In this document: piece after piece, positions 1 to 50,784 of the stretch
How the letters are laid out: each line of letters starts with the position of its first letter
How positions within the stretch are numbered: the first letter of the stretch is position 1
Origin: Methanospirillaceae archaeon
Lineage (GTDB): Archaea > Halobacteriota > Methanomicrobia > Methanomicrobiales > Methanospirillaceae
Assembly (NCBI GenBank): GCA_016926505.1
Contig: JAFGOM010000050.1
Coordinates: 1 to 50,784 of the forward strand
DNA length: 50,784 nucleotides
Direction: 5' to 3'
Notes under the pieces: generated by a model
Told to the model about the DNA's origin: nothing
Seen by the model: only the letters and a program-made list of their open reading frames with translations
Databases searched by the model: none
Position numbers and translations under genes: made by a program

Positions 1-1
1 A

Positions 2-697
2 TTGAACACAAGGCCGATCCGACTAGGGCAAGAAACAAAAATTGTAACAATATTACCGACAGATTGGAGTGGTAAATTTTCTTCCGATAAAGAAATCCTT
101 ATTATACCTCGGTCAATAGTAATGCAGACCATTAACACCTGTGTACAACACCAGAAGGAATTATATAATTATTGCAAAACCATTATTGAACAATCAATAT
201 CCCCATGCTATATTTTGGTTTTAACAAACTTATCAGAATGTGGTTATATGTATCCTGATTTAGAATTAAATATGTATGAGGAGATTATTTGCACAAACAT
301 TCCCAAAGGCTCTACAATATTTATTAAACAGCATCCTTTTTCACTCTCACCATTAGGGGAGAAACTACTAAAAACAATGAATGATTATAGGGTTCAACTT
401 TTTCCTGAAGAATTTAGGAAGTATCCTATTGAATTGATGCAGCCAGTTTTTAACCATTGTCAGGTCATAGCATTTTCGGCAACAATACTATCTATCACAT
501 ATCTATTTGGACAAAAAGTCATCAATCCAATGAACAATCACCTGATGAAAAACTATTTCCCAGAAAGTACTTGGTATCTTATCGAGGACACTCAAAATTT
601 TTTGACAAGCACAATTCGTAATCTTACCTACTGGGATCATAAAAGTATAATCTGGAGTCGAGAAGGAAATGAAACGTATCTTTTGCAGAATAATTAA
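2..697 (+). CDS. sialyltransferase/polysialyltransferase-like glycosyltransferase, 5' end cut by window
   Basis: The frame is open to the left window edge, so this is the C-terminal part (about 231 residues) of a longer protein; the TTG at base 2 is probably not the real start. An HP dipeptide in the context IKQHPF (residues 108-113 of the visible part) matches the HP motif of bacterial GT-B sialyl- and polysialyltransferases (GT52/GT38 type). The following segment with FSATILS resembles the small-residue nucleotide-binding stretch of that fold. It opens a + strand run of surface-polysaccharide genes and overlaps the next gene by 29 nt. A nonulosonic-acid synthesis operon lies about 8 kb away, which fits such a transferase. 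Acceptor and donor cannot be read from sequence. Confidence 0.55.
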   Translation: MNTRPIRLGQETKIVTILPTDWSGKFSSDKEILIIPRSIVMQTINTCVQHQKELYNYCKTIIEQSISPCYILVLTNLSECGYMYPDLELNMYEEIICTNIPKGSTIFIKQHPFSLSPLGEKLLKTMNDYRVQLFPEEFRKYPIELMQPVFNHCQVIAFSATILSITYLFGQKVINPMNNHLMKNYFPESTWYLIEDTQNFLTSTIRNLTYWDHKSIIWSREGNETYLLQNN

Positions 698-1310
698 ATT
701 TTGGTTAAAAATCTTATCAAAATTACAATTAAATTCCTTTGATCAATACAGAGAACATATTGCTGTGGATTCAACAGCGATTATTGATCCCTGTGCGAGT
801 ATTAAAATTTTTAATCTGCCTCCCATTAATAAAATATGCCTGGAAATAGGTGAAAATTCCCATATTTTTTCAAATTTCTCTATTTTAAAGTCAAATGCAA
901 AAATTAAAATCGGTAAACGATGCCAACTTGGGAATTCTAAATTCATCTGTGCAGAAAAAATTACTATTGATGATGATGTATTAATGGCATGGGGATGTAC
1001 TATAATCGATACGGACTCACACTCAATTTTTTGGCAACAAAGAAAAAATGATGTGGTCCAATGTTATAATGACTATTTGATGGATAAAAATAATTTTATT
1101 CTCAATAAAGATTGGACATTTGTAAAATCTGATCCAATTGTGATAAATAAGCATGTTTGGATTGGTTTTAATGTCTCAATTCTTAAAGGAGTTACTATTG
1201 GAGAAGGCTCTGTAATTGGTGCAAATAGTGTAGTTACAAGTGATATTCCTGCTTATTCCCTAGTTGCAGGAAATCCTGCAAAAATTATTAAAAAAATAAA
1301 TAATGAATAA
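669..1310 (+). CDS. left-handed beta-helix (hexapeptide-repeat) O-acetyltransferase
   Basis: The protein has 213 residues and its C-terminal two thirds is a hexapeptide-repeat beta-helix. The signature region at 164-206 (WIGFNVSILKGVTIGEG, then VIGANSVVTSDIP and AGNPAKII) is typical of sugar O-acetyltransferases of the maltose/NodL/WbbJ type. His118 in DTDSHSI is the expected catalytic histidine. An insertion at about 120-160 separates the two coil blocks. The first 20 residues are basic and hydrophobic and may lie at the membrane. The ATG follows an AAGGAA ribosome-binding-like sequence and lies inside the end of the preceding gene. Its likely role is acetylation of a polysaccharide residue; the acceptor is unknown. 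Confidence 0.8.
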   Translation: MKRIFCRIIKFWLKILSKLQLNSFDQYREHIAVDSTAIIDPCASIKIFNLPPINKICLEIGENSHIFSNFSILKSNAKIKIGKRCQLGNSKFICAEKITIDDDVLMAWGCTIIDTDSHSIFWQQRKNDVVQCYNDYLMDKNNFILNKDWTFVKSDPIVINKHVWIGFNVSILKGVTIGEGSVIGANSVVTSDIPAYSLVAGNPAKIIKKINNE

Positions 1311-2208
1311 GCAAGTTTTAATAACCGGTGGTTCTGGTTTTTTGGGTAGAAATGTTGGTATAAAATTTCATAAAGAAAATTATGATGTAATAATGATTGG
1401 ACACGGAAACAGCATCCAATCTCATGATATAAAATTTATTAATTGTAATGTAAACCTAAAATCTTTAATTAAATTAAATATTATTCCTGATCTCATGATA
1501 CATTGTGCTGGAAGTGGATCAGTTGGAGATTCATTCAATAATCCTTATTACGATTATCAAAAAAATGTCAATACTCTTATTGATGTTCTTGAATATATTA
1601 GAATTTACTCCCCAAAAACTAAATTAATCTTCCCTTCAAGTGCTGCAGTATATGGAGTTGTGAAAAAAGTACCGATTAAGGAAGATACTCCTTTTTTACC
1701 TGTTTCCCCATATGGGTATAATAAGATGATCGGAGAGCATATTTGTAAATATTATTCTGAATATGGCATTGAAATTGCAATTATTAGATTTTTCTCATTA
1801 TATGGTGTTGGACTAAAAAAACAGCTATTGTTTGATGTTTGTAAAAAGATAAGCAATAACAATTTAATTTTTTATGGAACCGGTTATGAAGTTCGCGATT
1901 TTCTTCACATATCTGATGCCTCACAACTAATTTTTCAGATTGCACAACATCATAATCGCGGACCATTTTTTATTATCAATGGGGGGACAGGCATAGGGAC
2001 TTCAGTAAATGAAATTGTTAGGTCACTAATACATTTATTTGGAAAAAAGGATCAGGTACAATATTCGGGAGAAAGAAAAATTGGAGATCCAGATAGATAT
2101 ATCGCTGATATCACTAAGTGTCTCTCTCTAGGGTGGAAACCTAAAATCAATATTCAAGATGGACTAAAGGAATATGCTGAATGGTTTAGGGAAAGTACAT
2201 TTTTATGA
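1303..2208 (+). CDS. NAD-dependent nucleotide-sugar epimerase/dehydratase (extended SDR)
   Basis: The protein has 301 residues, a normal length for GalE-like extended short-chain dehydrogenases. The Rossmann glycine motif GGSGFLG is at 9-15, the catalytic serine region PSSAAVYG at 111-118, and the catalytic pair is Tyr137-xxx-Lys141 in PYGYNK. It should act in the cytoplasm on a nucleotide-activated sugar (4-epimerisation, dehydration or reduction). The exact reaction cannot be assigned from motifs alone. It overlaps the acetyltransferase by 8 nt and the following glycosyltransferase by 4 nt, indicating translational coupling. Composition is very AT-rich. Confidence 0.82.
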   Translation: MNKQVLITGGSGFLGRNVGIKFHKENYDVIMIGHGNSIQSHDIKFINCNVNLKSLIKLNIIPDLMIHCAGSGSVGDSFNNPYYDYQKNVNTLIDVLEYIRIYSPKTKLIFPSSAAVYGVVKKVPIKEDTPFLPVSPYGYNKMIGEHICKYYSEYGIEIAIIRFFSLYGVGLKKQLLFDVCKKISNNNLIFYGTGYEVRDFLHISDASQLIFQIAQHHNRGPFFIINGGTGIGTSVNEIVRSLIHLFGKKDQVQYSGERKIGDPDRYIADITKCLSLGWKPKINIQDGLKEYAEWFRESTFL

Positions 2209-3377
2209 AGATTATTTTTGTCGCAAATCCTGCAAGTATTCATGCAATAAGGTGGATACAACAAATTTCAGGATATGATATAATTATTTATTCCTCAAAT
2301 AATTGTTATTGTAATCCAGATTTTAAATATCCTGTTTATTCTCCGCTTCCTGGACAAAATAAATTTTTATGCTTTATTAATCGGCTTATATTTAAGTTAA
2401 TACTATATATACAAAAAAAATTTACTTGGATAAGTGTAGTATTCGATATTTATTTCTATATCCTTGTATTTTATTTAAAACCTGATATCATTCATACATT
2501 AGGCATTAATAATAATTGGAATATTTGTTTGCATCCAGAAATTAAAGTAATAAAATCTAGAAAAAATCGGAAAAAACCCATTTGGATTGTTTCGAGTTGG
2601 GGAACCGATCTAGATTTATTTCCTAATTTAGGGAGACAAAACTATAATCTTGTAAAATCAATATTTTTAAAAACAGATTTTTATATAAGTGAATGCCATC
2701 GTGACTTTTCCCTTGCAAAAAAGTTTGGATTTCAGGGAGAGTTTTTAGGTTTTCTCCCGGCATTCGGGGGAATTGATATTGAGAATATGAACCAGTATTC
2801 CACAATTCCTCCCAAAAATCGGAATGGAATTTTCCTAAAAGGGAGGGATATTAGTGATGGAGATATTGTAGGAAGGGGGCTTAATGCTATAAAAGCATTA
2901 AATTCAATTCAAGAACACTTATTGAATTTAGATATTTTTATCGCTCAATCAGGTCCAAATATACATAATGAAGTATCCAGGCAAAAGGAGAAATTGGGTA
3001 TTAATTATGAAGAATTGGGTTATTTAAGGTATGAAGAAATACTTCAAAAAATAGGATTGTCTAAAATCTTCATTAGTTTAACAGTAAATGATGGTTTACC
3101 TGGATCGCTTATTGAAGCAATGATACTTGGTGCCTTACCTATTCATTCAAACTTAGATCCGATACGGGAATGGATTGAACATGGGATAAATGGTTTGCTT
3201 GTTAACCCGGAAAATATTGATGATGTAAGAGGAGCAATATTATTTGCAATAAACAATCCCTCTTTTATTGAAAAAGCAGCTCACATTAACAAAAAAATTA
3301 TTGAAGATAGATTATCGTACTACACTATACGAAAGAGGGTAATTGAGATCTATGAGCAAGTCATTCATAATTATTAA
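2205..3377 (+). CDS. glycosyltransferase family 4-like
   Basis: The 390-residue GT-B fold protein has a C-terminal nucleotide-sugar-binding half ending in SLTVNDGLPGSLIEAM (291-306), then GALPIHSN and REWIEHGINGLLV. This is a diverged form of the GT4 E-x7-E region. The N-terminal half contains the SSWGTDLD stretch seen in many GT4 members. It probably adds one sugar during polysaccharide repeat assembly at the inner membrane face. It shares an ATGA overlap with the preceding epimerase. The DNA is extremely AT-rich: the 60-base block starting at 2401 has only 11 G/C. Confidence 0.8.
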   Translation: MKIIFVANPASIHAIRWIQQISGYDIIIYSSNNCYCNPDFKYPVYSPLPGQNKFLCFINRLIFKLILYIQKKFTWISVVFDIYFYILVFYLKPDIIHTLGINNNWNICLHPEIKVIKSRKNRKKPIWIVSSWGTDLDLFPNLGRQNYNLVKSIFLKTDFYISECHRDFSLAKKFGFQGEFLGFLPAFGGIDIENMNQYSTIPPKNRNGIFLKGRDISDGDIVGRGLNAIKALNSIQEHLLNLDIFIAQSGPNIHNEVSRQKEKLGINYEELGYLRYEEILQKIGLSKIFISLTVNDGLPGSLIEAMILGALPIHSNLDPIREWIEHGINGLLVNPENIDDVRGAILFAINNPSFIEKAAHINKKIIEDRLSYYTIRKRVIEIYEQVIHNY

Positions 3378-3436
3378 ATTTATCATAATTTGACTATATT
3401 ATTAAACTATAATATTATATTATTGGGGGTAATAAA

Positions 3437-4324
3437 TTGAAGATAATAATTTTTGGAACCACCGGTATGCTCGGTCATAAATTAATACAGAATCTCTCTC
3501 AAAGACATGATGTTACAGGAACCACGCGCAAAGATCTATCAGAGTATGCCAATTATCCGGTATTTTCTGGAGTAAAAATCCTGAACAATATTGATGCAGC
3601 TGACTTTACATCAATCAATAATGCGATTGAAAAAGTAAATCCAGATGTCATTATAAACTGCATAGGCATTGTAAAACAACTTCCACAGGCACAGGATCCA
3701 TTACCCTCAATTACCATAAACTCACTCTTTCCCCATCAGCTCGCTCAGGTATGTAATAAAAAAGGTATTCGGCTGATCCATTACAGCACAGACTGTGTTT
3801 TTTCCGGGAAAGATGGTAATTATAAAGAGACTGATATCCCGGATCCAGAAGACCTCTATGGCAGATCAAAATTACTTGGAGAGGTAACACAAGGGAGATG
3901 TTTAACACTTCGTACCTCACTTATTGGGAGAGAACTTTCCGGATTTCGTAGCCTTTTTGAATGGGTTTTACAACAGGATGGTAAAGAGATTCATGGATAT
4001 ACAAAAGCAATCTTTAGTGGCCTGACAACTAATGCTCATGCACAAATTCTTGATGATATTCTCACCAGAAAAAAAAATCTCACCGGACTTTATCATGTGG
4101 CTTCTACGCCAATATCAAAGTTCGATCTCATCAGTATGATAATTAATCGTTTCAATCTTAATATCACCATCATTGCAGATGATTCTGTTGTCTGTAACCG
4201 GAGTCTTGATGGTTCCCGGTTCATAAAAGATACTGGTATCTCTATTCCGTCCTGGGAAATGATGATAGAACAGTTGTATATCGATAAAACGCCCTATAAT
4301 AACCACAGATATGTTCACAAATAA
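3437..4324 (+). CDS. RmlD-like SDR reductase of UDP-L-deoxyhexosamine synthesis
   Basis: This 295-residue protein of the dTDP-4-dehydrorhamnose reductase type has a Rossmann motif GTTGMLG at 7-13, STDCVFSG at 117-124, and Tyr141-xxx-Lys145 in LYGRSK. The start is TTG, supported by GGGGGT 7 nt upstream. The next two genes encode a CapE/WbjB-type 4,6-dehydratase/5-epimerase and a CapG/WbjD-type 2-epimerase, so this is the reductase of that trio. It is a plain RmlD-like protein without the cupin extension of CapF. That resembles WbvR of the UDP-L-QuiNAc/L-RhaNAc pathway more than CapF of the L-FucNAc pathway. It overlaps the next gene by 14 nt. G+C is clearly higher here than in the first 3.4 kb. 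Confidence 0.8.
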   Translation: MKIIIFGTTGMLGHKLIQNLSQRHDVTGTTRKDLSEYANYPVFSGVKILNNIDAADFTSINNAIEKVNPDVIINCIGIVKQLPQAQDPLPSITINSLFPHQLAQVCNKKGIRLIHYSTDCVFSGKDGNYKETDIPDPEDLYGRSKLLGEVTQGRCLTLRTSLIGRELSGFRSLFEWVLQQDGKEIHGYTKAIFSGLTTNAHAQILDDILTRKKNLTGLYHVASTPISKFDLISMIINRFNLNITIIADDSVVCNRSLDGSRFIKDTGISIPSWEMMIEQLYIDKTPYNNHRYVHK

Positions 4325-5369
4325 AACCATCTTAATAACAGGCGGCACCGGATCTCTCGGGAAAGTCCTCATAAAACGCCTGCTATCAGAAGATTGTGGC
4401 CTTCCGAAGAAGATCATAGTCTTTTCCCGTGATGAAGCCAAGCAACATGCAATCCGAATTGAATACCTTAATAAAAAAGCCTCAACCGACGAGGTCATCT
4501 TTAACAACTTTAAAAGACTCCTAGAGTTCAGAATTGGTGATATTAGGGATTTTGAATCAGTCGCCCGTACAGTCCGTGGTGTTGATGTTGTCTTTAACGC
4601 AGCGGCATTAAAACAGGTTCCCAGTTGTGAATACTTCCCTGCAGAAGCCGTCAGAACAAATACATTGGGACCTGAAAATATTATCAAGGCGATACGTCTT
4701 TTTGATCTCCCGGTTGAGACGGTGGTGGGAATTTCTACAGATAAAGCCTGTAAACCCGTTAATGTGATGGGTATGACCAAAGCAATCCAGGAGAGAGTGT
4801 TTATTGCTGCAAATATTGAATGCCCCCGGACACGGTTTATCTGTGTGCGATATGGCAATGTCCTCGCATCGCGGGGATCAGTAATCCCTCTCTTTCATGA
4901 CCAGATAAAAACCGGCGGCCCGGTAACCATCACCACATCAGATATGACCCGATTCCTCTTAAGCCTCAATGATGCAGTTGACACCATCTTTGCGGCTGTT
5001 AAAGATGCCCTCCCTGGTGAAACCTATATTCCTATTGCAAAATCTGCTCATGTTATGGATATTGCACACTGTCTGATTGGAGAAAGACCTATAAAGCTGC
5101 AGGAGATCGGTATTCGGCCCGGTGAAAAGATACATGAGATTTTGATATCTGATGAAGAAGCATACCGGACAGAGAAACGAGGGGACTATTACGTCATAAA
5201 GCCGATGCTTCCTGAGCTTAATCCGGATTACTCTTATGGAAAAACACTATCAAAGGAGTTTAGTTCTGCAGATAGGTGTATGAACAAAGAAGAAGTGCTG
5301 CAGTATCTCACGATGCACCAGTTATTGATTGAACAATGTGATTGTAATGGGATTGAGATGCTGAGATGA
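4311..5369 (+). CDS. UDP-GlcNAc inverting 4,6-dehydratase/5-epimerase (CapE/FnlA/WbjB type)
   Basis: The 352-residue cytoplasmic SDR has GGTGSLG at 11-17 and GISTDKACKPVN at 140-151, followed by Met153-xxx-Lys157. Met replaces the usual catalytic tyrosine. The altered Ser-Met-Lys triad is a known marker of CapE/WbjB enzymes, which convert UDP-GlcNAc to a 4-keto-6-deoxy sugar and epimerise C5 and C3. Its place between an RmlD-like reductase and a non-hydrolysing 2-epimerase supports this. It overlaps both neighbours (14 and 4 nt). A 247-aa open frame antisense to the end of the preceding gene and the first half of this one is a shadow. Confidence 0.9.
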   Translation: MFTNKTILITGGTGSLGKVLIKRLLSEDCGLPKKIIVFSRDEAKQHAIRIEYLNKKASTDEVIFNNFKRLLEFRIGDIRDFESVARTVRGVDVVFNAAALKQVPSCEYFPAEAVRTNTLGPENIIKAIRLFDLPVETVVGISTDKACKPVNVMGMTKAIQERVFIAANIECPRTRFICVRYGNVLASRGSVIPLFHDQIKTGGPVTITTSDMTRFLLSLNDAVDTIFAAVKDALPGETYIPIAKSAHVMDIAHCLIGERPIKLQEIGIRPGEKIHEILISDEEAYRTEKRGDYYVIKPMLPELNPDYSYGKTLSKEFSSADRCMNKEEVLQYLTMHQLLIEQCDCNGIEMLR

Positions 5370-6439
5370 AGATTATCACAGTCCTTGGAACACGGCCGGA
5401 GATAATCAGGTTAAGCAGAATAATACCTCTACTGGATACGTTCTGCACTCACATCCTGGTCCATACAGGTCAGAATTTCAATAAAAGCCTCAGTGATATT
5501 TTTTTTGAAGAACTAAAGATACGAAATCCCGACTATCATATTGGAGTCAGGGCTGATTCTGCAGGTGAACAGATAGGAAATATTCTCTGTGGTTGCGAGA
5601 AAATTTTTCAGTCTGAAAAACCAGATAAAATACTCATCCTGGGAGATACTAACAGTGCACTTTGTGCATTCATTGCAAAAAGAATGGGAATTCCTGTGTA
5701 TCATATGGAGGCAGGAAACCGGTGCTTTGATGATAGGGTGCCTGAAGAGGTAAACCGGCGGATAATTGATCACTCGAGTGATATATTATTACCCTACACT
5801 GAGAGAAGCCGGATGAATCTCCTTTTAGAAGGGATAGAATCCCGGAGAATTTTGGTTACCGGCAATCCGATACATGAGGTTATTACCTATTATGATCCCG
5901 AAATTTCCTGTTCACAGGTAATCAAAAATGTAAACCTAAAAGAGCATGGCTATTTCCTTGTGACAATGCATCGGTCTGAAAATGTTGATAATCCTGATCG
6001 ATTGCAGAACCTTCTTCTTTCTTTAAATCTGATCTGGGAGAAATATAATCTTCCTGTTATCGTGAGTACCCATCCGCACACTCGTGAGAGAATGAACCGG
6101 ATATCGGGAAGTAATCATTCAAAAATTGAATTTTTAGAACCGTTTGGATTTTTTGATTTTTTAGCCCTTGAAAAACATGCATTTGTTGTCATCAGTGACA
6201 GCGGAACAGTTCAGGAAGAATGTGCATTATTAGGGATTCCTAATGTAACAATCAGGGATACTACGGAACGGCCTGAAACTCTTGAAAGAGGATTAAATAT
6301 CTTATCTGGTACCAACCCGGAAAGTATTTTGAGATGTATTGAGATCGTTACATCTAATCCCGGCAACGGTACGGTTCCAGAAGAATATGTATTTCCGAGT
6401 GTCAGTTCGACTGTTGGAAAAATTATCCTTGGGATTTGA
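5366..6439 (+). CDS. wecB: non-hydrolysing UDP-N-acetylglucosamine 2-epimerase (WecB/CapG family)
   Basis: The 357-residue protein shows the WecB family layout: VLGTRPEIIRL at 6-16, TGQNF at 34-38, GDTNSAL with Asp94, EAGNRCFDDRVPEEVNRR starting near 115, and TMHRSENVDN with His202. These correspond to the catalytic acids and histidine of bacterial 2-epimerases. The NRCFD variant is typical of the CapG/WbjD subgroup, which acts on the product of the CapE-like and reductase steps. It is translationally coupled to the preceding gene by ATGA. It probably completes a UDP-activated N-acetyl-6-deoxy-L-hexosamine. Confidence 0.9.
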   Translation: MKIITVLGTRPEIIRLSRIIPLLDTFCTHILVHTGQNFNKSLSDIFFEELKIRNPDYHIGVRADSAGEQIGNILCGCEKIFQSEKPDKILILGDTNSALCAFIAKRMGIPVYHMEAGNRCFDDRVPEEVNRRIIDHSSDILLPYTERSRMNLLLEGIESRRILVTGNPIHEVITYYDPEISCSQVIKNVNLKEHGYFLVTMHRSENVDNPDRLQNLLLSLNLIWEKYNLPVIVSTHPHTRERMNRISGSNHSKIEFLEPFGFFDFLALEKHAFVVISDSGTVQEECALLGIPNVTIRDTTERPETLERGLNILSGTNPESILRCIEIVTSNPGNGTVPEEYVFPSVSSTVGKIILGI

Positions 6440-6442
6440 TTC

Positions 6443-7402
6443 ATGGAAATGAAGAATCCTTTTGTATCGGTTGTTATCCCGGTGTATAATGGCAGTGATT
6501 ATCTCAGGGAAGCAATTGACAGCGTTCTTAATCAGACATACCAGAATTATGAGATAATTGTTGTTGATGATGGGTCAACAGATGATACCTGGGAGATAAT
6601 CCTGTCGTATAACGAAAAAATCAAAGGCATTCATAAAGACAACGGTGGAGTAGCAAGTGCACTTAATGCAGGAATTAATGTCATGAGTGGGGATTTTTTT
6701 GCCTGGTTAAGCCATGACGACATATGGGATCCTGATAAATTATCGAAACAAGTTGCATTTCATAAAGAAAATCCTGATATTCCTGCCAGTTATACTGATT
6801 TTTCACATATTGATACGAGTGGGAGATTTATTCAATTTTTTAAGGTACCCTGGTATCCCCGAGAGGTTGCATTACGGAAAATTCTGGGAGCTGCATATAT
6901 TAATGGCTCCTCCATTTTTATTCATAAAAACTGTTTTGAAATGATTGGGAATTTCGATGAAAACCTGAAGTATACTCAAGATACCCATATGTGGCTACGA
7001 ATATTGCGTACATATGAAATTGGTCATATTCCATTCAACATTGTTACAAATCGAATACACGAGAAACAGGGAAGTAGAAATATTCAATTATGCACCGATG
7101 AAGCAAAGATAATGTTTAATGCCTTTTACAATTCAATCCCTGCAATTGAATTATTTCCCAATCAATCAGAAAATACGAGTTCTTCTGCTTTAGAAATAAT
7201 GAAGTTGGAATGGTATGGGAAGACGGTTGCACAAAAAAGAAAATGGTTTGATGTCGCTGATATGTATTTTAATACCATATTGGAATATGATGATTCATTG
7301 GTTTTTAAGGTTTTTTTTTTAAAAATGTATAAATACTTGTTGTGGCATTATAATTTAATTAATATAATTATGAAAAATTTCATAAGGATATTATATAAAT
7401 AA
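6443..7402 (+). CDS. glycosyltransferase family 2
   Basis: The 319-residue GT-A fold protein has the classical N-terminal nucleotide-binding region: VSVVIPVYNGSDYL near 8-21, VVDDGSTDDT at 40-49, and a metal-binding SHDD at 90-93. A basic, hydrophobic C-terminus ends just before the convergent - strand block. It starts 3 nt after the 2-epimerase stop, so it is likely co-transcribed with the deoxyhexosamine genes and may transfer that sugar. Composition drops back to AT-rich toward its 3' end, where a run of T residues occurs. Confidence 0.88.
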   Translation: MEMKNPFVSVVIPVYNGSDYLREAIDSVLNQTYQNYEIIVVDDGSTDDTWEIILSYNEKIKGIHKDNGGVASALNAGINVMSGDFFAWLSHDDIWDPDKLSKQVAFHKENPDIPASYTDFSHIDTSGRFIQFFKVPWYPREVALRKILGAAYINGSSIFIHKNCFEMIGNFDENLKYTQDTHMWLRILRTYEIGHIPFNIVTNRIHEKQGSRNIQLCTDEAKIMFNAFYNSIPAIELFPNQSENTSSSALEIMKLEWYGKTVAQKRKWFDVADMYFNTILEYDDSLVFKVFFLKMYKYLLWHYNLINIIMKNFIRILYK

Positions 7403-7448
7403 TACAAATTTTCAGACCCACTCTTAATATCGGGTATGAGCACTTATC

Positions 7449-8756
7449 TTAGTGTTCTATCACCCTTTTCCATCGTTCGACACGTTGCTTTACATCCTCA
7501 TCAGTAAAAAAATCTTGTTCATAGAGATCCATTAATTCTGACTGATGGTTTCGATAATTATCTATCAAGGCTCTGAAATGATAAAAAATTGTAACCATAA
7601 TTGATAGGATTGAATTCCCGATTGGCATTTTACAAAATACTTTTGGAATCGGATATCCTTTTTTTTTCAAATGAGAGATGATGGTAACAATGCCAAAAAT
7701 AGGATTACCTTTACTCATCATTTCAGTTTCTGCCCAACACTCAAGAGATTTAAAAGAACCAGAAGGTGTATCCGAAATAAAGGTTTTAAATTCGTCAAAA
7801 CCGGTTAATTTAGAAACCATTTCATACCATATTGCCTCAATATAGTGGGGAAAAGGAATTGGAGCCAGCATAGCAATTGGTTTTTCTGCTATTGCAGCCT
7901 CGATAAGGGTTGTACTATATGAGGAGATAACGATGTCACTTGCTAAAATCCATTCTCTAACTGTTTTTTCTTTTATTATTTTTAAATTAGCAGGTAGATC
8001 CTGATTCACCTCTGAGAAAAATTTCTTCATCTTATCTAAAGATACCGCAGGTCGAGGACGAAAGATTATCTCGATATCTTCTCTTTTCAGGATATCAATA
8101 CACCATTGAATAACTATTTTGAGAGAGTGAGATGCAAATTCGGTATACCTGTAAATTTCATCTGGATCAATACCATAATTTATCTTCTCTTTTATTTTTG
8201 TTTCCGAATAAAATGCAGCTGCATAATTTTCAGGAATAAAAACCCACTTTTTGTGAGGGTTTAAATTAAATTGTTCTGCAAGATCTATTCTGGATGGAAA
8301 ATAATCGCGATATTTTTTATTATAGAGTGCATAACTTAAATTTCCATTCAATATGATATTATCCTGTTTGACCCCATAATTCATAAGATAATTAGAGAAA
8401 TGGTTGCTCCAGGAGTGATGAAGCACATAATTTTGCGCAAATATATCTTTTGGGGCTTTTAATTCTACATTAATATTCTGAAATATTTGTTCATATGCAA
8501 GGTTCAAAATGGTAACATCAAAGCAACCAGAAATTATTGATTTATAAATCCCAAGGGAAAAACAATAAGGAAATACAAGGATTTTAACATTCTTCTTATT
8601 TAATTTAAACTTTTTTCTGTAGGGCAATGAAACAATCGTTACTGTAGTGTTTAATTGTTCCAGGTAATATTTTATTAGACATGCAATATCCAATTCACGG
8701 GCCACATGTTCAATAAATAGTATCACATCAGAATTATGTGTCTTCATTATTACCAT
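7449..8756 (-). CDS. surface carbohydrate biosynthesis protein, GT-B-like glycosyltransferase
   Basis: The 435-residue protein resembles the surface-carbohydrate biosynthesis family related to polysialyltransferase and glycerophosphotransferase GT-B folds. The central IIFRPRPAV (230-238) and SDIVISSYSTTLIEAAIAE (273-291) look like phosphate/nucleotide-binding segments of the C-terminal Rossmann half. It is the last gene of the - strand operon containing neuB- and neuA-like genes and overlaps the transketolase gene by 23 nt. It is a good candidate for the transferase that uses the CMP-activated product. An alternative ATG lies at 8747. Family membership is recognised by pattern, not by search. 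Confidence 0.6.
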   Translation of the reverse strand: MVIMKTHNSDVILFIEHVARELDIACLIKYYLEQLNTTVTIVSLPYRKKFKLNKKNVKILVFPYCFSLGIYKSIISGCFDVTILNLAYEQIFQNINVELKAPKDIFAQNYVLHHSWSNHFSNYLMNYGVKQDNIILNGNLSYALYNKKYRDYFPSRIDLAEQFNLNPHKKWVFIPENYAAAFYSETKIKEKINYGIDPDEIYRYTEFASHSLKIVIQWCIDILKREDIEIIFRPRPAVSLDKMKKFFSEVNQDLPANLKIIKEKTVREWILASDIVISSYSTTLIEAAIAEKPIAMLAPIPFPHYIEAIWYEMVSKLTGFDEFKTFISDTPSGSFKSLECWAETEMMSKGNPIFGIVTIISHLKKKGYPIPKVFCKMPIGNSILSIMVTIFYHFRALIDNYRNHQSELMDLYEQDFFTDEDVKQRVERWKRVIEH

Positions 8757-10671
8757 CTGATTTTGTAAGAATTTTATCTGCTATTGAATTTCCATTTAAT
8801 CCGTGATATTGCAGAACCTCCCAGGGTCTCCCCCAGGCAGGTAATCCTATAATGCCTAATAACTCTACGTTTCTGCCGTAGAAAGCGGGTATTTTTATTA
8901 GATGATACATAAGTGTATCGAAAAGACCTCCAAATAACACATGATCTTCCAGAATAAAAATATTCTTTATCTCTCCAATGACCGATTGAAGCCAGGATTG
9001 ATTAACAACATTTAACCATGGCATGTTTACAACCTTCAAAGAAAGGTCTTTTTTTGCTAATAATTCAGCTGCAATAAGTGATTCATGGAGCATTACTGGT
9101 CCATATGCAAAAATAATTGCATCAGAGCCCTCATTAATAACTGTACCTGATCCCTTCGATAATGAATAATCAGAAGGTAAATTTATTACTCGTGGTGATG
9201 GTCCAATTACAAGGCGTATCATACAATTATTTTTGGTTTGATTAATGCAGTAATTAACGATCTCTTTTGTTTCTTCTGCATTACATGGTTGTAAAATTTC
9301 CATGTTCGGCATTGCCCCAAAAAGTGAAATGTCCCGAATACTCTGATGAGATTGACCAGGGCCTGCAGGTAATAATCCAGCATAATGACATGCATAGATA
9401 ATCTTTGTTTTCTCGCAGCAATTGTTATATATCTGTTCATTAGCCCTTGATGAAAGAAAAGCAGCAAAAGAATGAACTATTGGGAGAAGACCCTGAAGTG
9501 CAAGACCCCCTGCCATGGAAACCATATCCTGCTCCGCAATCCCGTTTTCAATAAACTGGGAAGGTAAAATCTGTTCAAATGTACGTATATGACAATCTGC
9601 AGCCAAATCAGCATCAAGAACAATGATGTCTTTCCTTTTCCGGGCTATCTCTAAAAGAGCTTTTCCATATGCATCTGAAATATATTCTTCAGAAATCGAT
9701 GCAGATGGTTTGCATTCTGGTGCTATGGTTTCAAGCTTTAGTGAATCTAAACCAAAAATTGCAAGTTGATTGTTAATTTTTTGTCTCAACTCTGAAAGGG
9801 CAGATTGATATGATGTATCATCCGGGGCCCCTGAATGCCAGCGATATAATCCCTCTCCAGCCTGAAGTGCAGCAGGGTGTTCCATAAAAGAAATTCCTTT
9901 CCCCTTTATTGTATCTGCAATAATTACTTTGGGTTTATCAATAATTTTATCAAAGGAACGCAAAACACCTTCGAAGTCGGTAAAGTTATGACCGTTACAT
10001 CTGGCAGTGTGCCATCCAAAAGTCTGAAACTTTAATTCAAGGTCTCCGAGATCACTTACATCACAGACCTGTTTATCTGTCTGAACCTTATTATGATCAA
10101 TAATCACGATAATATTTGACAATTTTTGATTGACAGCGGTGAGAAGGGCTTCATAATTTTGTCCTTCCTGAAGTTCACCATCTCCAAGCATTACAAAAAT
10201 ACGCCCTTTCTTGTTGTTGTATCGTTTAGCAAAAGCCATACCTTTTGCTTTAGAAATACCCATACCCAATGAACCAGAATTTGCTTCAACACAAGGTGTA
10301 CCAATATCTGGATGACCACAAGTCCCCTTAATCCTTCTCAGGAGGATAAATTGATCTTTTGGTAAAAGTCCTAGTGAATATAATACTGCGTAATATCCTG
10401 GAACATCATGTCCTTTCGATGAAAAATAAATATCACGATCTGGATTATTCTTCTCATGTGAAATCCCTTTCAATTCAGAATAGTACAACATTGTTACAAT
10501 GTCAATTGAGCTCAATGAAGAACCCAGATGGCCGGATCCTGCTTTTTTTATTGACGATAGGGCATTTACTCTACACATGTCTGCTACAAGAGAGAGGCGA
10601 TTCTCCCTTGACAATGATGATGACCAAATACGAACAAATTCTGTTTGAGAAATAATACTTATATCAACCAT
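8734..10671 (-). CDS. transketolase-type thiamine-diphosphate enzyme, full length
   Basis: The 645-residue single-chain transketolase has the N-terminal TPP domain with GSGHLGSSLS (45-54), SKGHD (85-89), GDGELQEGQNYEA (163-175) and Asn194. The pyrimidine domain contains the catalytic glutamate in ENGIAEQDM (Glu380), followed by a C-terminal domain. AGGTG lies just upstream of the ATG. Archaea often split transketolase into two genes; this one is fused. It sits inside a nonulosonic-acid-type operon, so a role in supplying or rearranging a sugar precursor (ketol transfer) is likely rather than central pentose metabolism. The real substrate is unknown. Confidence 0.88.
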   Translation of the reverse strand: MVDISIISQTEFVRIWSSSLSRENRLSLVADMCRVNALSSIKKAGSGHLGSSLSSIDIVTMLYYSELKGISHEKNNPDRDIYFSSKGHDVPGYYAVLYSLGLLPKDQFILLRRIKGTCGHPDIGTPCVEANSGSLGMGISKAKGMAFAKRYNNKKGRIFVMLGDGELQEGQNYEALLTAVNQKLSNIIVIIDHNKVQTDKQVCDVSDLGDLELKFQTFGWHTARCNGHNFTDFEGVLRSFDKIIDKPKVIIADTIKGKGISFMEHPAALQAGEGLYRWHSGAPDDTSYQSALSELRQKINNQLAIFGLDSLKLETIAPECKPSASISEEYISDAYGKALLEIARKRKDIIVLDADLAADCHIRTFEQILPSQFIENGIAEQDMVSMAGGLALQGLLPIVHSFAAFLSSRANEQIYNNCCEKTKIIYACHYAGLLPAGPGQSHQSIRDISLFGAMPNMEILQPCNAEETKEIVNYCINQTKNNCMIRLVIGPSPRVINLPSDYSLSKGSGTVINEGSDAIIFAYGPVMLHESLIAAELLAKKDLSLKVVNMPWLNVVNQSWLQSVIGEIKNIFILEDHVLFGGLFDTLMYHLIKIPAFYGRNVELLGIIGLPAWGRPWEVLQYHGLNGNSIADKILTKSDGNNEDT

Positions 10672-10774
10672 AAAACACCTAATTAAACATTCTTTATAAC
10701 TAAATCAATAATGAGAAATAAATCCATTGTCAGGGAGAATCGATAGTGGTAAAAGATTAATCATAATCATAATA

Positions 10775-11521
10775 TTATTGCTGATTGTAAGGGATTTGTG
10801 TGATAGATGGCAGAATTGCTTGTTTCGTACGAATGAGTTCTTCAGCCACCTGCCAGTCATAGGGATAATTGATGTCAAATCCTTCTAAACCCTCAGTGAA
10901 AAAGGGAACAATCATTTCTCCTGAAATTGTTCCTTTTTCAATAGCAACTTTTGTCCAGGCTATCTCAAGACTTGCATTCTGAATATAAATATCTGGCAGT
11001 GATTGCGTTGGACTACTATGCCATGGTTGTTTTTCAGATCCAAATGGTAAGAGTGGATACATTTTCTTCCCCCGTACAATCCACATTTTTCCAGGATGTT
11101 GTGTGCATTTTTCTATAGCTCTTAATGAATCCAGATATACTTCAGATGTAAATTCTTTCCAGGCCCTTTGAATCGTGTGCGGCATCCGAAACGGACTTGT
11201 TGGGCGGAGTATGCTGAAACAATCAAAACTCATCCCAATTTCTGTAAGTTTAATTAGGGTATAACGAACCCAGTCAATATCTGGTGACAAATCCTGAGAA
11301 TATTCATCAGGACGAAGAAATGGGACATCTGCCCCATAATATCGAGCAATATCGGCATATCCTAATGAATTCGTCGAAACAATGACTGAAGCAAATATTC
11401 CACTGTCTAATGCAGCTTGAATGGTATATGCTATCAGGGGATGATCCAAAAGAGGAGAAATGTTTTTATCATGAATACGCTTTGATCCGGAACGGGCAGG
11501 TATTAATGCCACAATATCCAT
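10775..11521 (-). CDS. neuA: CMP-nonulosonate (CMP-sialic acid-like) cytidylyltransferase
   Basis: This is a cytidylyltransferase of the NeuA/KdsB superfamily, 248 residues from the chosen ATG. The N-terminal ALIPARSGSKRI (5-16) is the CTP-binding signature and SILRPTSPFR corresponds to the LQPTSPxR motif of CMP-NeuAc synthetases. I chose the ATG at 11521 because GGAG lies 7 nt upstream; a longer frame begins with TTG at 11542. It should activate the keto-sugar acid made by the NeuB-like enzyme to its CMP form. Genes for SDR, ALDH, phosphatase and synthase lie upstream in the same direction. Confidence 0.82.
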   Translation of the reverse strand: MDIVALIPARSGSKRIHDKNISPLLDHPLIAYTIQAALDSGIFASVIVSTNSLGYADIARYYGADVPFLRPDEYSQDLSPDIDWVRYTLIKLTEIGMSFDCFSILRPTSPFRMPHTIQRAWKEFTSEVYLDSLRAIEKCTQHPGKMWIVRGKKMYPLLPFGSEKQPWHSSPTQSLPDIYIQNASLEIAWTKVAIEKGTISGEMIVPFFTEGLEGFDINYPYDWQVAEELIRTKQAILPSITQIPYNQQ

Positions 11522-11575
11522 AATTTTGCTCCAATTCTCCAATCCTAAAATTTCTATTATATGTGTATAATTAAC

Positions 11576-13060
11576 TCACAATTGATTTTCATCAACAAAT
11601 AAGTAAATATCTTTTAATTCTGAATAGACATCGAGAGCTTCAGTGCCTGGTTCTCTTGTTCCATTCCCGGATTCTTTAAATCCACCAAAAGGCATGTGAG
11701 GTTCGCTCCCATATGTACCTCCATTTACAACAGCAACTCCTGATTGGATTTTCTGAGAAAATTCTATTGCACGGTTAACATTTTTTGTGTGAATGCAACT
11801 GGTAAGCCCATATTGAGAATTATTTGCAAGGTGAAGAGCTTCTGCAAAATCTTTGACCCGGTATAAGCAAGCAATTGGTCCAAATATCTCTTTGAGTGAT
11901 ATTTCATCATTAGGGTGAACATTATCAATAAGAGTAGGGGCCATATAATATCCAGATGCATGATCAACATCAGATAATCTGTATCCTCCAGTAATAATTC
12001 TCCCCCCGGATTCTTTTGCCCTATTGACGATATTAAGCATATTCTGCAGTTGTTTTTCATTTATTACAGGTCCAAAATCATCGGTATCAAAAATTCCAAC
12101 CTTTAATTTATCGGTCTTTTCTTTTAATTTCTCAACGACTTTTTCATATATTGTATCAAAAATTATAATGCGACTTGCTGAAGCACAGCGCTGTCCGGCA
12201 TTGCTAAAGGCAGACAGAAGGATCCATTTTACTGCGTTATCTTGGTCTGCATCATCACAAACAACTAGTGGGTTTTTACCGCCGAGTTCAAGAGAAACGC
12301 GTGCAAGTCTTTCTGCACAGATAATATTAATCTCCTTTCCAACTGATGTAGATCCGGTGAAACTAATGATGTCAATATCTGGATGCTTTACGATCTCATT
12401 TCCTACCTCTCTGCCATGCCCTTGAATAATATTAAAAAGACCTGATGGTAAGCCGATATCATGAGCGATTTTACCCATAAACCATGCAGTTATTGGGGCA
12501 TCCTGTGCAGCTTTAAGAATCACTGCATTTCCGCAAATAAGTGCAGGGAATAGTTTCCATGCGATGTTAGCAATTGGTGTATTTGCTGATACAATAAGTC
12601 CTGCTAATCCTATCGGTTGCCTGATAGTCATTGCATACTTGTTACCAACACCACTGGTACATGTTCTCCCATATAACCGTTGACCTTCTCCTGCAAAAAA
12701 GTGAGCAAGTAAAATGGCACCATCTGTCTCTCCTCGTGCATCTTTAAGAGATTTCCCTGTTTCCAAATGAACAATATGAGCAATTTCTTCGCGATGTCTT
12801 TTCATTTCTGATGCAAAAGAAAACAAGAGATTGCCACGCTGAACAGCTGGCATTAAGGCCCATGACATTTGTGCACTTTTTGCAGCTGTAACGGCAAATG
12901 AGACATCAGAATAATCAGATGCGGTGATATTGCATAACACTTCTTGATTAGCAGGGTTCTTTTTTATGATTACTCTTCCCTTTTTATTTGTTATCTCTTT
13001 CCCATCAATCCAGTTCGGGATTGTTGGTGGAAATAAACAACTCATATCAAGATTTACCAT
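11576..13060 (-). CDS. NAD(P)-dependent aldehyde dehydrogenase
   Basis: The aldehyde dehydrogenase superfamily protein has about 494 residues. Seen: the Asn of SANTPIAN, Lys in AVILKAAQDAP, the FTGSTSVG cofactor loop, catalytic Glu in ELGGKNP (258 in this numbering) and nucleophilic Cys in AGQRCASASR (292). I chose the ATG at 13060 because GGAGG lies 9 nt upstream; another ATG at 13069 directly abuts that GGAGG. It overlaps the SDR stop by 7 nt. It would oxidise an aldehyde to a carboxylate in the sugar pathway. An ALDH is not part of the standard sialic, legionaminic or pseudaminic acid routes. Confidence 0.87.
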   Translation of the reverse strand: MVNLDMSCLFPPTIPNWIDGKEITNKKGRVIIKKNPANQEVLCNITASDYSDVSFAVTAAKSAQMSWALMPAVQRGNLLFSFASEMKRHREEIAHIVHLETGKSLKDARGETDGAILLAHFFAGEGQRLYGRTCTSGVGNKYAMTIRQPIGLAGLIVSANTPIANIAWKLFPALICGNAVILKAAQDAPITAWFMGKIAHDIGLPSGLFNIIQGHGREVGNEIVKHPDIDIISFTGSTSVGKEINIICAERLARVSLELGGKNPLVVCDDADQDNAVKWILLSAFSNAGQRCASASRIIIFDTIYEKVVEKLKEKTDKLKVGIFDTDDFGPVINEKQLQNMLNIVNRAKESGGRIITGGYRLSDVDHASGYYMAPTLIDNVHPNDEISLKEIFGPIACLYRVKDFAEALHLANNSQYGLTSCIHTKNVNRAIEFSQKIQSGVAVVNGGTYGSEPHMPFGGFKESGNGTREPGTEALDVYSELKDIYLFVDENQL

Positions 13061-13872
13061 GCTGTCCATCCTCCATCAATAACCAAATTCGATCCAGTCA
13101 TATATGATGAGGCATCAGATAAGAGAAACTGAATTGCCCCATTGTATTCATCTTCATATGCCATTCTCCCCAGAGGTACCCGTACATAATATTCTTTAAG
13201 AAATTCTTCATCCTGATTATTGTAAACACCACCAAAAGTAAGTGTATTTACCCGTACGTTATTATCAGCCCAGTATGTCGCCAGATATCTGGTAAGATTA
13301 AGAAGTGCAGATTTTGAGACGGAATAAGAAACAGGCTTGAAAAATGGGGTCTCTTTATTTTTTCGATATTCGTAAACACGTTGATCTGGGGAGACAATTC
13401 CATAGATCGAACTAATATTTATAATGGAGCCACGATTATTTGTCGCCATTTCCCCTCCAATTATCTGGCAACATAACACAACGCCTTTCACATTTACTTC
13501 CATGATGCGTTCAAAAGATGATTCAGGATATTGTTCAAACGGACCGTTTTCGGTTAGTGATGTTTTAGGAGGAGAATCAATCGCAGCGTTATTGACTAAT
13601 CCAAAAGGTACTCCCCACTGTTTTATTACCTTACGTAACCCCGTTTCAATTGATTCACGGTTGGTAATGTCAACAACAACCGGTAGTACCATACCTTTTG
13701 AGAAATATGTCTGAAAACTCTCTTGGAATATGGTGTTTTCAATATGTATGTCAAAAATCGCAACTTTTGCTCCGGCTTCACATAAAGAACTGGTAAATTG
13801 GCGACCAAGTTGACCCATCCCTCCGGTAATGACAATCACCCGATCTTTTACGTCAAAGAGGTTTCTATTCAT
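13054..13872 (-). CDS. short-chain dehydrogenase/reductase (PtmA-like)
   Basis: The classical 272-residue SDR has TGGMGQLG at 16-23, the NNAA motif at 94-97, Ser154 and Tyr183-xxx-Lys187 (SYSVSK). An insertion around 100-118 and another at 162-180 set it apart from simple fatty-acid-type SDRs. Similar SDRs (for example PtmA) occur in legionaminic-acid-like flagellar or capsule clusters. GGTG lies 5 nt before the ATG. It is placed between the HAD phosphatase and the ALDH in one tight operon. The reaction is unassigned; oxidation or reduction of a sugar or sugar acid is likely. Confidence 0.8.
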   Translation of the reverse strand: MNRNLFDVKDRVIVITGGMGQLGRQFTSSLCEAGAKVAIFDIHIENTIFQESFQTYFSKGMVLPVVVDITNRESIETGLRKVIKQWGVPFGLVNNAAIDSPPKTSLTENGPFEQYPESSFERIMEVNVKGVVLCCQIIGGEMATNNRGSIINISSIYGIVSPDQRVYEYRKNKETPFFKPVSYSVSKSALLNLTRYLATYWADNNVRVNTLTFGGVYNNQDEEFLKEYYVRVPLGRMAYEDEYNGAIQFLLSDASSYMTGSNLVIDGGWTAW

Positions 13873-13890
13873 TTTTGCACCAATACTACA

Positions 13891-14409
13891 TTATTTATTG
13901 GTTTGAATTTTCGATATCATGTCACATATTTCACGGACTGCCCCTGTTCCCCCTGGACGGGAAGTAATATATGAAGCATATGGGAAGACATCTGGGTGTG
14001 CATCACATACAACAATAGGGATTTCTACATGTAAAAGACAAGGGATGTCCCGGATATCATTACCAACATATGCAACATACTTCATGGTTATATTTTTTTC
14101 TTTAATAATATCTTGCAGAACGGTAAGTTTGTCATCACATCCATTATAGCAGGGTATTTTTAATTTTCTGCACCTTGCAATAACAACTGGGTTTTTTTCT
14201 GCTGATATAACGGCCATTTCAATTCCAAGATCACGTAACTTCTGAAGGCCTTCGCCATCAAACCGACTGCTTTTCACTGCCTCTTTTCCATCTTCAAATG
14301 TGTATACCATATTGTCGGTAAATACCCCATCAAAATCAAAAGCAATAAATCGTATGTTTTTTATTGCCTCTTTTAATGCAGGAGTAATGACTCCCATCCA
14401 TTGGACCAT
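13891..14409 (-). CDS. KdsC-like HAD phosphatase (nonulosonate-9-P or Kdo-8-P phosphatase type)
   Basis: The 172-residue cap-less C0 HAD phosphatase has DFDGVFTD at 25-32 (nucleophile Asp25), Ser69 of motif II, Lys94 of motif III and GNDIRDIPC (116-124) carrying the motif IV acids. Length and sequence match the KdsC family, which dephosphorylates keto-deoxy sugar acids after synthase action. It starts 7 nt downstream of the NeuB stop with GAGG 5 nt before the ATG. Its presence suggests that the synthase uses a phosphorylated substrate. Confidence 0.85.
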   Translation of the reverse strand: MVQWMGVITPALKEAIKNIRFIAFDFDGVFTDNMVYTFEDGKEAVKSSRFDGEGLQKLRDLGIEMAVISAEKNPVVIARCRKLKIPCYNGCDDKLTVLQDIIKEKNITMKYVAYVGNDIRDIPCLLHVEIPIVVCDAHPDVFPYASYITSRPGGTGAVREICDMISKIQTNK

Positions 14410-14416
14410 AATTGCC

Positions 14417-15472
14417 TCATTTAGTTAAAATATCCCTTGAAATTGGATCATCCTCTGAGAGTGGCTTTTTTGTAACCATTCCAATAATATTATTAAACTC
14501 ATAGGGAGGTAAACCGATATTAATAGGTGATTTTATCGCAATATCTAAAACAGTTAATTGATGTCCTTTTGGAATATCGCGGGATGCAACAAGTTGTTTT
14601 CCCATTTTAATCAAAGGATTTATCTCACCTGGAATCGGTTTTTTAACCCCGTCACCAATGGCATACATTGCACGTTTCAGGTCACGACAGAGTTTTGACA
14701 TCCCTATTGGTTCGAGTGAAAATGAGTGATCTGACCCTTTCCAACTATGATTTAAGGTAAAATGCTTCTCAAAAACTCTGGCTTTTAGCATATAGGCTAC
14801 CAATGCCATTGATATCCCATTCTGATGATCAGACAGACCAATAACGACATCTGGGAACTTTTCACGGAACGTTGTAATCACTTTCAGGTTCATGTCTTCT
14901 GGTTCAACCGGGTAACAGGCAGTACATTGAAGAATACAAAAATTTCGGTTCCATGGACGGATTGTATCATAGGCACGCTGGACATCCTCAAGGGTCCCAC
15001 CCCCTGTACTGAGGATAATCGGTTTCCCGGTTTTGGCTATATATGCAATAAGGGGAGTATTCTTCAGGTCTCCAGATGCAATTTTATATCCATGAATTCC
15101 AATATCCTCAAGGAAATCAACACTGGGAATATCAAAAGCGGTGCAAAAGAACGAGAGTCCTAATTCATCTGCGAAATTCTTCAATTCAATATATTCATCT
15201 GTATCAAATTCAAGAAATTCACGATGTTCGCCATACGTCGCGCCAAAACTGTTCTCGTTATCATAAGGTGAATTGTACAGCTCTTTTGTATAGAGTAGTT
15301 TATTCGTTCGTTTCTGAAGTTTAACTGCATTGACTCCACATTGTTTTGCAGATAAAAACATCTTTTTACATGTTTCAATATTTCCCTGATGGTTATGTCC
15401 GATTTCTGCGATAACATAACTTCTTGGGTCGTCAGTTATGATATCTTTTCCGATTCTAAATTCTCTGGTCAT
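14417..15472 (-). CDS. neuB: NeuB-family sialic acid/nonulosonic acid synthase with SAF domain
   Basis: The TIM-barrel PEP-dependent synthase (about 1-280) is followed by an antifreeze-like SAF domain (about 291-351); it has 351 residues from the ATG at 15472. That ATG has GAGG 9 nt upstream; a longer frame starts with TTG at 15514. Visible landmarks are IAEIGHNHQG (21-30), KLQKRTNKLLY (51-61), STGGGTLED, EKHFTLNHSWKGSDHS (235-250) and ASRDIPKGHQLT. In the SAF domain the usual Lys-Arg-Pro of NeuB reads Lys-Ser-Pro (near 314-316), so the arginine that contacts the N-acetyl group in NeuB is missing. The acceptor may therefore differ from an N-acetylhexosamine. It is the first gene of the - strand operon. 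Confidence 0.85.
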   Translation of the reverse strand: MTREFRIGKDIITDDPRSYVIAEIGHNHQGNIETCKKMFLSAKQCGVNAVKLQKRTNKLLYTKELYNSPYDNENSFGATYGEHREFLEFDTDEYIELKNFADELGLSFFCTAFDIPSVDFLEDIGIHGYKIASGDLKNTPLIAYIAKTGKPIILSTGGGTLEDVQRAYDTIRPWNRNFCILQCTACYPVEPEDMNLKVITTFREKFPDVVIGLSDHQNGISMALVAYMLKARVFEKHFTLNHSWKGSDHSFSLEPIGMSKLCRDLKRAMYAIGDGVKKPIPGEINPLIKMGKQLVASRDIPKGHQLTVLDIAIKSPINIGLPPYEFNNIIGMVTKKPLSEDDPISRDILTK

Positions 15473-15954
15473 AGATTTTATCCTCAAATTTAAGTCAAAA
15501 TTTCTAATATTCAATAAAAACAGATGTTAGTTGACCAGAATAGAGCTTAGTTAAAAGTAGTGATATCCAGTCCAAAGGTCTATTCGTTATAATTGGTACA
15601 GTACTCTCAACTCTCATTTTTATCCATCTCAAAAATAATTTAATTTTCAAAAGCTTAAATCTAACTTAGCAGTATTCAAAATCATTTTTTTTCTCAACAA
15701 TAGTCATATATGTGTGTCAAGTCCCATTCCGGTCAAATTTATTCATTCCAGCCAGCAGTATCACACACGTAAATGAGAGAAGTGTAGACATTGGCTTCTG
15801 TAATAATATTGGTGATTAAAAGGTACAACCCCACTTAAACCATTTTTTCTATCTCAATGTTATTCAGTATTTAGGAATTTAGACTTTAGTGATTTTTCAA
15901 TTAAAAGCTTAATAGTTTATAATCCATCTGTTGTTTTTCTCACATTAAACATAA
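15473..15954. other. AT-rich intergenic region upstream of the neuB operon
   Basis: This 482-nt stretch is strongly AT-rich and has no convincing coding frame. It must contain the promoter of the - strand neuB operon and the 3' end of the radical SAM gene, which also lies on the - strand. I see no clear dyad, tRNA or repeat. A slightly more GC-containing core lies near 15720-15780 and may be a remnant or untranslated region. Confidence 0.4.
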
Positions 15955-17469
15955 TTAATCGTTTTGGTGTTGAAATATTAAATTTTTTACTTTCATAAAT
16001 TGAACTGCTTTATTATTCCTAAAAATATACCATTTCAATGCTTGATAGAGGAATCTCTTTAAAGAAATCCAAAAGATGTCAGAAGAAAAAATATTCGAAG
16101 TAAAAAATCGATTTAGAAGAAAATTTTTTTCCATTGACATATGTGCCCAAATAAAAAGACGCTCCATATCTTTATCAGACAATCCCGAAACATTCAATAT
16201 GATTCTTCCGATTTCATTCATGTTATATTTGGCAAGTTTTAACAAATATTCTTCCTCATCAGGAATAAGGCCTATTTCTTGAGTTTTAGTATATAATTCA
16301 GATCCAGGGAGTGGCGTTGCCCAAGACATGTGACGAGGAGGAAAAGAGGATTGTTTCATCATGTCAATTGTATCCTGCAAAGTATTTTTAGTTTCACCCG
16401 GATAACCTGCCATTAACTGAATTTTTAAATGGAACCCGATTTTTCCAGCAATTTTTAGTATGTAAAGATTTTGCTCTCGGGTTACCCCTTTATTCATTGC
16501 CATTAAAAGTGAATTGCTTCCAGATTCAAACCCAAAACCTATCGAATAACAATTTGACGCTTTCATGATGTGCATTAGTTCTTCATCGACAGTATTCACC
16601 CTTGCTTGACAATCCCAATAAACATTTAGATCTTTAATTTTCTCACAAAAATCAATGGTTTTATTTCTATTAAAGACTACTAACTCATCATAAAAATGAA
16701 TTGCTTTTACCCCATATTCTTTTTGAAAAAATTTGATCTCTTCAATCACGTGGTTTACAGATTTAAATCGTACAGTCTGATAACTTCTTGAACAAAAAGA
16801 ACATTTATATGGGCATCCTCTCCCAAAAAATAATGAAAAATTTGGATGTAATCTTGAATATTCCGGTAGCATTTTATTATATTCAGAATAACGGGTTGTT
16901 GAATCATCTGCCCATAAGTTTCCTCGTAAATATATGTCCATATTCCAAAGGGAGAAATTAGGAAGAGGTAATGAATCTAAATCTTTGATTAATTCTCGAG
17001 ATGGATTCACAATTATATCCGGGTTTTTATATGCAATCCCATTAACATTCTTAAAGTTTTCCCAATTTCGAAAGAGATCGACGGATGTTAGTTCACCTTC
17101 TCCAAGAATACAAATGTCAATTGTGGGTTTTGATAATAACAGATTATAGTGAAGATCCGCAACAATTCCTCCAATAATAATTGGAATATTTTTATTCGTT
17201 TTAATCAGTTCCGCAATCCAAATTATGTATGCATAATTATATGAAGCAAATCCCGATATACAGACACAATCGTGATCAATCCTTTTAATAAATGATTCAA
17301 CTTCTTCTCGAACTAAATCATCTCCATAAATATCTAATAATTCAATTATATGACCATCATTTTCGAGATATTTCATTACTGTAGCAACACCCCAAGGGAA
17401 ATATCTTCGGGTTGCCGGACTTTTCACTCTTCCCTCACCTAAAGGGGGATATATAAATAAAATTTTCAT
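15955..17469 (-). CDS. B12-binding-domain radical SAM protein
   Basis: The 504-residue protein has an N-terminal cobalamin-binding-like Rossmann domain (about 1-140, with IIGGIVADLHYNLLL and LGEGE at 122-126). The radical SAM core carries CxxxCxxC at Cys219, Cys223 and Cys226 in RGCPYKCSFCSRSY. The layout matches class B radical SAM enzymes that methylate or rearrange sugars, lipids or other metabolites. It lies between the nonulosonate operon and the polysaccharide exporter genes, so glycan modification is plausible but unproven. The ATG is followed by the typical MKILFIYPPLGEG opening. Confidence 0.85.
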   Translation of the reverse strand: MKILFIYPPLGEGRVKSPATRRYFPWGVATVMKYLENDGHIIELLDIYGDDLVREEVESFIKRIDHDCVCISGFASYNYAYIIWIAELIKTNKNIPIIIGGIVADLHYNLLLSKPTIDICILGEGELTSVDLFRNWENFKNVNGIAYKNPDIIVNPSRELIKDLDSLPLPNFSLWNMDIYLRGNLWADDSTTRYSEYNKMLPEYSRLHPNFSLFFGRGCPYKCSFCSRSYQTVRFKSVNHVIEEIKFFQKEYGVKAIHFYDELVVFNRNKTIDFCEKIKDLNVYWDCQARVNTVDEELMHIMKASNCYSIGFGFESGSNSLLMAMNKGVTREQNLYILKIAGKIGFHLKIQLMAGYPGETKNTLQDTIDMMKQSSFPPRHMSWATPLPGSELYTKTQEIGLIPDEEEYLLKLAKYNMNEIGRIILNVSGLSDKDMERLFIWAHMSMEKNFLLNRFFTSNIFSSDIFWISLKRFLYQALKWYIFRNNKAVQFMKVKNLIFQHQND

Positions 17470-17649
17470 TTTACCTTTTAATCTCGTTGTGTAAATATAT
17501 CAGTTTATAGTATCTTCGATCTCTCACAATGGAATAAGCTCAAAGTGTGGTTTCTTCATATCAATCATTCACGATTTTTGGGTAGTGACCTGAATTCAAT
17601 TCAGAGTATTCTTAATTATTTGAGATGATAATTGATATGTCAACCGCCT

Positions 17650-18552
17650 CTATCTAACAAAAATATAATTGCTTATAGTGCCATCACCATGGGGGTAAAT
17701 ATTTTTAATTATAAAATCGTTGCTCTGTAATAAATTAATTAAATTTAAGTGATCAGGATCACTCTTATCGATCTCTACCAAAATAGATTTAAGTTCAGGC
17801 GATTTTAATATGCTGCCACAACCCCTAATTACAGCAAGCTCATGTCCGTCAACATCAATTTTTATATGATTTGGTTTTTGAAGGTTAAATATCTCAATTA
17901 GATCATCTAATCTATATGATGCGATAAAAGAATAGAATTGAGAATTATCCTCAAAACTTTTTTGTAGTTTTTGCTTAGTGGGCCTTTTAATTTCTTTGTT
18001 AACTGAATGACTAGCATCGCCAGGAGATAAACTGGAATAAAAAAATTTACCAATTTTTGTATGATCTGTAATAATATATGGGAATGCAATAATTTTGTCA
18101 TTATAATTATTTATTAGGATATTTTCACATAATGCAGAATATGTTGAGAAACTTGGTTCAAAAGAATATATTTGACATTGTCCTTTATTGTGCTCATAAC
18201 ATACAAAAGAATAGACTCCAACATTAGCTCCAATGTCATATAACACATGATTTGGCTTAATATATTCTTCTATCCATTTGACAGTTTCAGGTTCTTTTTT
18301 ACAACTTTTTGTTCGATATAATTGATTTGTAGATTTAATATTCATCTGAATATTTGCGTTTTTATAATCAAGGCTCTTATGAAATTTTACCTTCTCTATA
18401 ATAAAAATTATTAATAAAAAAGATAACGTTTGGAAAATATCTATTAGCGATGCAATCTTCATTTTTTTTAAAACTAATTTAATTCTCTGCATTTTATATA
18501 TTTTGTTTAATAAATTTTGAATTAATAGATTTTTTTTCATTTTAGTCGCCAT
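17650..18552 (-). CDS. FkbM-family SAM-dependent methyltransferase
   Basis: The 300-residue protein has a basic, hydrophobic N-terminus (a probable membrane-near helix at about 35-55). The methyltransferase domain contains LYDIGANVGVYSF (104-116), the FEPS acid of motif II (131-134), and HIKIDVDGHELAVIRG, which is typical of FkbM proteins. It should O-methylate a sugar hydroxyl, perhaps capping the exported polysaccharide. It overlaps the Wzt-like ATPase gene by 11 nt; a second ATG at 18540 would leave almost no overlap. Such a methyltransferase beside a Wzt with a C-terminal domain recalls non-reducing-end capping systems. Confidence 0.83.
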   Translation of the reverse strand: MATKMKKNLLIQNLLNKIYKMQRIKLVLKKMKIASLIDIFQTLSFLLIIFIIEKVKFHKSLDYKNANIQMNIKSTNQLYRTKSCKKEPETVKWIEEYIKPNHVLYDIGANVGVYSFVCYEHNKGQCQIYSFEPSFSTYSALCENILINNYNDKIIAFPYIITDHTKIGKFFYSSLSPGDASHSVNKEIKRPTKQKLQKSFEDNSQFYSFIASYRLDDLIEIFNLQKPNHIKIDVDGHELAVIRGCGSILKSPELKSILVEIDKSDPDHLNLINLLQSNDFIIKNIYPHGDGTISNYIFVR

Positions 18553-19819
18553 TGATGTATTTAGTTATCCAAGGCAATTTAGGTTGTAAGATTCCATCCA
18601 TCGTTTGAACATAATCTCCTCGCGCAGAATTGCCGGTCATTTTATCATAAGTCTGAAATATTATTGCATTTTCAACATGACAAAAGCGAATTTTTGCTCC
18701 TGCTGATGAAAAAACAGAAATATTGATTGCATAATTCCTCTCGGAAAAAATATTTTTGTATATTGTAACTTCAGAATAGTATAGACCATTATGCTTTCTG
18801 ACAGATTCAGTTGGTTCAACAGAAATGAATGCACATGTCGCCCCACAATAAAATAAAATGGCAATTCTAAATTTTAAATTAGGAATCAGAGTTTTATACC
18901 CTATTCGAACAATTACTGGTTTTTCAATATCTACCAATTTTATTGGACTTCTATTTTCATTTAGGATTTCAACAGATATCAGCTTAAATCCATTTATTCC
19001 GGGTGCAGTATCGATATCTTTCCATTCTGTTTTACCATATGTCCCAAGAGACGTGTTTAGATAATGTGATACTACTTCATCTGAAGTACCATCTTCCAAT
19101 AATTCACCCTTATCAATTAGAATAACTCGTTTACACATTGTAGTTATTGCAGACATATTATGGCTTACAAAGAGCACCGTTCTCCCTTCCTTTGCAACCT
19201 CTCCCATTTTTCCAAGACATTTCTTTTGAAATCCCGCATCTCCTACTGCAAGTACTTCATCAACTAATAAAATCTCTGGATCTAAATGTGCAGCAACTGC
19301 AAATCCAAGTCTTACTGCCATCCCACTAGAATAACGTTTGACAGGGGTGTCTAAAAATTCTTCTACACCGGCAAATTTGGTAATTTCATCAAATTTATCT
19401 TCGATTTCACGACGAGTCATCCCAAGGATAGATCCATTAAAATATATATTCTCTCTTCCGGTTAGTTCAGGATGAAATCCGGTTCCTACCTCAAGTAGAC
19501 TTCCTACTCGCCCATATAATTCAATTTCTCCACCAGTAGGATACGTTATGCCAGAAAGGATCTTTAATAATGTTGATTTTCCTGCACCATTCCGACCGAT
19601 GATTCCAATAACCTCTCCTGGATATACATCAAATGACACATCCCGGAGTGCAAAAAATGTTTCTTGAGTACAGGTCCGGGAAGAAAGCCATTTTCGGGGA
19701 TGAAGTACTGAATCAGTGATTGATTCAGTCAGACGTTTATACTTTTCTTGAGGGCCACCTATTTGATATGATTTAGTGAGATTTCTTATCGAGATAATTG
19801 GATTTTTTTGAGTGCTCAT
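18542..19819 (-). CDS. wzt: polysaccharide ABC exporter ATPase (Wzt-like, with C-terminal domain)
   Basis: The 425-residue ATPase has Walker A GRNGAGKST at 75-83, signature YSSGM at 163-167 and Walker B LLVDE at 184-188. An N-terminal extension is typical of Wzt/TagH subfamily proteins. A C-terminal beta-rich domain (about 260-425) resembles the Wzt carbohydrate-binding domain that reads a terminal modification on the glycan. It overlaps the permease gene by 4 nt. With Wzm it exports a lipid-linked polysaccharide made by the surrounding genes. Confidence 0.92.
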   Translation of the reverse strand: MSTQKNPIISIRNLTKSYQIGGPQEKYKRLTESITDSVLHPRKWLSSRTCTQETFFALRDVSFDVYPGEVIGIIGRNGAGKSTLLKILSGITYPTGGEIELYGRVGSLLEVGTGFHPELTGRENIYFNGSILGMTRREIEDKFDEITKFAGVEEFLDTPVKRYSSGMAVRLGFAVAAHLDPEILLVDEVLAVGDAGFQKKCLGKMGEVAKEGRTVLFVSHNMSAITTMCKRVILIDKGELLEDGTSDEVVSHYLNTSLGTYGKTEWKDIDTAPGINGFKLISVEILNENRSPIKLVDIEKPVIVRIGYKTLIPNLKFRIAILFYCGATCAFISVEPTESVRKHNGLYYSEVTIYKNIFSERNYAINISVFSSAGAKIRFCHVENAIIFQTYDKMTGNSARGDYVQTMDGILQPKLPWITKYINGD

Positions 19820-20652
19820 ATTAAATCAGCAAAATAATGTTCAGTTTTTTTCAAATATACTACACCTATCACAAATATGAGAATACTAATTATAATGGCG
19901 ATAATAAGTCCAAAAAGATCAAATGAATCAAGGCCAAGCAAACAGGCACGGTGTGCATTGAGAAATCCTGTCATAGGGTTAAGATACAGAACCCATTGCA
20001 CATTTTGAGGAGCGATACTCACGGGATAAATAACAGGACAAATAAACATCGCTAATTGAATAAAGAAGGGAAGAGCAAATTGAACATCCCGATATTTTAC
20101 ACAGATTGATGAAAGGATGCATCCAAGACCGGTTGCACAAAGGATGGTACCTATGAGAACAATCGGTAAAATTAGTATCGTATAAGATGGTATAAAGCCG
20201 TAATACATCATCAGAATAAAAAGAACAATGAGTGAGATAAAATAATCAAATATTCCTGAAAGTGCAGGTGCAGAAGGGAAAAAAATACGAGGAAAATAGA
20301 CTTTTGTGAGCATCTGGGCATTATTTACCATGCTTGTTGATCCATGAGTTAAGGTACTGCTGAAATAAATCCAAAGAATAAGTCCCGCATAAGAGAATAG
20401 TGGGTATGGGATTCCATCAGATGGCATCTTTGCTAACTTACCAAAAAATAAAGTAAAAACTATCATTGAGAAAGATGGCTGGAGAATTGCCCATCCTGCC
20501 CCCATAATTGTCTGTTTATAGCGGATCTTTACTTCTCTCCATGCAAGATAAAATAATAACTCACGATAAAACCAGATCTCTGGAATGTTTAAATTAATCC
20601 CTTTCCCAGGCGGTCGAATTATTCGATGATATCTATTATCGCTATTACTCAT
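19816..20652 (-). CDS. wzm: polysaccharide ABC exporter permease (Wzm-like)
   Basis: The 278-residue ABC-2 type permease has about six hydrophobic segments. The N-terminal region contains FYRELLFYLAWREVKIRYKQT, a pattern conserved at the cytoplasmic gate helix of Wzm/TagG/KpsM permeases, and GAGWAILQPSFSM follows. It is the first gene of the wzm-wzt-fkbM unit. It marks the right edge of the AT-rich polysaccharide island; the divergent promoter region to the next gene is about 180 nt. Confidence 0.92.
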   Translation of the reverse strand: MSNSDNRYHRIIRPPGKGINLNIPEIWFYRELLFYLAWREVKIRYKQTIMGAGWAILQPSFSMIVFTLFFGKLAKMPSDGIPYPLFSYAGLILWIYFSSTLTHGSTSMVNNAQMLTKVYFPRIFFPSAPALSGIFDYFISLIVLFILMMYYGFIPSYTILILPIVLIGTILCATGLGCILSSICVKYRDVQFALPFFIQLAMFICPVIYPVSIAPQNVQWVLYLNPMTGFLNAHRACLLGLDSFDLFGLIIAIIISILIFVIGVVYLKKTEHYFADLI

Positions 20653-20830
20653 GATTTACCTTTCAATGGTGCAGATTATATCAGTGACAAACGGTAAAAA
20701 ACTATTTAGAACGCATTCTTTATTTTAAATATTTAATTCAGTTTACATTTCTTCACAAAATGAACTATCTACAAAAAACAACACGATTATCTTTCATAAA
20801 AACAGATACTAAAAATTAAACCAGGATATT

Positions 20831-22735
20831 ATGAAAGTAGTAGTATTAATTTTTATTGGATTACTTCCCGTACTTGTGTTATCTCCACTCGCATCAGCAG
20901 ATGCAAACGCTTCCGGAACTCTTCTTGCCGTCTACATGGTCGGAAGCGATCTGGAATCCGGATTTGGATCAGCAACAAATGACATCACTGAGATGATCGA
21001 AGGCTACAGGAATGCTGACCCGGCGAAATTCTCACTTGTTGTTGCCTACGGTGGTTCTGAAAAGGACGGCTGGGAAGGGATGAAGATTGCAACCATCGCT
21101 GATCTCAGTGCAGATATGGCAGATGGCATTATCGGCAACGAAGGATTGGTTCAGGAGTCCTACCCAGATATGAACATGGGATCCCGTGAAGCACTTGAGA
21201 CTTTTATCGGGTTTATCAGGGACACCTACCCAGACTATCGGAAGATCCTCATCTTCTGGGATCACGGGGGTTCTTATTACGGGGTCTGCTTTGACGAGAA
21301 TTATGAGATGGATCCCTTAACCTTAAAAGAACTCAGGCAGGGGCTCATGAGTGGAAGAACCGATTTCGATCTCATCGGGATGGACGCCTGTCTCATGGGG
21401 AGTCTTGAGGTTGCCCGTGCCGTAAATGGTACTGCAGACTATATCCTCATATCTGAAGAAGTCGAACCCGGTCACGGCTGGGATTACACACCTGCTGTCA
21501 CCACCCTTGCCCGGACCCCGGGTATCGGGGTAACAGCGCTTGGAAAGAGCATCATAGACTCGTATATTGACAACCCGGACCACGAACCGATGAAAAAGAC
21601 CCTCTCTCTTCTCGATATCTCAAAACTCGGGGGTGTGATGACTGCTCTTGACAGTTTTGCAACAGAGCTCACTCCGCTCATCCCTGAGGAAGGATACGTG
21701 GCAATCGGTGAGTCAGTCAGGGATTCCCAACGCTTTGGTTATCATCCTGAGGCAGATGTCGAGGTTACCATCGATCTTATCGGACTTGCCGAGAACATCA
21801 ACAAAAACGTCGCATCAGCAAGCTCACAGTCCCGGGCTCTGCAGACAGCAATGAACAACTTCATCATCTATGCCAGGAATGACGGTTCACGCCCGGGATC
21901 TCACGGGGTATCCATATTCTCCCCGCGTAAGATCCGGGTCGATGCATTAGAGGCGCTTCCATCGGATGTATACCTCTCCGATGACTGGGATTTATTTCTG
22001 AAATCATACATCGCGTACATCTCATCAGACCTTGACAGTCCGGTCATTTCAAAGTCTGATGATGGCAGGTATCATGTAATTGACACTTCTGAGGATGCCG
22101 AGACAAAAGTCGCGACCCGCTGGTGGCCGTTTGGCCTCGAAGAGCCATCGGTGCTTATCAGGACTGCTCCTGCGCTGCTTGACCTGTCAGGCACGTATGA
22201 CCCGAAGAAGCCATCCGAGACCGGGTATGCATTACGGGACGTGAACTCGGGAGAAGAAGCCTTCTTCTGGACAATATCTCCCGGCTCTGATACGAGTGGG
22301 GTTGACTTTAACCACGGGGTCATCTCGATCGACCGTAATGGTGAAAATATCACTGCATACATAGATGTCCTCTCAAAATCACGGGTTACCGGCTCTGATC
22401 TCGTTTACTCGCTCATTCCCTATGAGAAGAGCGGGGAAGAGACCGGAGACAGCAGGACGGATCTCCTCTTCTCCCGGTCCCCGGTGCAGTTCGAGGAAGG
22501 GGACATCGTTACGACCTATGTCTCCCGGATGGATGTCACCGGGGCTGATACCGAAGAGCCCGGGATCTCCTACACCCTCATTCCGTACGGCCAGATAACC
22601 GTAACCGGGCCAATAGAAGTCGTTCGGGAAGAACTTCCCGGTGGTGAGACCTGGGATCATCTGGTCGCCGAGGATCTTGCTGCAAACAGCCAGTCTCGTG
22701 ATGTTCCCGATCTCTCAAATCCCTTTACGAAATAA
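20831..22735 (+). CDS. secreted clostripain-like cysteine peptidase (family C11)
   Basis: The 634-residue protein has an N-terminal signal peptide (hydrophobic 3-20, then SPLASADA). The peptidase domain is typical of family C11: YMVGSDLES near 35-43, the catalytic His145 in FWDHGG and the catalytic Cys187 in GMDACLMG. C11 enzymes cleave after basic residues and often self-activate. The C-terminal third (about 400-634) looks beta-rich and may be a prodomain or a cell-surface module; no C-terminal membrane anchor is evident. Base composition is much richer in G+C than the island to the left (39 of 60 G/C in the block from 22441). Confidence 0.88.
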   Translation: MKVVVLIFIGLLPVLVLSPLASADANASGTLLAVYMVGSDLESGFGSATNDITEMIEGYRNADPAKFSLVVAYGGSEKDGWEGMKIATIADLSADMADGIIGNEGLVQESYPDMNMGSREALETFIGFIRDTYPDYRKILIFWDHGGSYYGVCFDENYEMDPLTLKELRQGLMSGRTDFDLIGMDACLMGSLEVARAVNGTADYILISEEVEPGHGWDYTPAVTTLARTPGIGVTALGKSIIDSYIDNPDHEPMKKTLSLLDISKLGGVMTALDSFATELTPLIPEEGYVAIGESVRDSQRFGYHPEADVEVTIDLIGLAENINKNVASASSQSRALQTAMNNFIIYARNDGSRPGSHGVSIFSPRKIRVDALEALPSDVYLSDDWDLFLKSYIAYISSDLDSPVISKSDDGRYHVIDTSEDAETKVATRWWPFGLEEPSVLIRTAPALLDLSGTYDPKKPSETGYALRDVNSGEEAFFWTISPGSDTSGVDFNHGVISIDRNGENITAYIDVLSKSRVTGSDLVYSLIPYEKSGEETGDSRTDLLFSRSPVQFEEGDIVTTYVSRMDVTGADTEEPGISYTLIPYGQITVTGPIEVVREELPGGETWDHLVAEDLAANSQSRDVPDLSNPFTK

Positions 22736-22760
22736 GAAAAACGGTTTTTATGGTAATACG

Positions 22761-23834
22761 ATGAAGATAAGAACGATGGTTACAAAAAACAAGGTCGATA
22801 AAAAACCGGTCAATCATGATGCCGCAGGATACTGCAGCGTAAAGGTGGTTCTACTACTTGGTATTCTTCTCCTTACTGTTTGTATCTCTCCCTGTATGGG
22901 ATCAGAATCTTTTGGGTCTTCACAGAATCTGTCAGTCAGGTACGAAAATGCCATCTCTCTTTATGGGGAAGGTGACCATGACAATGCAGTGCAGGTATTG
23001 CAAGAGGTGATCGAGACAGACCAGACCTTTTATCCGGCATACAAGGCTCTTGGTGTGATATACTCTGAAAAAGGGATGAAAGAAGAGGCGTTATCCTCAT
23101 TCCTTTCGTACCTTGAGTACCGCGGCACCGATGGTGAGATCTGGTATGCCGCAGGAAAACTGTATCTTGACTTGGGAAAAACCACTGAGGGATTAGAAGC
23201 CTTACAGACTGCTGCAGAACTCCTGCCTGATAAGACCGCAATCGCGGTGATGTACGGGATGGCACTGACCGCAACGGGAGAGCCTGACAAAGCCATTACT
23301 GTCTTTGATAAGGCCCTCCTTTTCTCGCCTGATAACGCCCTGCTCTTATACAACAAGGCCCAGGCCCAGACCCTTTCCGGTCAATTCCAGGAGGCCTGTG
23401 ATACCTATGAAGAGGCTCTTGCAAAAACTCCTGATGACACAAACCTTCTCTTCGGAAAGGCAGAAGTGCTCCTGGCACTCAAAGAGTATGAACTCGCAGT
23501 CGCTGCATATGACAACGTCCTTGGCAATGACCCGGATTCATCATCTGCCCTTTCTGGCAAGGGAATTGCTCTCTACCACCTTGAGAGATACAAGGAAGCA
23601 CAGGACACTCTTGCAAAAGCACTTGAAATAAATGTGAAAGATCCAATCAGCTGGTTGACACGTGGAGATGTCTATCTTGCAGTTGGTAATGCCGATTCTG
23701 CTGCCGAAGCATACCAGCAGGCCATAGATAATGGTCTTTCGCTTCCTGCTGTCTATGAGAAACGGGGAACTGCATTGCAGAAAGCAGGACGGGAGGCAGA
23801 AGCCGGGGAGGCATTTGCACACGCTTCAGGATAG
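22761..23834 (+). CDS. secreted or membrane-anchored TPR-repeat protein
   Basis: The protein has about 357 residues from the ATG at 22761. The frame extends back to 22641 but that part overlaps the protease gene and lacks coding character. A hydrophobic segment at about 28-48 (KVVLLLGILLLTVCISPCMGS) is a signal peptide or anchor. The rest is a run of tetratricopeptide repeats (about 8) with recurring AYKALGVIYSEKG, EGLEALQTAAEL, LLFGKAEVLLALKEYELA and ISWLTRGDVYLAVG units. TPR domains mediate protein-protein contacts. It lies 25 nt after the protease stop and may be co-transcribed with it; an interaction between the two is inference only. Confidence 0.8.
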   Translation: MKIRTMVTKNKVDKKPVNHDAAGYCSVKVVLLLGILLLTVCISPCMGSESFGSSQNLSVRYENAISLYGEGDHDNAVQVLQEVIETDQTFYPAYKALGVIYSEKGMKEEALSSFLSYLEYRGTDGEIWYAAGKLYLDLGKTTEGLEALQTAAELLPDKTAIAVMYGMALTATGEPDKAITVFDKALLFSPDNALLLYNKAQAQTLSGQFQEACDTYEEALAKTPDDTNLLFGKAEVLLALKEYELAVAAYDNVLGNDPDSSSALSGKGIALYHLERYKEAQDTLAKALEINVKDPISWLTRGDVYLAVGNADSAAEAYQQAIDNGLSLPAVYEKRGTALQKAGREAEAGEAFAHASG

Positions 23835-24270
23835 GAATAACAGCATCACGACCGTTTCCCGAATACGGATCCATCTATTCGTATCATTTTTCAAACAGGA
23901 AAGACCAGACAACCGGACGGTTGTTCCTCGTGATAGAGAAAGAAAAAGGAATTCAATCGGCGATTTGTCAGGTATTTTTCATCACTCCATATAAGAACGG
24001 TCTCGTTTCATTCAATACGATACATGCTGTTCCTTTGTAGAATCATTCCGTTGGATATTTTATCGATACCGGCACTACATTCCCTATGCTCTCTCACGCG
24101 AGAGGTTTGTCTGTTTAAATACCGGAATTCGTATCAGTAACAAACCCTTTCGGCAACCAGTTGCTATATCACAAAAATAACAGGTGATATAACACCTGTT
24201 TATTATTTTCATTTACTTATCCTCCAAAAATAACTAAAATATTTATGCCTGCATGCTGAAATGATAATGA
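23835..24270. other. intergenic region with tupABC control signals
   Basis: This 436-nt gap has no credible gene. The first half is unremarkable. The last 110 nt carry TATATCA at 24165-24171 and an 18-bp dyad at 24181-24198 (separate entry), 72 nt before the tupA start, followed by a T-rich stretch. This is the likely promoter and operator zone of the tungstate transport operon. Confidence 0.5.
24181..24198. promoter_or_regulatory. 18-bp palindrome upstream of tupA, candidate Mo/W operator
   Basis: The sequence CAGGTGATATAACACCTG has perfectly complementary 6-bp arms around ATATAA; the pairing extends to 8 bp (24179-24200). A near-identical element is at 29535-29552, and the two differ only at positions 4 and 15 of the 18-mer, which pair with each other (G-C here, T-A there). 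The shared core TGATATAACA contains GTTATAT on the other strand, which resembles the half-site I recall for bacterial ModE. A related TATATCA lies at 24165-24171. Operator function is inferred. Confidence 0.6.
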
Positions 24271-25188
24271 ATGACAGGAAGAACACTGACTGTTTTAATT
24301 GCCATAATTCTTGGAGTAGTGCTTATTTCAAGCCCGGTATTGGCTGCAGAGGCCCTTCCGGAACACAGTGCAGACCGCCTCCTTATCGGAACCACCACGA
24401 GCCTTGATGCGACCGGACTCTTAGACGTCCTTTCAGAGAAATTTGAGGCTGATAACGGGATAGATGTCCAGTGGGTCGCGGTCGGAACCGGACAGGCTAT
24501 TGAATATGGCCGGAACTGTGATGTCGATATCATCATGGTGCATGACCGTGTTGCAGAAGATAAGTTTATTGATGAGGGATATGGTCTTGACCGGCGTATC
24601 TTCGGATATAACTACTTCCTGCTCGTCGGACCCGGAAGCGATCCAGCTCAGATTTCCGGTCTGAATGCGACGGAAGCCTTTAGTGCTATAAATACAGCAG
24701 GAGAGACCGATGAATCGGTTGTCTTCGTCTCCCGTGGTGACAATTCCGGAACCCATTCCCGTGAAAAACTCCTCTGGAAGGGAGGGGGATATGATTATGC
24801 AGTAATCAATGCATCACCCTGGTACCGGGAAGCAGGAGCAGGGATGGGCCAGACGCTTACCATGACTGAAGAACTGCAGGCATATACCCTTTGTGACTCT
24901 TCTACCTGGGGAGCCTACGAGAGTGAATTAACCTTAATCCCGCTTGTTGAGAATGATGACCGGTTCCTTAACATCTATGCAGTCATGCGGATAAACCCTG
25001 ATCTCTGTCCGGACGTGAACGCGGAAATGGCAAAGAAATGGGAGAACTTCATGATAAGCCCTGAAGTACAGGATATCATCGGAACCTACGGGATCGAGGA
25101 GAAAGGCAAAGCTTACTTCAGCCCTGCTTTGGGAAATGAAGAACTCATCGGTGTGCTGGTTGAAGAGACTACCACTCCGGTAGTATAA
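24271..25188 (+). CDS. tupA: tungstate ABC transporter substrate-binding protein TupA
   Basis: The 305-residue exported binding protein has a signal peptide (hydrophobic 6-25, ending SSPVLAAEA). The mature part opens with LLIGTTTSLDATGLLDVL; the TTTS motif (41-44) and SRGDNSGTH (154-162) are the oxyanion-binding signatures of the TupA family, distinct from ModA and WtpA. The next genes are the permease and ATPase of the same system. No strong ribosome binding site is seen before the ATG. It would deliver tungstate (possibly molybdate) for formate dehydrogenase and formylmethanofuran dehydrogenase cofactors. Confidence 0.9.
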   Translation: MTGRTLTVLIAIILGVVLISSPVLAAEALPEHSADRLLIGTTTSLDATGLLDVLSEKFEADNGIDVQWVAVGTGQAIEYGRNCDVDIIMVHDRVAEDKFIDEGYGLDRRIFGYNYFLLVGPGSDPAQISGLNATEAFSAINTAGETDESVVFVSRGDNSGTHSREKLLWKGGGYDYAVINASPWYREAGAGMGQTLTMTEELQAYTLCDSSTWGAYESELTLIPLVENDDRFLNIYAVMRINPDLCPDVNAEMAKKWENFMISPEVQDIIGTYGIEEKGKAYFSPALGNEELIGVLVEETTTPVV

Positions 25189-25223
25189 TCCCCTCTTCTT
25201 TTTTTCATCTGATATTCGTTTTT

Positions 25224-25910
25224 ATGAATGATCTAATCACCGGTATCGGTATTGCGTTCGGGTTGATACTGACCGCAGATCCAGAAGTTATCGATATCAC
25301 GGCGAGGACGTTAGCGATAACATGCTCATCAACGCTTATCAGTGTCGTTGTTGCGCTCCCTCTCGGGGCGGCAATAGCCTTCCGGGACTTCCCAGGGAAA
25401 AGAACCGTGATAAGTATCATTCAGACACTCTATGCACTCCCTACCGTTGTTGTCGGTCTCCTCTGCTTCATGGTACTCTCCCGCTCCGGACCTCTCGGGT
25501 ATCTTGGCTGGATGTTCACTCCAAACGGGATGATATTTGGCCAGACCGTGCTGATTCTTCCTATTACGGCCGGACTCGTCATCACTGCCCTTCAGTCAGT
25601 CAGTCCCGGCATCACCGATACGATCCGATCTCTTGGTGCCTCCCGTCTCCAGTTCTTACGCAGTCATGTAAGGGAAGCGCGCTTTGCCATTATGGCGGCA
25701 GTAATCGTGGGATTCTCACGGGCAATATCTGAAGTCGGAACAGCCATCATGATTGGAGGTAATATCAAGGGCCATACCCGTGTTCTTACAACTGCGATAT
25801 CGCTCCAGACCTCCATGGGTAATTTCAGCCTCTCCCTGGCGCTGGGAATTATTCTGCTTGTCATTGCACTGGTCATTAACCTGCTGTTGGGTCTCGTTCA
25901 GAACCGGTGA
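25224..25910 (+). CDS. tupB: tungstate ABC transporter permease TupB
   Basis: The 228-residue permease has about five to six membrane helices. The ATPase-docking EAA-like loop reads DTIRSLGASRLQF near 132-144, then the characteristic GFSRAISEVGTAIMIGGNI. This pattern is that of TupB/ModB-type permeases. It begins 35 nt after tupA, and its stop lies 6 nt before the start I chose for tupC. The protein sits in the cytoplasmic membrane with TupC bound on the inside. Confidence 0.9.
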   Translation: MNDLITGIGIAFGLILTADPEVIDITARTLAITCSSTLISVVVALPLGAAIAFRDFPGKRTVISIIQTLYALPTVVVGLLCFMVLSRSGPLGYLGWMFTPNGMIFGQTVLILPITAGLVITALQSVSPGITDTIRSLGASRLQFLRSHVREARFAIMAAVIVGFSRAISEVGTAIMIGGNIKGHTRVLTTAISLQTSMGNFSLSLALGIILLVIALVINLLLGLVQNR

Positions 25911-25915
25911 AGAGC

Positions 25916-27007
25916 ATGATAACGATTGATAATATTAAGAAATCATTTGACGGGAAAACAATTCTGTCCGGGGTTGACGGGACGATTAAAACCGGAGAGA
26001 TCTTTGCGATTATCGGCCCTTCAGGTCAGGGAAAAACGACACTCTTACGGATACTCAATCTCTTAGAGACACCATCAGAGGGGAATATTATCCTGGATGG
26101 CGTATCGATTCACGAGATAAAAGACCGGAATCAGATCAGAAGAAAGATGGGGATGGTATTTCAGGACACCATTGCATTTCATGACACTGTCTTTAATAAT
26201 ATCGCTCTCGGTCTTCGGTACCGGCATTACTCCAAAAAAGAGATACAAGAAAGGGTTATGCAGAAACTTGGGGAGATAGGACTGTCTGGTTTTTCGAACC
26301 GGAACGCTACCACCCTTTCCGGGGGTGAGAAACAACGTGTTTCCCTGGCCCGCGTGCTGATAACAGACCCTGAGATCCTCCTCCTTGATGAACCGACAGC
26401 CAATCTTGATCCCATCTCTACCGAGGTGATTGAGAACCTCATCCGTCGCTATAACCGGGAGTGTAATACAACGGTCATCATGGCGACCCATGATCTCCTC
26501 CTTGGTCAGCGGCTTGCAGACCGGGTAGCCGTGATGATGGATGGCCGGTTTATCCAGTCAGGAACCGTGTTTGATCTCTTTTCCCGTCCGTGTTCCGGAG
26601 CTGTGGCACAATTTATCGGAATTGGCAATATTCTTACCGGAACAGTTATCGGGAATAAAGACGGTATGGCTGTGATAGAAACAGATGGAGTGAGGGTATA
26701 TGCACTCGGAGAGATACCGCCACAGACACCGGTAACCATTGCAATACGACCCGAGGAGATAACGCTTCACCGTGGATCCGATACCGGGACGAGTGCACGT
26801 AATGTCATTACCGGAATCATCGAATCGGTTCAGCCCTTTGGAATCATCAGTACAATCCGGGTATCTCATAACACATTCCGGCTCTCGGTACAGGTCACCT
26901 GGCAGTCTATGCAGGATCTTAATCTTGCACCCGGCATCCCGGTAACAATATCCTTTAAAGCATCATCAGTTCACGGTATGCCGGATGAATGTTCCCATGC
27001 TGCCTGA
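25916..27007 (+). CDS. tupC: tungstate ABC transporter ATPase TupC
   Basis: The 363-residue ATPase has Walker A IGPSGQGKTTLL, Q-loop region MVFQDTIAFHDTV, signature LSGGEKQRVSLARVL, and Walker B LLLDEPTANLDP. The C-terminal third (about 235-355) is a TOBE/MOP-like domain, expected to sense oxyanion in this family. The ATG at 25916 has GGTG 6 nt upstream; a GTG at 25907 in the same frame would overlap tupB. Its 3' end overlaps the permease-like MOT1 gene by 23 nt, suggesting one transcript for both import systems. Confidence 0.9.
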   Translation: MITIDNIKKSFDGKTILSGVDGTIKTGEIFAIIGPSGQGKTTLLRILNLLETPSEGNIILDGVSIHEIKDRNQIRRKMGMVFQDTIAFHDTVFNNIALGLRYRHYSKKEIQERVMQKLGEIGLSGFSNRNATTLSGGEKQRVSLARVLITDPEILLLDEPTANLDPISTEVIENLIRRYNRECNTTVIMATHDLLLGQRLADRVAVMMDGRFIQSGTVFDLFSRPCSGAVAQFIGIGNILTGTVIGNKDGMAVIETDGVRVYALGEIPPQTPVTIAIRPEEITLHRGSDTGTSARNVITGIIESVQPFGIISTIRVSHNTFRLSVQVTWQSMQDLNLAPGIPVTISFKASSVHGMPDECSHAA

Positions 27008-28118
27008 TACGCTCACATCCCGTTTTCCGTACATCATACGGGAACTTGCCGGCAGTGGAGGAAATTTTGGAACAGTTCTTCCCCTATTATTTGCGGTCTC
27101 GATTGCATGTGGGATGAGTATCTCTCTTATGCTGGTCTGGGCTGCTGTCTTTTATGGGATCTCTGGTTTCTGGTACCGAATCCCTGTCCCGGTAGAACCC
27201 TTAAAAGCGGTAGGTGCGCTAGCTATCGCCGGGCACCTCTCGGCAAACCTGGTTGCAGCATCAGGAATCCTTGTCGGAATCATCTGTCTTGCAATCGGGA
27301 TGCTTGGTTGTATGGAGAAGATCGAGAAGATAATTCCGCAGCCGGTTATCAGAGGAGTTCAACTGGGTCTGGCCTTTGTCTTTGTGAAAAGTGCATTCTT
27401 TGATTTCATCCTCCAAGATCTCTGGTTTACGATAATTTCAGTAGGTATTATCAGCGTAATATTCCTTATCAGACAATACCATGCCATTCCGGATCTCTCA
27501 GCAATATGCATTATTAGTGCAGGATTCCTTGCAGCAGGCATCCAGGCAGGGTTTCCTTCCCTCTCTGTTATCAGTCTCCTCCCCTTACCCGTCCTGGTCA
27601 TCCCTTCTGTTGAGGATTTCCTGAAAGCCTTAGTTATTCTCGTTCCATCCCAGATCCCGCTCACCCTCACAAATGCAGTTCTTGCTACCTCCCTTCTCGT
27701 TACCGATCTCTATAAAAAAACAATCTCTCCTGATCGTCTCTGCAGAACGGTTGGAGTGATGAGTATCACATCTTCCCTCTTTGGTGGATTTCCACTGTGT
27801 CATGGTGCCGGTGGTCTTGCAGCCCATTACCGGTTTGGCGCACGGGGAGGTCTCTCGCTGGTTTTTGGAGGGATCCTCCTCTTTGTGCTTGCAATCATCT
27901 GTGCTGATCCTGAGATCATCAGTTCTCTCCCACAGGGAATGTTTGGGGTACTGCTTCTTGTTGTTGCGTATCAACTGGCTGTCTACGGAGTCAGGACAAC
28001 GGATCGACTGACCACGGGGATGATGGCAGTTCTCGCTATTCCGCTGGGTCTGACGGTTGCATTCTGTTCTGGTCTTATCCTCTCTGCACTCATGCAGTAC
28101 CGGCTGAGAAAAAGGTGA
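26985..28118 (+). CDS. molybdate/sulfate permease of the MOT1 family
   Basis: The 377-residue polytopic membrane protein has about ten or more hydrophobic segments. Two family landmarks are visible: PVPVEPLKAVGA at 67-78 and FPLCHGAGGLAAHYRFGAR at 269-287. These are hallmark sequences of MOT1-type molybdate transporters, a branch related to SulP carriers. It overlaps tupC, so it is part of the tungstate uptake operon. A second oxyanion importer directly coupled to TupABC suggests different affinities or different metals. The start is uncertain because other ATG codons lie close by (26997). Confidence 0.87.
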   Translation: MNVPMLPDTLTSRFPYIIRELAGSGGNFGTVLPLLFAVSIACGMSISLMLVWAAVFYGISGFWYRIPVPVEPLKAVGALAIAGHLSANLVAASGILVGIICLAIGMLGCMEKIEKIIPQPVIRGVQLGLAFVFVKSAFFDFILQDLWFTIISVGIISVIFLIRQYHAIPDLSAICIISAGFLAAGIQAGFPSLSVISLLPLPVLVIPSVEDFLKALVILVPSQIPLTLTNAVLATSLLVTDLYKKTISPDRLCRTVGVMSITSSLFGGFPLCHGAGGLAAHYRFGARGGLSLVFGGILLFVLAIICADPEIISSLPQGMFGVLLLVVAYQLAVYGVRTTDRLTTGMMAVLAIPLGLTVAFCSGLILSALMQYRLRKR

Positions 28119-28120
28119 TA

Positions 28121-28405
28121 TTAATCAGTATCGTCTCTTCCTGTGCTTTTATGTGCAAACCACCATTTCATACCAACAAGAGCGGCGATAAGTGATCCGG
28201 TGACGGTATTGGCGGCAATAAGGGGAGGATCCTTATCTACGATTCCATATATAACCCAGAGAGATACGCCGACAAGGAGTAAAAAAAGCAGTCCCCATGA
28301 GATGTCATGGGCTGTTCTGCTCTTCCAGGTTTTGATAACCTGGGGAAGGAAAGCAAGAGTAGTACAGATGCCACCGACGTACCCGGTATACAGGAGAGGA
28401 TCCAT
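28121..28405 (-). CDS. SemiSWEET (PQ-loop) small membrane transporter
   Basis: The 94-residue protein has three hydrophobic helices and a PQ-loop: LAFLPQVIKTW at 18-28. This is the layout of bacterial SemiSWEET sugar transporters, which work as dimers. It is convergent with the MOT1 gene, with 2 nt between the stop codons. Why a sugar-type facilitator sits among Mo/W genes is unclear; it may be unrelated or carry another small metabolite. Confidence 0.87.
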   Translation of the reverse strand: MDPLLYTGYVGGICTTLAFLPQVIKTWKSRTAHDISWGLLFLLLVGVSLWVIYGIVDKDPPLIAANTVTGSLIAALVGMKWWFAHKSTGRDDTD

Positions 28406-28671
28406 ATCCTAGGATTTAGATTTTTTGATGTATGAAGATGCGTGTATACACAATCCATCCTATATTCAGCAGAGCCATGCGCAGGATTGTCGTATACGAA
28501 CCTGACCGTGAGGGGTGCAGGAATCAGGCAGGGAAACGTATGGTATTGAGAGACCGGGGTGACCGTGACGGATATTACTCTCAAAACCGGGAAGGTACGC
28601 CCGGGATCCGCTTATTTTGTCACCTGATATTTCAGGAGATGGTATCCTTCGTTCAAATGGGATTGGATGTA

Positions 28672-29484
28672 TTAATCAGCCCTGATGATGGTACCGACGT
28701 TCTCGCCGGCAACAGCACGGGTAACCATTCCTGGTTTGTGACCGTTTACGATCCGAACCTCCCGTAATGAACGGGACTCTGGCAGAAGTTCAATTACTTT
28801 CCGTTCAAGGACGAGATCATCCATCTTCATCTCTAATAGTTCTCCTGCAGTGATCTCCGGGATCAGTTCTGCATCCGGATACTTTGGGTGACGGGTATAC
28901 AGCCCGTCGACGTTTTTGACAAGGATACAACTCTTTGCTCCAAGCACTTCTGCTGCAAGAAATGCACCCGTATCTGTCCGGTGGACCGGGATTCCTCCCT
29001 GAGTTTTTTCAGATGGTTGTTCATACAGTCCGTATGGGGGTGTTCCGTGAATGACCGGGAGCGCACCCATCCCGAGGAATGTCGGGATCTCAAGGAGATC
29101 ACCGGTGTGGATTCTCATTGCCCGGTACGGTGACATGAGTGTAGCAAGCATAATTGCATTCTGCTCTGATATTTTACCGCAGAGCTCGGCAAGGACTCCG
29201 GTCGGCATGCCAAGGTTAAGCCCGATATCAAGGATATGCCTGACTCTGACTCCTCCCCCGGTTACAAGGAGCATCTGGTTCTTCTGCGAGAGTGAACCAA
29301 TTTCCTCTGTCAGGGGAAGGACAACATCACGGCCATAATCGATGATTCCATGCCCTCCGATCTTTATCACCTGTAAATCCGGAAGTATCCGCAGAAGTGG
29401 CCTGTCCCTGTACGCGTCAAATAACCCTTCTCGTACCAGGGTCTCATCCTGCAGGTAGCTGTTTAATAAAAAACGTTTGTGCAT
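28672..29484 (-). CDS. molybdenum/tungsten storage protein-like amino acid kinase family protein
   Basis: The protein has about 270 residues from the ATG at 29484, which is preceded by GGGA; an ATG at 29499 gives five more residues. It belongs to the amino-acid kinase fold with KIGGHGIIDYGRD (41-53), VTGGGVRVRH and PVHRTDTGAFLAAEV, then LVKNVDGLY and PEITAGELLE. This combination is that of the MosA/MosB molybdenum storage subunits of Azotobacter, which use ATP to pack polyoxometalate clusters, rather than uridylate kinase. Only one subunit gene is present, so a homo-oligomer is implied. The divergent palindrome at 29535-29552 lies 50 nt upstream. Function as Mo/W store is inferred from homology and context. 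Confidence 0.82.
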   Translation of the reverse strand: MHKRFLLNSYLQDETLVREGLFDAYRDRPLLRILPDLQVIKIGGHGIIDYGRDVVLPLTEEIGSLSQKNQMLLVTGGGVRVRHILDIGLNLGMPTGVLAELCGKISEQNAIMLATLMSPYRAMRIHTGDLLEIPTFLGMGALPVIHGTPPYGLYEQPSEKTQGGIPVHRTDTGAFLAAEVLGAKSCILVKNVDGLYTRHPKYPDAELIPEITAGELLEMKMDDLVLERKVIELLPESRSLREVRIVNGHKPGMVTRAVAGENVGTIIRAD

Positions 29485-29534
29485 AATCTTCCCTTGCATA
29501 TTTATAGATCAAGCACGAAATAGATATACTATAT

Positions 29535-29552
29535 CAGTTGATATAACAACTG
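29535..29552. promoter_or_regulatory. 18-bp palindrome between storage-protein gene and divergent small gene
   Basis: The sequence CAGTTGATATAACAACTG has 6-bp perfect arms around ATATAA, the same loop as the element upstream of tupA. A second overlapping dyad, TATATCA-GT-TGATATA, spans 29530-29545. It is 50 nt from the start of the - strand storage protein gene and 28 nt from the + strand small gene, so it could control both. Compare 24181-24198: the only two differences are complementary to each other. Confidence 0.6.
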
Positions 29553-29580
29553 GAATGCCAAAGAAAAGGAGAGATACAAC

Positions 29581-29784
29581 ATGAAGATCTATGTACGCGA
29601 ACGGCAGAAGGTCGGTGAGGGTGTCAGGCAGCCGAAATACCGGATCGTTGCAATAACCGGTGGAGAGATACAGGTCGTTGCAACCCACTTTCGTAAGAGG
29701 GAACTTGAGCTGATTGCACAGGATATCGGCGCAGAGATAATCTGGCTCCACCCGGCCCCTGATAATGAGAAGAAGAGACACTGA
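29581..29784 (+). CDS. uncharacterised 67-residue protein
   Basis: This is a real gene by its strong ribosome binding site (GGAGAG, 7 nt before the ATG) and its position next to the palindrome. The protein is small and highly charged, with a predicted alternation of strands and one helix: MKIYVRERQ, YRIVAITGGEIQVVATHF, then KRELELIAQDIGAEIIWLHP. The fold could be a small beta-alpha-beta domain. No cysteines and no membrane segment are present. I do not recognise a family. Context suggests a link to Mo/W metabolism. Confidence 0.7.
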   Translation: MKIYVRERQKVGEGVRQPKYRIVAITGGEIQVVATHFRKRELELIAQDIGAEIIWLHPAPDNEKKRH

Positions 29785-29837
29785 TCCATTACCCTTTTTG
29801 TGAATGCTTATCTTTATAGGATGGTATACATAAGAGT

Positions 29838-30179
29838 ATGCCATCTCTCTCTATCGAGGGACTTTTTGAATCTGCAGTGCAGATATTTCTCTTCGAAGAT
29901 AATGCAGTAACCATTACCTTTTCAGGAGAAGGCATACGTATCCGGTTTCCTACGACAAGACGCCTGGCAGAATTCCTTGATGTTCCCCATTATTATATCC
30001 TGCCCTATTTTGCGATGATGGAAGAACAGGAACTGGTTACGCGTGCTGAACGTATTGGTATCCTTACTACTGCCAGAGGTACCGATCGGATTCTGACCAT
30101 TATGAGGAACAGGTATTCCCGGGAGAGTGCGAGAGTAATGGGAGAGCAGATCTTTTCCGATCTGGTAACCCCGGACTGA
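29838..30179 (+). CDS. uncharacterised winged-helix-like protein, candidate regulator
   Basis: The 113-residue protein has an N-terminal beta-rich part (AVTITFSGEGIRIRFP at about 23-38). A helix-turn-helix-like segment follows: TRRLAEFLDVPHYYILPYFAMM (40-61), then EEQELVTRAERIGILTTARG, whose last part looks like a wing. The C-terminus is basic (IMRNRYSRESARVMGEQ). TTTATAGG lies about 20 nt upstream of the start, so the message may have a very short leader. Its position 54 nt after the 67-residue gene and near the palindrome makes it a candidate DNA-binding regulator of this cluster. The family is not recognised. Confidence 0.55.
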   Translation: MPSLSIEGLFESAVQIFLFEDNAVTITFSGEGIRIRFPTTRRLAEFLDVPHYYILPYFAMMEEQELVTRAERIGILTTARGTDRILTIMRNRYSRESARVMGEQIFSDLVTPD

Positions 30180-30390
30180 TCGCCTCCCTCACAGGAACTG
30201 CCGCCAAATGATTGTCTGTTATGAGGATCGATACGGGGGTGTTTCATTCTGCATACTGAGAAAGAGTATCTCAATCCGGGGTTTTTTTGCAGAGATAGAG
30301 AGAATCAGTCCGCACACCCTGCAGAGTATCTCTTCTGTTCTGGCAGGCCGGCAACTTCCGGGTTCATCAACAGGGTACATGTACGAAAAA

Positions 30391-30660
30391 TCATCGGTAT
30401 GAATTATACCATTGTTCATAGTCCTTGTGATATGCAAAGCAATGGAGGATATAGAGTGTTTGTTCCCGGATTTCATAGATTATTCGTGCCTGACGTGTCA
30501 CCTTCTCAACATGAAAGGGGATACCATATTTCATGTGACGGCGGGGCGGAAGGGATTGGATCTTCTCACCATGTGAGGGGAAAAGGATCTGGAGATCGCG
30601 GGGAAATCGTTCAAACTCCCTGACTGCATATTCTGTAAATGCCACCTCCATTATGGTCAC
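30391..30660 (-). CDS. RelE/ParE-type toxin
   Basis: The protein has about 89 residues (GTG at 30660; an ATG at 30651 is possible). The pattern AVREFERFPRDLQ near the start, LPPRRHMKYGIPFHVEKVTRQARIIYEI in the middle and ILHCFAYHKDYE at the end is that of the RelE/ParE toxin superfamily, whose members cleave mRNA on the ribosome or inhibit gyrase. The start overlaps the stop of the upstream antitoxin gene by 4 nt, as in most type II modules. Which toxic activity applies cannot be told. Confidence 0.75.
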   Translation of the reverse strand: MTIMEVAFTEYAVREFERFPRDLQILFPSHGEKIQSLPPRRHMKYGIPFHVEKVTRQARIIYEIREQTLYILHCFAYHKDYEQWYNSYR

Positions 30661-30893
30661 GTCTTTGAGAGCTTCTTTAGATCCTCGAGAGTGTAGAGAG
30701 AGCTACTCCCCGTCAGCACCTCTCCCATCTCAATGGAGACGCCCCTATGGACCAGCATCATCTCCTCCTCCTCAAGTATTCTTTCATATGCAAGAATTGC
30801 CTGTCTGATAACCTCAGTCTGATTCCCCGCATATCCCTTCTCGATGATCCTCCGTATAGCATCTTCGTACGGTCTCCCGATAGTAATGTTCAT
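30657..30893 (-). CDS. ribbon-helix-helix antitoxin
   Basis: The protein has about 78 residues from the ATG at 30893. The open frame extends to 31013 but that part is AT-rich upstream DNA containing the operator. The N-terminal part (MNITIGRPYEDAIRRIIEKGYAGNQTEVIRQAI, shown as motif only in part) is a ribbon-helix-helix pattern: a beta strand, then helix, turn, and NQTEVIRQAI as the second helix. The C-terminal tail with LYTLEDLKKL would bind the toxin. The gene precedes and overlaps the toxin, and a 7-bp-arm palindrome lies just upstream. Confidence 0.72.
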   Translation of the reverse strand: MNITIGRPYEDAIRRIIEKGYAGNQTEVIRQAILAYERILEEEEMMLVHRGVSIEMGEVLTGSSSLYTLEDLKKLSKT

Positions 30894-30908
30894 AGAAACC
30901 CACTTTTG

Positions 30909-30927
30909 ATGTATATTAATTATACAT
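30909..30927. promoter_or_regulatory. palindrome upstream of toxin-antitoxin pair, probable autoregulatory operator
   Basis: ATGTATA and TATACAT flank the 5-nt centre TTAAT, giving a perfect 7-bp dyad 16 nt upstream of the antitoxin start. Type II antitoxins with ribbon-helix-helix domains normally bind such dyads to repress their own promoter. The site is AT-rich and may also contain the TATA element. Confidence 0.5.
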
Positions 30928-31080
30928 TCAATGATATAATGAGTGTCTTTTTTATATGGATTCTGATAAGCCGTCCCCCATCCCTTTTTTCCATTATGGG
31001 GTGTAGGTATCATTCTGGTTCCTGTTAAAAAAGTTTGATTTTCTCATGCAAATCAACAGATTACAGATATCATCAGAATA

Positions 31081-32988
31081 TCAGGGTTCTCTGTAACCCG
31101 TTCGTGATGGTGAATCAGATTCGATCTTCTTCCTCTTGTTATGGTAGACTTCTGACTGATCTGATACGAAATACCCGGGGGTATCCTGTACCCGTTTCTT
31201 CCAGGCATCAGATGTGATAATACTGATACAATCTGACAATGCCTGTTCCTGCTCCATCTCTGTCCGGTATATCAGATCGTATCTGAGGTTTCCGATTGGC
31301 GAGAAGGAAAGGCCTGCAGACCTTGCATTGTATTCTGAACAGAAACCGGCATCAGCAGAACCGTTTTTCAGGGCTGACAGGATGGCTATCTCATCTCCCC
31401 GGATACTGTTTTCTAACCGTGTATCTCCGTCTGTTCCTGCTTCTTTCATCAGGCGGTACAGGAGTGCTTCCTGTGGACTACCTTGTAATGGAAAGATAAA
31501 CCGAACAAGTGAAATATCCTGAATAGAATACACGGCATTTCCTGCGATGCCGTAAACGATATCAGCAACCGGCACTGTTTTCACCGGGATACCGGGAAGC
31601 CATCGTCTAAAAATATCTCCGACACTACCGGAAGTTGGATCATACCTAACTGCTGCGAGGTGACATGCATTGCTTGCAAGAGCAAGGAGCCCTGAGACTT
31701 CCCCGGTATTCCGGAACCTGATGATCCGCCCTCTCCCCCGCATCATACTGTCTGCGACCCCGATAATCGGATCATGCACCCCGGCAACAAGGATGGTTGC
31801 ATCAAGGGTTGGTTCTTTAAACAGGGAGGCTGCCGTAACAACCGTCCCTTCTGCGTACCCCTCGATTTCAGGAGGAATATGGAGCCAGAGATCGGCAGAA
31901 AGGGCAGCCATCTGCACACCGGCACCCCTTGATAAGGGAACGGCGATGTACTTCCCGTTAATCTTTCCTGCAGAAAGGTAGACAAACTCGTCAATACCCC
32001 CGTCACTTACAAGCCTCTGTGCAAGAAAAACCTCTATCTTCTGTCGTTTGGGAACGAAAAAACCCCAGACTGCAAAGAGGGGTGCGATGAGTTCCTCGAG
32101 AATAACAACTGCAGAGAGCGGATAGCCTGGCATTCCGATGACCGGTTTTTTAAAAATATTCCCGCAGATAACCGGTTTTCCCGGTTTCATCGAGACCCCG
32201 TGAAACAGTACCTCCCCACATTCCTGTATTACACGCGAAGTGAAATCTCTCGTTCCGGCTGATGATCCTGCTGAGATGATGACCATATCGTTATTTTGTA
32301 TGGCATCAAGAACCACCTCCCTGATAGCTTCAGGGGAATCAGGCGTTATCGGGTACATCACCGGAGTTACCCCGAGTGTCTTGAGAAATGCTCTCGTCAT
32401 CTCCATGTTACTCTCGACGACCTGGCCCGGTTCCGGGTGGGTGCCTGGCGGGATGAGTTCCGATCCGGTAGGGATAAGCCCGATCGATACATCTCGAACC
32501 GGAACAGAAGTACATGCATAGGTCGCAAGAGCACCGGTATCAGCCGGCCTGATACAGTGACCTGCAGGAAAGACGATCTGTCCGAGAGTGACATCTTCGC
32601 CTGCAGGCCGGACGTGCTGTCCCGGACGGACAGCGCTTCGTACCTGTATTATCCCATCCCCGATTTCCCATGTATCCTCAACCATGATGAGGGCATCAGT
32701 ACCCTCTGGCATGACATTTCCCGTGTTTACCCTGATTGCACCAGGAACGGTAACGGGATTCTGATCCGAGGCACCATGAGTCCATGTGCTCGCAACCGCG
32801 TACCCGTCCATCGCAGCAAGTGGTGCCGGGGGAACCGTGAAAGGAACAATCAGATCCTCTGCCACGATACGACCGACCGATTCGGAAAGGGCAACAGTCG
32901 TTGTTCTTTCCGGGCGGGAAGAAAACGCGGTGCAGATGATCTTTTTTGCTTCTGCGAGTGAGATGAGGTTTAAGTACCGGGTTACCAT
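31081..32988 (-). CDS. moeA: MoeA-type molybdenumtransferase fused to periplasmic-binding-protein-like domain
   Basis: The 635-residue protein has two parts. Residues 1 to about 405 are a complete MoeA: FPAGHCIRPADTGALA, GLIPTGSELIPPG, SAGSSAGTRDF, VSMKPGKPVICG and GMPGYPLSAVVILEEL, which insert molybdate or tungstate into adenylylated molybdopterin. Residues about 410-620 are a PBP-like domain (from TILVAGVHDPIIGVADSMMRGR to the C-terminus), related to the domain found in some MoeA and ModE-associated proteins. It may bind a ligand such as the oxyanion. It overlaps the stop of the second moeA by 7 nt, so the pair is co-transcribed. Confidence 0.9.
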   Translation of the reverse strand: MVTRYLNLISLAEAKKIICTAFSSRPERTTTVALSESVGRIVAEDLIVPFTVPPAPLAAMDGYAVASTWTHGASDQNPVTVPGAIRVNTGNVMPEGTDALIMVEDTWEIGDGIIQVRSAVRPGQHVRPAGEDVTLGQIVFPAGHCIRPADTGALATYACTSVPVRDVSIGLIPTGSELIPPGTHPEPGQVVESNMEMTRAFLKTLGVTPVMYPITPDSPEAIREVVLDAIQNNDMVIISAGSSAGTRDFTSRVIQECGEVLFHGVSMKPGKPVICGNIFKKPVIGMPGYPLSAVVILEELIAPLFAVWGFFVPKRQKIEVFLAQRLVSDGGIDEFVYLSAGKINGKYIAVPLSRGAGVQMAALSADLWLHIPPEIEGYAEGTVVTAASLFKEPTLDATILVAGVHDPIIGVADSMMRGRGRIIRFRNTGEVSGLLALASNACHLAAVRYDPTSGSVGDIFRRWLPGIPVKTVPVADIVYGIAGNAVYSIQDISLVRFIFPLQGSPQEALLYRLMKEAGTDGDTRLENSIRGDEIAILSALKNGSADAGFCSEYNARSAGLSFSPIGNLRYDLIYRTEMEQEQALSDCISIITSDAWKKRVQDTPGYFVSDQSEVYHNKRKKIESDSPSRTGYREP

Positions 32989-34253
32989 TGTATCACTTCC
33001 ACCAGTTCCCCTGCTTCGAGCCCTTCAACACCGGCAGGAACCTTCAGGATACCGTCACTCTCTTTAAGCGTGTTCAATAATCCTGATTTTCCAAAAAGCG
33101 GAGTAACTTTTCCGTTCTTAACCCTGACCCTGATGTAGGTCTCTTTTCCCTTCTCAGCAGGTACATTCTCCGCCATTCTGGCTTTTATGGTAACCGAAGC
33201 TCCTGCAGGTCTTTTTTCCATCACCTGCAGGAGCGGAGAAACAACAAGGAGAAGCACAAGACATGCCGAGGCAGGATGTCCGGGGAGTCCGACCACCGGT
33301 GTATCGGCGACACTCCCGATTATTGTTGGTTTTCCCGGAGCAAGGGAGATTCCGTGGATATGCACGGTCCCGCACGCTTCGATTGCCGTTGCTGTGATGT
33401 CCTTCTCATCCTTTGAGCTCCCGCCTGACACAAGGACGGCGTCACATTCCCTGCAGGCGGTTGAGAGGAGATTGATGAGATGCTTCAGATCATCAGAAAC
33501 GATCCCGTACTGGATTGGTATGGCCCCTTTGCGTATGAGCATTGCTGCAATAAGCGATGCATTGACATCCCGTACCTGGCCTGGCCGGGGGGTTGCATCC
33601 ACGCCAACCAGTTCCCTGCCGGTAGAGATGATCCCGATCCGGGGACGGGACATAACAGCAACAAAGGTCTTTCCGATCGCTGCCAGAACCCCGATGTCCT
33701 GTGGTCTTAAGACCCATCCTGCCTCAAAGATACTGTCACCGGCATGAAAATCTTCATCTCTCCTGATAATGTTCTCTCCTAAAACGGCTGGTCTTCGTAC
33801 AAGAATGGTATCAGAAAGTCGTTCGGTATACTCGATCATAACAACAGCATCAGCACCTTTTGGTAGGACTCCCCCGGTAGGGATGTACCGGCACTGACCG
33901 GGAGCAACGAAATCATTCTCATCACTGCCCATCTCTACTGTACCGGCACAGGTAAGGAGAACCGGTGCAGCCTCTGATGCCCGCGGGGTGTCTGCAGCAA
34001 TGACTGCATAGCCGTCCTTCCATGATCGGTCAAAACCGGGAATATCAGAAGAAGCATAGATCGGCTCTGCAAGAACACGACCATCAGCCTCTTCCAGGGG
34101 TACTGACTCTGTGCCGGTTTCGTGGGCGATACTGCAGAGTTTCCCGATTGCAGTATCCAGAGAAACAACTGAGAAGAAGTATCCCTTGTTCCGGGATGGG
34201 GTGTCTGGTAATTTCTCTTCGGTATGATTGCCGCAAAAATCGTTCTGTTTCAT
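32982..34253 (-). CDS. moeA: molybdopterin molybdenumtransferase MoeA
   Basis: The protein has about 423 residues from the ATG at 34253; a longer frame begins with GTG at 34310. MoeA family features in order are VPLEEADGRVLAEPI, the IPTGGVLPKGADAVVMIE segment, WVLRPQDIGVLAAIG, GIISTGRELVG, VSGGSSKDEKDIT and SLAPGKPTIIG, then GLPGHPASACLV. The enzyme places Mo or W in the pterin cofactor. Two MoeA paralogues in tandem are common in archaea and may separate Mo from W insertion. It is the first gene of the - strand moeA pair. Confidence 0.9.
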   Translation of the reverse strand: MKQNDFCGNHTEEKLPDTPSRNKGYFFSVVSLDTAIGKLCSIAHETGTESVPLEEADGRVLAEPIYASSDIPGFDRSWKDGYAVIAADTPRASEAAPVLLTCAGTVEMGSDENDFVAPGQCRYIPTGGVLPKGADAVVMIEYTERLSDTILVRRPAVLGENIIRRDEDFHAGDSIFEAGWVLRPQDIGVLAAIGKTFVAVMSRPRIGIISTGRELVGVDATPRPGQVRDVNASLIAAMLIRKGAIPIQYGIVSDDLKHLINLLSTACRECDAVLVSGGSSKDEKDITATAIEACGTVHIHGISLAPGKPTIIGSVADTPVVGLPGHPASACLVLLLVVSPLLQVMEKRPAGASVTIKARMAENVPAEKGKETYIRVRVKNGKVTPLFGKSGLLNTLKESDGILKVPAGVEGLEAGELVEVIQW

Positions 34254-34462
34254 AAGGACACCACAAAAGACTGGTACTAATTGATTACCATATGTATTAT
34301 AATCTGACACACAATCAAAAGAATACGATAAACCTGAATACGGTTAAACGTGGATAGCTGGGATCCTTCTCCTCAATACATGAGGAAGTGCCGGAAGATG
34401 CTGAAGCTTTCAATGGGTAAGCGGTGGGATACAAATCAATAGCAAGTATCAGAGGTGTAAAG

Positions 34463-34543
34463 ATGTATCAAACTGCTCCTTTACCACAGGCCGGCATCCT
34501 TCATTGCATCTCCCCTGCAAAGAAGAAAACCAAAAAGAAGTAA
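34463..34543 (+). CDS. possible 26-residue basic miniprotein
   Basis: A short frame of 26 codons starts with ATG at 34463, 5 nt after GAGGTG, one of the best ribosome binding sites in the window. The peptide begins MYQTAPLPQAG, contains one cysteine (LHCIS) and ends in a lysine-rich tail (PAKKKTKKK). It lies in the 378-nt gap between the divergent moeA and MFS genes. A weak hairpin (TCCTCA/TGAGGA) is about 90 nt upstream. It could be a real small protein, a leader peptide, or chance. Confidence 0.35.
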   Translation: MYQTAPLPQAGILHCISPAKKKTKKK

Positions 34544-34631
34544 CACTTATTGTTTGTTCAGGTTTCTCTCTCATTACATCGGTTTTTTCCGGGTTAAAAA
34601 CCGGTAAATAGTAAGTGAATTACGTTCTTTT

Positions 34632-35801
34632 ATGGCACGGGATGCAGATATTATGCGTCACTCATATCTGGTAATTGTCCTTCTTGGCATAGTCGCACTC
34701 TGTGGAGATATCATCTACGAAGGAGCCCGGAGTATCAGCGGACCATACCTGCTCTCTCTGGGTGGTTCTGCAGTTCTTGTCGGGACCATCACCGGGGGCG
34801 GGGAGTTTTTGGGATATGCGGTCAGACTAATATCAGGCAGACTTGCCGATCTCACCCATCATTACTGGTCCCTGACCATCGGGGGATACGCGATGCTCAT
34901 CGCAATACCACTCCTGGCTTTTTCCGGCTCGTGGGAGATGGCTGCCCTGCTCTTCATCCTCGAACGGATAGGAAAAGGGATCCGGTCTCCGGCAAAGGAC
35001 GCCATTCTTGCCAATGCAACCGCTCCTGTCGGGCGGGGGTTGGGATTTGGTATCCATGAACTACTGGATCAGATTGGAGCGGTCCTCGGTCCGGTGGTAC
35101 TGGCTGTGTCTCTGGCAGGATCCGGGGAATACACTCCGGGATTTCTGTTTCTCTTTATTCCTTTCATTTTCCTTATGGTCTTTGTAGTTGCAGCCTGGCG
35201 GCTCCTGCCCGACCCGGCAGGATTTGAGAGAAAACAGGGTGACACCAAAGACGAGGGAAGTGGTCTTGATCATGATTTTTTCAGATTCTCTCTTTTTACG
35301 TTGTTCTGCACCACCGGTTTCCTTTCCTTCCCCTTAATCTCCTTCCATGCCATTTCAAGCGAAATCCTCCTTTTATTTGAAGTACCGATTCTTTATGCAC
35401 TTGCGATGCTGGTCGATGCGGTCATAGCCCCGGTTGCCGGGAGATTCTATGACAAGAGAGGTATCATTGTTCTTTTTGCCATCCCGCTAACCGGTGTTTG
35501 TATCCCGTTCCTGGGGTTCGGGATGAGCAGGGAGGTAATCTATGCAGCTGCTATCCTGTTTGGCGTTTCAATGGGTATTTTAGAGACGGTGCTTCGTGCC
35601 GTCGTTGCTGATATCATCCCTATCAAAAAGCGGGGAACCGCGTTTGGAATTTTTAATACCGTATACGGGGCAGGTTTTTTCATGGGAGGGGTCATTATCG
35701 GGTTTTGTTATGAATATTCCCTTATCCTGGCTTCTTTTGTCCCGGCTGTCATCTCCTGTCTTGCGTGCGGGTATTTCTTCAGAATCACGCGTCATATGTA
35801 G
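34632..35801 (+). CDS. major facilitator superfamily transporter
   Basis: The 389-residue protein has about 12 predicted membrane helices in two halves. An MFS motif A-like loop is seen after helix 2 (SGRLADLTHHYW at 68-79), and helix 4 includes ERIGKGIRSPAKDAIL. A cytoplasmic central loop is at about 195-215 (ERKQGDTKDEGSG). The second-half loop GRFYDKRGI is the matching motif. The substrate cannot be inferred. It stands alone between the Mo cofactor genes and the Hdr operon; a hairpin follows its stop. Confidence 0.85.
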   Translation: MARDADIMRHSYLVIVLLGIVALCGDIIYEGARSISGPYLLSLGGSAVLVGTITGGGEFLGYAVRLISGRLADLTHHYWSLTIGGYAMLIAIPLLAFSGSWEMAALLFILERIGKGIRSPAKDAILANATAPVGRGLGFGIHELLDQIGAVLGPVVLAVSLAGSGEYTPGFLFLFIPFIFLMVFVVAAWRLLPDPAGFERKQGDTKDEGSGLDHDFFRFSLFTLFCTTGFLSFPLISFHAISSEILLLFEVPILYALAMLVDAVIAPVAGRFYDKRGIIVLFAIPLTGVCIPFLGFGMSREVIYAAAILFGVSMGILETVLRAVVADIIPIKKRGTAFGIFNTVYGAGFFMGGVIIGFCYEYSLILASFVPAVISCLACGYFFRITRHM

Positions 35802-35851
35802 CCTGAAAAAAAGAAGAGACGAATGAAACCGTATAGAAAAACAGGATTTGA

Positions 35852-35871
35852 TTATATCAAAATAGTTTGAT
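35852..35871. terminator. AT-rich inverted repeat between convergent genes
   Basis: ATATCAAA and TTTGATAT form a perfect 8-bp stem around ATAG, 50 nt after the MFS stop and directly before the stop of the convergent small gene at 35873. It could act as a bidirectional terminator. The arms contain the ATATCA/TGATAT half-sites seen in the Mo/W-gene palindromes, but the spacing differs, so I do not group it with them. Confidence 0.35.
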
Positions 35872-35872
35872 A

Positions 35873-36163
35873 TTATTGACCCAGCATCTTTATGGCGAGC
35901 ACATATGGATTTTCCGGGAAATTTCCCATCTTTTTATTGGCAAAGAACGTATGGGGATGGCTCTCTTTTAACTGTTCCAGGGTGAGCCTTGAGACGATAT
36001 CCCGGGCAACCGTCTCTGTCTCATCGCTTTTTCCCGGGTTTTTGAGGATATATCCCATCCTGATATGCATCACCATTGCTTCCGTTAATTCGTCATCGGT
36101 CAGCAGATCAAACGGGGTATAACGGGGACGTTTCTCTTCTGGTGCATTGACCGGATACAACAT
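35873..36163 (-). CDS. uncharacterised 96-residue protein
   Basis: I chose the ATG at 36163 because the longer frame begins with a TTG at 36235 and its first residues look non-coding. The protein is acidic-basic mixed and probably helical: TPFDLLTDDELTEAMVMHIRMG, then ETVARDIVSRLTLEQLKESHPHTFFANKKMG. There are no cysteines, no membrane segment and no recognised family. It is convergent with the MFS gene and lies downstream of the Hdr operon, from which it is separated by a 330-nt gap with little content. Confidence 0.5.
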   Translation of the reverse strand: MLYPVNAPEEKRPRYTPFDLLTDDELTEAMVMHIRMGYILKNPGKSDETETVARDIVSRLTLEQLKESHPHTFFANKKMGNFPENPYVLAIKMLGQ

Positions 36164-36483
36164 GGCATGATATTTATCTGTTATCTGGCAGTCCTGATAA
36201 AAAACCTCATCACAAACCGCCTTTCGTATGCACAAATTCCTGAAATATCCTCGTTTGATTCACTGATGGCAGAACTATCACCAATTCATGTTCTTAAATC
36301 ATTTCACCCCTCAATCTCGCCTGAACGTCTCTCAAGGAGACAAAAAACGGCGATATCATTTTTTGGTGGGATTCCACCGATGAAATGAGATAACGAAATT
36401 ATCAGGAGAGTTTCCTGCTCAAAAAAGTGAGAGAAAATGATTTTCTATCAGATAGGCTTGGTGGTCTGAACAGGATAATTGAG

Positions 36484-36490
36484 AAAAAAA
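36484..36490 (-). terminator. T-tract downstream of mvhD
   Basis: On the - strand a run of seven T lies 5 nt after the mvhD stop (complement of the A run at 36484-36490), followed by further T-rich patches. U-tract termination is the usual intrinsic signal in archaea, so this is a plausible end for the Hdr operon transcript. No stem is required or seen. Confidence 0.35.
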
Positions 36491-36495
36491 GGAGA

Positions 36496-36918
36496 TTATT
36501 TCTTGAATTCTGCGATCGGGCTTGGCCCGAGTTCGTTTACGGTCTTTACAACATCGCTGATGACCGTTGCCCACTTTGCTCCTTCAGATGCTGAAACAAA
36601 GGTCATCCTGAATCTCTTGTCCTCAAGACCCAGATTTTTAAGAACATTCTTGACCATGAACATCCGCTTTGCAGCCTTGAAGTTACCGGCAAGGTAATGG
36701 CAGTCACCAAAGTGACATCCTGAAACAAGTACTCCGTCTGCACCGTTTGCGAATGCTTTCATGATAAAGAGCATATCAATACGTCCCGTGCACATGACAC
36801 GAATGGTCCGGACATCGGACGGGTACTGAATACGGGCTCCTCCGGCAAGGTCTGCTCCTGCGTAGGAACACCAGTTACAGATAATGGCGAGGATCTTAGG
36901 GTTCCACTCGTCAGCCAT
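36496..36918 (-). CDS. mvhD: MvhD-type electron-transfer subunit ([2Fe-2S])
   Basis: The 140-residue protein has the conserved cysteine pattern of MvhD: CNWCSYAGADLAG at 14-26, RVMCTGRID near 40-48, and SGCHFGDCHYLAGN at 66-79. MvhD passes electrons from a hydrogenase or formate dehydrogenase to the flavin of HdrA. It starts at the last base of the hdrA stop (TAATG) with GGAGGTG 7 nt upstream. No mvhA/mvhG hydrogenase genes follow, and fdhAB lies nearby, which fits a formate-driven Hdr complex. Confidence 0.93.
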   Translation of the reverse strand: MADEWNPKILAIICNWCSYAGADLAGGARIQYPSDVRTIRVMCTGRIDMLFIMKAFANGADGVLVSGCHFGDCHYLAGNFKAAKRMFMVKNVLKNLGLEDKRFRMTFVSASEGAKWATVISDVVKTVNELGPSPIAEFKK

Positions 36919-38939
36919 TACTGTTCACCTCCACAGAGGAACGCATCTATCTGGGCATGTATCTGTGGTGAGGTAAAGTGCTGCATCTTGATGGCTCCAC
37001 CAGGGCAGAATCCTCCGCAGGTTCCGCAACCCTTACACTTTGCTTCGGTCACACTCATGACCTTTCGACCTGAACCATCACTCCGGTCGACGAGTGCAAG
37101 TGCCTGGTAGGGGCAGAGATCGATACACATACCACACCCGGCACAGAGTTCCTCCATGCACTGGGCAAAGTAGGGTTCCAGCTCGACCTGGCCGATATGA
37201 ATCGGAATACTTGCCGCACTTGCCGCTCCTTCTGCCTGGGCTACCGTGTCTGGAATATCCTTTGGTCCCTGGCAGACACCGGCAAGGAAGACACCGGCTG
37301 TTGTTGTTCCACAGGGGTTTAATTTCGGGTGAGCTTCAAGCATCCAGCCGTCCTGGGATTTCGAGACACCGAAATGCTTCCGAATTACATCTTCCTCATC
37401 AACCGGCTGAACTGCGGCTGCAAGGACGACAAGGTCACACTCGACCTCAACCGGGCGGCCAAGAAGAGTATCTTCGGCACGCACGTACAGGTTCCTGGTC
37501 TGTGGATCCTCGAGCACGTTTGCAACACGACCCCGGATGAATTTTGCCCCCTCACTCTGGATACGGTAATAAAACTCTTCGTACATCTTACCAAAGGAAC
37601 GGATATCCATGTAGAAGAGGTATACCTTGGTTCCCGGGATCTTCTCCATGATCTGGTGGGCATGTTTGAGCGAGTACATGCAGCAGAACCGTGAACAGTA
37701 CGGTTTTCCATTCCCGGTATTGTCACGGGATCCTGCACAGAGAATAAACCCGACGCTCTTAGGGGTCTCTCCATCAGAAGGCCGGATCAGGTGTCCGCCG
37801 GTCGGGCCTGAAGCACAGATAAGCCGTTCGAACTCGAGACCGGTAATCACGTTATCAAACTGCTTGTAACCCCATTCACGCTTGTTCTCGATAGGCATGA
37901 GGTTGTACCCGGTAGCAATAATGGCTGTTCCGATCTTTAACGTGATGAACTCATCTTCCATCTCGAGATCGATTGCCTTCTTATCACCACAGGCATCAAC
38001 ACACAGACCACACTTGACACAGGCATCAAAGTCAACGGTATAGAGCAGTGGCATGACCTGGGCATGGTAAATGTAGATCGCTTTCCGGGGTGCCATTCCC
38101 ATCTCGAACGGGTTTGGCTTGATGACCGGACATACCTCGGCACAGTCTCCACACCCGTTACAGCCGCCTCCTACGATACCCCGGGCTGTTGCTTCATCAG
38201 GAGAGAGAACGCCACGGGCCTTCTTTCGGATCGTAATATCGAAGTTGCCGATATACCCTTCCACCTTCTCGATCTCACAGTAGGTCATCAGTTCGATATT
38301 GGGATGCCTGCCGACATCGACCATCTTTGGGGTCAGAATACACTGGGAACAGTCAAGGGTTGGAAACGTCTTGTCGAGCTGGGACATTCGGCCGCCTACT
38401 GTAGGCCATTTCTCAATAAGATAGGTCTTTATTCCGGCACTTGCAAGGTCAAGGGATGCCTGGATACCGCCGACACCGGCTCCGACAACCAATGCCGCAT
38501 GTTCAACCGGAACACTCTTCGGGATGAGATCTTCTAAAAGTGCAGCCTTTGCAACTGCAATCTTTATGGCATCCTTTGCCTTGGCCGTTGCACTCTCCTT
38601 GTCATGCATATGCACCCATGAGTTCTGCTCACGGATGTTAGCCATCTCAAACCGGAACGGGTTGAGTCCTCCTTCTTTGGTGGCAACACGGAATGTGGGT
38701 TCGTGCAGACGCGGACTGCATGCAGCAACCACGATCCCGGTAAGATTGTGCTCTTTTATTGCCTCAACAATCTTGCCCTGGCCCGGGGTTGAGCACATGT
38801 ACTGGTACTGATCTGCATAGGCAACATTGGGGATTGTCTTTGCATATTCCACGGCATCCATGATGTCAATTGACCCGGCAATGTTGGTACCACAGTGACA
38901 GATGAACACACCTACTCTTGCTTCTTCTTTTTCAGCCAT
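36918..38939 (-). CDS. hdrA: heterodisulfide reductase subunit A (flavin-based bifurcating)
   Basis: The 673-residue cytoplasmic flavoprotein has an N-terminal CHCGTNI (Cys14, Cys16), then the FAD-binding GAGVGG at 153-158 and VGGRMSQLDKTFPTLDCSQC around 181-200. Ferredoxin motifs lie at Cys260-Cys270 and Cys307-Cys317, and two more at Cys599-Cys609 and Cys635-Cys645. This is the full HdrA layout. The FAD splits electrons between ferredoxin and the HdrBC heterodisulfide site. No selenocysteine codon interrupts the frame. GGAGG precedes the ATG by 7 nt. Confidence 0.96.
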   Translation of the reverse strand: MAEKEEARVGVFICHCGTNIAGSIDIMDAVEYAKTIPNVAYADQYQYMCSTPGQGKIVEAIKEHNLTGIVVAACSPRLHEPTFRVATKEGGLNPFRFEMANIREQNSWVHMHDKESATAKAKDAIKIAVAKAALLEDLIPKSVPVEHAALVVGAGVGGIQASLDLASAGIKTYLIEKWPTVGGRMSQLDKTFPTLDCSQCILTPKMVDVGRHPNIELMTYCEIEKVEGYIGNFDITIRKKARGVLSPDEATARGIVGGGCNGCGDCAEVCPVIKPNPFEMGMAPRKAIYIYHAQVMPLLYTVDFDACVKCGLCVDACGDKKAIDLEMEDEFITLKIGTAIIATGYNLMPIENKREWGYKQFDNVITGLEFERLICASGPTGGHLIRPSDGETPKSVGFILCAGSRDNTGNGKPYCSRFCCMYSLKHAHQIMEKIPGTKVYLFYMDIRSFGKMYEEFYYRIQSEGAKFIRGRVANVLEDPQTRNLYVRAEDTLLGRPVEVECDLVVLAAAVQPVDEEDVIRKHFGVSKSQDGWMLEAHPKLNPCGTTTAGVFLAGVCQGPKDIPDTVAQAEGAASAASIPIHIGQVELEPYFAQCMEELCAGCGMCIDLCPYQALALVDRSDGSGRKVMSVTEAKCKGCGTCGGFCPGGAIKMQHFTSPQIHAQIDAFLCGGEQ

Positions 38940-38951
38940 TTTTCATCCTCC

Positions 38952-39842
38952 TTATAGCACCTTTTTCAGGAACGGGGTACAGTCAATTCCATGCAGATCC
39001 AGTGCAAGATCCTGCGGACTCATACCCTGGGCTAGCCCGAGCAGTTCATTGTAGTGAAGAATTGGCAGTCCGTACGAGACACCAAACGTCTCCTGGATCT
39101 CTATCTGGCCGCGGTCGAACTGCAACTGGCAGAACGGACATACCTCTGTGAGAGCATCTGCCCCGACTTCTTGTAAGTTTATCATCTTCTCATTGGTAAT
39201 GTCAAGCGAATGGGTAATATCATATCCCCTGACACCGCCACCGGCACCACAGCACTGCATCTTGTTCCGGTACTGGACCGATTCACAGCCAAGAGCATCA
39301 ACAAGTTCCTCTAACCACATCGGGTTCTCGGTGTCCCCGAAGTGGCGTTCTTTCTGCGGTTTCATGAGGTGACAGCCGTAATGGACAGCAACCTTTGCAC
39401 CGGTCAGGGGCGTTGTGACACTGTCCCGGATCTTCTGGACACCACAGATCTTGGGATCATAATAGAGTTCGGCAAGGTGCCAGACATCCTGGGATCCTTT
39501 AAACTCCATATCAATCTCTGCGAGAACCTCGTTTACCCTGTCCTTTAGGTCATCGTTGTGTTTGAGGATATGGTTGACCTCATAGATAGACTTGTAACAT
39601 CCGTTACAGATAAGAGTAATATCCTTCTTCATCTCTTCTGCAAGGCAGACATTGCGTGCTGCCATTGCATACCAGACGTTTAAATCAATGGATCCAAATG
39701 CACCCGGTGCCGGACAACAGCTGGCACCCTTGAGTGGGAGTAATTTGATCCCGACCTTCTCACTGGTCTTTATTGCTGCAGCCTCACAGCCGGGATACCG
39801 GTTCGGTGCAATGCAGCCCAGGAAAAATGCGTATTCATGCAT
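38952..39842 (-). CDS. hdrB: heterodisulfide reductase subunit B
   Basis: The 296-residue subunit carries two CCG domains that bind the non-cubane [4Fe-4S] clusters reducing CoM-S-S-CoB. Visible cysteine groups are FLGCIAPNRYPGCE, GASCCPAPGAFG, CNGCYKS, HYGCHL, MQCCGAGGG and CPFCQLQFD. It begins 2 nt after the hdrC stop with GAGGGTGAG upstream, so it is translationally linked. Together with HdrC it forms the catalytic heterodisulfide reductase at the last step of methanogenesis. Confidence 0.96.
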   Translation of the reverse strand: MHEYAFFLGCIAPNRYPGCEAAAIKTSEKVGIKLLPLKGASCCPAPGAFGSIDLNVWYAMAARNVCLAEEMKKDITLICNGCYKSIYEVNHILKHNDDLKDRVNEVLAEIDMEFKGSQDVWHLAELYYDPKICGVQKIRDSVTTPLTGAKVAVHYGCHLMKPQKERHFGDTENPMWLEELVDALGCESVQYRNKMQCCGAGGGVRGYDITHSLDITNEKMINLQEVGADALTEVCPFCQLQFDRGQIEIQETFGVSYGLPILHYNELLGLAQGMSPQDLALDLHGIDCTPFLKKVL

Positions 39843-39844
39843 GG

Positions 39845-40420
39845 TTACTCACCCTCAAGCATTCTGTCTGCGTTCTGTTTCAGTTCAAAGTAGTTCAGGA
39901 TCTTCTGGATACCCGGTATAAACTCAGGATATGAGTGGGTTGTCGGGGGATCTGCGGTAAGACCCAGTTTTACCCGTGCAGCACGGTTCACGTCATTATT
40001 CGGGACACCATGGCCGGTGGAGTAGATGAGCTGGGCAGTCTTTAAGAAGTTGCGTGGAATGATATCTCTCTTAAATGCCAGGTTTCTCATTGCCATGATG
40101 ACATCGGTCGGGGCAATATCCCGGGGACACCGGTCAGTACAGGAATAGCAGGTGGTACAGAGCCAGAGATCCGGATCTGTTAAGGCCTCATCCTCAAGTC
40201 CGAGAACCGCTCTCCGCATAAAGAGACGTATCCGGTAGGAACTCCGGGGGGCCGAGGGACAGGATCCGGTACAGGTACCGCACTGGTAACACATATTGGC
40301 AATCGTCCTGCTGATATCAAGGACCTTCTTGGTAAATTCAGGATTAGTATCAATACTGTGATACCGCGTGTCATGAAGTTTCTTTTCAAGGTCAGGGTTG
40401 TCGTATTTTTTTACTGCCAT
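39845..40420 (-). CDS. hdrC: heterodisulfide reductase subunit C
   Basis: The 191-residue iron-sulfur protein has two [4Fe-4S] motifs, CYQCGTCTGSCP and CTTCYSCTDRCP, spaced by about 40 residues. It connects HdrA to HdrB electrically. GGAG lies 5 nt before the ATG. The gene follows the polyferredoxin gene in the same operon, with 15 nt between them. Confidence 0.95.
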   Translation of the reverse strand: MAVKKYDNPDLEKKLHDTRYHSIDTNPEFTKKVLDISRTIANMCYQCGTCTGSCPSAPRSSYRIRLFMRRAVLGLEDEALTDPDLWLCTTCYSCTDRCPRDIAPTDVIMAMRNLAFKRDIIPRNFLKTAQLIYSTGHGVPNNDVNRAARVKLGLTADPPTTHSYPEFIPGIQKILNYFELKQNADRMLEGE

Positions 40421-40435
40421 AATTTCTCCTCACCA

Positions 40436-41599
40436 TCACTCAAGAACCTTCAGCCCTACCTGGCCGGGTGCAACTCCTTTCTCAAAAACCCGTGATGTTC
40501 TCGGAGTGCAGAGTTTCTCTTTTATCTTTTTGAAGAGATCGGTCTCTTTTCCTTTTATCCTGACATTGGTTCGCTTTAATACGATGATATCCTCACCAGG
40601 GCAGGCATTGACACAGGCACCGCACAGGATACAGAAATCTTTATTGACAGCAATATTGGACTCGATCACTCCTTTCATCTCTTTTGCTGGCTTTGGTGTT
40701 GGCAGATAAATTGCATTTGCAGGACAGACATCAACACAGGTTGAGCATCCGCCCGGGCATTTCTCTGCATGGAACTCGATATCACCTTCAAATATCTTAT
40801 TCACGGTGATAGCTTCCGTCGGGCAGTTTATTGCACACCACCGGCAGGTACAGCACTCCTCATCGATGATGGTTACCTCACCGAGTTTCACGCGGCCGAC
40901 TACCTCTCTCGTGACGGTAATGGCCTCTTCAGGACAGGCTTCCGCACAGACATTACATCCGTCACAGAGTTGTACGTTCCATACAACTTCACCCTCAATC
41001 TTTCCGGTTTCAGGGGTAAATGGCTTGTGATTGACGGTGATAGCCTCACAAAGAGTGGCACAAAGACCACATTTTGTACATTTCTCGTCATCGACCGAAA
41101 AGTCAATTTTCAGATCGACAGCATTCCCTTTCTGCAGACCATCCTTGTCCTGTCCTTCAAAGAGCGGGACATCCCGGTTTATTGCATCTCTGGGACAGAC
41201 ATCGTCACAGATGGTACAGCGGACACACTTCTCCTGGTCAATTGCGGTCCCCTTATCATAAGTAGGGAAGCCTTCTTTCTCAAGGATAGGAAGCCGTTCT
41301 TCGTTATCGATCAGCAGTCGCAGTGCAGAGAACGGACACATGATGACACAGACACCACAGTACGAACATTTCGTCTCATCTACCGTGATATTTGCACCAT
41401 CGGTAACGAGCCCTCTCTGCGAACCTCCGACTGCACCGACGGTTATTGCCTCTTCAGGGCAGACCTCTGAACAGATACCACAGCCTGTACAAATCTCGTT
41501 ATCGAGAATCAGGTTGTTTACCTGTTGAAGGAGCTTCTGCTCCATAATAACAGAGGTTCCATCAATCTTCTTGGAGTATTTAGGAAACAGAGTTGTCAT
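40436..41599 (-). CDS. polyferredoxin with eight [4Fe-4S] motifs (FwdF/FmdF- or MvhB-like)
   Basis: The 387-residue protein contains eight CxxCxxCxxxC-type motifs in series: CTGCGICSEVC, CSYCGVCVIMC, CVRCTICDDVC, CTKCGLCATLC, CDGCNVCAEAC, CCTCRWCAINC, CPGGCSTCVDVC and CILCGACVNAC. This number and length match FwdF/FmdF, which wires formylmethanofuran dehydrogenase clusters, better than the 12-cluster MvhB. GAGGT lies 6 nt before the ATG. Position directly ahead of hdrCBA suggests it carries low-potential electrons from HdrA. A 233-aa + strand frame inside it (40769-41470) is a shadow. Confidence 0.88.
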   Translation of the reverse strand: MTTLFPKYSKKIDGTSVIMEQKLLQQVNNLILDNEICTGCGICSEVCPEEAITVGAVGGSQRGLVTDGANITVDETKCSYCGVCVIMCPFSALRLLIDNEERLPILEKEGFPTYDKGTAIDQEKCVRCTICDDVCPRDAINRDVPLFEGQDKDGLQKGNAVDLKIDFSVDDEKCTKCGLCATLCEAITVNHKPFTPETGKIEGEVVWNVQLCDGCNVCAEACPEEAITVTREVVGRVKLGEVTIIDEECCTCRWCAINCPTEAITVNKIFEGDIEFHAEKCPGGCSTCVDVCPANAIYLPTPKPAKEMKGVIESNIAVNKDFCILCGACVNACPGEDIIVLKRTNVRIKGKETDLFKKIKEKLCTPRTSRVFEKGVAPGQVGLKVLE

Positions 41600-41658
41600 T
41601 AAGATACCTCTTTTTGTTCAAACCTCTAGCCTTCGTTATGCATCAATCAGAAAAACCC

Positions 41659-41916
41659 TTATGCACTCACCGCAACAGGGGTCTGTCCTGATAACTGTAT
41701 CACATCATATGGGCATGCATCAACGCATACACCACAGCCAGCACAAAGTTCGTGCTTCACATCAAGTATTACTGCAGAACCGTTAATCACTTTATAGATC
41801 TTGTCAGTTGATACAGGGTCTACAGTATAGAGCTCGAGTGCATCGACTGGGCATGCAACCACACAATTGTTACAGCCGGTACAACGTTCCATGTTTACAT
41901 GAACTGCAAATGCCAT
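41659..41916 (-). CDS. 2[4Fe-4S] ferredoxin (FwdG-like)
   Basis: The 85-residue ferredoxin has two cluster motifs, CTGCNNCVVACP (15-26) and CAGCGVCVDACP, separated by a linker of about 30 residues that is longer than in ordinary ferredoxins. Similar proteins (FwdG/FmdG) accompany formylmethanofuran dehydrogenase. GGTG lies 8 nt before the ATG. It is the first gene of the - strand energy operon and lies 59 nt ahead of the polyferredoxin gene. Confidence 0.85.
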   Translation of the reverse strand: MAFAVHVNMERCTGCNNCVVACPVDALELYTVDPVSTDKIYKVINGSAVILDVKHELCAGCGVCVDACPYDVIQLSGQTPVAVSA

Positions 41917-42566
41917 TTTTTTCGCACCAGCCTGATCGATTTAAGAAAACCGACTGATAAAAAGTTGGAAAAGAATCTAGATAAATGTTCTGAAGTGATA
42001 TTGATGATTTTACGCTTTTTATGGGATTTTGTTCATGTTTTTTTATTAGCTTAGTAGATTAGTTCAATGCAGGTGCTATTATACAATCAGGTTTCCGGGA
42101 ATGATATATACACTTTCTCATGCGTTGTGAATTCATTGCGCGTTGATGGAGAATGTTTGGATTACGTTTTTCCTGCTTTGCAATCGGATTACTCTTACCA
42201 TCATGGAGCCATCATATTTTTCCCTGAATACAACTAAGTAACTGCTCCATCCGAAAAAACCTGCTTGTGGTACAAGGAATAACCCCTCCCCCTCAAAATT
42301 TGGATTACGATACCTGACCTGCCCTCGTCTGTTTTATTCTCAATCACATCTTTACCAGGCATCCGGATTGGTCTGGTATTTTCTCTAAAACCGGGTCACG
42401 CTGAAAAAATAAAAGAATGAATCCCGTGTATCAGAAAGTGCAAAAAGTGCTGATACCGTCGGAAATATTGAGAGGTCATCATCTCTGTGGTTCCACCAAA
42501 AATCATCTGGTACTACAGGAAGGGCACTACCATTCATATGGATACGAGGATAATCATCTCCCGGAA
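41917..42566. other. divergent regulatory region between the ferredoxin/Hdr operon and fdhAB
   Basis: This 650-nt region separates two divergent energy operons. On the - strand AT-rich segments with ACTTTTTATC and CATTTATC at about 41955-41985 could be TATA elements for the ferredoxin-Hdr operon. Toward fdhA, the frame is open from 42417, but that part has unusual composition and no ribosome binding site. I see no clear palindrome of the tupA type, and the central part (42050-42400) holds no recognisable gene. Confidence 0.4.
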
Positions 42567-44633
42567 ATGGAGTACAAACAGGTAACAACAACCTGCCCCT
42601 ACTGCGGAACCGGCTGTTCTTTAAACCTCGTCGTCACAGACAATGTCATATCAGGAACAGCCCCGCATTACCGGTCTCCGGTCAATGAAGGGAAACTCTG
42701 CCCGAAGGGAACGTACTCCTGGCAGTTTATCAACAGTCGTGACCGGTTGAAAAAACCCCTGATACGGAAGGGAGATGTCTTTATCGAGTCAGATTATGCT
42801 GATGCCTATGCCCTGATTGCCGAACAGTTCCGGTATTACCGCCCTGATGAGATAGCCGTCCTCTCATCGGCCCGCTGTACCAACGAGGAGAACTATATCA
42901 TGGGCAAATTTGCCCGGGGAGTTCTCCGGACCCGGCATATTGATCATTGTGCACGCCTCTGCCATTCTTCAACCATTGCGGGTCTCTCTATGTGTTTCGG
43001 GAATGGTGCCATGACAAATTCCATCCCTGATATCACAGAGTCAGGTTGTATCTTCTGTCTTGGTTCCAACACCTTTGAACAGCACCCGCTCGTTGGAAGA
43101 CGGATTATCCAGGCACAAAAGAAAGGTGCAACCTTTATTTATGCGGATCCACGGTACACGCCGACAGCACGGCAGGCAGATCTCTCTATCCAGTTTTACA
43201 GTGGCGGGGATGTGGCCCTCTTAAACTGCATGATGGGAGAGATTATCAGGAACGAATGGACTGATGCGGATTTTATCAGGGACCATACCCGTGATTATGA
43301 GAACCTCAGAAAAGTGGTATTACAACGGCGGTACCTCCCTGAGAACGTTCGGAAAACGACCGGTGTTCCGGCTGAACAGCTAAAGGCTGCTGCACAACTC
43401 TATTCCACGGCAAAGACCGCAACCATTCTCTACTCCATGGGGGTCACCCAGCACACGGTTGGTGTCGATAATGTCAAGTCTGTCGCGAACCTTGCCATGC
43501 TTACCGGGAATATCGGGAAGCCGGGCAGCGGAGTAAATGCTCTCCGTGGTCAGAATAATGTGCAGGGAGCTTGTGATATGGGGTGCCTTCCCAACGTTTT
43601 TCCCGGGTACCAGAAGGTAACTGATGGCAGGGTACACAAATTCTTCTCAGATTCCTGGGGATTTCCCGGTCCAATATCAGATCCGCGTCCCGGGTACGAG
43701 ATAACCACCATGTTTCGTCTCCTGCTGGACCGGCCCTGGGAGATAAAATGCATGTATCTCATGGGTGAAAATCCTCTTGTATCTGAGCCGGACCTCAACA
43801 GTGTCGAGGATGCGATACAGAACCTCGAGTTCCTTGTCGTACAGGACATCTTCTTTACCGAGACCTGCAGGTACGCTGATGTCGTACTGCCTGCTGCCTG
43901 CTATGCCGAGAAGAATGGTACCCAGACAAACACCGAGCGCCGGGTTCAGCGGATCAGAAAGGCGCAGGAACCGCCGGGTGAGGCAAAACCGGACTGGCAG
44001 ATCATCTGTGAACTGGCAGATATCATGGGGTACGGGGATCAGTTTCCGTACCAGTCAGAAGAAGAGATATTTCAGGAGATATCTTCCACCGTTCCACAAT
44101 ATGCAGGGATAACCTGGAATCAGACTGGGCAGCCGGGTGGAGTACAGTGGCCCTGTCCGGAGCGGGGTCATCCGGGAACTCCTATTCTGTACACGGATCG
44201 CTTTGAGACTCCTGACGGCCGGGGAATCTTTCATGCTGTCGAGTACAAGGCTCCTCATGAGATGCCTGATGAGTCCTATCCCTTCCTCTTTACTACGGGA
44301 AGAATAATCTGGCACTGGCAGACCGGGACCATGACACGACGTTCAAAGAACCTGACCGATGAGGTGAATGAAGCATATATTGAACTCAATGCAGATGATG
44401 CCCGTGAGATGGGGATCAGGGAAGGTGAGATTGTTCGAATAACATCACGGAGGGGAGAACTGACTTGTCCTGCACGGGTTGTAAAAAATATTATGAAGGG
44501 TGTCACCTTTATGCCCTTTCATTTTGCCGAGTGTGCTGCAAACCGCCTGACGAGTGATGCATATGATCCGGTTGCAAAGATACCTGAGTACAAGGTATGT
44601 GCCGTGCGGGTAGAGAGAATCCGTGGTGATTAA
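42567..44633 (+). CDS. fdhA: F420-dependent formate dehydrogenase alpha subunit (Mo/W-bisPGD)
   Basis: The protein has about 688 residues from the ATG at 42567, chosen because family members begin just before CPYCGTGC; the frame is open back to 42417 but the extra 50 residues look spurious. Cluster cysteines are Cys10, Cys13, Cys17 and Cys45. In HCARLCHSS, Cys132 occupies the place of the metal-ligand selenocysteine of E. coli FdhF and His133 the adjacent catalytic histidine. Molybdopterin-binding segments such as GSNTFEQHP, MGVTQHTVG and MGENPLVSEPD follow. It oxidises formate to CO2 and passes electrons to FdhB. Confidence 0.95.
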   Translation: MEYKQVTTTCPYCGTGCSLNLVVTDNVISGTAPHYRSPVNEGKLCPKGTYSWQFINSRDRLKKPLIRKGDVFIESDYADAYALIAEQFRYYRPDEIAVLSSARCTNEENYIMGKFARGVLRTRHIDHCARLCHSSTIAGLSMCFGNGAMTNSIPDITESGCIFCLGSNTFEQHPLVGRRIIQAQKKGATFIYADPRYTPTARQADLSIQFYSGGDVALLNCMMGEIIRNEWTDADFIRDHTRDYENLRKVVLQRRYLPENVRKTTGVPAEQLKAAAQLYSTAKTATILYSMGVTQHTVGVDNVKSVANLAMLTGNIGKPGSGVNALRGQNNVQGACDMGCLPNVFPGYQKVTDGRVHKFFSDSWGFPGPISDPRPGYEITTMFRLLLDRPWEIKCMYLMGENPLVSEPDLNSVEDAIQNLEFLVVQDIFFTETCRYADVVLPAACYAEKNGTQTNTERRVQRIRKAQEPPGEAKPDWQIICELADIMGYGDQFPYQSEEEIFQEISSTVPQYAGITWNQTGQPGGVQWPCPERGHPGTPILYTDRFETPDGRGIFHAVEYKAPHEMPDESYPFLFTTGRIIWHWQTGTMTRRSKNLTDEVNEAYIELNADDAREMGIREGEIVRITSRRGELTCPARVVKNIMKGVTFMPFHFAECAANRLTSDAYDPVAKIPEYKVCAVRVERIRGD

Positions 44634-45890
44634 ATGGACAGGGATGCATCATACCTCTATGCACGTGCCTCGGATCCGGCATTCGTGTCAGCCGGAAGTT
44701 GTGGAGGGGTGGTATCAGCCCTGCTCCGGTACATGCTTGAAACAAACAGGGTTGATGCGGTCTTTACCGTTCGACAGGGAGGAGATCTCTACGATGCAGT
44801 ACCTGTTTTACTGTCGGATCCTCGTGAGGTAGTCTCTGCTGCCGGCACGTGTATGTCAGGAACGATTCTTATCACAAAATTCCTGCAGGAATACATAGCT
44901 CATCATCCCGGCATCCGGGTTGCCGTACCCCTGAAATGCTGCGATGCCATGGCTCTCTACGAGATGGCAAAACGGGGAAAGGTAGATCTCGAAAATATCT
45001 TCATGATTGGTCTTACCTGTTCCGGCACGATGAGTCCGGAAGGAATGCGGTCAATGGTACAGGATGCGTTCTGCATGGATCCGTGCTCTGTTGACTCTAT
45101 CGGGGTCGCCAGGGGAGAATATCAGGTAACCTCCAAAGACAGGACGGTCTCGGTGCGGATAGATATGCTTGAGAAGATGGGGTTTGCCAGGAGAAACAAC
45201 TGCAGACGGTGCGAGCAGATGATACCGCGTCAGTGTGATATTGCCTGTGGCAGGTGGGGTGTAGTCGGTGCCGATGCAGGAACCGTCACTTTTATCGAGA
45301 TCTGCAGTGATCGCGGCCGGAAACTCATCTCTGATGCAGAGCGGGATGGTACCCTGGTATTTGAGCCGGCACCGGCCAGTGGAGTTGCAGCACGGAAAAA
45401 GACTGAAGAGGTGATGATACACCTGGCAAAACAGGAGAAGAGACGGCAGTTTGATAAGCTCGGGACCGGTCGAACCAGGCTTTTGTTCATGATAGAGGAG
45501 ACATCACGGTGTATCAAGTGTTACCAGTGCATCGAGGCCTGTCCCCTCTGCATTTGTGAAGAATGCTCCACGAAAAAACCGTGGCTGGTTCCACCCGGCC
45601 TCATTCCGCCACCATTCCTCTTTCATCTCATCAGGTTTTCCCATGTTGCCGACAGCTGCATCAACTGTGGACAATGTGAAGAACGGTGCCCGATGGATAT
45701 CCCGCTCTCCCTTTTCATGCATGCATTGCAGACGGATCTCTCGGATATATCAGGATTTGTACCTGGGATAAACATGGAAATGCCGGCTTTCGCACGAACC
45801 GGTGATGAAGAGTGGGAATACCAGAATCCGGAAGCAAACGCCGGGATGGTTTACTTCTACTCGCAGCCGGATCCATCGCCACCGTTTTAG
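44634..45890 (+). CDS. fdhB: F420-dependent formate dehydrogenase beta subunit
   Basis: The 418-residue protein is homologous to FrhB/FdhB F420-reducing subunits. It begins immediately after the fdhA stop with GGTG 5 nt before the ATG. The flavin/F420 domain is N-terminal (SAGSCGGVVSALLRYML at 19-35, VPLKCCDAMAL). One cluster site is RNNCRRCEQMIPRQCDIACG (188-207), and two C-terminal ferredoxin motifs are CIKCYQCIEACP and CINCGQCEERCP (342-353). It links formate oxidation to F420 and, with MvhD and HdrA, to heterodisulfide. No intact fdhC follows. Confidence 0.94.
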   Translation: MDRDASYLYARASDPAFVSAGSCGGVVSALLRYMLETNRVDAVFTVRQGGDLYDAVPVLLSDPREVVSAAGTCMSGTILITKFLQEYIAHHPGIRVAVPLKCCDAMALYEMAKRGKVDLENIFMIGLTCSGTMSPEGMRSMVQDAFCMDPCSVDSIGVARGEYQVTSKDRTVSVRIDMLEKMGFARRNNCRRCEQMIPRQCDIACGRWGVVGADAGTVTFIEICSDRGRKLISDAERDGTLVFEPAPASGVAARKKTEEVMIHLAKQEKRRQFDKLGTGRTRLLFMIEETSRCIKCYQCIEACPLCICEECSTKKPWLVPPGLIPPPFLFHLIRFSHVADSCINCGQCEERCPMDIPLSLFMHALQTDLSDISGFVPGINMEMPAFARTGDEEWEYQNPEANAGMVYFYSQPDPSPPF

Positions 45891-45923
45891 TATTTACTCC
45901 GTACAATCCCTTAAAAATAGAGC

Positions 45924-46490
45924 TTACCTGATAATTGAGAGCAGGTAGGTGGACAGGTACGCCTCAAGGAATGCAGCGATAAGAAGCATCGGGATAATAT
46001 AGAAAATAAAGGTTTTCGTAAGTTCCTTTAAAAAAATGGGTTCTTCGGTCCGGTGCAGAATGCGGTTATAGATCACCTTCTGACCAAGCATAAGACCAAG
46101 AGCCGCTGAGAGTATCAGGGCCGGTATCTCAAAGAAGAAATGAGGGATAAGCGGAAGGAAGAAGATACTTCCCTGGTGACTGAGTAACTTTATCGATGCC
46201 CCGAAGAAAAAGCCGTTTAGGAGAATTATCCCGATAGGAACAACTGAAAAAGCAACTCCTCCCAAAAATGCGATAACACAGGACTGGGCATTGTTGTAAA
46301 AGACACTTGCTCCGTAGAGAAATGTTGATTCGTTTGGATCTCCGGTTATCTCCAGTCCCTCGTACATTGTGGCGATAACCTCTGATAATTCTGAGAAGAA
46401 GGAGAGTCCGACGTAGCCTGCGGTAATTCCAATAAAAAAGAAGACAGTAATGATGAGGATGGCATCCCGGAAATATTCGTGATTATACAT
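45924..46490 (-). CDS. SpoIIM-family (DUF95) membrane protein
   Basis: The 188-residue protein has about five hydrophobic segments (12-32, 70-88, 95-110, 117-140 and 165-185). The pattern FLGGVAFSVVPIGIILLNGFFFG (in part) and LPLIPHFFFEIPALILSAALG is typical of the stage II sporulation protein M family, which is widespread in archaea and not linked to sporulation there. It is convergent with fdhB. Function is unknown. Confidence 0.82.
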   Translation of the reverse strand: MYNHEYFRDAILIITVFFFIGITAGYVGLSFFSELSEVIATMYEGLEITGDPNESTFLYGASVFYNNAQSCVIAFLGGVAFSVVPIGIILLNGFFFGASIKLLSHQGSIFFLPLIPHFFFEIPALILSAALGLMLGQKVIYNRILHRTEEPIFLKELTKTFIFYIIPMLLIAAFLEAYLSTYLLSIIR

Positions 46491-46540
46491 AAGCGATAAC
46501 GATCATGAGGTTACGAAGTTGCGCGTAAAAAAGAATTGTT

Positions 46541-47272
46541 TCAGGAATTCATCGAGCAGTCATCACCGGCATTGCAGGTGAGCCAGCAGTCCCATCCATT
46601 ACAGGTATATCCTGAATCATTCTCTACACAATCTCCCCCTTCACAATAGCAGGCAGGACCGGTACAAACACATCCTTCCCCGTCACAATAGCATCCATCA
46701 TCATCACACTCGCTATTCTGTGATGATCCGGCATATAGTTCGTGCCCTTCTTTTCCAGCCATATCGATGGCGGCCTGTTCCTCCTGGTCTGTTGAATACG
46801 CAGACTGCATGGCACCAACAAGTACATTAATTCCACGTTCAGGCAGTTCCTTCTTTAACGTGACAAGAATGATATCTGCCCCTGCAGATTCTTCTTCAGT
46901 TCCAGGGAAGGGAGAGAGGATGTACAGCATTATGGTATCCGGATCCTCTATTCTGGCGTACTGTACCCCTCCATTGGTGTCTGAGAGAACGAATCCTTTA
47001 TCATCGGGGAGAAATGTTCCATTGCATACAATGAGCAGTGCCTTCCCATTCGCCATCACCGAACGAGTCCCCAGAAAACCGGTTTCTGTTACCTCATCAA
47101 TAAAAAAGGTCTCGTAGATTGTTGTCAGATTCAGTGCAGGTCCGTCTTTTACAAGACCTGTTCCTGATTGTGGAATCCATCCCCCGGTAATGGTAGCAGG
47201 TGCTGCAAGAGCAGCAACCGGAATGAGAATAAGAGAAAGGAAAAGGCAAATGAGTGTTATATCTCGCACCAT
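46541..47272 (-). CDS. secreted cysteine-rich protein, intact paralogue
   Basis: The protein has about 243 residues from the ATG at 47272, which has GAGG 7 nt upstream; a second ATG at 47293 lacks this. A signal peptide (hydrophobic about 4-22, ending AALAAP) precedes a beta-rich domain with NGTFLPDDKGFVLSDTNGG and PDTIMLYILSPFPG. A C-terminal tail has 12 cysteines in the rhythm C-x4-C-x-C repeated three times, a last C-x4-C, then C-x4-C-x3-C-x5-C. Such spacing suggests disulfides or metal binding. A paralogue with the same 12-cysteine spacing lies upstream. I do not recognise the family. Confidence 0.75.
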   Translation of the reverse strand: MVRDITLICLFLSLILIPVAALAAPATITGGWIPQSGTGLVKDGPALNLTTIYETFFIDEVTETGFLGTRSVMANGKALLIVCNGTFLPDDKGFVLSDTNGGVQYARIEDPDTIMLYILSPFPGTEEESAGADIILVTLKKELPERGINVLVGAMQSAYSTDQEEQAAIDMAGKEGHELYAGSSQNSECDDDGCYCDGEGCVCTGPACYCEGGDCVENDSGYTCNGWDCWLTCNAGDDCSMNS

Positions 47273-47562
47273 ATGATATCCTCTATTGATCATAATGAGT
47301 GAACCTATAAATATATGCCGGTATATGAGAATCCGGACTACGTTGATATGCGAAATATCATGAAAAAATCTGATTGGCGATTTATGATGGATAACAGGTC
47401 CCCTTATCGGTATCCATTATGGGTTCCGGTATGATTTCATCATGGGAACCTTTCGGTGCGAAAATACCGGTTAATTTTTTGTTCAATCATGTAACGAGGG
47501 GCGGATATGGATTATCAGGTATGAGGCAGGGAATAGTCTTCCCTGAATCGGCCTTGGTGCAT

Positions 47563-48332
47563 TTAGTCTCCCAGTGAACACTCTGCGCCGGCAGAACAGA
47601 TCAATGTGCAATCCCAGCCTGAACAGTGGTACATATCCTCTTTTAAAGCACAGTGGCTTCCTTCACAATAACATTCATCCCCTGACAATGACACCCTTTT
47701 CCCTCACAATAACACGCGTTCTCATCACATTCTGTTGCATTTTGGCTGCCGGCATAGAGTTCGTGTTGTTCTTTTCCGGCGGTCTCTGCATCTCTCTGGT
47801 CATCCATCTCTTTTTGATAGATTGGTACCATTGCCCCGAGAAGCATATTACAGGATGAGAAAAAACGGTACGAATCAGGATTTTCTTCAGTTTTGTGTAA
47901 CGTAATAATTATACCATCAGCGCCGGCAGTCTCCTCATCAGATTCAGGAAATAGTGAGAGAATCGAGAGAATGAAGGTATCTGGTCCGACTATCCTGGCT
48001 ACCTGAACCCCTCCGCCGGTATCTGAAATAACAAATCCTTTTTCATCAGGAAAAAATGTACCATTGATGGAGATATAAACCGGCCCTTCGTCTATTGTTA
48101 TCGTTCGTGCACCGGAAAAACCACCCTCTGTCAGTTCTTCGACAGACATAAAACCGTAATCTCCTGTCATTGGTAAGACAAATCCGTCACAACCAAGTCC
48201 GATGACGGATTCTGGCATCAAAAACCTGGTTAGATTGTTCGGGTCTGCATGAACGGCACCCGGAATAAATATGAAAAGAAGAATGGCACCAAAAAAAAGA
48301 GATCGGGAAACAGAAGATGTATCCTGAATCAT
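47563..48332 (-). pseudogene. secreted cysteine-rich protein, paralogue with C-terminal frameshift
   Basis: The uninterrupted frame is 47643-48332 (229 residues), with a signal peptide (LFFGAILLFIFIPGAVHA) and the same domain as its neighbour (NGTFFPDEKGFVISDTGGG, PDTFILSILSLFPE). The frame stops early after CHCQG. In the other frame the DNA continues as DECYCEGSHC, YHCSGWDC and ends at 47563. Adding one G to the G run (plus strand C47679-C47682) restores all 12 cysteines with spacing identical to the intact paralogue. The gene is therefore either frameshifted, mis-sequenced, or read by slippage. Confidence 0.72.
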
Positions 48333-48445
48333 GTTCCTTCATTTTCCTGTCTGATGATCTCGTACTTGAATGATTGGAATCGATAAGACCACAGGCATTG
48401 CATTCGTTATTGTCAGTTAGCACAGGATCAGTTCTGATCCCGGGA

Positions 48446-49348
48446 TTATCCCTTTCTCCGCAATAGTACCATCTTCATCGAGTCATATTTTTCCTTGTAC
48501 CGATCATGAACTGGTGCTGCGAGTTCGATAAATCCGGTCGCGATAAGGTACGTTGACATCGAGAGAAGCATACCAAGGATTATCTCAATAATCTGTATGT
48601 CCCGGGCGATAAACCGGTTCTGGAAAAGGATAAAGAGATCGGTCTTTTCAGTATTTACTTCAAACTCGTATGCCCCGTAATGTTTGCCGACAAGACGGAA
48701 GAGTACTGCTTCCGGAAGGGCATAGACTACCTCGTAGTTCTTGGGTGGAACAATCTGGAAGAAGAGGTTTGTTACTTCCCGGTATCCGGCAACGGTAGTA
48801 TTGCGATACTGTTTGACCGGTACCGAGAGCGAGATATCAGACTCGCTCACCTTTCTGGTGATATTCTGCATTTTACATTCGACACCAAAAAAATTCCTGA
48901 TCTGTTCAGGCCTGATGTCATAATCCGTTTCATTACCAGAAACGTGAGAGACATACGGCATCTCTGCATAGGGAACTGAACGCATGGTCCTGAACTCTAT
49001 CACTTCCGCGTTCTCCTGGACGTAATTACGGTGGGGATTGACGAGTACATTGACATATTCAGGCGGTTCTCTGAAAGACAAAATAAAAGGTGACTGGTTC
49101 TTCCAGTCCTCGTTCTTCTCCTGAATCATCGCAACGATATGAGTGGATTTATCGATCATCACGATACCGATAAAATAGACCTCCTCACCTGCTTCAGAAT
49201 AGATTGAAAACGGCCTTACATCATCGGGAAAAATAGGATCAGTAAAGGAGATGTTGAAATACGTTGCAAAGATGATGAGAAACAGGCAGGTTCCAAGGAT
49301 CATCCTAAGCATCGATTCAGTCAGGATGAACCTCAGTATTGGTATCAT
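48446..49348 (-). CDS. uncharacterised protein with two membrane helices
   Basis: The 300-residue protein has a hydrophobic N-terminal segment (14-32) and a second one at about 254-276. The roughly 220 residues between are probably outside the cell and contain several N-x-S/T sites (for example GNETDY, RNTTVAG). A short basic cytoplasmic tail follows (DRYKEKYDSMKMVLLRRKG). I do not recognise the family. It lies upstream of the cysteine-rich genes in the same direction, 113 nt away, so a cell-surface group is possible. Confidence 0.7.
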   Translation of the reverse strand: MIPILRFILTESMLRMILGTCLFLIIFATYFNISFTDPIFPDDVRPFSIYSEAGEEVYFIGIVMIDKSTHIVAMIQEKNEDWKNQSPFILSFREPPEYVNVLVNPHRNYVQENAEVIEFRTMRSVPYAEMPYVSHVSGNETDYDIRPEQIRNFFGVECKMQNITRKVSESDISLSVPVKQYRNTTVAGYREVTNLFFQIVPPKNYEVVYALPEAVLFRLVGKHYGAYEFEVNTEKTDLFILFQNRFIARDIQIIEIILGMLLSMSTYLIATGFIELAAPVHDRYKEKYDSMKMVLLRRKG

Positions 49349-49642
49349 TTATCATATTTTCATGCTGATACTGTCTAAATGTTTTGTATGAGTACCCATG
49401 GTGGTCAGTATTTTTCGGGGAGGGGATTTTCGTGTCATGCAACCGGGATTTATCCCGGTACCGGTGATAAGAAACGTTCTGTTACCTCTTTTACTCCTGG
49501 ATTTACACGATATCCCGAAAGCAGAATCAGTACCTTCCTACAAAAGTATGACACACAAATCCTGTCTGTCAAACGCATATAATAACCGGGTAACGGTAGA
49601 ATCCAGTACCGGGATAATCCTGCCCGGAATCATTGCCAATCT

Positions 49643-50227
49643 ATGAAACCGATACAAATCCCCCCGATGTTGTCAGCTGTTGTTTTAAACGCCCTGTCGG
49701 GGCTGGATACGATGACCTTTACCCTGCTGTATGAATGCCCGTACTGTTCCGGCCCGGTAAAATACCATGATAACAGGAAGAAGCGGTTTGCAACCATCAG
49801 AGAGGATGATGCAAAAAAGGTTATCTCAGTGCAGGTACACCGGTTTTACTGCCGCCAGTGCGGAAAGTTATGTTATGCAAAGGCACCATTTTATCCTGAT
49901 ACCAAATTTGGATCCCCGGTAATCGATCTCTGTATCACCCTGTCGCAGACGTATCCGTACAACCACACGGCAAAGATCCTGCATGCCATGGGAGTTATTG
50001 TCGATCGCGGAACAATACGTAACTTCTTTGAACGAAATCTCCCGCGTGTCAGTTATGCAAAGATATTTTCGGTTCCTATCCCCCTCTCGATCCTGTACCT
50101 TTCAGACCTTGTCATTAAAAGCAGCCGGATTTATTCGCTTGATGAACAGGAGATCCTGAAGGCTTGTGGATTTGAACCGGGTAAAGAGAAAAGATATGAC
50201 CGGAGCAATGGAAACAGAGATGAATAG
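49643..50227 (+). CDS. zinc-ribbon and helix-turn-helix protein, transposase-like
   Basis: The 194-residue protein has a zinc ribbon built from CPYC (32-35) and CRQC (70-73), followed by a helical region that looks like a helix-turn-helix (IDLCITLSQTYPYNHTAKI near 95-112, then DRGTIRNFFE). This is the N-terminal arrangement of several transposase families, but no DDE catalytic domain follows. It may be a truncated or domesticated transposase. It adjoins a decayed fdhC fragment. No clear ribosome binding site or terminal inverted repeats were seen. Confidence 0.5.
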   Translation: MKPIQIPPMLSAVVLNALSGLDTMTFTLLYECPYCSGPVKYHDNRKKRFATIREDDAKKVISVQVHRFYCRQCGKLCYAKAPFYPDTKFGSPVIDLCITLSQTYPYNHTAKILHAMGVIVDRGTIRNFFERNLPRVSYAKIFSVPIPLSILYLSDLVIKSSRIYSLDEQEILKACGFEPGKEKRYDRSNGNRDE

Positions 50228-50255
50228 CGATAAGGACAGGGAAAATGCATCTCTA

Positions 50256-50674
50256 TCATATTGTCAGGAAACCCGTTGCATAGATGATCCCCTCGCTACG
50301 GATTTTGCAGGGATGCGTTATCTCTTTTTTAAATGCAACCCAGTACAGGAATCCGACAAAGAGCACCCCCCGACGATATTGCCGAGGGTAACCACGATAA
50401 GATTGTTCGTCCGCATGGTACTCCAGGTAAGAAGATCGAGTGCATCGTGTCCGATAAGGGAGATATGGTCTGGTGAGAGGTATTCGCGTGTGAGGATTGC
50501 TGCCGGGATGAAGTACATGTTTGCGATGCGATGCTCAAATCCAAGCGTTACAAACGCCATGATGGGAAACCAGAGGCCGAAAAACTTTCCGATGAGATCA
50601 TCTGCACAGATGCCGAGCAGGATTGCGAGGTTAACCAGCCAGTTACAGGCAACAGCCTCTAAGGAAGTATACAA
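50256..50674 (-). pseudogene. fdhC: formate transporter (FdhC/FNT family) C-terminal fragment, frameshifted
   Basis: The frame 50318-50674 (118 residues) encodes the second half of a formate/nitrite channel: [44 protein letters not shown] and [14 protein letters not shown]. The N-terminal half is missing: the 110 nt upstream to the window edge show no FNT sequence. At the C run 50366-50371 (G run in the gene) the frame breaks; in another frame it continues as [16 protein letters not shown] and stops at 50256. One extra G would restore it. This is a dead remnant of a gene that normally accompanies fdhAB. Confidence 0.78.
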
Positions 50675-50784
50675 TTATAGATTTTATCAATGTAATTCTC
50701 ACCGTTCGCACATATTAGATCATAGTATCTTGAATTTCCCCATAGGCTGTGAAAATTTCTTCTGACATGTCCAAGAGATCTAAA

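Follow-up and report, generated by a model that had tools for sequence, protein, structure and literature searches.

The closest described systems differ in the sugar that they offer to the synthase. The CMP-Kdn pathway of Bacteroides thetaiotaomicron and Prymnesium parvum proceeds from mannose-6-phosphate to Kdn-9-phosphate, Kdn and CMP-Kdn without any epimerase; three enzymes suffice for it, namely the synthase, a KdsC-like phosphatase and a cytidylyltransferase (PMC6200933). The animal synthase NANS, which feeds the production of Neu5Ac, also uses a phosphorylated substrate, and the human enzyme accepts both ManNAc-6-phosphate and mannose-6-phosphate (PMC6795526). In contrast, Neisseria NeuB, LegI and PseI act on non-phosphorylated sugars. 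In Neisseria NeuB, Arg314 is the only residue of the SAF domain that reaches the active site; the R314A substitution abolishes activity while R314K retains it (PMC6795526).

We analyzed a window of 50,784 nucleotides from a Methanospirillaceae archaeon (contig JAFGOM010000050.1). As an earlier note had claimed, it contains a tight operon on the minus strand (7449-15472), made of seven intact open reading frames with short gaps or overlaps. The first gene (14417-15472, ATG start) encodes a NeuB-family ulosonate synthase with the Pfam domains NeuB (249 bits) and SAF (43 bits), which alignments and a tree place in the NANS-type branch; no other NeuB-family gene was detected in the genome. It is followed after 7 bp by a KdsC-type HAD phosphatase (13891-14409; TIGR01670, 116.8 bits for a cut-off of 106.95), whose relatives in the PDB are KdsC and the Kdn-9-phosphate phosphatase (3e81) and which we propose to be the ulosonate-9-phosphate phosphatase. 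It differs from the phosphatase of the CMP-Kdn pathway, since it reaches 92.5 bits against the Kdn-9-phosphate phosphatase equivalog NF058599 (cut-off 180) and is not assigned to it. After a further 18 bp comes an SDR oxidoreductase (13054-13872), PRK09186/PtmA-like according to family models, with orthologs at 61-65% identity in four of the loci discussed below (L033, L034, L099 and L100). Its gene overlaps that of an aldehyde dehydrogenase (ALDH) of the ALDH superfamily (11576-13069; Pfam Aldedh, 503 bits), related to ALDHs of the PDB. A NeuA-like CMP-ulosonate synthetase with CTP_transf_3 above cut-off (10775-11521, ATG start, a longer TTG frame reaching 11542) and a single-chain transketolase (8734-10671) with Transketolase_N, _pyr and _C all above cut-off come next. 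The latter gene overlaps the last one (7449-8747, ATG start, a longer frame reaching 8756), which encodes a TIGR04396/BFO_1060-like protein, a putative glycosyltransferase that stays below the cut-offs of these models with 96 and 75 bits. The labels previously given to the other six genes hold, while the assignment of this protein to the GT-B type was not confirmed: it has no Pfam match, and its AlphaFold model is poor (pLDDT 53). The gene at the same position in one Methylomirabilota locus (L034) scores 327 bits, above the TIGR04396 cut-off.

The gene content of this operon does not result from chance, because the same seven genes recur in a Methanoregulaceae genome (L032/L033) and in Methylomirabilota (L034 and L100), as the earlier note had proposed to look for. 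It is thus a real, conserved and non-canonical ulosonate operon, with transketolase and ALDH as true members. The closest match is found in the Methanoregulaceae archaeon UBA467 (L033, genome G219), where all seven genes are present but arranged divergently, in two groups placed around Wzm/Wzt and FkbM. In L034 and L100, the order NeuB-KdsC-SDR-ALDH-NeuA-TK-GT is identical to that of the operon, and on account of this identity the operon appears to be one mobile module. In another Methylomirabilota locus, L099, a mandelate-racemase-like enzyme, an ApbA-type reductase and a different NeuA lie between ALDH and transketolase. The operon looks horizontally acquired, since a close NeuB relative was present in only one other among 232 Methanomicrobia-level genomes searched. 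The composition of the glycan region (window 1-20652) is in keeping with this, its GC content being 0.33-0.37 vs 0.48 at 20831-50784. Our genome searches covered the phylum of the archaeon and Methylomirabilota, and the contig scan for the specific pattern yielded two loci, so that the distribution across bacteria is undersampled.

Several genes around the operon also deal with glycans. On the same strand, an FkbM-type methyltransferase (17650-18552), which adjoins the module in UBA467 and in phages too, is followed by Wzt (18542-19819) and Wzm (19816-20652), an ABC-type polysaccharide exporter also found beside the module in UBA467. The gene for a B12-binding radical-SAM-like protein (15955-17469), outside the conserved set, immediately precedes NeuB and is likewise on the minus strand. 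On the plus strand, an FnlA/B/C-like set of the UDP-L-FucNAc type (3437-6439) adjoins the operon and ends with a WecB/FnlC, UDP-GlcNAc 2-epimerase-like gene (5366-6439). In Methylomirabilota (L034:5215-9463, L099 and L100), the module lies directly downstream of genes for a fatty acyl-AMP ligase, an NAD epimerase-like protein and a serine palmitoyltransferase, the ligase and the palmitoyltransferase of L034 being above the cut-offs of their family models; these neighbors hint at a glycosylated sphingolipid.

Parts of the module are also carried by viruses and by a plasmid. Viral contigs scanned with a single protein gave no match and NeuB tblastn against annotated phages gave weak matches only, whereas an alignment query of the viral contigs retrieved many NeuB matches. 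In the viral contigs, NeuB belongs to the clade of the operon enzyme and comes with NeuA and usually with SDR and an FkbM methyltransferase. NeuB-SDR-NeuA(-TK)(-FkbM) cassettes occur in tailed-phage contigs (L038, L044, L045, L106, L121, L122 and others), and in L038, L045, L106 and L121 they lie between the genes for the terminase large subunit and the portal, as confirmed with PHROG. A scan of viral contigs with a transketolase profile retrieved L038 only. The phage transketolases of L038, L045, L121 and L122 are without the C domain, and in L044 only the start of the gene precedes the end of the contig. In a plasmid of Streptomyces NBC_01237 (L069), NeuB-SDR-TK, with a NeuB of this clade, is found in an NRPS cluster, in which tblastn gave no relatives of NeuA, KdsC or ALDH; this set could possibly provide a new NRPS building block. 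The NRPS itself comes with a hydroxyphenylglycine-like cassette, followed by an RraA-like aldolase, an RmlD-like reductase, a HAD protein and a lysine-6-transaminase. We had considered the transaminase and the aldolase as support for a terminal aldehyde and dropped them, the lysine-6-transaminase being above cut-off and possibly serving the NRPS product.

The synthase of the operon shares with Neisseria NeuB, LegI and PseI the TIM barrel and SAF architecture and the catalytic residues: E25, K53, Q55, K129, S132, Y186, S213, H215 and E234 are invariant in our alignment. On the other hand, it reads Lys-Ser-Pro instead of Lys-Arg-Pro in the SAF domain, as had been noticed earlier. The arginine is truly absent and not shifted, since the serine of IAIKSPIN aligns with Arg314 in the Neisseria motif VKRPGN; the loop that follows is one residue longer than in most bacterial forms. 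We gathered NeuB sequences from methanogens, the wider phylum, Methylomirabilota, viral contigs and the Streptomyces plasmid and built a tree from barrel columns only, the SAF columns being excluded. A single branch (ultrafast bootstrap 100, SH-aLRT 99) parts the rows with arginine from the 29 without, and the state at this position changes once on the tree vs 22 times in shuffles. The absence of the arginine marks a deep NeuB branch and is not a peculiarity of this protein. The non-Arg rows also have K56 (26/29), R57 (27/29), H82 (29/29) and R/K83 (29/29) in the Neisseria numbering, where the Arg branch has T, F, M and L/I, as well as K/R288; in the operon NeuB, a lysine takes the place of Phe288, which lines the Neisseria pocket.

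Human NANS is likewise without the arginine in its SAF domain (1wvo), where the spacing is kept. A presumed full sequence of human NANS matches the non-Arg rows best and has the QK and TYGEHK motifs in common with the operon NeuB, which we take as a lead only. Since human NANS uses ManNAc-6-phosphate without this arginine, its absence does not by itself imply a non-N-acetylated substrate. Together with the adjoining phosphatase, it rather indicates a phosphorylated route of the NANS type. Unlike NANS, the archaeal synthase sits in a prokaryotic operon with transketolase and ALDH.

The same data bear on the idea that the operon is of an ordinary legionaminic or pseudaminic type, with its early genes located in other parts of the genome and with a common product. 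The SDR is PtmA-like, although its PRK09186 score (177.8 bits) is below the cut-off of 255, and PtmA-like SDRs are found in legionaminate loci. The best model for NeuA is PseF (123.6 bits), again below its cut-off of 205.7. However, the LegI/PseI/NeuB-type relatives in our tree keep Arg314, as Neisseria NeuB does, and form a separate branch, no KdsC gene was seen beside them, and the legionaminic and pseudaminic routes use non-phosphorylated sugars that need no such phosphatase. Moreover, the operon NeuB, with Ser at 314, scores 269 bits for the N-acetylneuraminate synthase equivalog TIGR03569 (cut-off 399.65) and 219 bits for the pseudaminic acid synthase model TIGR03586 (cut-off 340). Scores, SAF residue and tree thus led us to reject this assignment, which we regard as very improbable.

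A KdsC-type gene adjoins NeuB in 6/12 non-Arg vs 0/42 Arg cellular loci, a count not corrected for phylogeny. Because the split occurred once, with a single independent pair on the tree and essentially one evolutionary event, this association is suggestive and not statistically independent. No adjacent KdsC was found at three KGP-type NeuB loci or at most phage loci. In a distant archaeon from another non-Arg subclade (L178), NeuA-NeuB-KdsC, the minimal gene set for a phosphorylated CMP-ulosonate route, is found beside a polysialyltransferase-family gene. In another methanogen (L180:14051-16656), three consecutive genes that read from the sequence as KdsA-, KdsC- and KdsB-like adjoin a NeuB cluster of the Arg type, which suggests that an archaeon makes Kdo-type sugars.

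What, then, would be the substrate of the synthase? The genome encodes a MannoseP_isomer domain (163.5 bits, in a 475-aa frame), a source of mannose-6-phosphate. A synthase with intact catalytic residues, an adjoining KdsC-type phosphatase, a cytidylyltransferase and this source are thus present, as in a phosphorylated nonulosonate pathway, and we consider such a route highly probable. As had been remarked, the operon is devoid of the epimerase, dehydratase and aminotransferase genes that serve the sialic, legionaminic and pseudaminic routes. This absence is not an anomaly, since the published CMP-Kdn route needs none of them (PMC6200933); a core leading from mannose-6-phosphate through Kdn-9-phosphate to Kdn would explain the missing epimerase. 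Given the isomerase domain and the lack of any NanE epimerase match above cut-off in the genome, we favor mannose-6-phosphate, and a non-acetylated substrate is somewhat likelier than an acetylated one. The non-N-acetylated substrate suspected at the outset is thus the likeliest, while the loss of the arginine, common to the whole branch and to NANS, cannot serve as its proof.

Alternatively, NeuB could make Neu5Ac-9-phosphate from ManNAc-6-phosphate, with SDR, transketolase and ALDH modifying an N-acetylated sugar, or with ALDH being incidental. The precedent of human NANS, which lacks the SAF arginine and uses ManNAc-6-phosphate (PMC6795526), speaks in favor of this, and ManNAc-6-phosphate could reach NeuB by a route that we did not recognize. 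Nevertheless, with no NanE above cut-off, neither a kinase nor an epimerase encoded in the operon and a lysine at the Phe288 position, we hold it to be unlikely.

Even if the core of the pathway follows the CMP-Kdn route, SDR, transketolase and ALDH are absent from the latter and are the part for which known routes do not account. The transketolase is the only one in this genome (2.9 Mb, 99.97% complete). It belongs to the superfamily by its three Pfam domains, its ThDP motif and its catalytic His, and remains below the cut-offs of the NCBIfam transketolase models. Its nearest solved relatives are human transketolase and the split transketolase of Carboxydothermus, and like them it has the complete set of N, Pyr and C domains as well as the ThDP/catalytic motifs. 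It keeps the counterparts of human H37, H77, H110, H258 and E366, whereas those of R318, S345, H416, D424 and R474 are replaced or missing; the catalytic and sugar-phosphate-binding roles of these residues are assumed from transketolase structures. The sugar-phosphate contacts are replaced in each member of the clade that covers them, with an Asp at the position of S345, while the Carboxydothermus protein retains the H, D and R contacts. Since these canonical contacts are changed or missing, a housekeeping or pentose phosphate role seems unlikely and was rejected; this transketolase, which unlike its human-type and split relatives adjoins NeuB, would be a dedicated enzyme.

Where could it act? 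One could assume that it works upstream, supplying an unusual aldose such as a tetrose or pentose phosphate, which NeuB would condense with PEP to a C7/C8 ulosonate before oxidation by SDR and ALDH; the methanogen would then need it for lack of any other transketolase. Its uniqueness in a nearly complete genome fits with this, and so does the fact that archaeal, bacterial and phage loci alike link its gene with NeuB. Yet the residues that should hold a sugar phosphate are replaced wherever members of the clade cover them, Streptomyces keeps this enzyme too, the Methylomirabilis genome of L034 keeps it despite other transketolase-domain proteins, and phages often carry NeuB-SDR-NeuA without it, indicating that NeuB does not need it. 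We thus judge both the supply of an aldose and the need for a sole transketolase improbable. That the enzyme acts after NeuB, on a sugar without terminal phosphate, has in our opinion a little less than an even chance. The Asp at the S345 position would not favor an anionic far end and does not look obviously suited to a sugar acid.

From what the analysis has shown, namely gene content and order, conservation, residue patterns, phylogeny and the absence of another transketolase, we infer substrate, product and order of reactions as follows. NeuB would form Kdn-9-phosphate by condensing PEP with a sugar 6-phosphate, for which mannose-6-phosphate is the likeliest candidate. K56, R57, H82 and R83 are its putative phosphate holders, and the arginine to which the N-acetyl group is bound in Neisseria NeuB is replaced. 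The KdsC-type phosphatase would remove the phosphate from the ulosonate-9-phosphate, and SDR, the dedicated transketolase, with its phosphate-binding residues lost, and ALDH would modify the free sugar acid. NeuA would then activate the tailored acid with CTP, and the glycosyltransferase-like protein would transfer it to a surface glycan, for which the neighboring Wzm/Wzt would be the exporter. The steps of NeuB, KdsC, NeuA and the glycosyltransferase are drawn from what is known of their families. For the explanation as a whole, a CMP-activated sialic-acid-like ulosonate made by a NANS/Kdn-type route, tailored and placed on a surface glycan, we see about even chances.

A more specific and rather doubtful proposal concerns the tailoring itself: in a reading that employs all three enzymes, the C9 acid would lose two carbons and end up as a C7 diacid. 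SDR would oxidize C8 of Kdn to an 8-ketone with a HOCH2-CO-CHOH end, transketolase would cleave off C8-C9 as a two-carbon unit, and ALDH would oxidize the new C7 aldehyde to 3-deoxy-hept-2-ulosaric acid, the skeleton of plant Dha. Transketolase requires the D-threo configuration in its substrate, and by our own derivation from Fischer projections, when Kdn is read from C9 its C7 and C6 would be D-threo as C3 and C4 of fructose are. Some phages carry the transketolase without ALDH, so that the former need not feed the latter.

In the literature searched, we found no description of a phosphorylated route combined with a transketolase and two oxidoreductases; nothing relevant came up for transketolase with NulO genes, and a search for heptulosaric acid returned mostly plant papers. 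The operon is a real and conserved variant of the phosphorylated nonulosonate pathway that moves horizontally. Its product is probably a sialic-acid-like sugar of the surface, derived from mannose-6-phosphate and remodeled by an altered transketolase and two oxidoreductases. SAF position 314, together with positions 56, 57, 82 and 83, separates a NeuB branch that looks specific for sugar phosphates, and the type of ulosonate could be predicted from such residues. A phosphorylated sialic-acid route of the animal type is thereby seen moving among archaea, bacteria and phages. If the transketolase indeed acts on an ulosonate, this role would be new for such an enzyme and might reveal a way in which C7 ulosaric acids such as plant Dha can arise, for which we know of no genetic route. 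Chain shortening, if true, would mean a transketolase working on a sialic-acid-like sugar, and would provide such a route for a C7 ulosaric acid.

Follow-up and report, generated by a model that had tools for sequence, protein, structure and literature searches.

A conserved CANNTG element at tungstate-uptake and molybdenum-storage genes of a Methanospirillaceae archaeon, and its candidate winged-helix regulator

We identified a conserved DNA element, CCARYTGGTATAYCARNTG, to which two 18-bp palindromes beside molybdenum and tungsten (Mo/W) genes of a Methanospirillaceae archaeon belong. Both palindromes lie in a 50,784-nucleotide stretch of DNA (the window; contig JAFGOM010000050.1 of assembly GCA_016926505.1, order Methanomicrobiales). 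The units of the element are CANNTG hexamers spaced 11-13 bp apart, and its occurrence at promoters depends on the presence of a gene for a 113-aa winged-helix protein (Table 1). The palindromes are probably operators of this protein, which would regulate Mo/W uptake and storage by the logic proposed below. A first-pass annotation of the window had suggested operators of one DNA-binding protein common to Mo/W genes, and this part of its proposal is retained; the likeness to ModE, the wide regulon and the alternative of an RNA hairpin are not.

Table 1. Coordinates of the sites and genes of the window, with the basis for each assignment.
Feature	Coordinates	Strand	Basis or remark
Second element copy, CCAGTTGCTATATCAC	24157..24172	+	CANNTG begins 23 bp before that of site 1
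Operator site 1 (candidate), CAGGTGATATAACACCTG	24181..24198	.	upstream of tupA; exact match
Probable tupA TATA region	24236..24247	+	end of site 1 about 40 bp upstream; inferred by eye
tupA, tungstate-binding protein of ABC importer	24271..25188	+	NCBIfam tung_bind_TupA best, 199 bits, below the 400-bit cut-off
tupB, permease	25224..25910	+	ABC_perm1 242 bits (cut-off 100); TupB equivalog 159 bits, below cut-off 320
Importer ATPase	25907..27007	+	NCBIfam WtpC best, 275 bits, below cut-off 440
MOT1-type molybdate transporter	26985..28118	+	Pfam MFS_MOT1 149 bits
Molybdenum-storage-protein homologue	28672..29499	-	divergent from small gene; amino-acid-kinase domain
Weak adjoining half-site, TCAACTGATATAGTAT	29526..29541	-	storage-gene side of site 2; score 9.2
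Operator site 2 (candidate), CAGTTGATATAACAACTG	29535..29552	.	between divergent storage-protein gene and small gene
Small conserved protein, 67 aa	29581..29784	+	gene next before regulator; in 84 of 130 order genomes
Winged-helix protein, 113 aa, best regulator candidate	29838..30179	+	co-occurrence with site; fold

Both 18-mers were found where they had been reported. Of the 18 positions, 16 are identical between them, the two exceptions being the symmetric positions 4 and 15. Each is palindromic at only 16 of its 18 positions because the central ATATAA is not self-complementary. In the 2,936,193-base genome CAGNTGATATAACANCTG has exactly two exact occurrences, both in the window, and its reversed control has none. 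The extra half-sites noted nearby are also real (the second copy and the weak half-site of Table 1), and the second copy has a higher matrix score than site 1 (19.3 vs 14.4). The two differences between the palindromes, previously read as a compensatory change, are indeed paired, but this counts for little. The DNA sampled by then contained 62 distinct exact CANNTG-NTATAN-CANNTG sites; the two variable dinucleotides complement each other in 13 of them, where re-dealing yields 7.6 (sd 2.5), and 3.2% of re-deals reach 13. What is conserved is the spacing of CANNTG hexamers, in steps of 11-13 bp, about a TATA core, and not a freely covarying stem. Since this spacing is about one turn of DNA, several dimers could bind side by side.

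The winged-helix gene is preceded by the small gene, upstream of which the element recurs across the order; the position of site 2 is the same in relatives. When 72 small-gene upstreams, after dereplication, were searched de novo for motifs, TAWACCARYTGGTATANCAG emerged in 86% of them (log-likelihood 819, vs 72 for one shuffled set). The symmetric pattern is present in 48 of these upstreams at one mismatch or fewer and in 61 at two or fewer; the corresponding numbers in 1440 dinucleotide shuffles are 1 and 20, and those in 61 upstreams of the winged-helix gene itself are 0 and 1. Pairs of CANNTG at step 12 number 38 in the 72 upstreams vs 0.2 in shuffles. Operator position analysis places the element over the promoter or transcription start of the small-gene/regulator operon. 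TATA-like matches fall inside the operator core, so it may be the TATA box, and not the start site, that the operator overlies here.

Presence of the site at the small-gene promoter follows presence of the winged-helix gene. At two mismatches or fewer, a limit picked after the data were seen, the site is found in 53 of the 57 genomes that have the winged-helix gene and in none of the five that lack it (Fisher p 1.9e-5); at one mismatch the counts are 42 of 57 and 0 of 5. This comparison covers 62 of the 84 genomes that carry the small gene (the start was not located in G136, G142 and G154, and G005 and 18 others were left out). Because the genomes are related, the Fisher values here and below overstate independence; in good genomes the absences fall in genera g19, g24, g27 and g34 for the small gene and in g4, g6 and g8 for tupA. 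Genome G014 and the three scored genomes of g33 (G101, G140 and G155) are exceptions, with the winged-helix gene and no good small-gene site. Outside the order, the winged-helix gene occurs in seven of the genomes covered, and in all seven a site that scores at least 13 bits lies about 60 bp or less upstream of the small gene, even where the storage gene is not divergent.

Upstream of tupA, the element is repeated in the window's family as phased CANNTG arrays. The 33 family upstreams hold 19, 9 and 5 CANNTG pairs at steps 11, 12 and 13, vs 0.0, 0.0 and 0.1 in shuffles, whereas the 26 upstreams from other families of the order show neither CANNTG-step enrichment nor an array (loci were split between families by hand, partly from record titles). 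Lack of conservation upstream of tupA orthologues had been named in advance as a result that would count against a shared operator; such a lack is seen outside the window's family, and the reverse, a strong enrichment, inside it. Joint control of uptake and storage is thus indicated only within this family. Arrays were found at 36 of 46 tupA copies in genomes with the winged-helix gene and at 2 of 10 in genomes without it (p 0.0009), and in genomes at least 90% complete at 28 of 35 and 0 of 6. The test used 56 copies from 53 genomes, leaving out weak second hits and G068 (a contig-edge fragment), and scored as array-less G015 and G064a (13 and 94 bp of upstream sequence) and also G001, whose upstream can nevertheless be read as a series of several 12-bp units in which TA stands for CA at some steps. 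Among the close relatives of g12, five of seven genomes have the winged-helix gene without the tupA array (G011, G047, G054, G061 and G067).

The family arrays lie about 33 bp (median) upstream of a weak promoter box. The tupA TATA region of the window was placed by eye and is only probable, as the window matches the family promoter element, AAAAAGAAATATTC, poorly. A motif search of a mixed set of 114 tupA upstreams, bacteria included, returned an AT-rich promoter-like motif and not the operator. With storage-gene upstreams the search likewise missed the operator and picked up the beginning of the divergent small gene, because the 160 bp upstreams reach into that gene. The storage-gene product is homologous by sequence to the subunits of MoSto, a protein that stores Mo or W clusters (phmmer to the MoSto beta subunit, E 5.4e-57; best differently named chain, 1.6e-8). 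On the storage-gene side, TATA-like matches counted from the operator centre number 22 at +10 to +14, 13 at +20 to +29 and 33 at +35 to +49.

Matches elsewhere in the genome, as far as they were scored, do not extend the element to further recognised Mo/W genes. The window pattern at three mismatches or fewer has 60 places in the genome (12 for the reversed control), and a relaxed pattern at two or fewer has 74 (17 for the control). Part of these places were fetched and scored, and many high scorers lie inside long open frames; the coding label is rough, as site 2 itself was labelled coding through an overlapping spurious 111-aa frame. One intergenic place, C5:4983, scores 24.9 bits, above both window sites, and lies beside methyltransferase and Cache-domain genes. 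Other intergenic places that score at least as high as site 1 (14.4 bits) include L340:8580 (16.5 bits, before a gene for an FAD-binding protein), L008 (16.2 bits, response regulator) and L003 (16.1 bits, CARDB protein). The regulon reaching fwd/fmd, fdh and mod/wtp genes that had been anticipated is not supported: none of ten tested genes near other sites is a recognised Mo/W gene, their Pfam matches being methyltransferase, Cache, FAD-binding, response-regulator, CARDB, FecCD, MarR and glycosyltransferase, with two matchless. Five of the first 27 pattern loci lie away from the genes considered here (L058, L059, L061, L062 and L063 (contig end)).

The winged-helix protein, which the first-pass annotation had singled out for footprinting, is the best candidate regulator given the co-occurrence of its gene with the site. 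Neither Pfam nor NCBIfam gave a match to it at E 0.1. Its AlphaFold2 model (pLDDT 93.7) has DtxR, IdeR and MntR as the nearest PDB folds, with a VIA Z of 8.2 to IdeR over 74 residues at 2.4 A (a Z near 8 can reflect a common fold arrangement) and a best Foldseek E of 1.2e-3. DtxR/IdeR/MntR regulators have palindromic operators and metal-homeostasis targets, and members of the DtxR/IdeR family carry ligands for divalent metals. The candidate differs in having only 113 aa and a marginal likeness to DtxR by sequence (profile vs PDB sequences, E 0.11). Of these ligands, the comparison covered the SVMRKHRLAE stretch of IdeR, across which the candidate profile consensus lacks His. No molybdate or tungstate ligand site was recognised in the protein. 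In place of Fe or Mn, the candidate would sense an oxyanion or a cue tied to one. TunR, the tungstate regulator of sulfate reducers, was predicted from sites conserved close to Mo/W transport genes; it combines a MOP-type sensor with an integrase-like DNA-binding domain, and its site is 30 bp long. The candidate, unlike TunR, has a winged helix, and its proposed site spans 18-20 bp.

The regulator might instead be of the ModE type, which regulates Mo/W transport genes via a palindromic site with TATA-rich parts (PMC545781). The system described here is alike in its transport and storage targets and in such a site, and GTTATAT resembles part of the printed consensus, ATCGNTATATA-N6-TATATANCGAT (PMC545781). 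As printed there, however, this consensus and its spacing differ in layout from TAWACCARYTGGTATANCAG, and Pfam recognised no molybdate-binding domain in the winged-helix candidate. TIGR00637, the ModE N-terminal DNA-binding domain, was found in none of 41 genomes (the window's own and 40 relatives), vs 7 of 14 controls (2 of the 7 above the curated cut-off; two archaeal, Methanosarcina acetivorans and Sulfolobus acidocaldarius). Binding by a ModE-type regulator is thus very improbable. We regard as equally improbable an RNA hairpin with a fixed AUAUAA loop in a 5' leader. The small-gene site may be transcribed, and 38-nt cuts of both sites do fold (z -4.3 and -2.5), but the folds do not stand out once more flanking sequence is included (z -1.9 and -0.9), and a scan of the window against Rfam at the gathering threshold gave no match. 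The tupA arrays lie upstream of the promoter element, few sites have complementary arms (the 13 of 62 above), and several small-gene sites retain just one full arm.

Two other readings keep a DNA-bound protein. The 67-aa small protein could be the regulator in place of the winged-helix protein, as its gene is closest to the site, it looks basic by eye, and 79 of 130 order genomes have both genes (small gene alone in five, winged-helix gene alone in two). Its model (pLDDT 84.8) has no PDB match at E <= 0.001 and a best Foldseek E of 0.35, although a missing match does not make a new fold. This reading is improbable: the five genomes with the small gene only lack the site there (best 4 or 5 mismatches), and in a deltaproteobacterial locus (L162) homologues of the small and storage genes adjoin without a winged-helix gene and without a 14-bit site. 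The small gene is not needed, because G057 has the winged-helix gene and keeps the tupA array without it. A stronger contender, though still unlikely, is the same winged-helix regulator with reversed logic, in which the metal-loaded form would bind, repress uptake and activate storage. The site is upstream of at least some candidate storage-gene promoter boxes, which is compatible with activation. Two observations argue against reversed logic: the site also spans the promoter or start region of the operon that encodes the regulator itself, and its place at tupA, upstream of the promoter box, is a poor one for a blocker.

The logic that we favour follows from these positions. The winged-helix protein, from an as yet unnamed family of archaeal regulators, would bind probably as stacked dimers and read the CANNTG steps flanking a GTATAY core. 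The operator over the promoter or transcription start of the small-gene/regulator operon would sit where it can block, and the tupA array, upstream of the weak promoter box, where it can activate. Thus, we propose self-repression combined with activation of uptake. At the storage gene the site also lies on the promoter side, with several candidate positions for the box. When tungsten or molybdenum is scarce, the regulator would bind, repress its own operon (and perhaps storage too) and turn on the TupABC importer; when the metal is plentiful, it would release the DNA.

More tentatively, the place of ModE in Methanomicrobiales and their neighbours may be taken by the family of this protein, which would be a new one among archaeal one-component regulators and would have a DtxR-like DNA-binding domain. 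One operator in two promoter geometries would then form an uptake/storage switch, which the phased CANNTG arrays might render cooperative and graded.

Methanogens of this order rely on tungsten or molybdenum enzymes for CO2 reduction. Our searches of the open-licence literature turned up no regulator that governs their Mo/W supply. With a candidate protein and a defined operator, the regulation of this supply in the order becomes testable, and roles are proposed for two conserved protein families that have no Pfam or NCBIfam match. If the proposal is true, the regulator appears to tie the uptake of tungsten or molybdenum to storage, as is indicated within the window's family.

Within the 2.94 Mb genome, CAGNTGATATAACANCTG matches only the two 18-bp sites in the window (reversed control, 0). 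The first-pass annotation had proposed these sites as a shared Mo/W operator, and their sequences and positions proved correct when the window was re-read. Downstream of site 1 are genes for a tungstate-type importer (tupA, tupB and an ATPase), along with one for a MOT1-type transporter. Site 2 is flanked on one side by the gene for a homologue of the molybdenum storage protein MoSto (E 5.4e-57 to MoSto beta) and on the other by genes for a 67-aa protein (the small gene) and a 113-aa winged-helix protein, beyond which are two MoeA genes. The same genome holds a strong, intergenic orphan copy, CCAATTGGTATACCAG, which outscores both window sites and neighbours a methyltransferase gene and a Cache-domain gene.

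Coordinates of the predicted operator sites and associated features
Feature	Coordinates	Strand	Remark
Site 1	24181-24198		Upstream of tupA
Storage gene	28672-29499	-	MoSto homologue
Site 2	29535-29552		Between storage and small genes
Small gene	29581-29784	+	67-aa protein
Winged-helix gene	29838-30179	+	113-aa candidate regulator
Two small overlapping genes	30391-31013	-	By eye, look like RelE-type toxin and CopG-like antitoxin
MoeA pair	31081-34310	-	Adjoining; one fused to a PBP-like domain
Orphan copy	L304:1501-1516 (G000:C5:4983)		Own genome
Tandem small genes	L165:194-1254 (contig C61)		Genome G017
67-aa homologue	L162:11665-11829		Locus titled Deltaproteobacteria
Operator beside MOT1 homologue	L382:6870-6897		Outside Methanomicrobiales

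The element, CANNTG steps around a TATA core, recurs in relatives. Applied to 72 dereplicated small-gene upstreams, a de novo motif search recovered TAWACCARYTGGTATANCAG, present in 86% (log-likelihood 819 versus 72 for shuffled sequence). With up to 2 mismatches the symmetric pattern occurs in 61 of these 72 versus 20 of 1440 shuffles, and in 1 of 61 winged-helix gene upstreams. Scores of at least 12 bits were found for 62 of the 72 and for 39 of 51 storage-gene upstreams, many of the 39 being the same shared region as the small-gene upstreams. Of 61 genomes in the window's family, 28 contain the CANNTGRTATANCANNTG pattern (reversed control, 4 of 61), and 27 newly fetched loci place it at the small gene (21), tupA (1) or elsewhere (5). 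In genome G017 the small gene is present three times in tandem, each with a site upstream (two identical, CAACTGATATATCAGATG, and one CAGCTGATATAACAAATG); genomes of genus g20 (L204, L211, L212, L213, L214) have a second copy whose promoter lacks the operator.

TupA is present in 35 of 41 genomes surveyed, and tupA upstreams in relatives carry variants such as CAGTTGATATACCAGTTG as well as longer arrays. CANNTG pairs peak at 12 bp spacing in small-gene upstreams (n = 72) and at 11-13 bp in tupA upstreams of the window's family (n = 33), whereas tupA upstreams of the order's other families (n = 26) show no peak; nor do other TupA loci (n = 55) or winged-helix gene upstreams (n = 61). The proposed sharing thus stands in part: throughout the order the predicted operator goes with Mo/W storage genes, whereas its link to tungstate uptake is confined to one family.

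Which protein might bind it? Known Mo/W regulators include ModE and TunR, the latter a tungstate regulator of sulfate reducers. ModE elements in archaea are reportedly the topic of a paper by Studholme and Pau. The likeness to ModE sites initially noted was not upheld: TIGR00637 matched 0 of 41 genomes (7 of 14 controls), excluding ModE as binder as far as this model can tell, and the consensus printed in PMC545781 differs from the operator. No published Mo/W or tungstate regulator for methanogens or archaea was found in the open-licence literature searched.

The winged-helix gene, whose product was named at the outset for footprinting, fares better. Across 130 Methanomicrobiales genomes, 79 have both it and the small gene, 5 the small gene only, 2 the winged-helix gene only and 44 neither. 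Site presence tracks the gene, both at the small gene (within 2 mismatches in 53 and within 1 in 42 of 57 both-gene genomes scored, versus 0 of 5 small-gene-only genomes, where the best has 4 or 5) and at tupA (phased CANNTG arrays at 36 of 46 tupA copies with a detected winged-helix gene versus 2 of 10 with none detected), two contrasts weakened by the shared ancestry of the genomes. The two array-bearing copies for which no such gene was detected come from genomes with 65% and 74% completeness; when the comparison is restricted to completeness of at least 90%, the counts are 28 of 35 versus 0 of 6. In genome G057, which lacks the small gene, the winged-helix gene lies near tupA and an array is present. 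Exceptions are three g33 genomes and G014, which have the gene and no good site at the small gene, and 5 of 7 g12 genomes, which have it and no tupA array. The two contrasts favour the winged-helix gene, whose product is a well-supported candidate regulator for the predicted operator.

As a check on loci beyond those used for training, 294 genomes from the phylum were searched with a profile of the winged-helix gene; 45 have it, including seven that do not belong to the order (in G183, one of these, its reading frame is interrupted). In all seven the small gene adjoins it and is preceded, at a distance of no more than about 60 bp, by a site scoring at least 13 bits with a matrix trained on earlier small-gene upstreams (order genomes and titled contigs L114, L116, L126, L135, L139, L146 and L164). 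For the background rate, 65 TupA loci lacking the two genes (752,783 bases) contain 16 places that reach 14 bits. Four of the seven have a convergent storage gene downstream instead of a divergent one, so it is the small-gene/regulator pair that the site accompanies; in one of the four (L382) it lies between the pair and a divergent MOT1 homologue. Titled examples among the best 80 of at least 590 loci include Methanospirillum hungatei M59 (L085), Methanoculleus sp. Afa-1 (L095) and Methanoregula sp. (L135, L139, L146).

The AlphaFold2 model of the winged-helix protein (pLDDT 93.7, pTM 0.87) is closest, among solved structures, to the DNA-binding domains of DtxR/IdeR/MntR (Foldseek E 1.2e-3; VIA Z 8.2, 2.4 A, 74 residues, where Z under or near 8 may reflect a common arrangement), with marginal likeness to DtxR-type sequences (E 0.11). 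The window protein matches no Pfam or NCBIfam model at E 0.1, and 36 relatives give scattered weak family matches, several to helix-turn-helix models. The 67-aa protein, modelled as beta-beta-alpha-beta with no good relative among PDB structures, is one of a conserved, unnamed family associated with molybdenum-storage genes. It may be a partner of the storage protein, since a 42% identical homologue (L162) also lies near a storage-gene homologue.

TATA-like matches in small-gene upstreams are commonest 40-45 and 25-30 bp ahead of the operator centre, and the operator there would lie at or just after the transcription start. Alternatively, its core is the TATA box itself; in either case binding would block. 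On the storage-gene side such matches spread over several bins, some representing the small-gene box in reverse orientation, and this scatter leaves that promoter's geometry unsettled. At tupA, the model puts at 92% the share of 38 arrays that have AAAAAGAAATATTC after them, at a median distance of 33 bp from the final hexamer (AAAAAGAAATATTC scores below zero in 3 of the 38, the window's among them), a position as would be seen for an activator of a weak promoter. From the geometry at these two promoters, we infer that the metal-free form of the regulator would repress its own small-gene/regulator operon and activate uptake at tupA, both sign and signal being predicted.

We consider the element a real, conserved operator, as judged from sequence, with a candidate regulator from a family that has no name. 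Metal-homeostasis regulators with palindromic operators are a known kind of system; what appears new, as far as the open-licence literature searched shows, is the regulator family, the operator and its probable use in two geometries.
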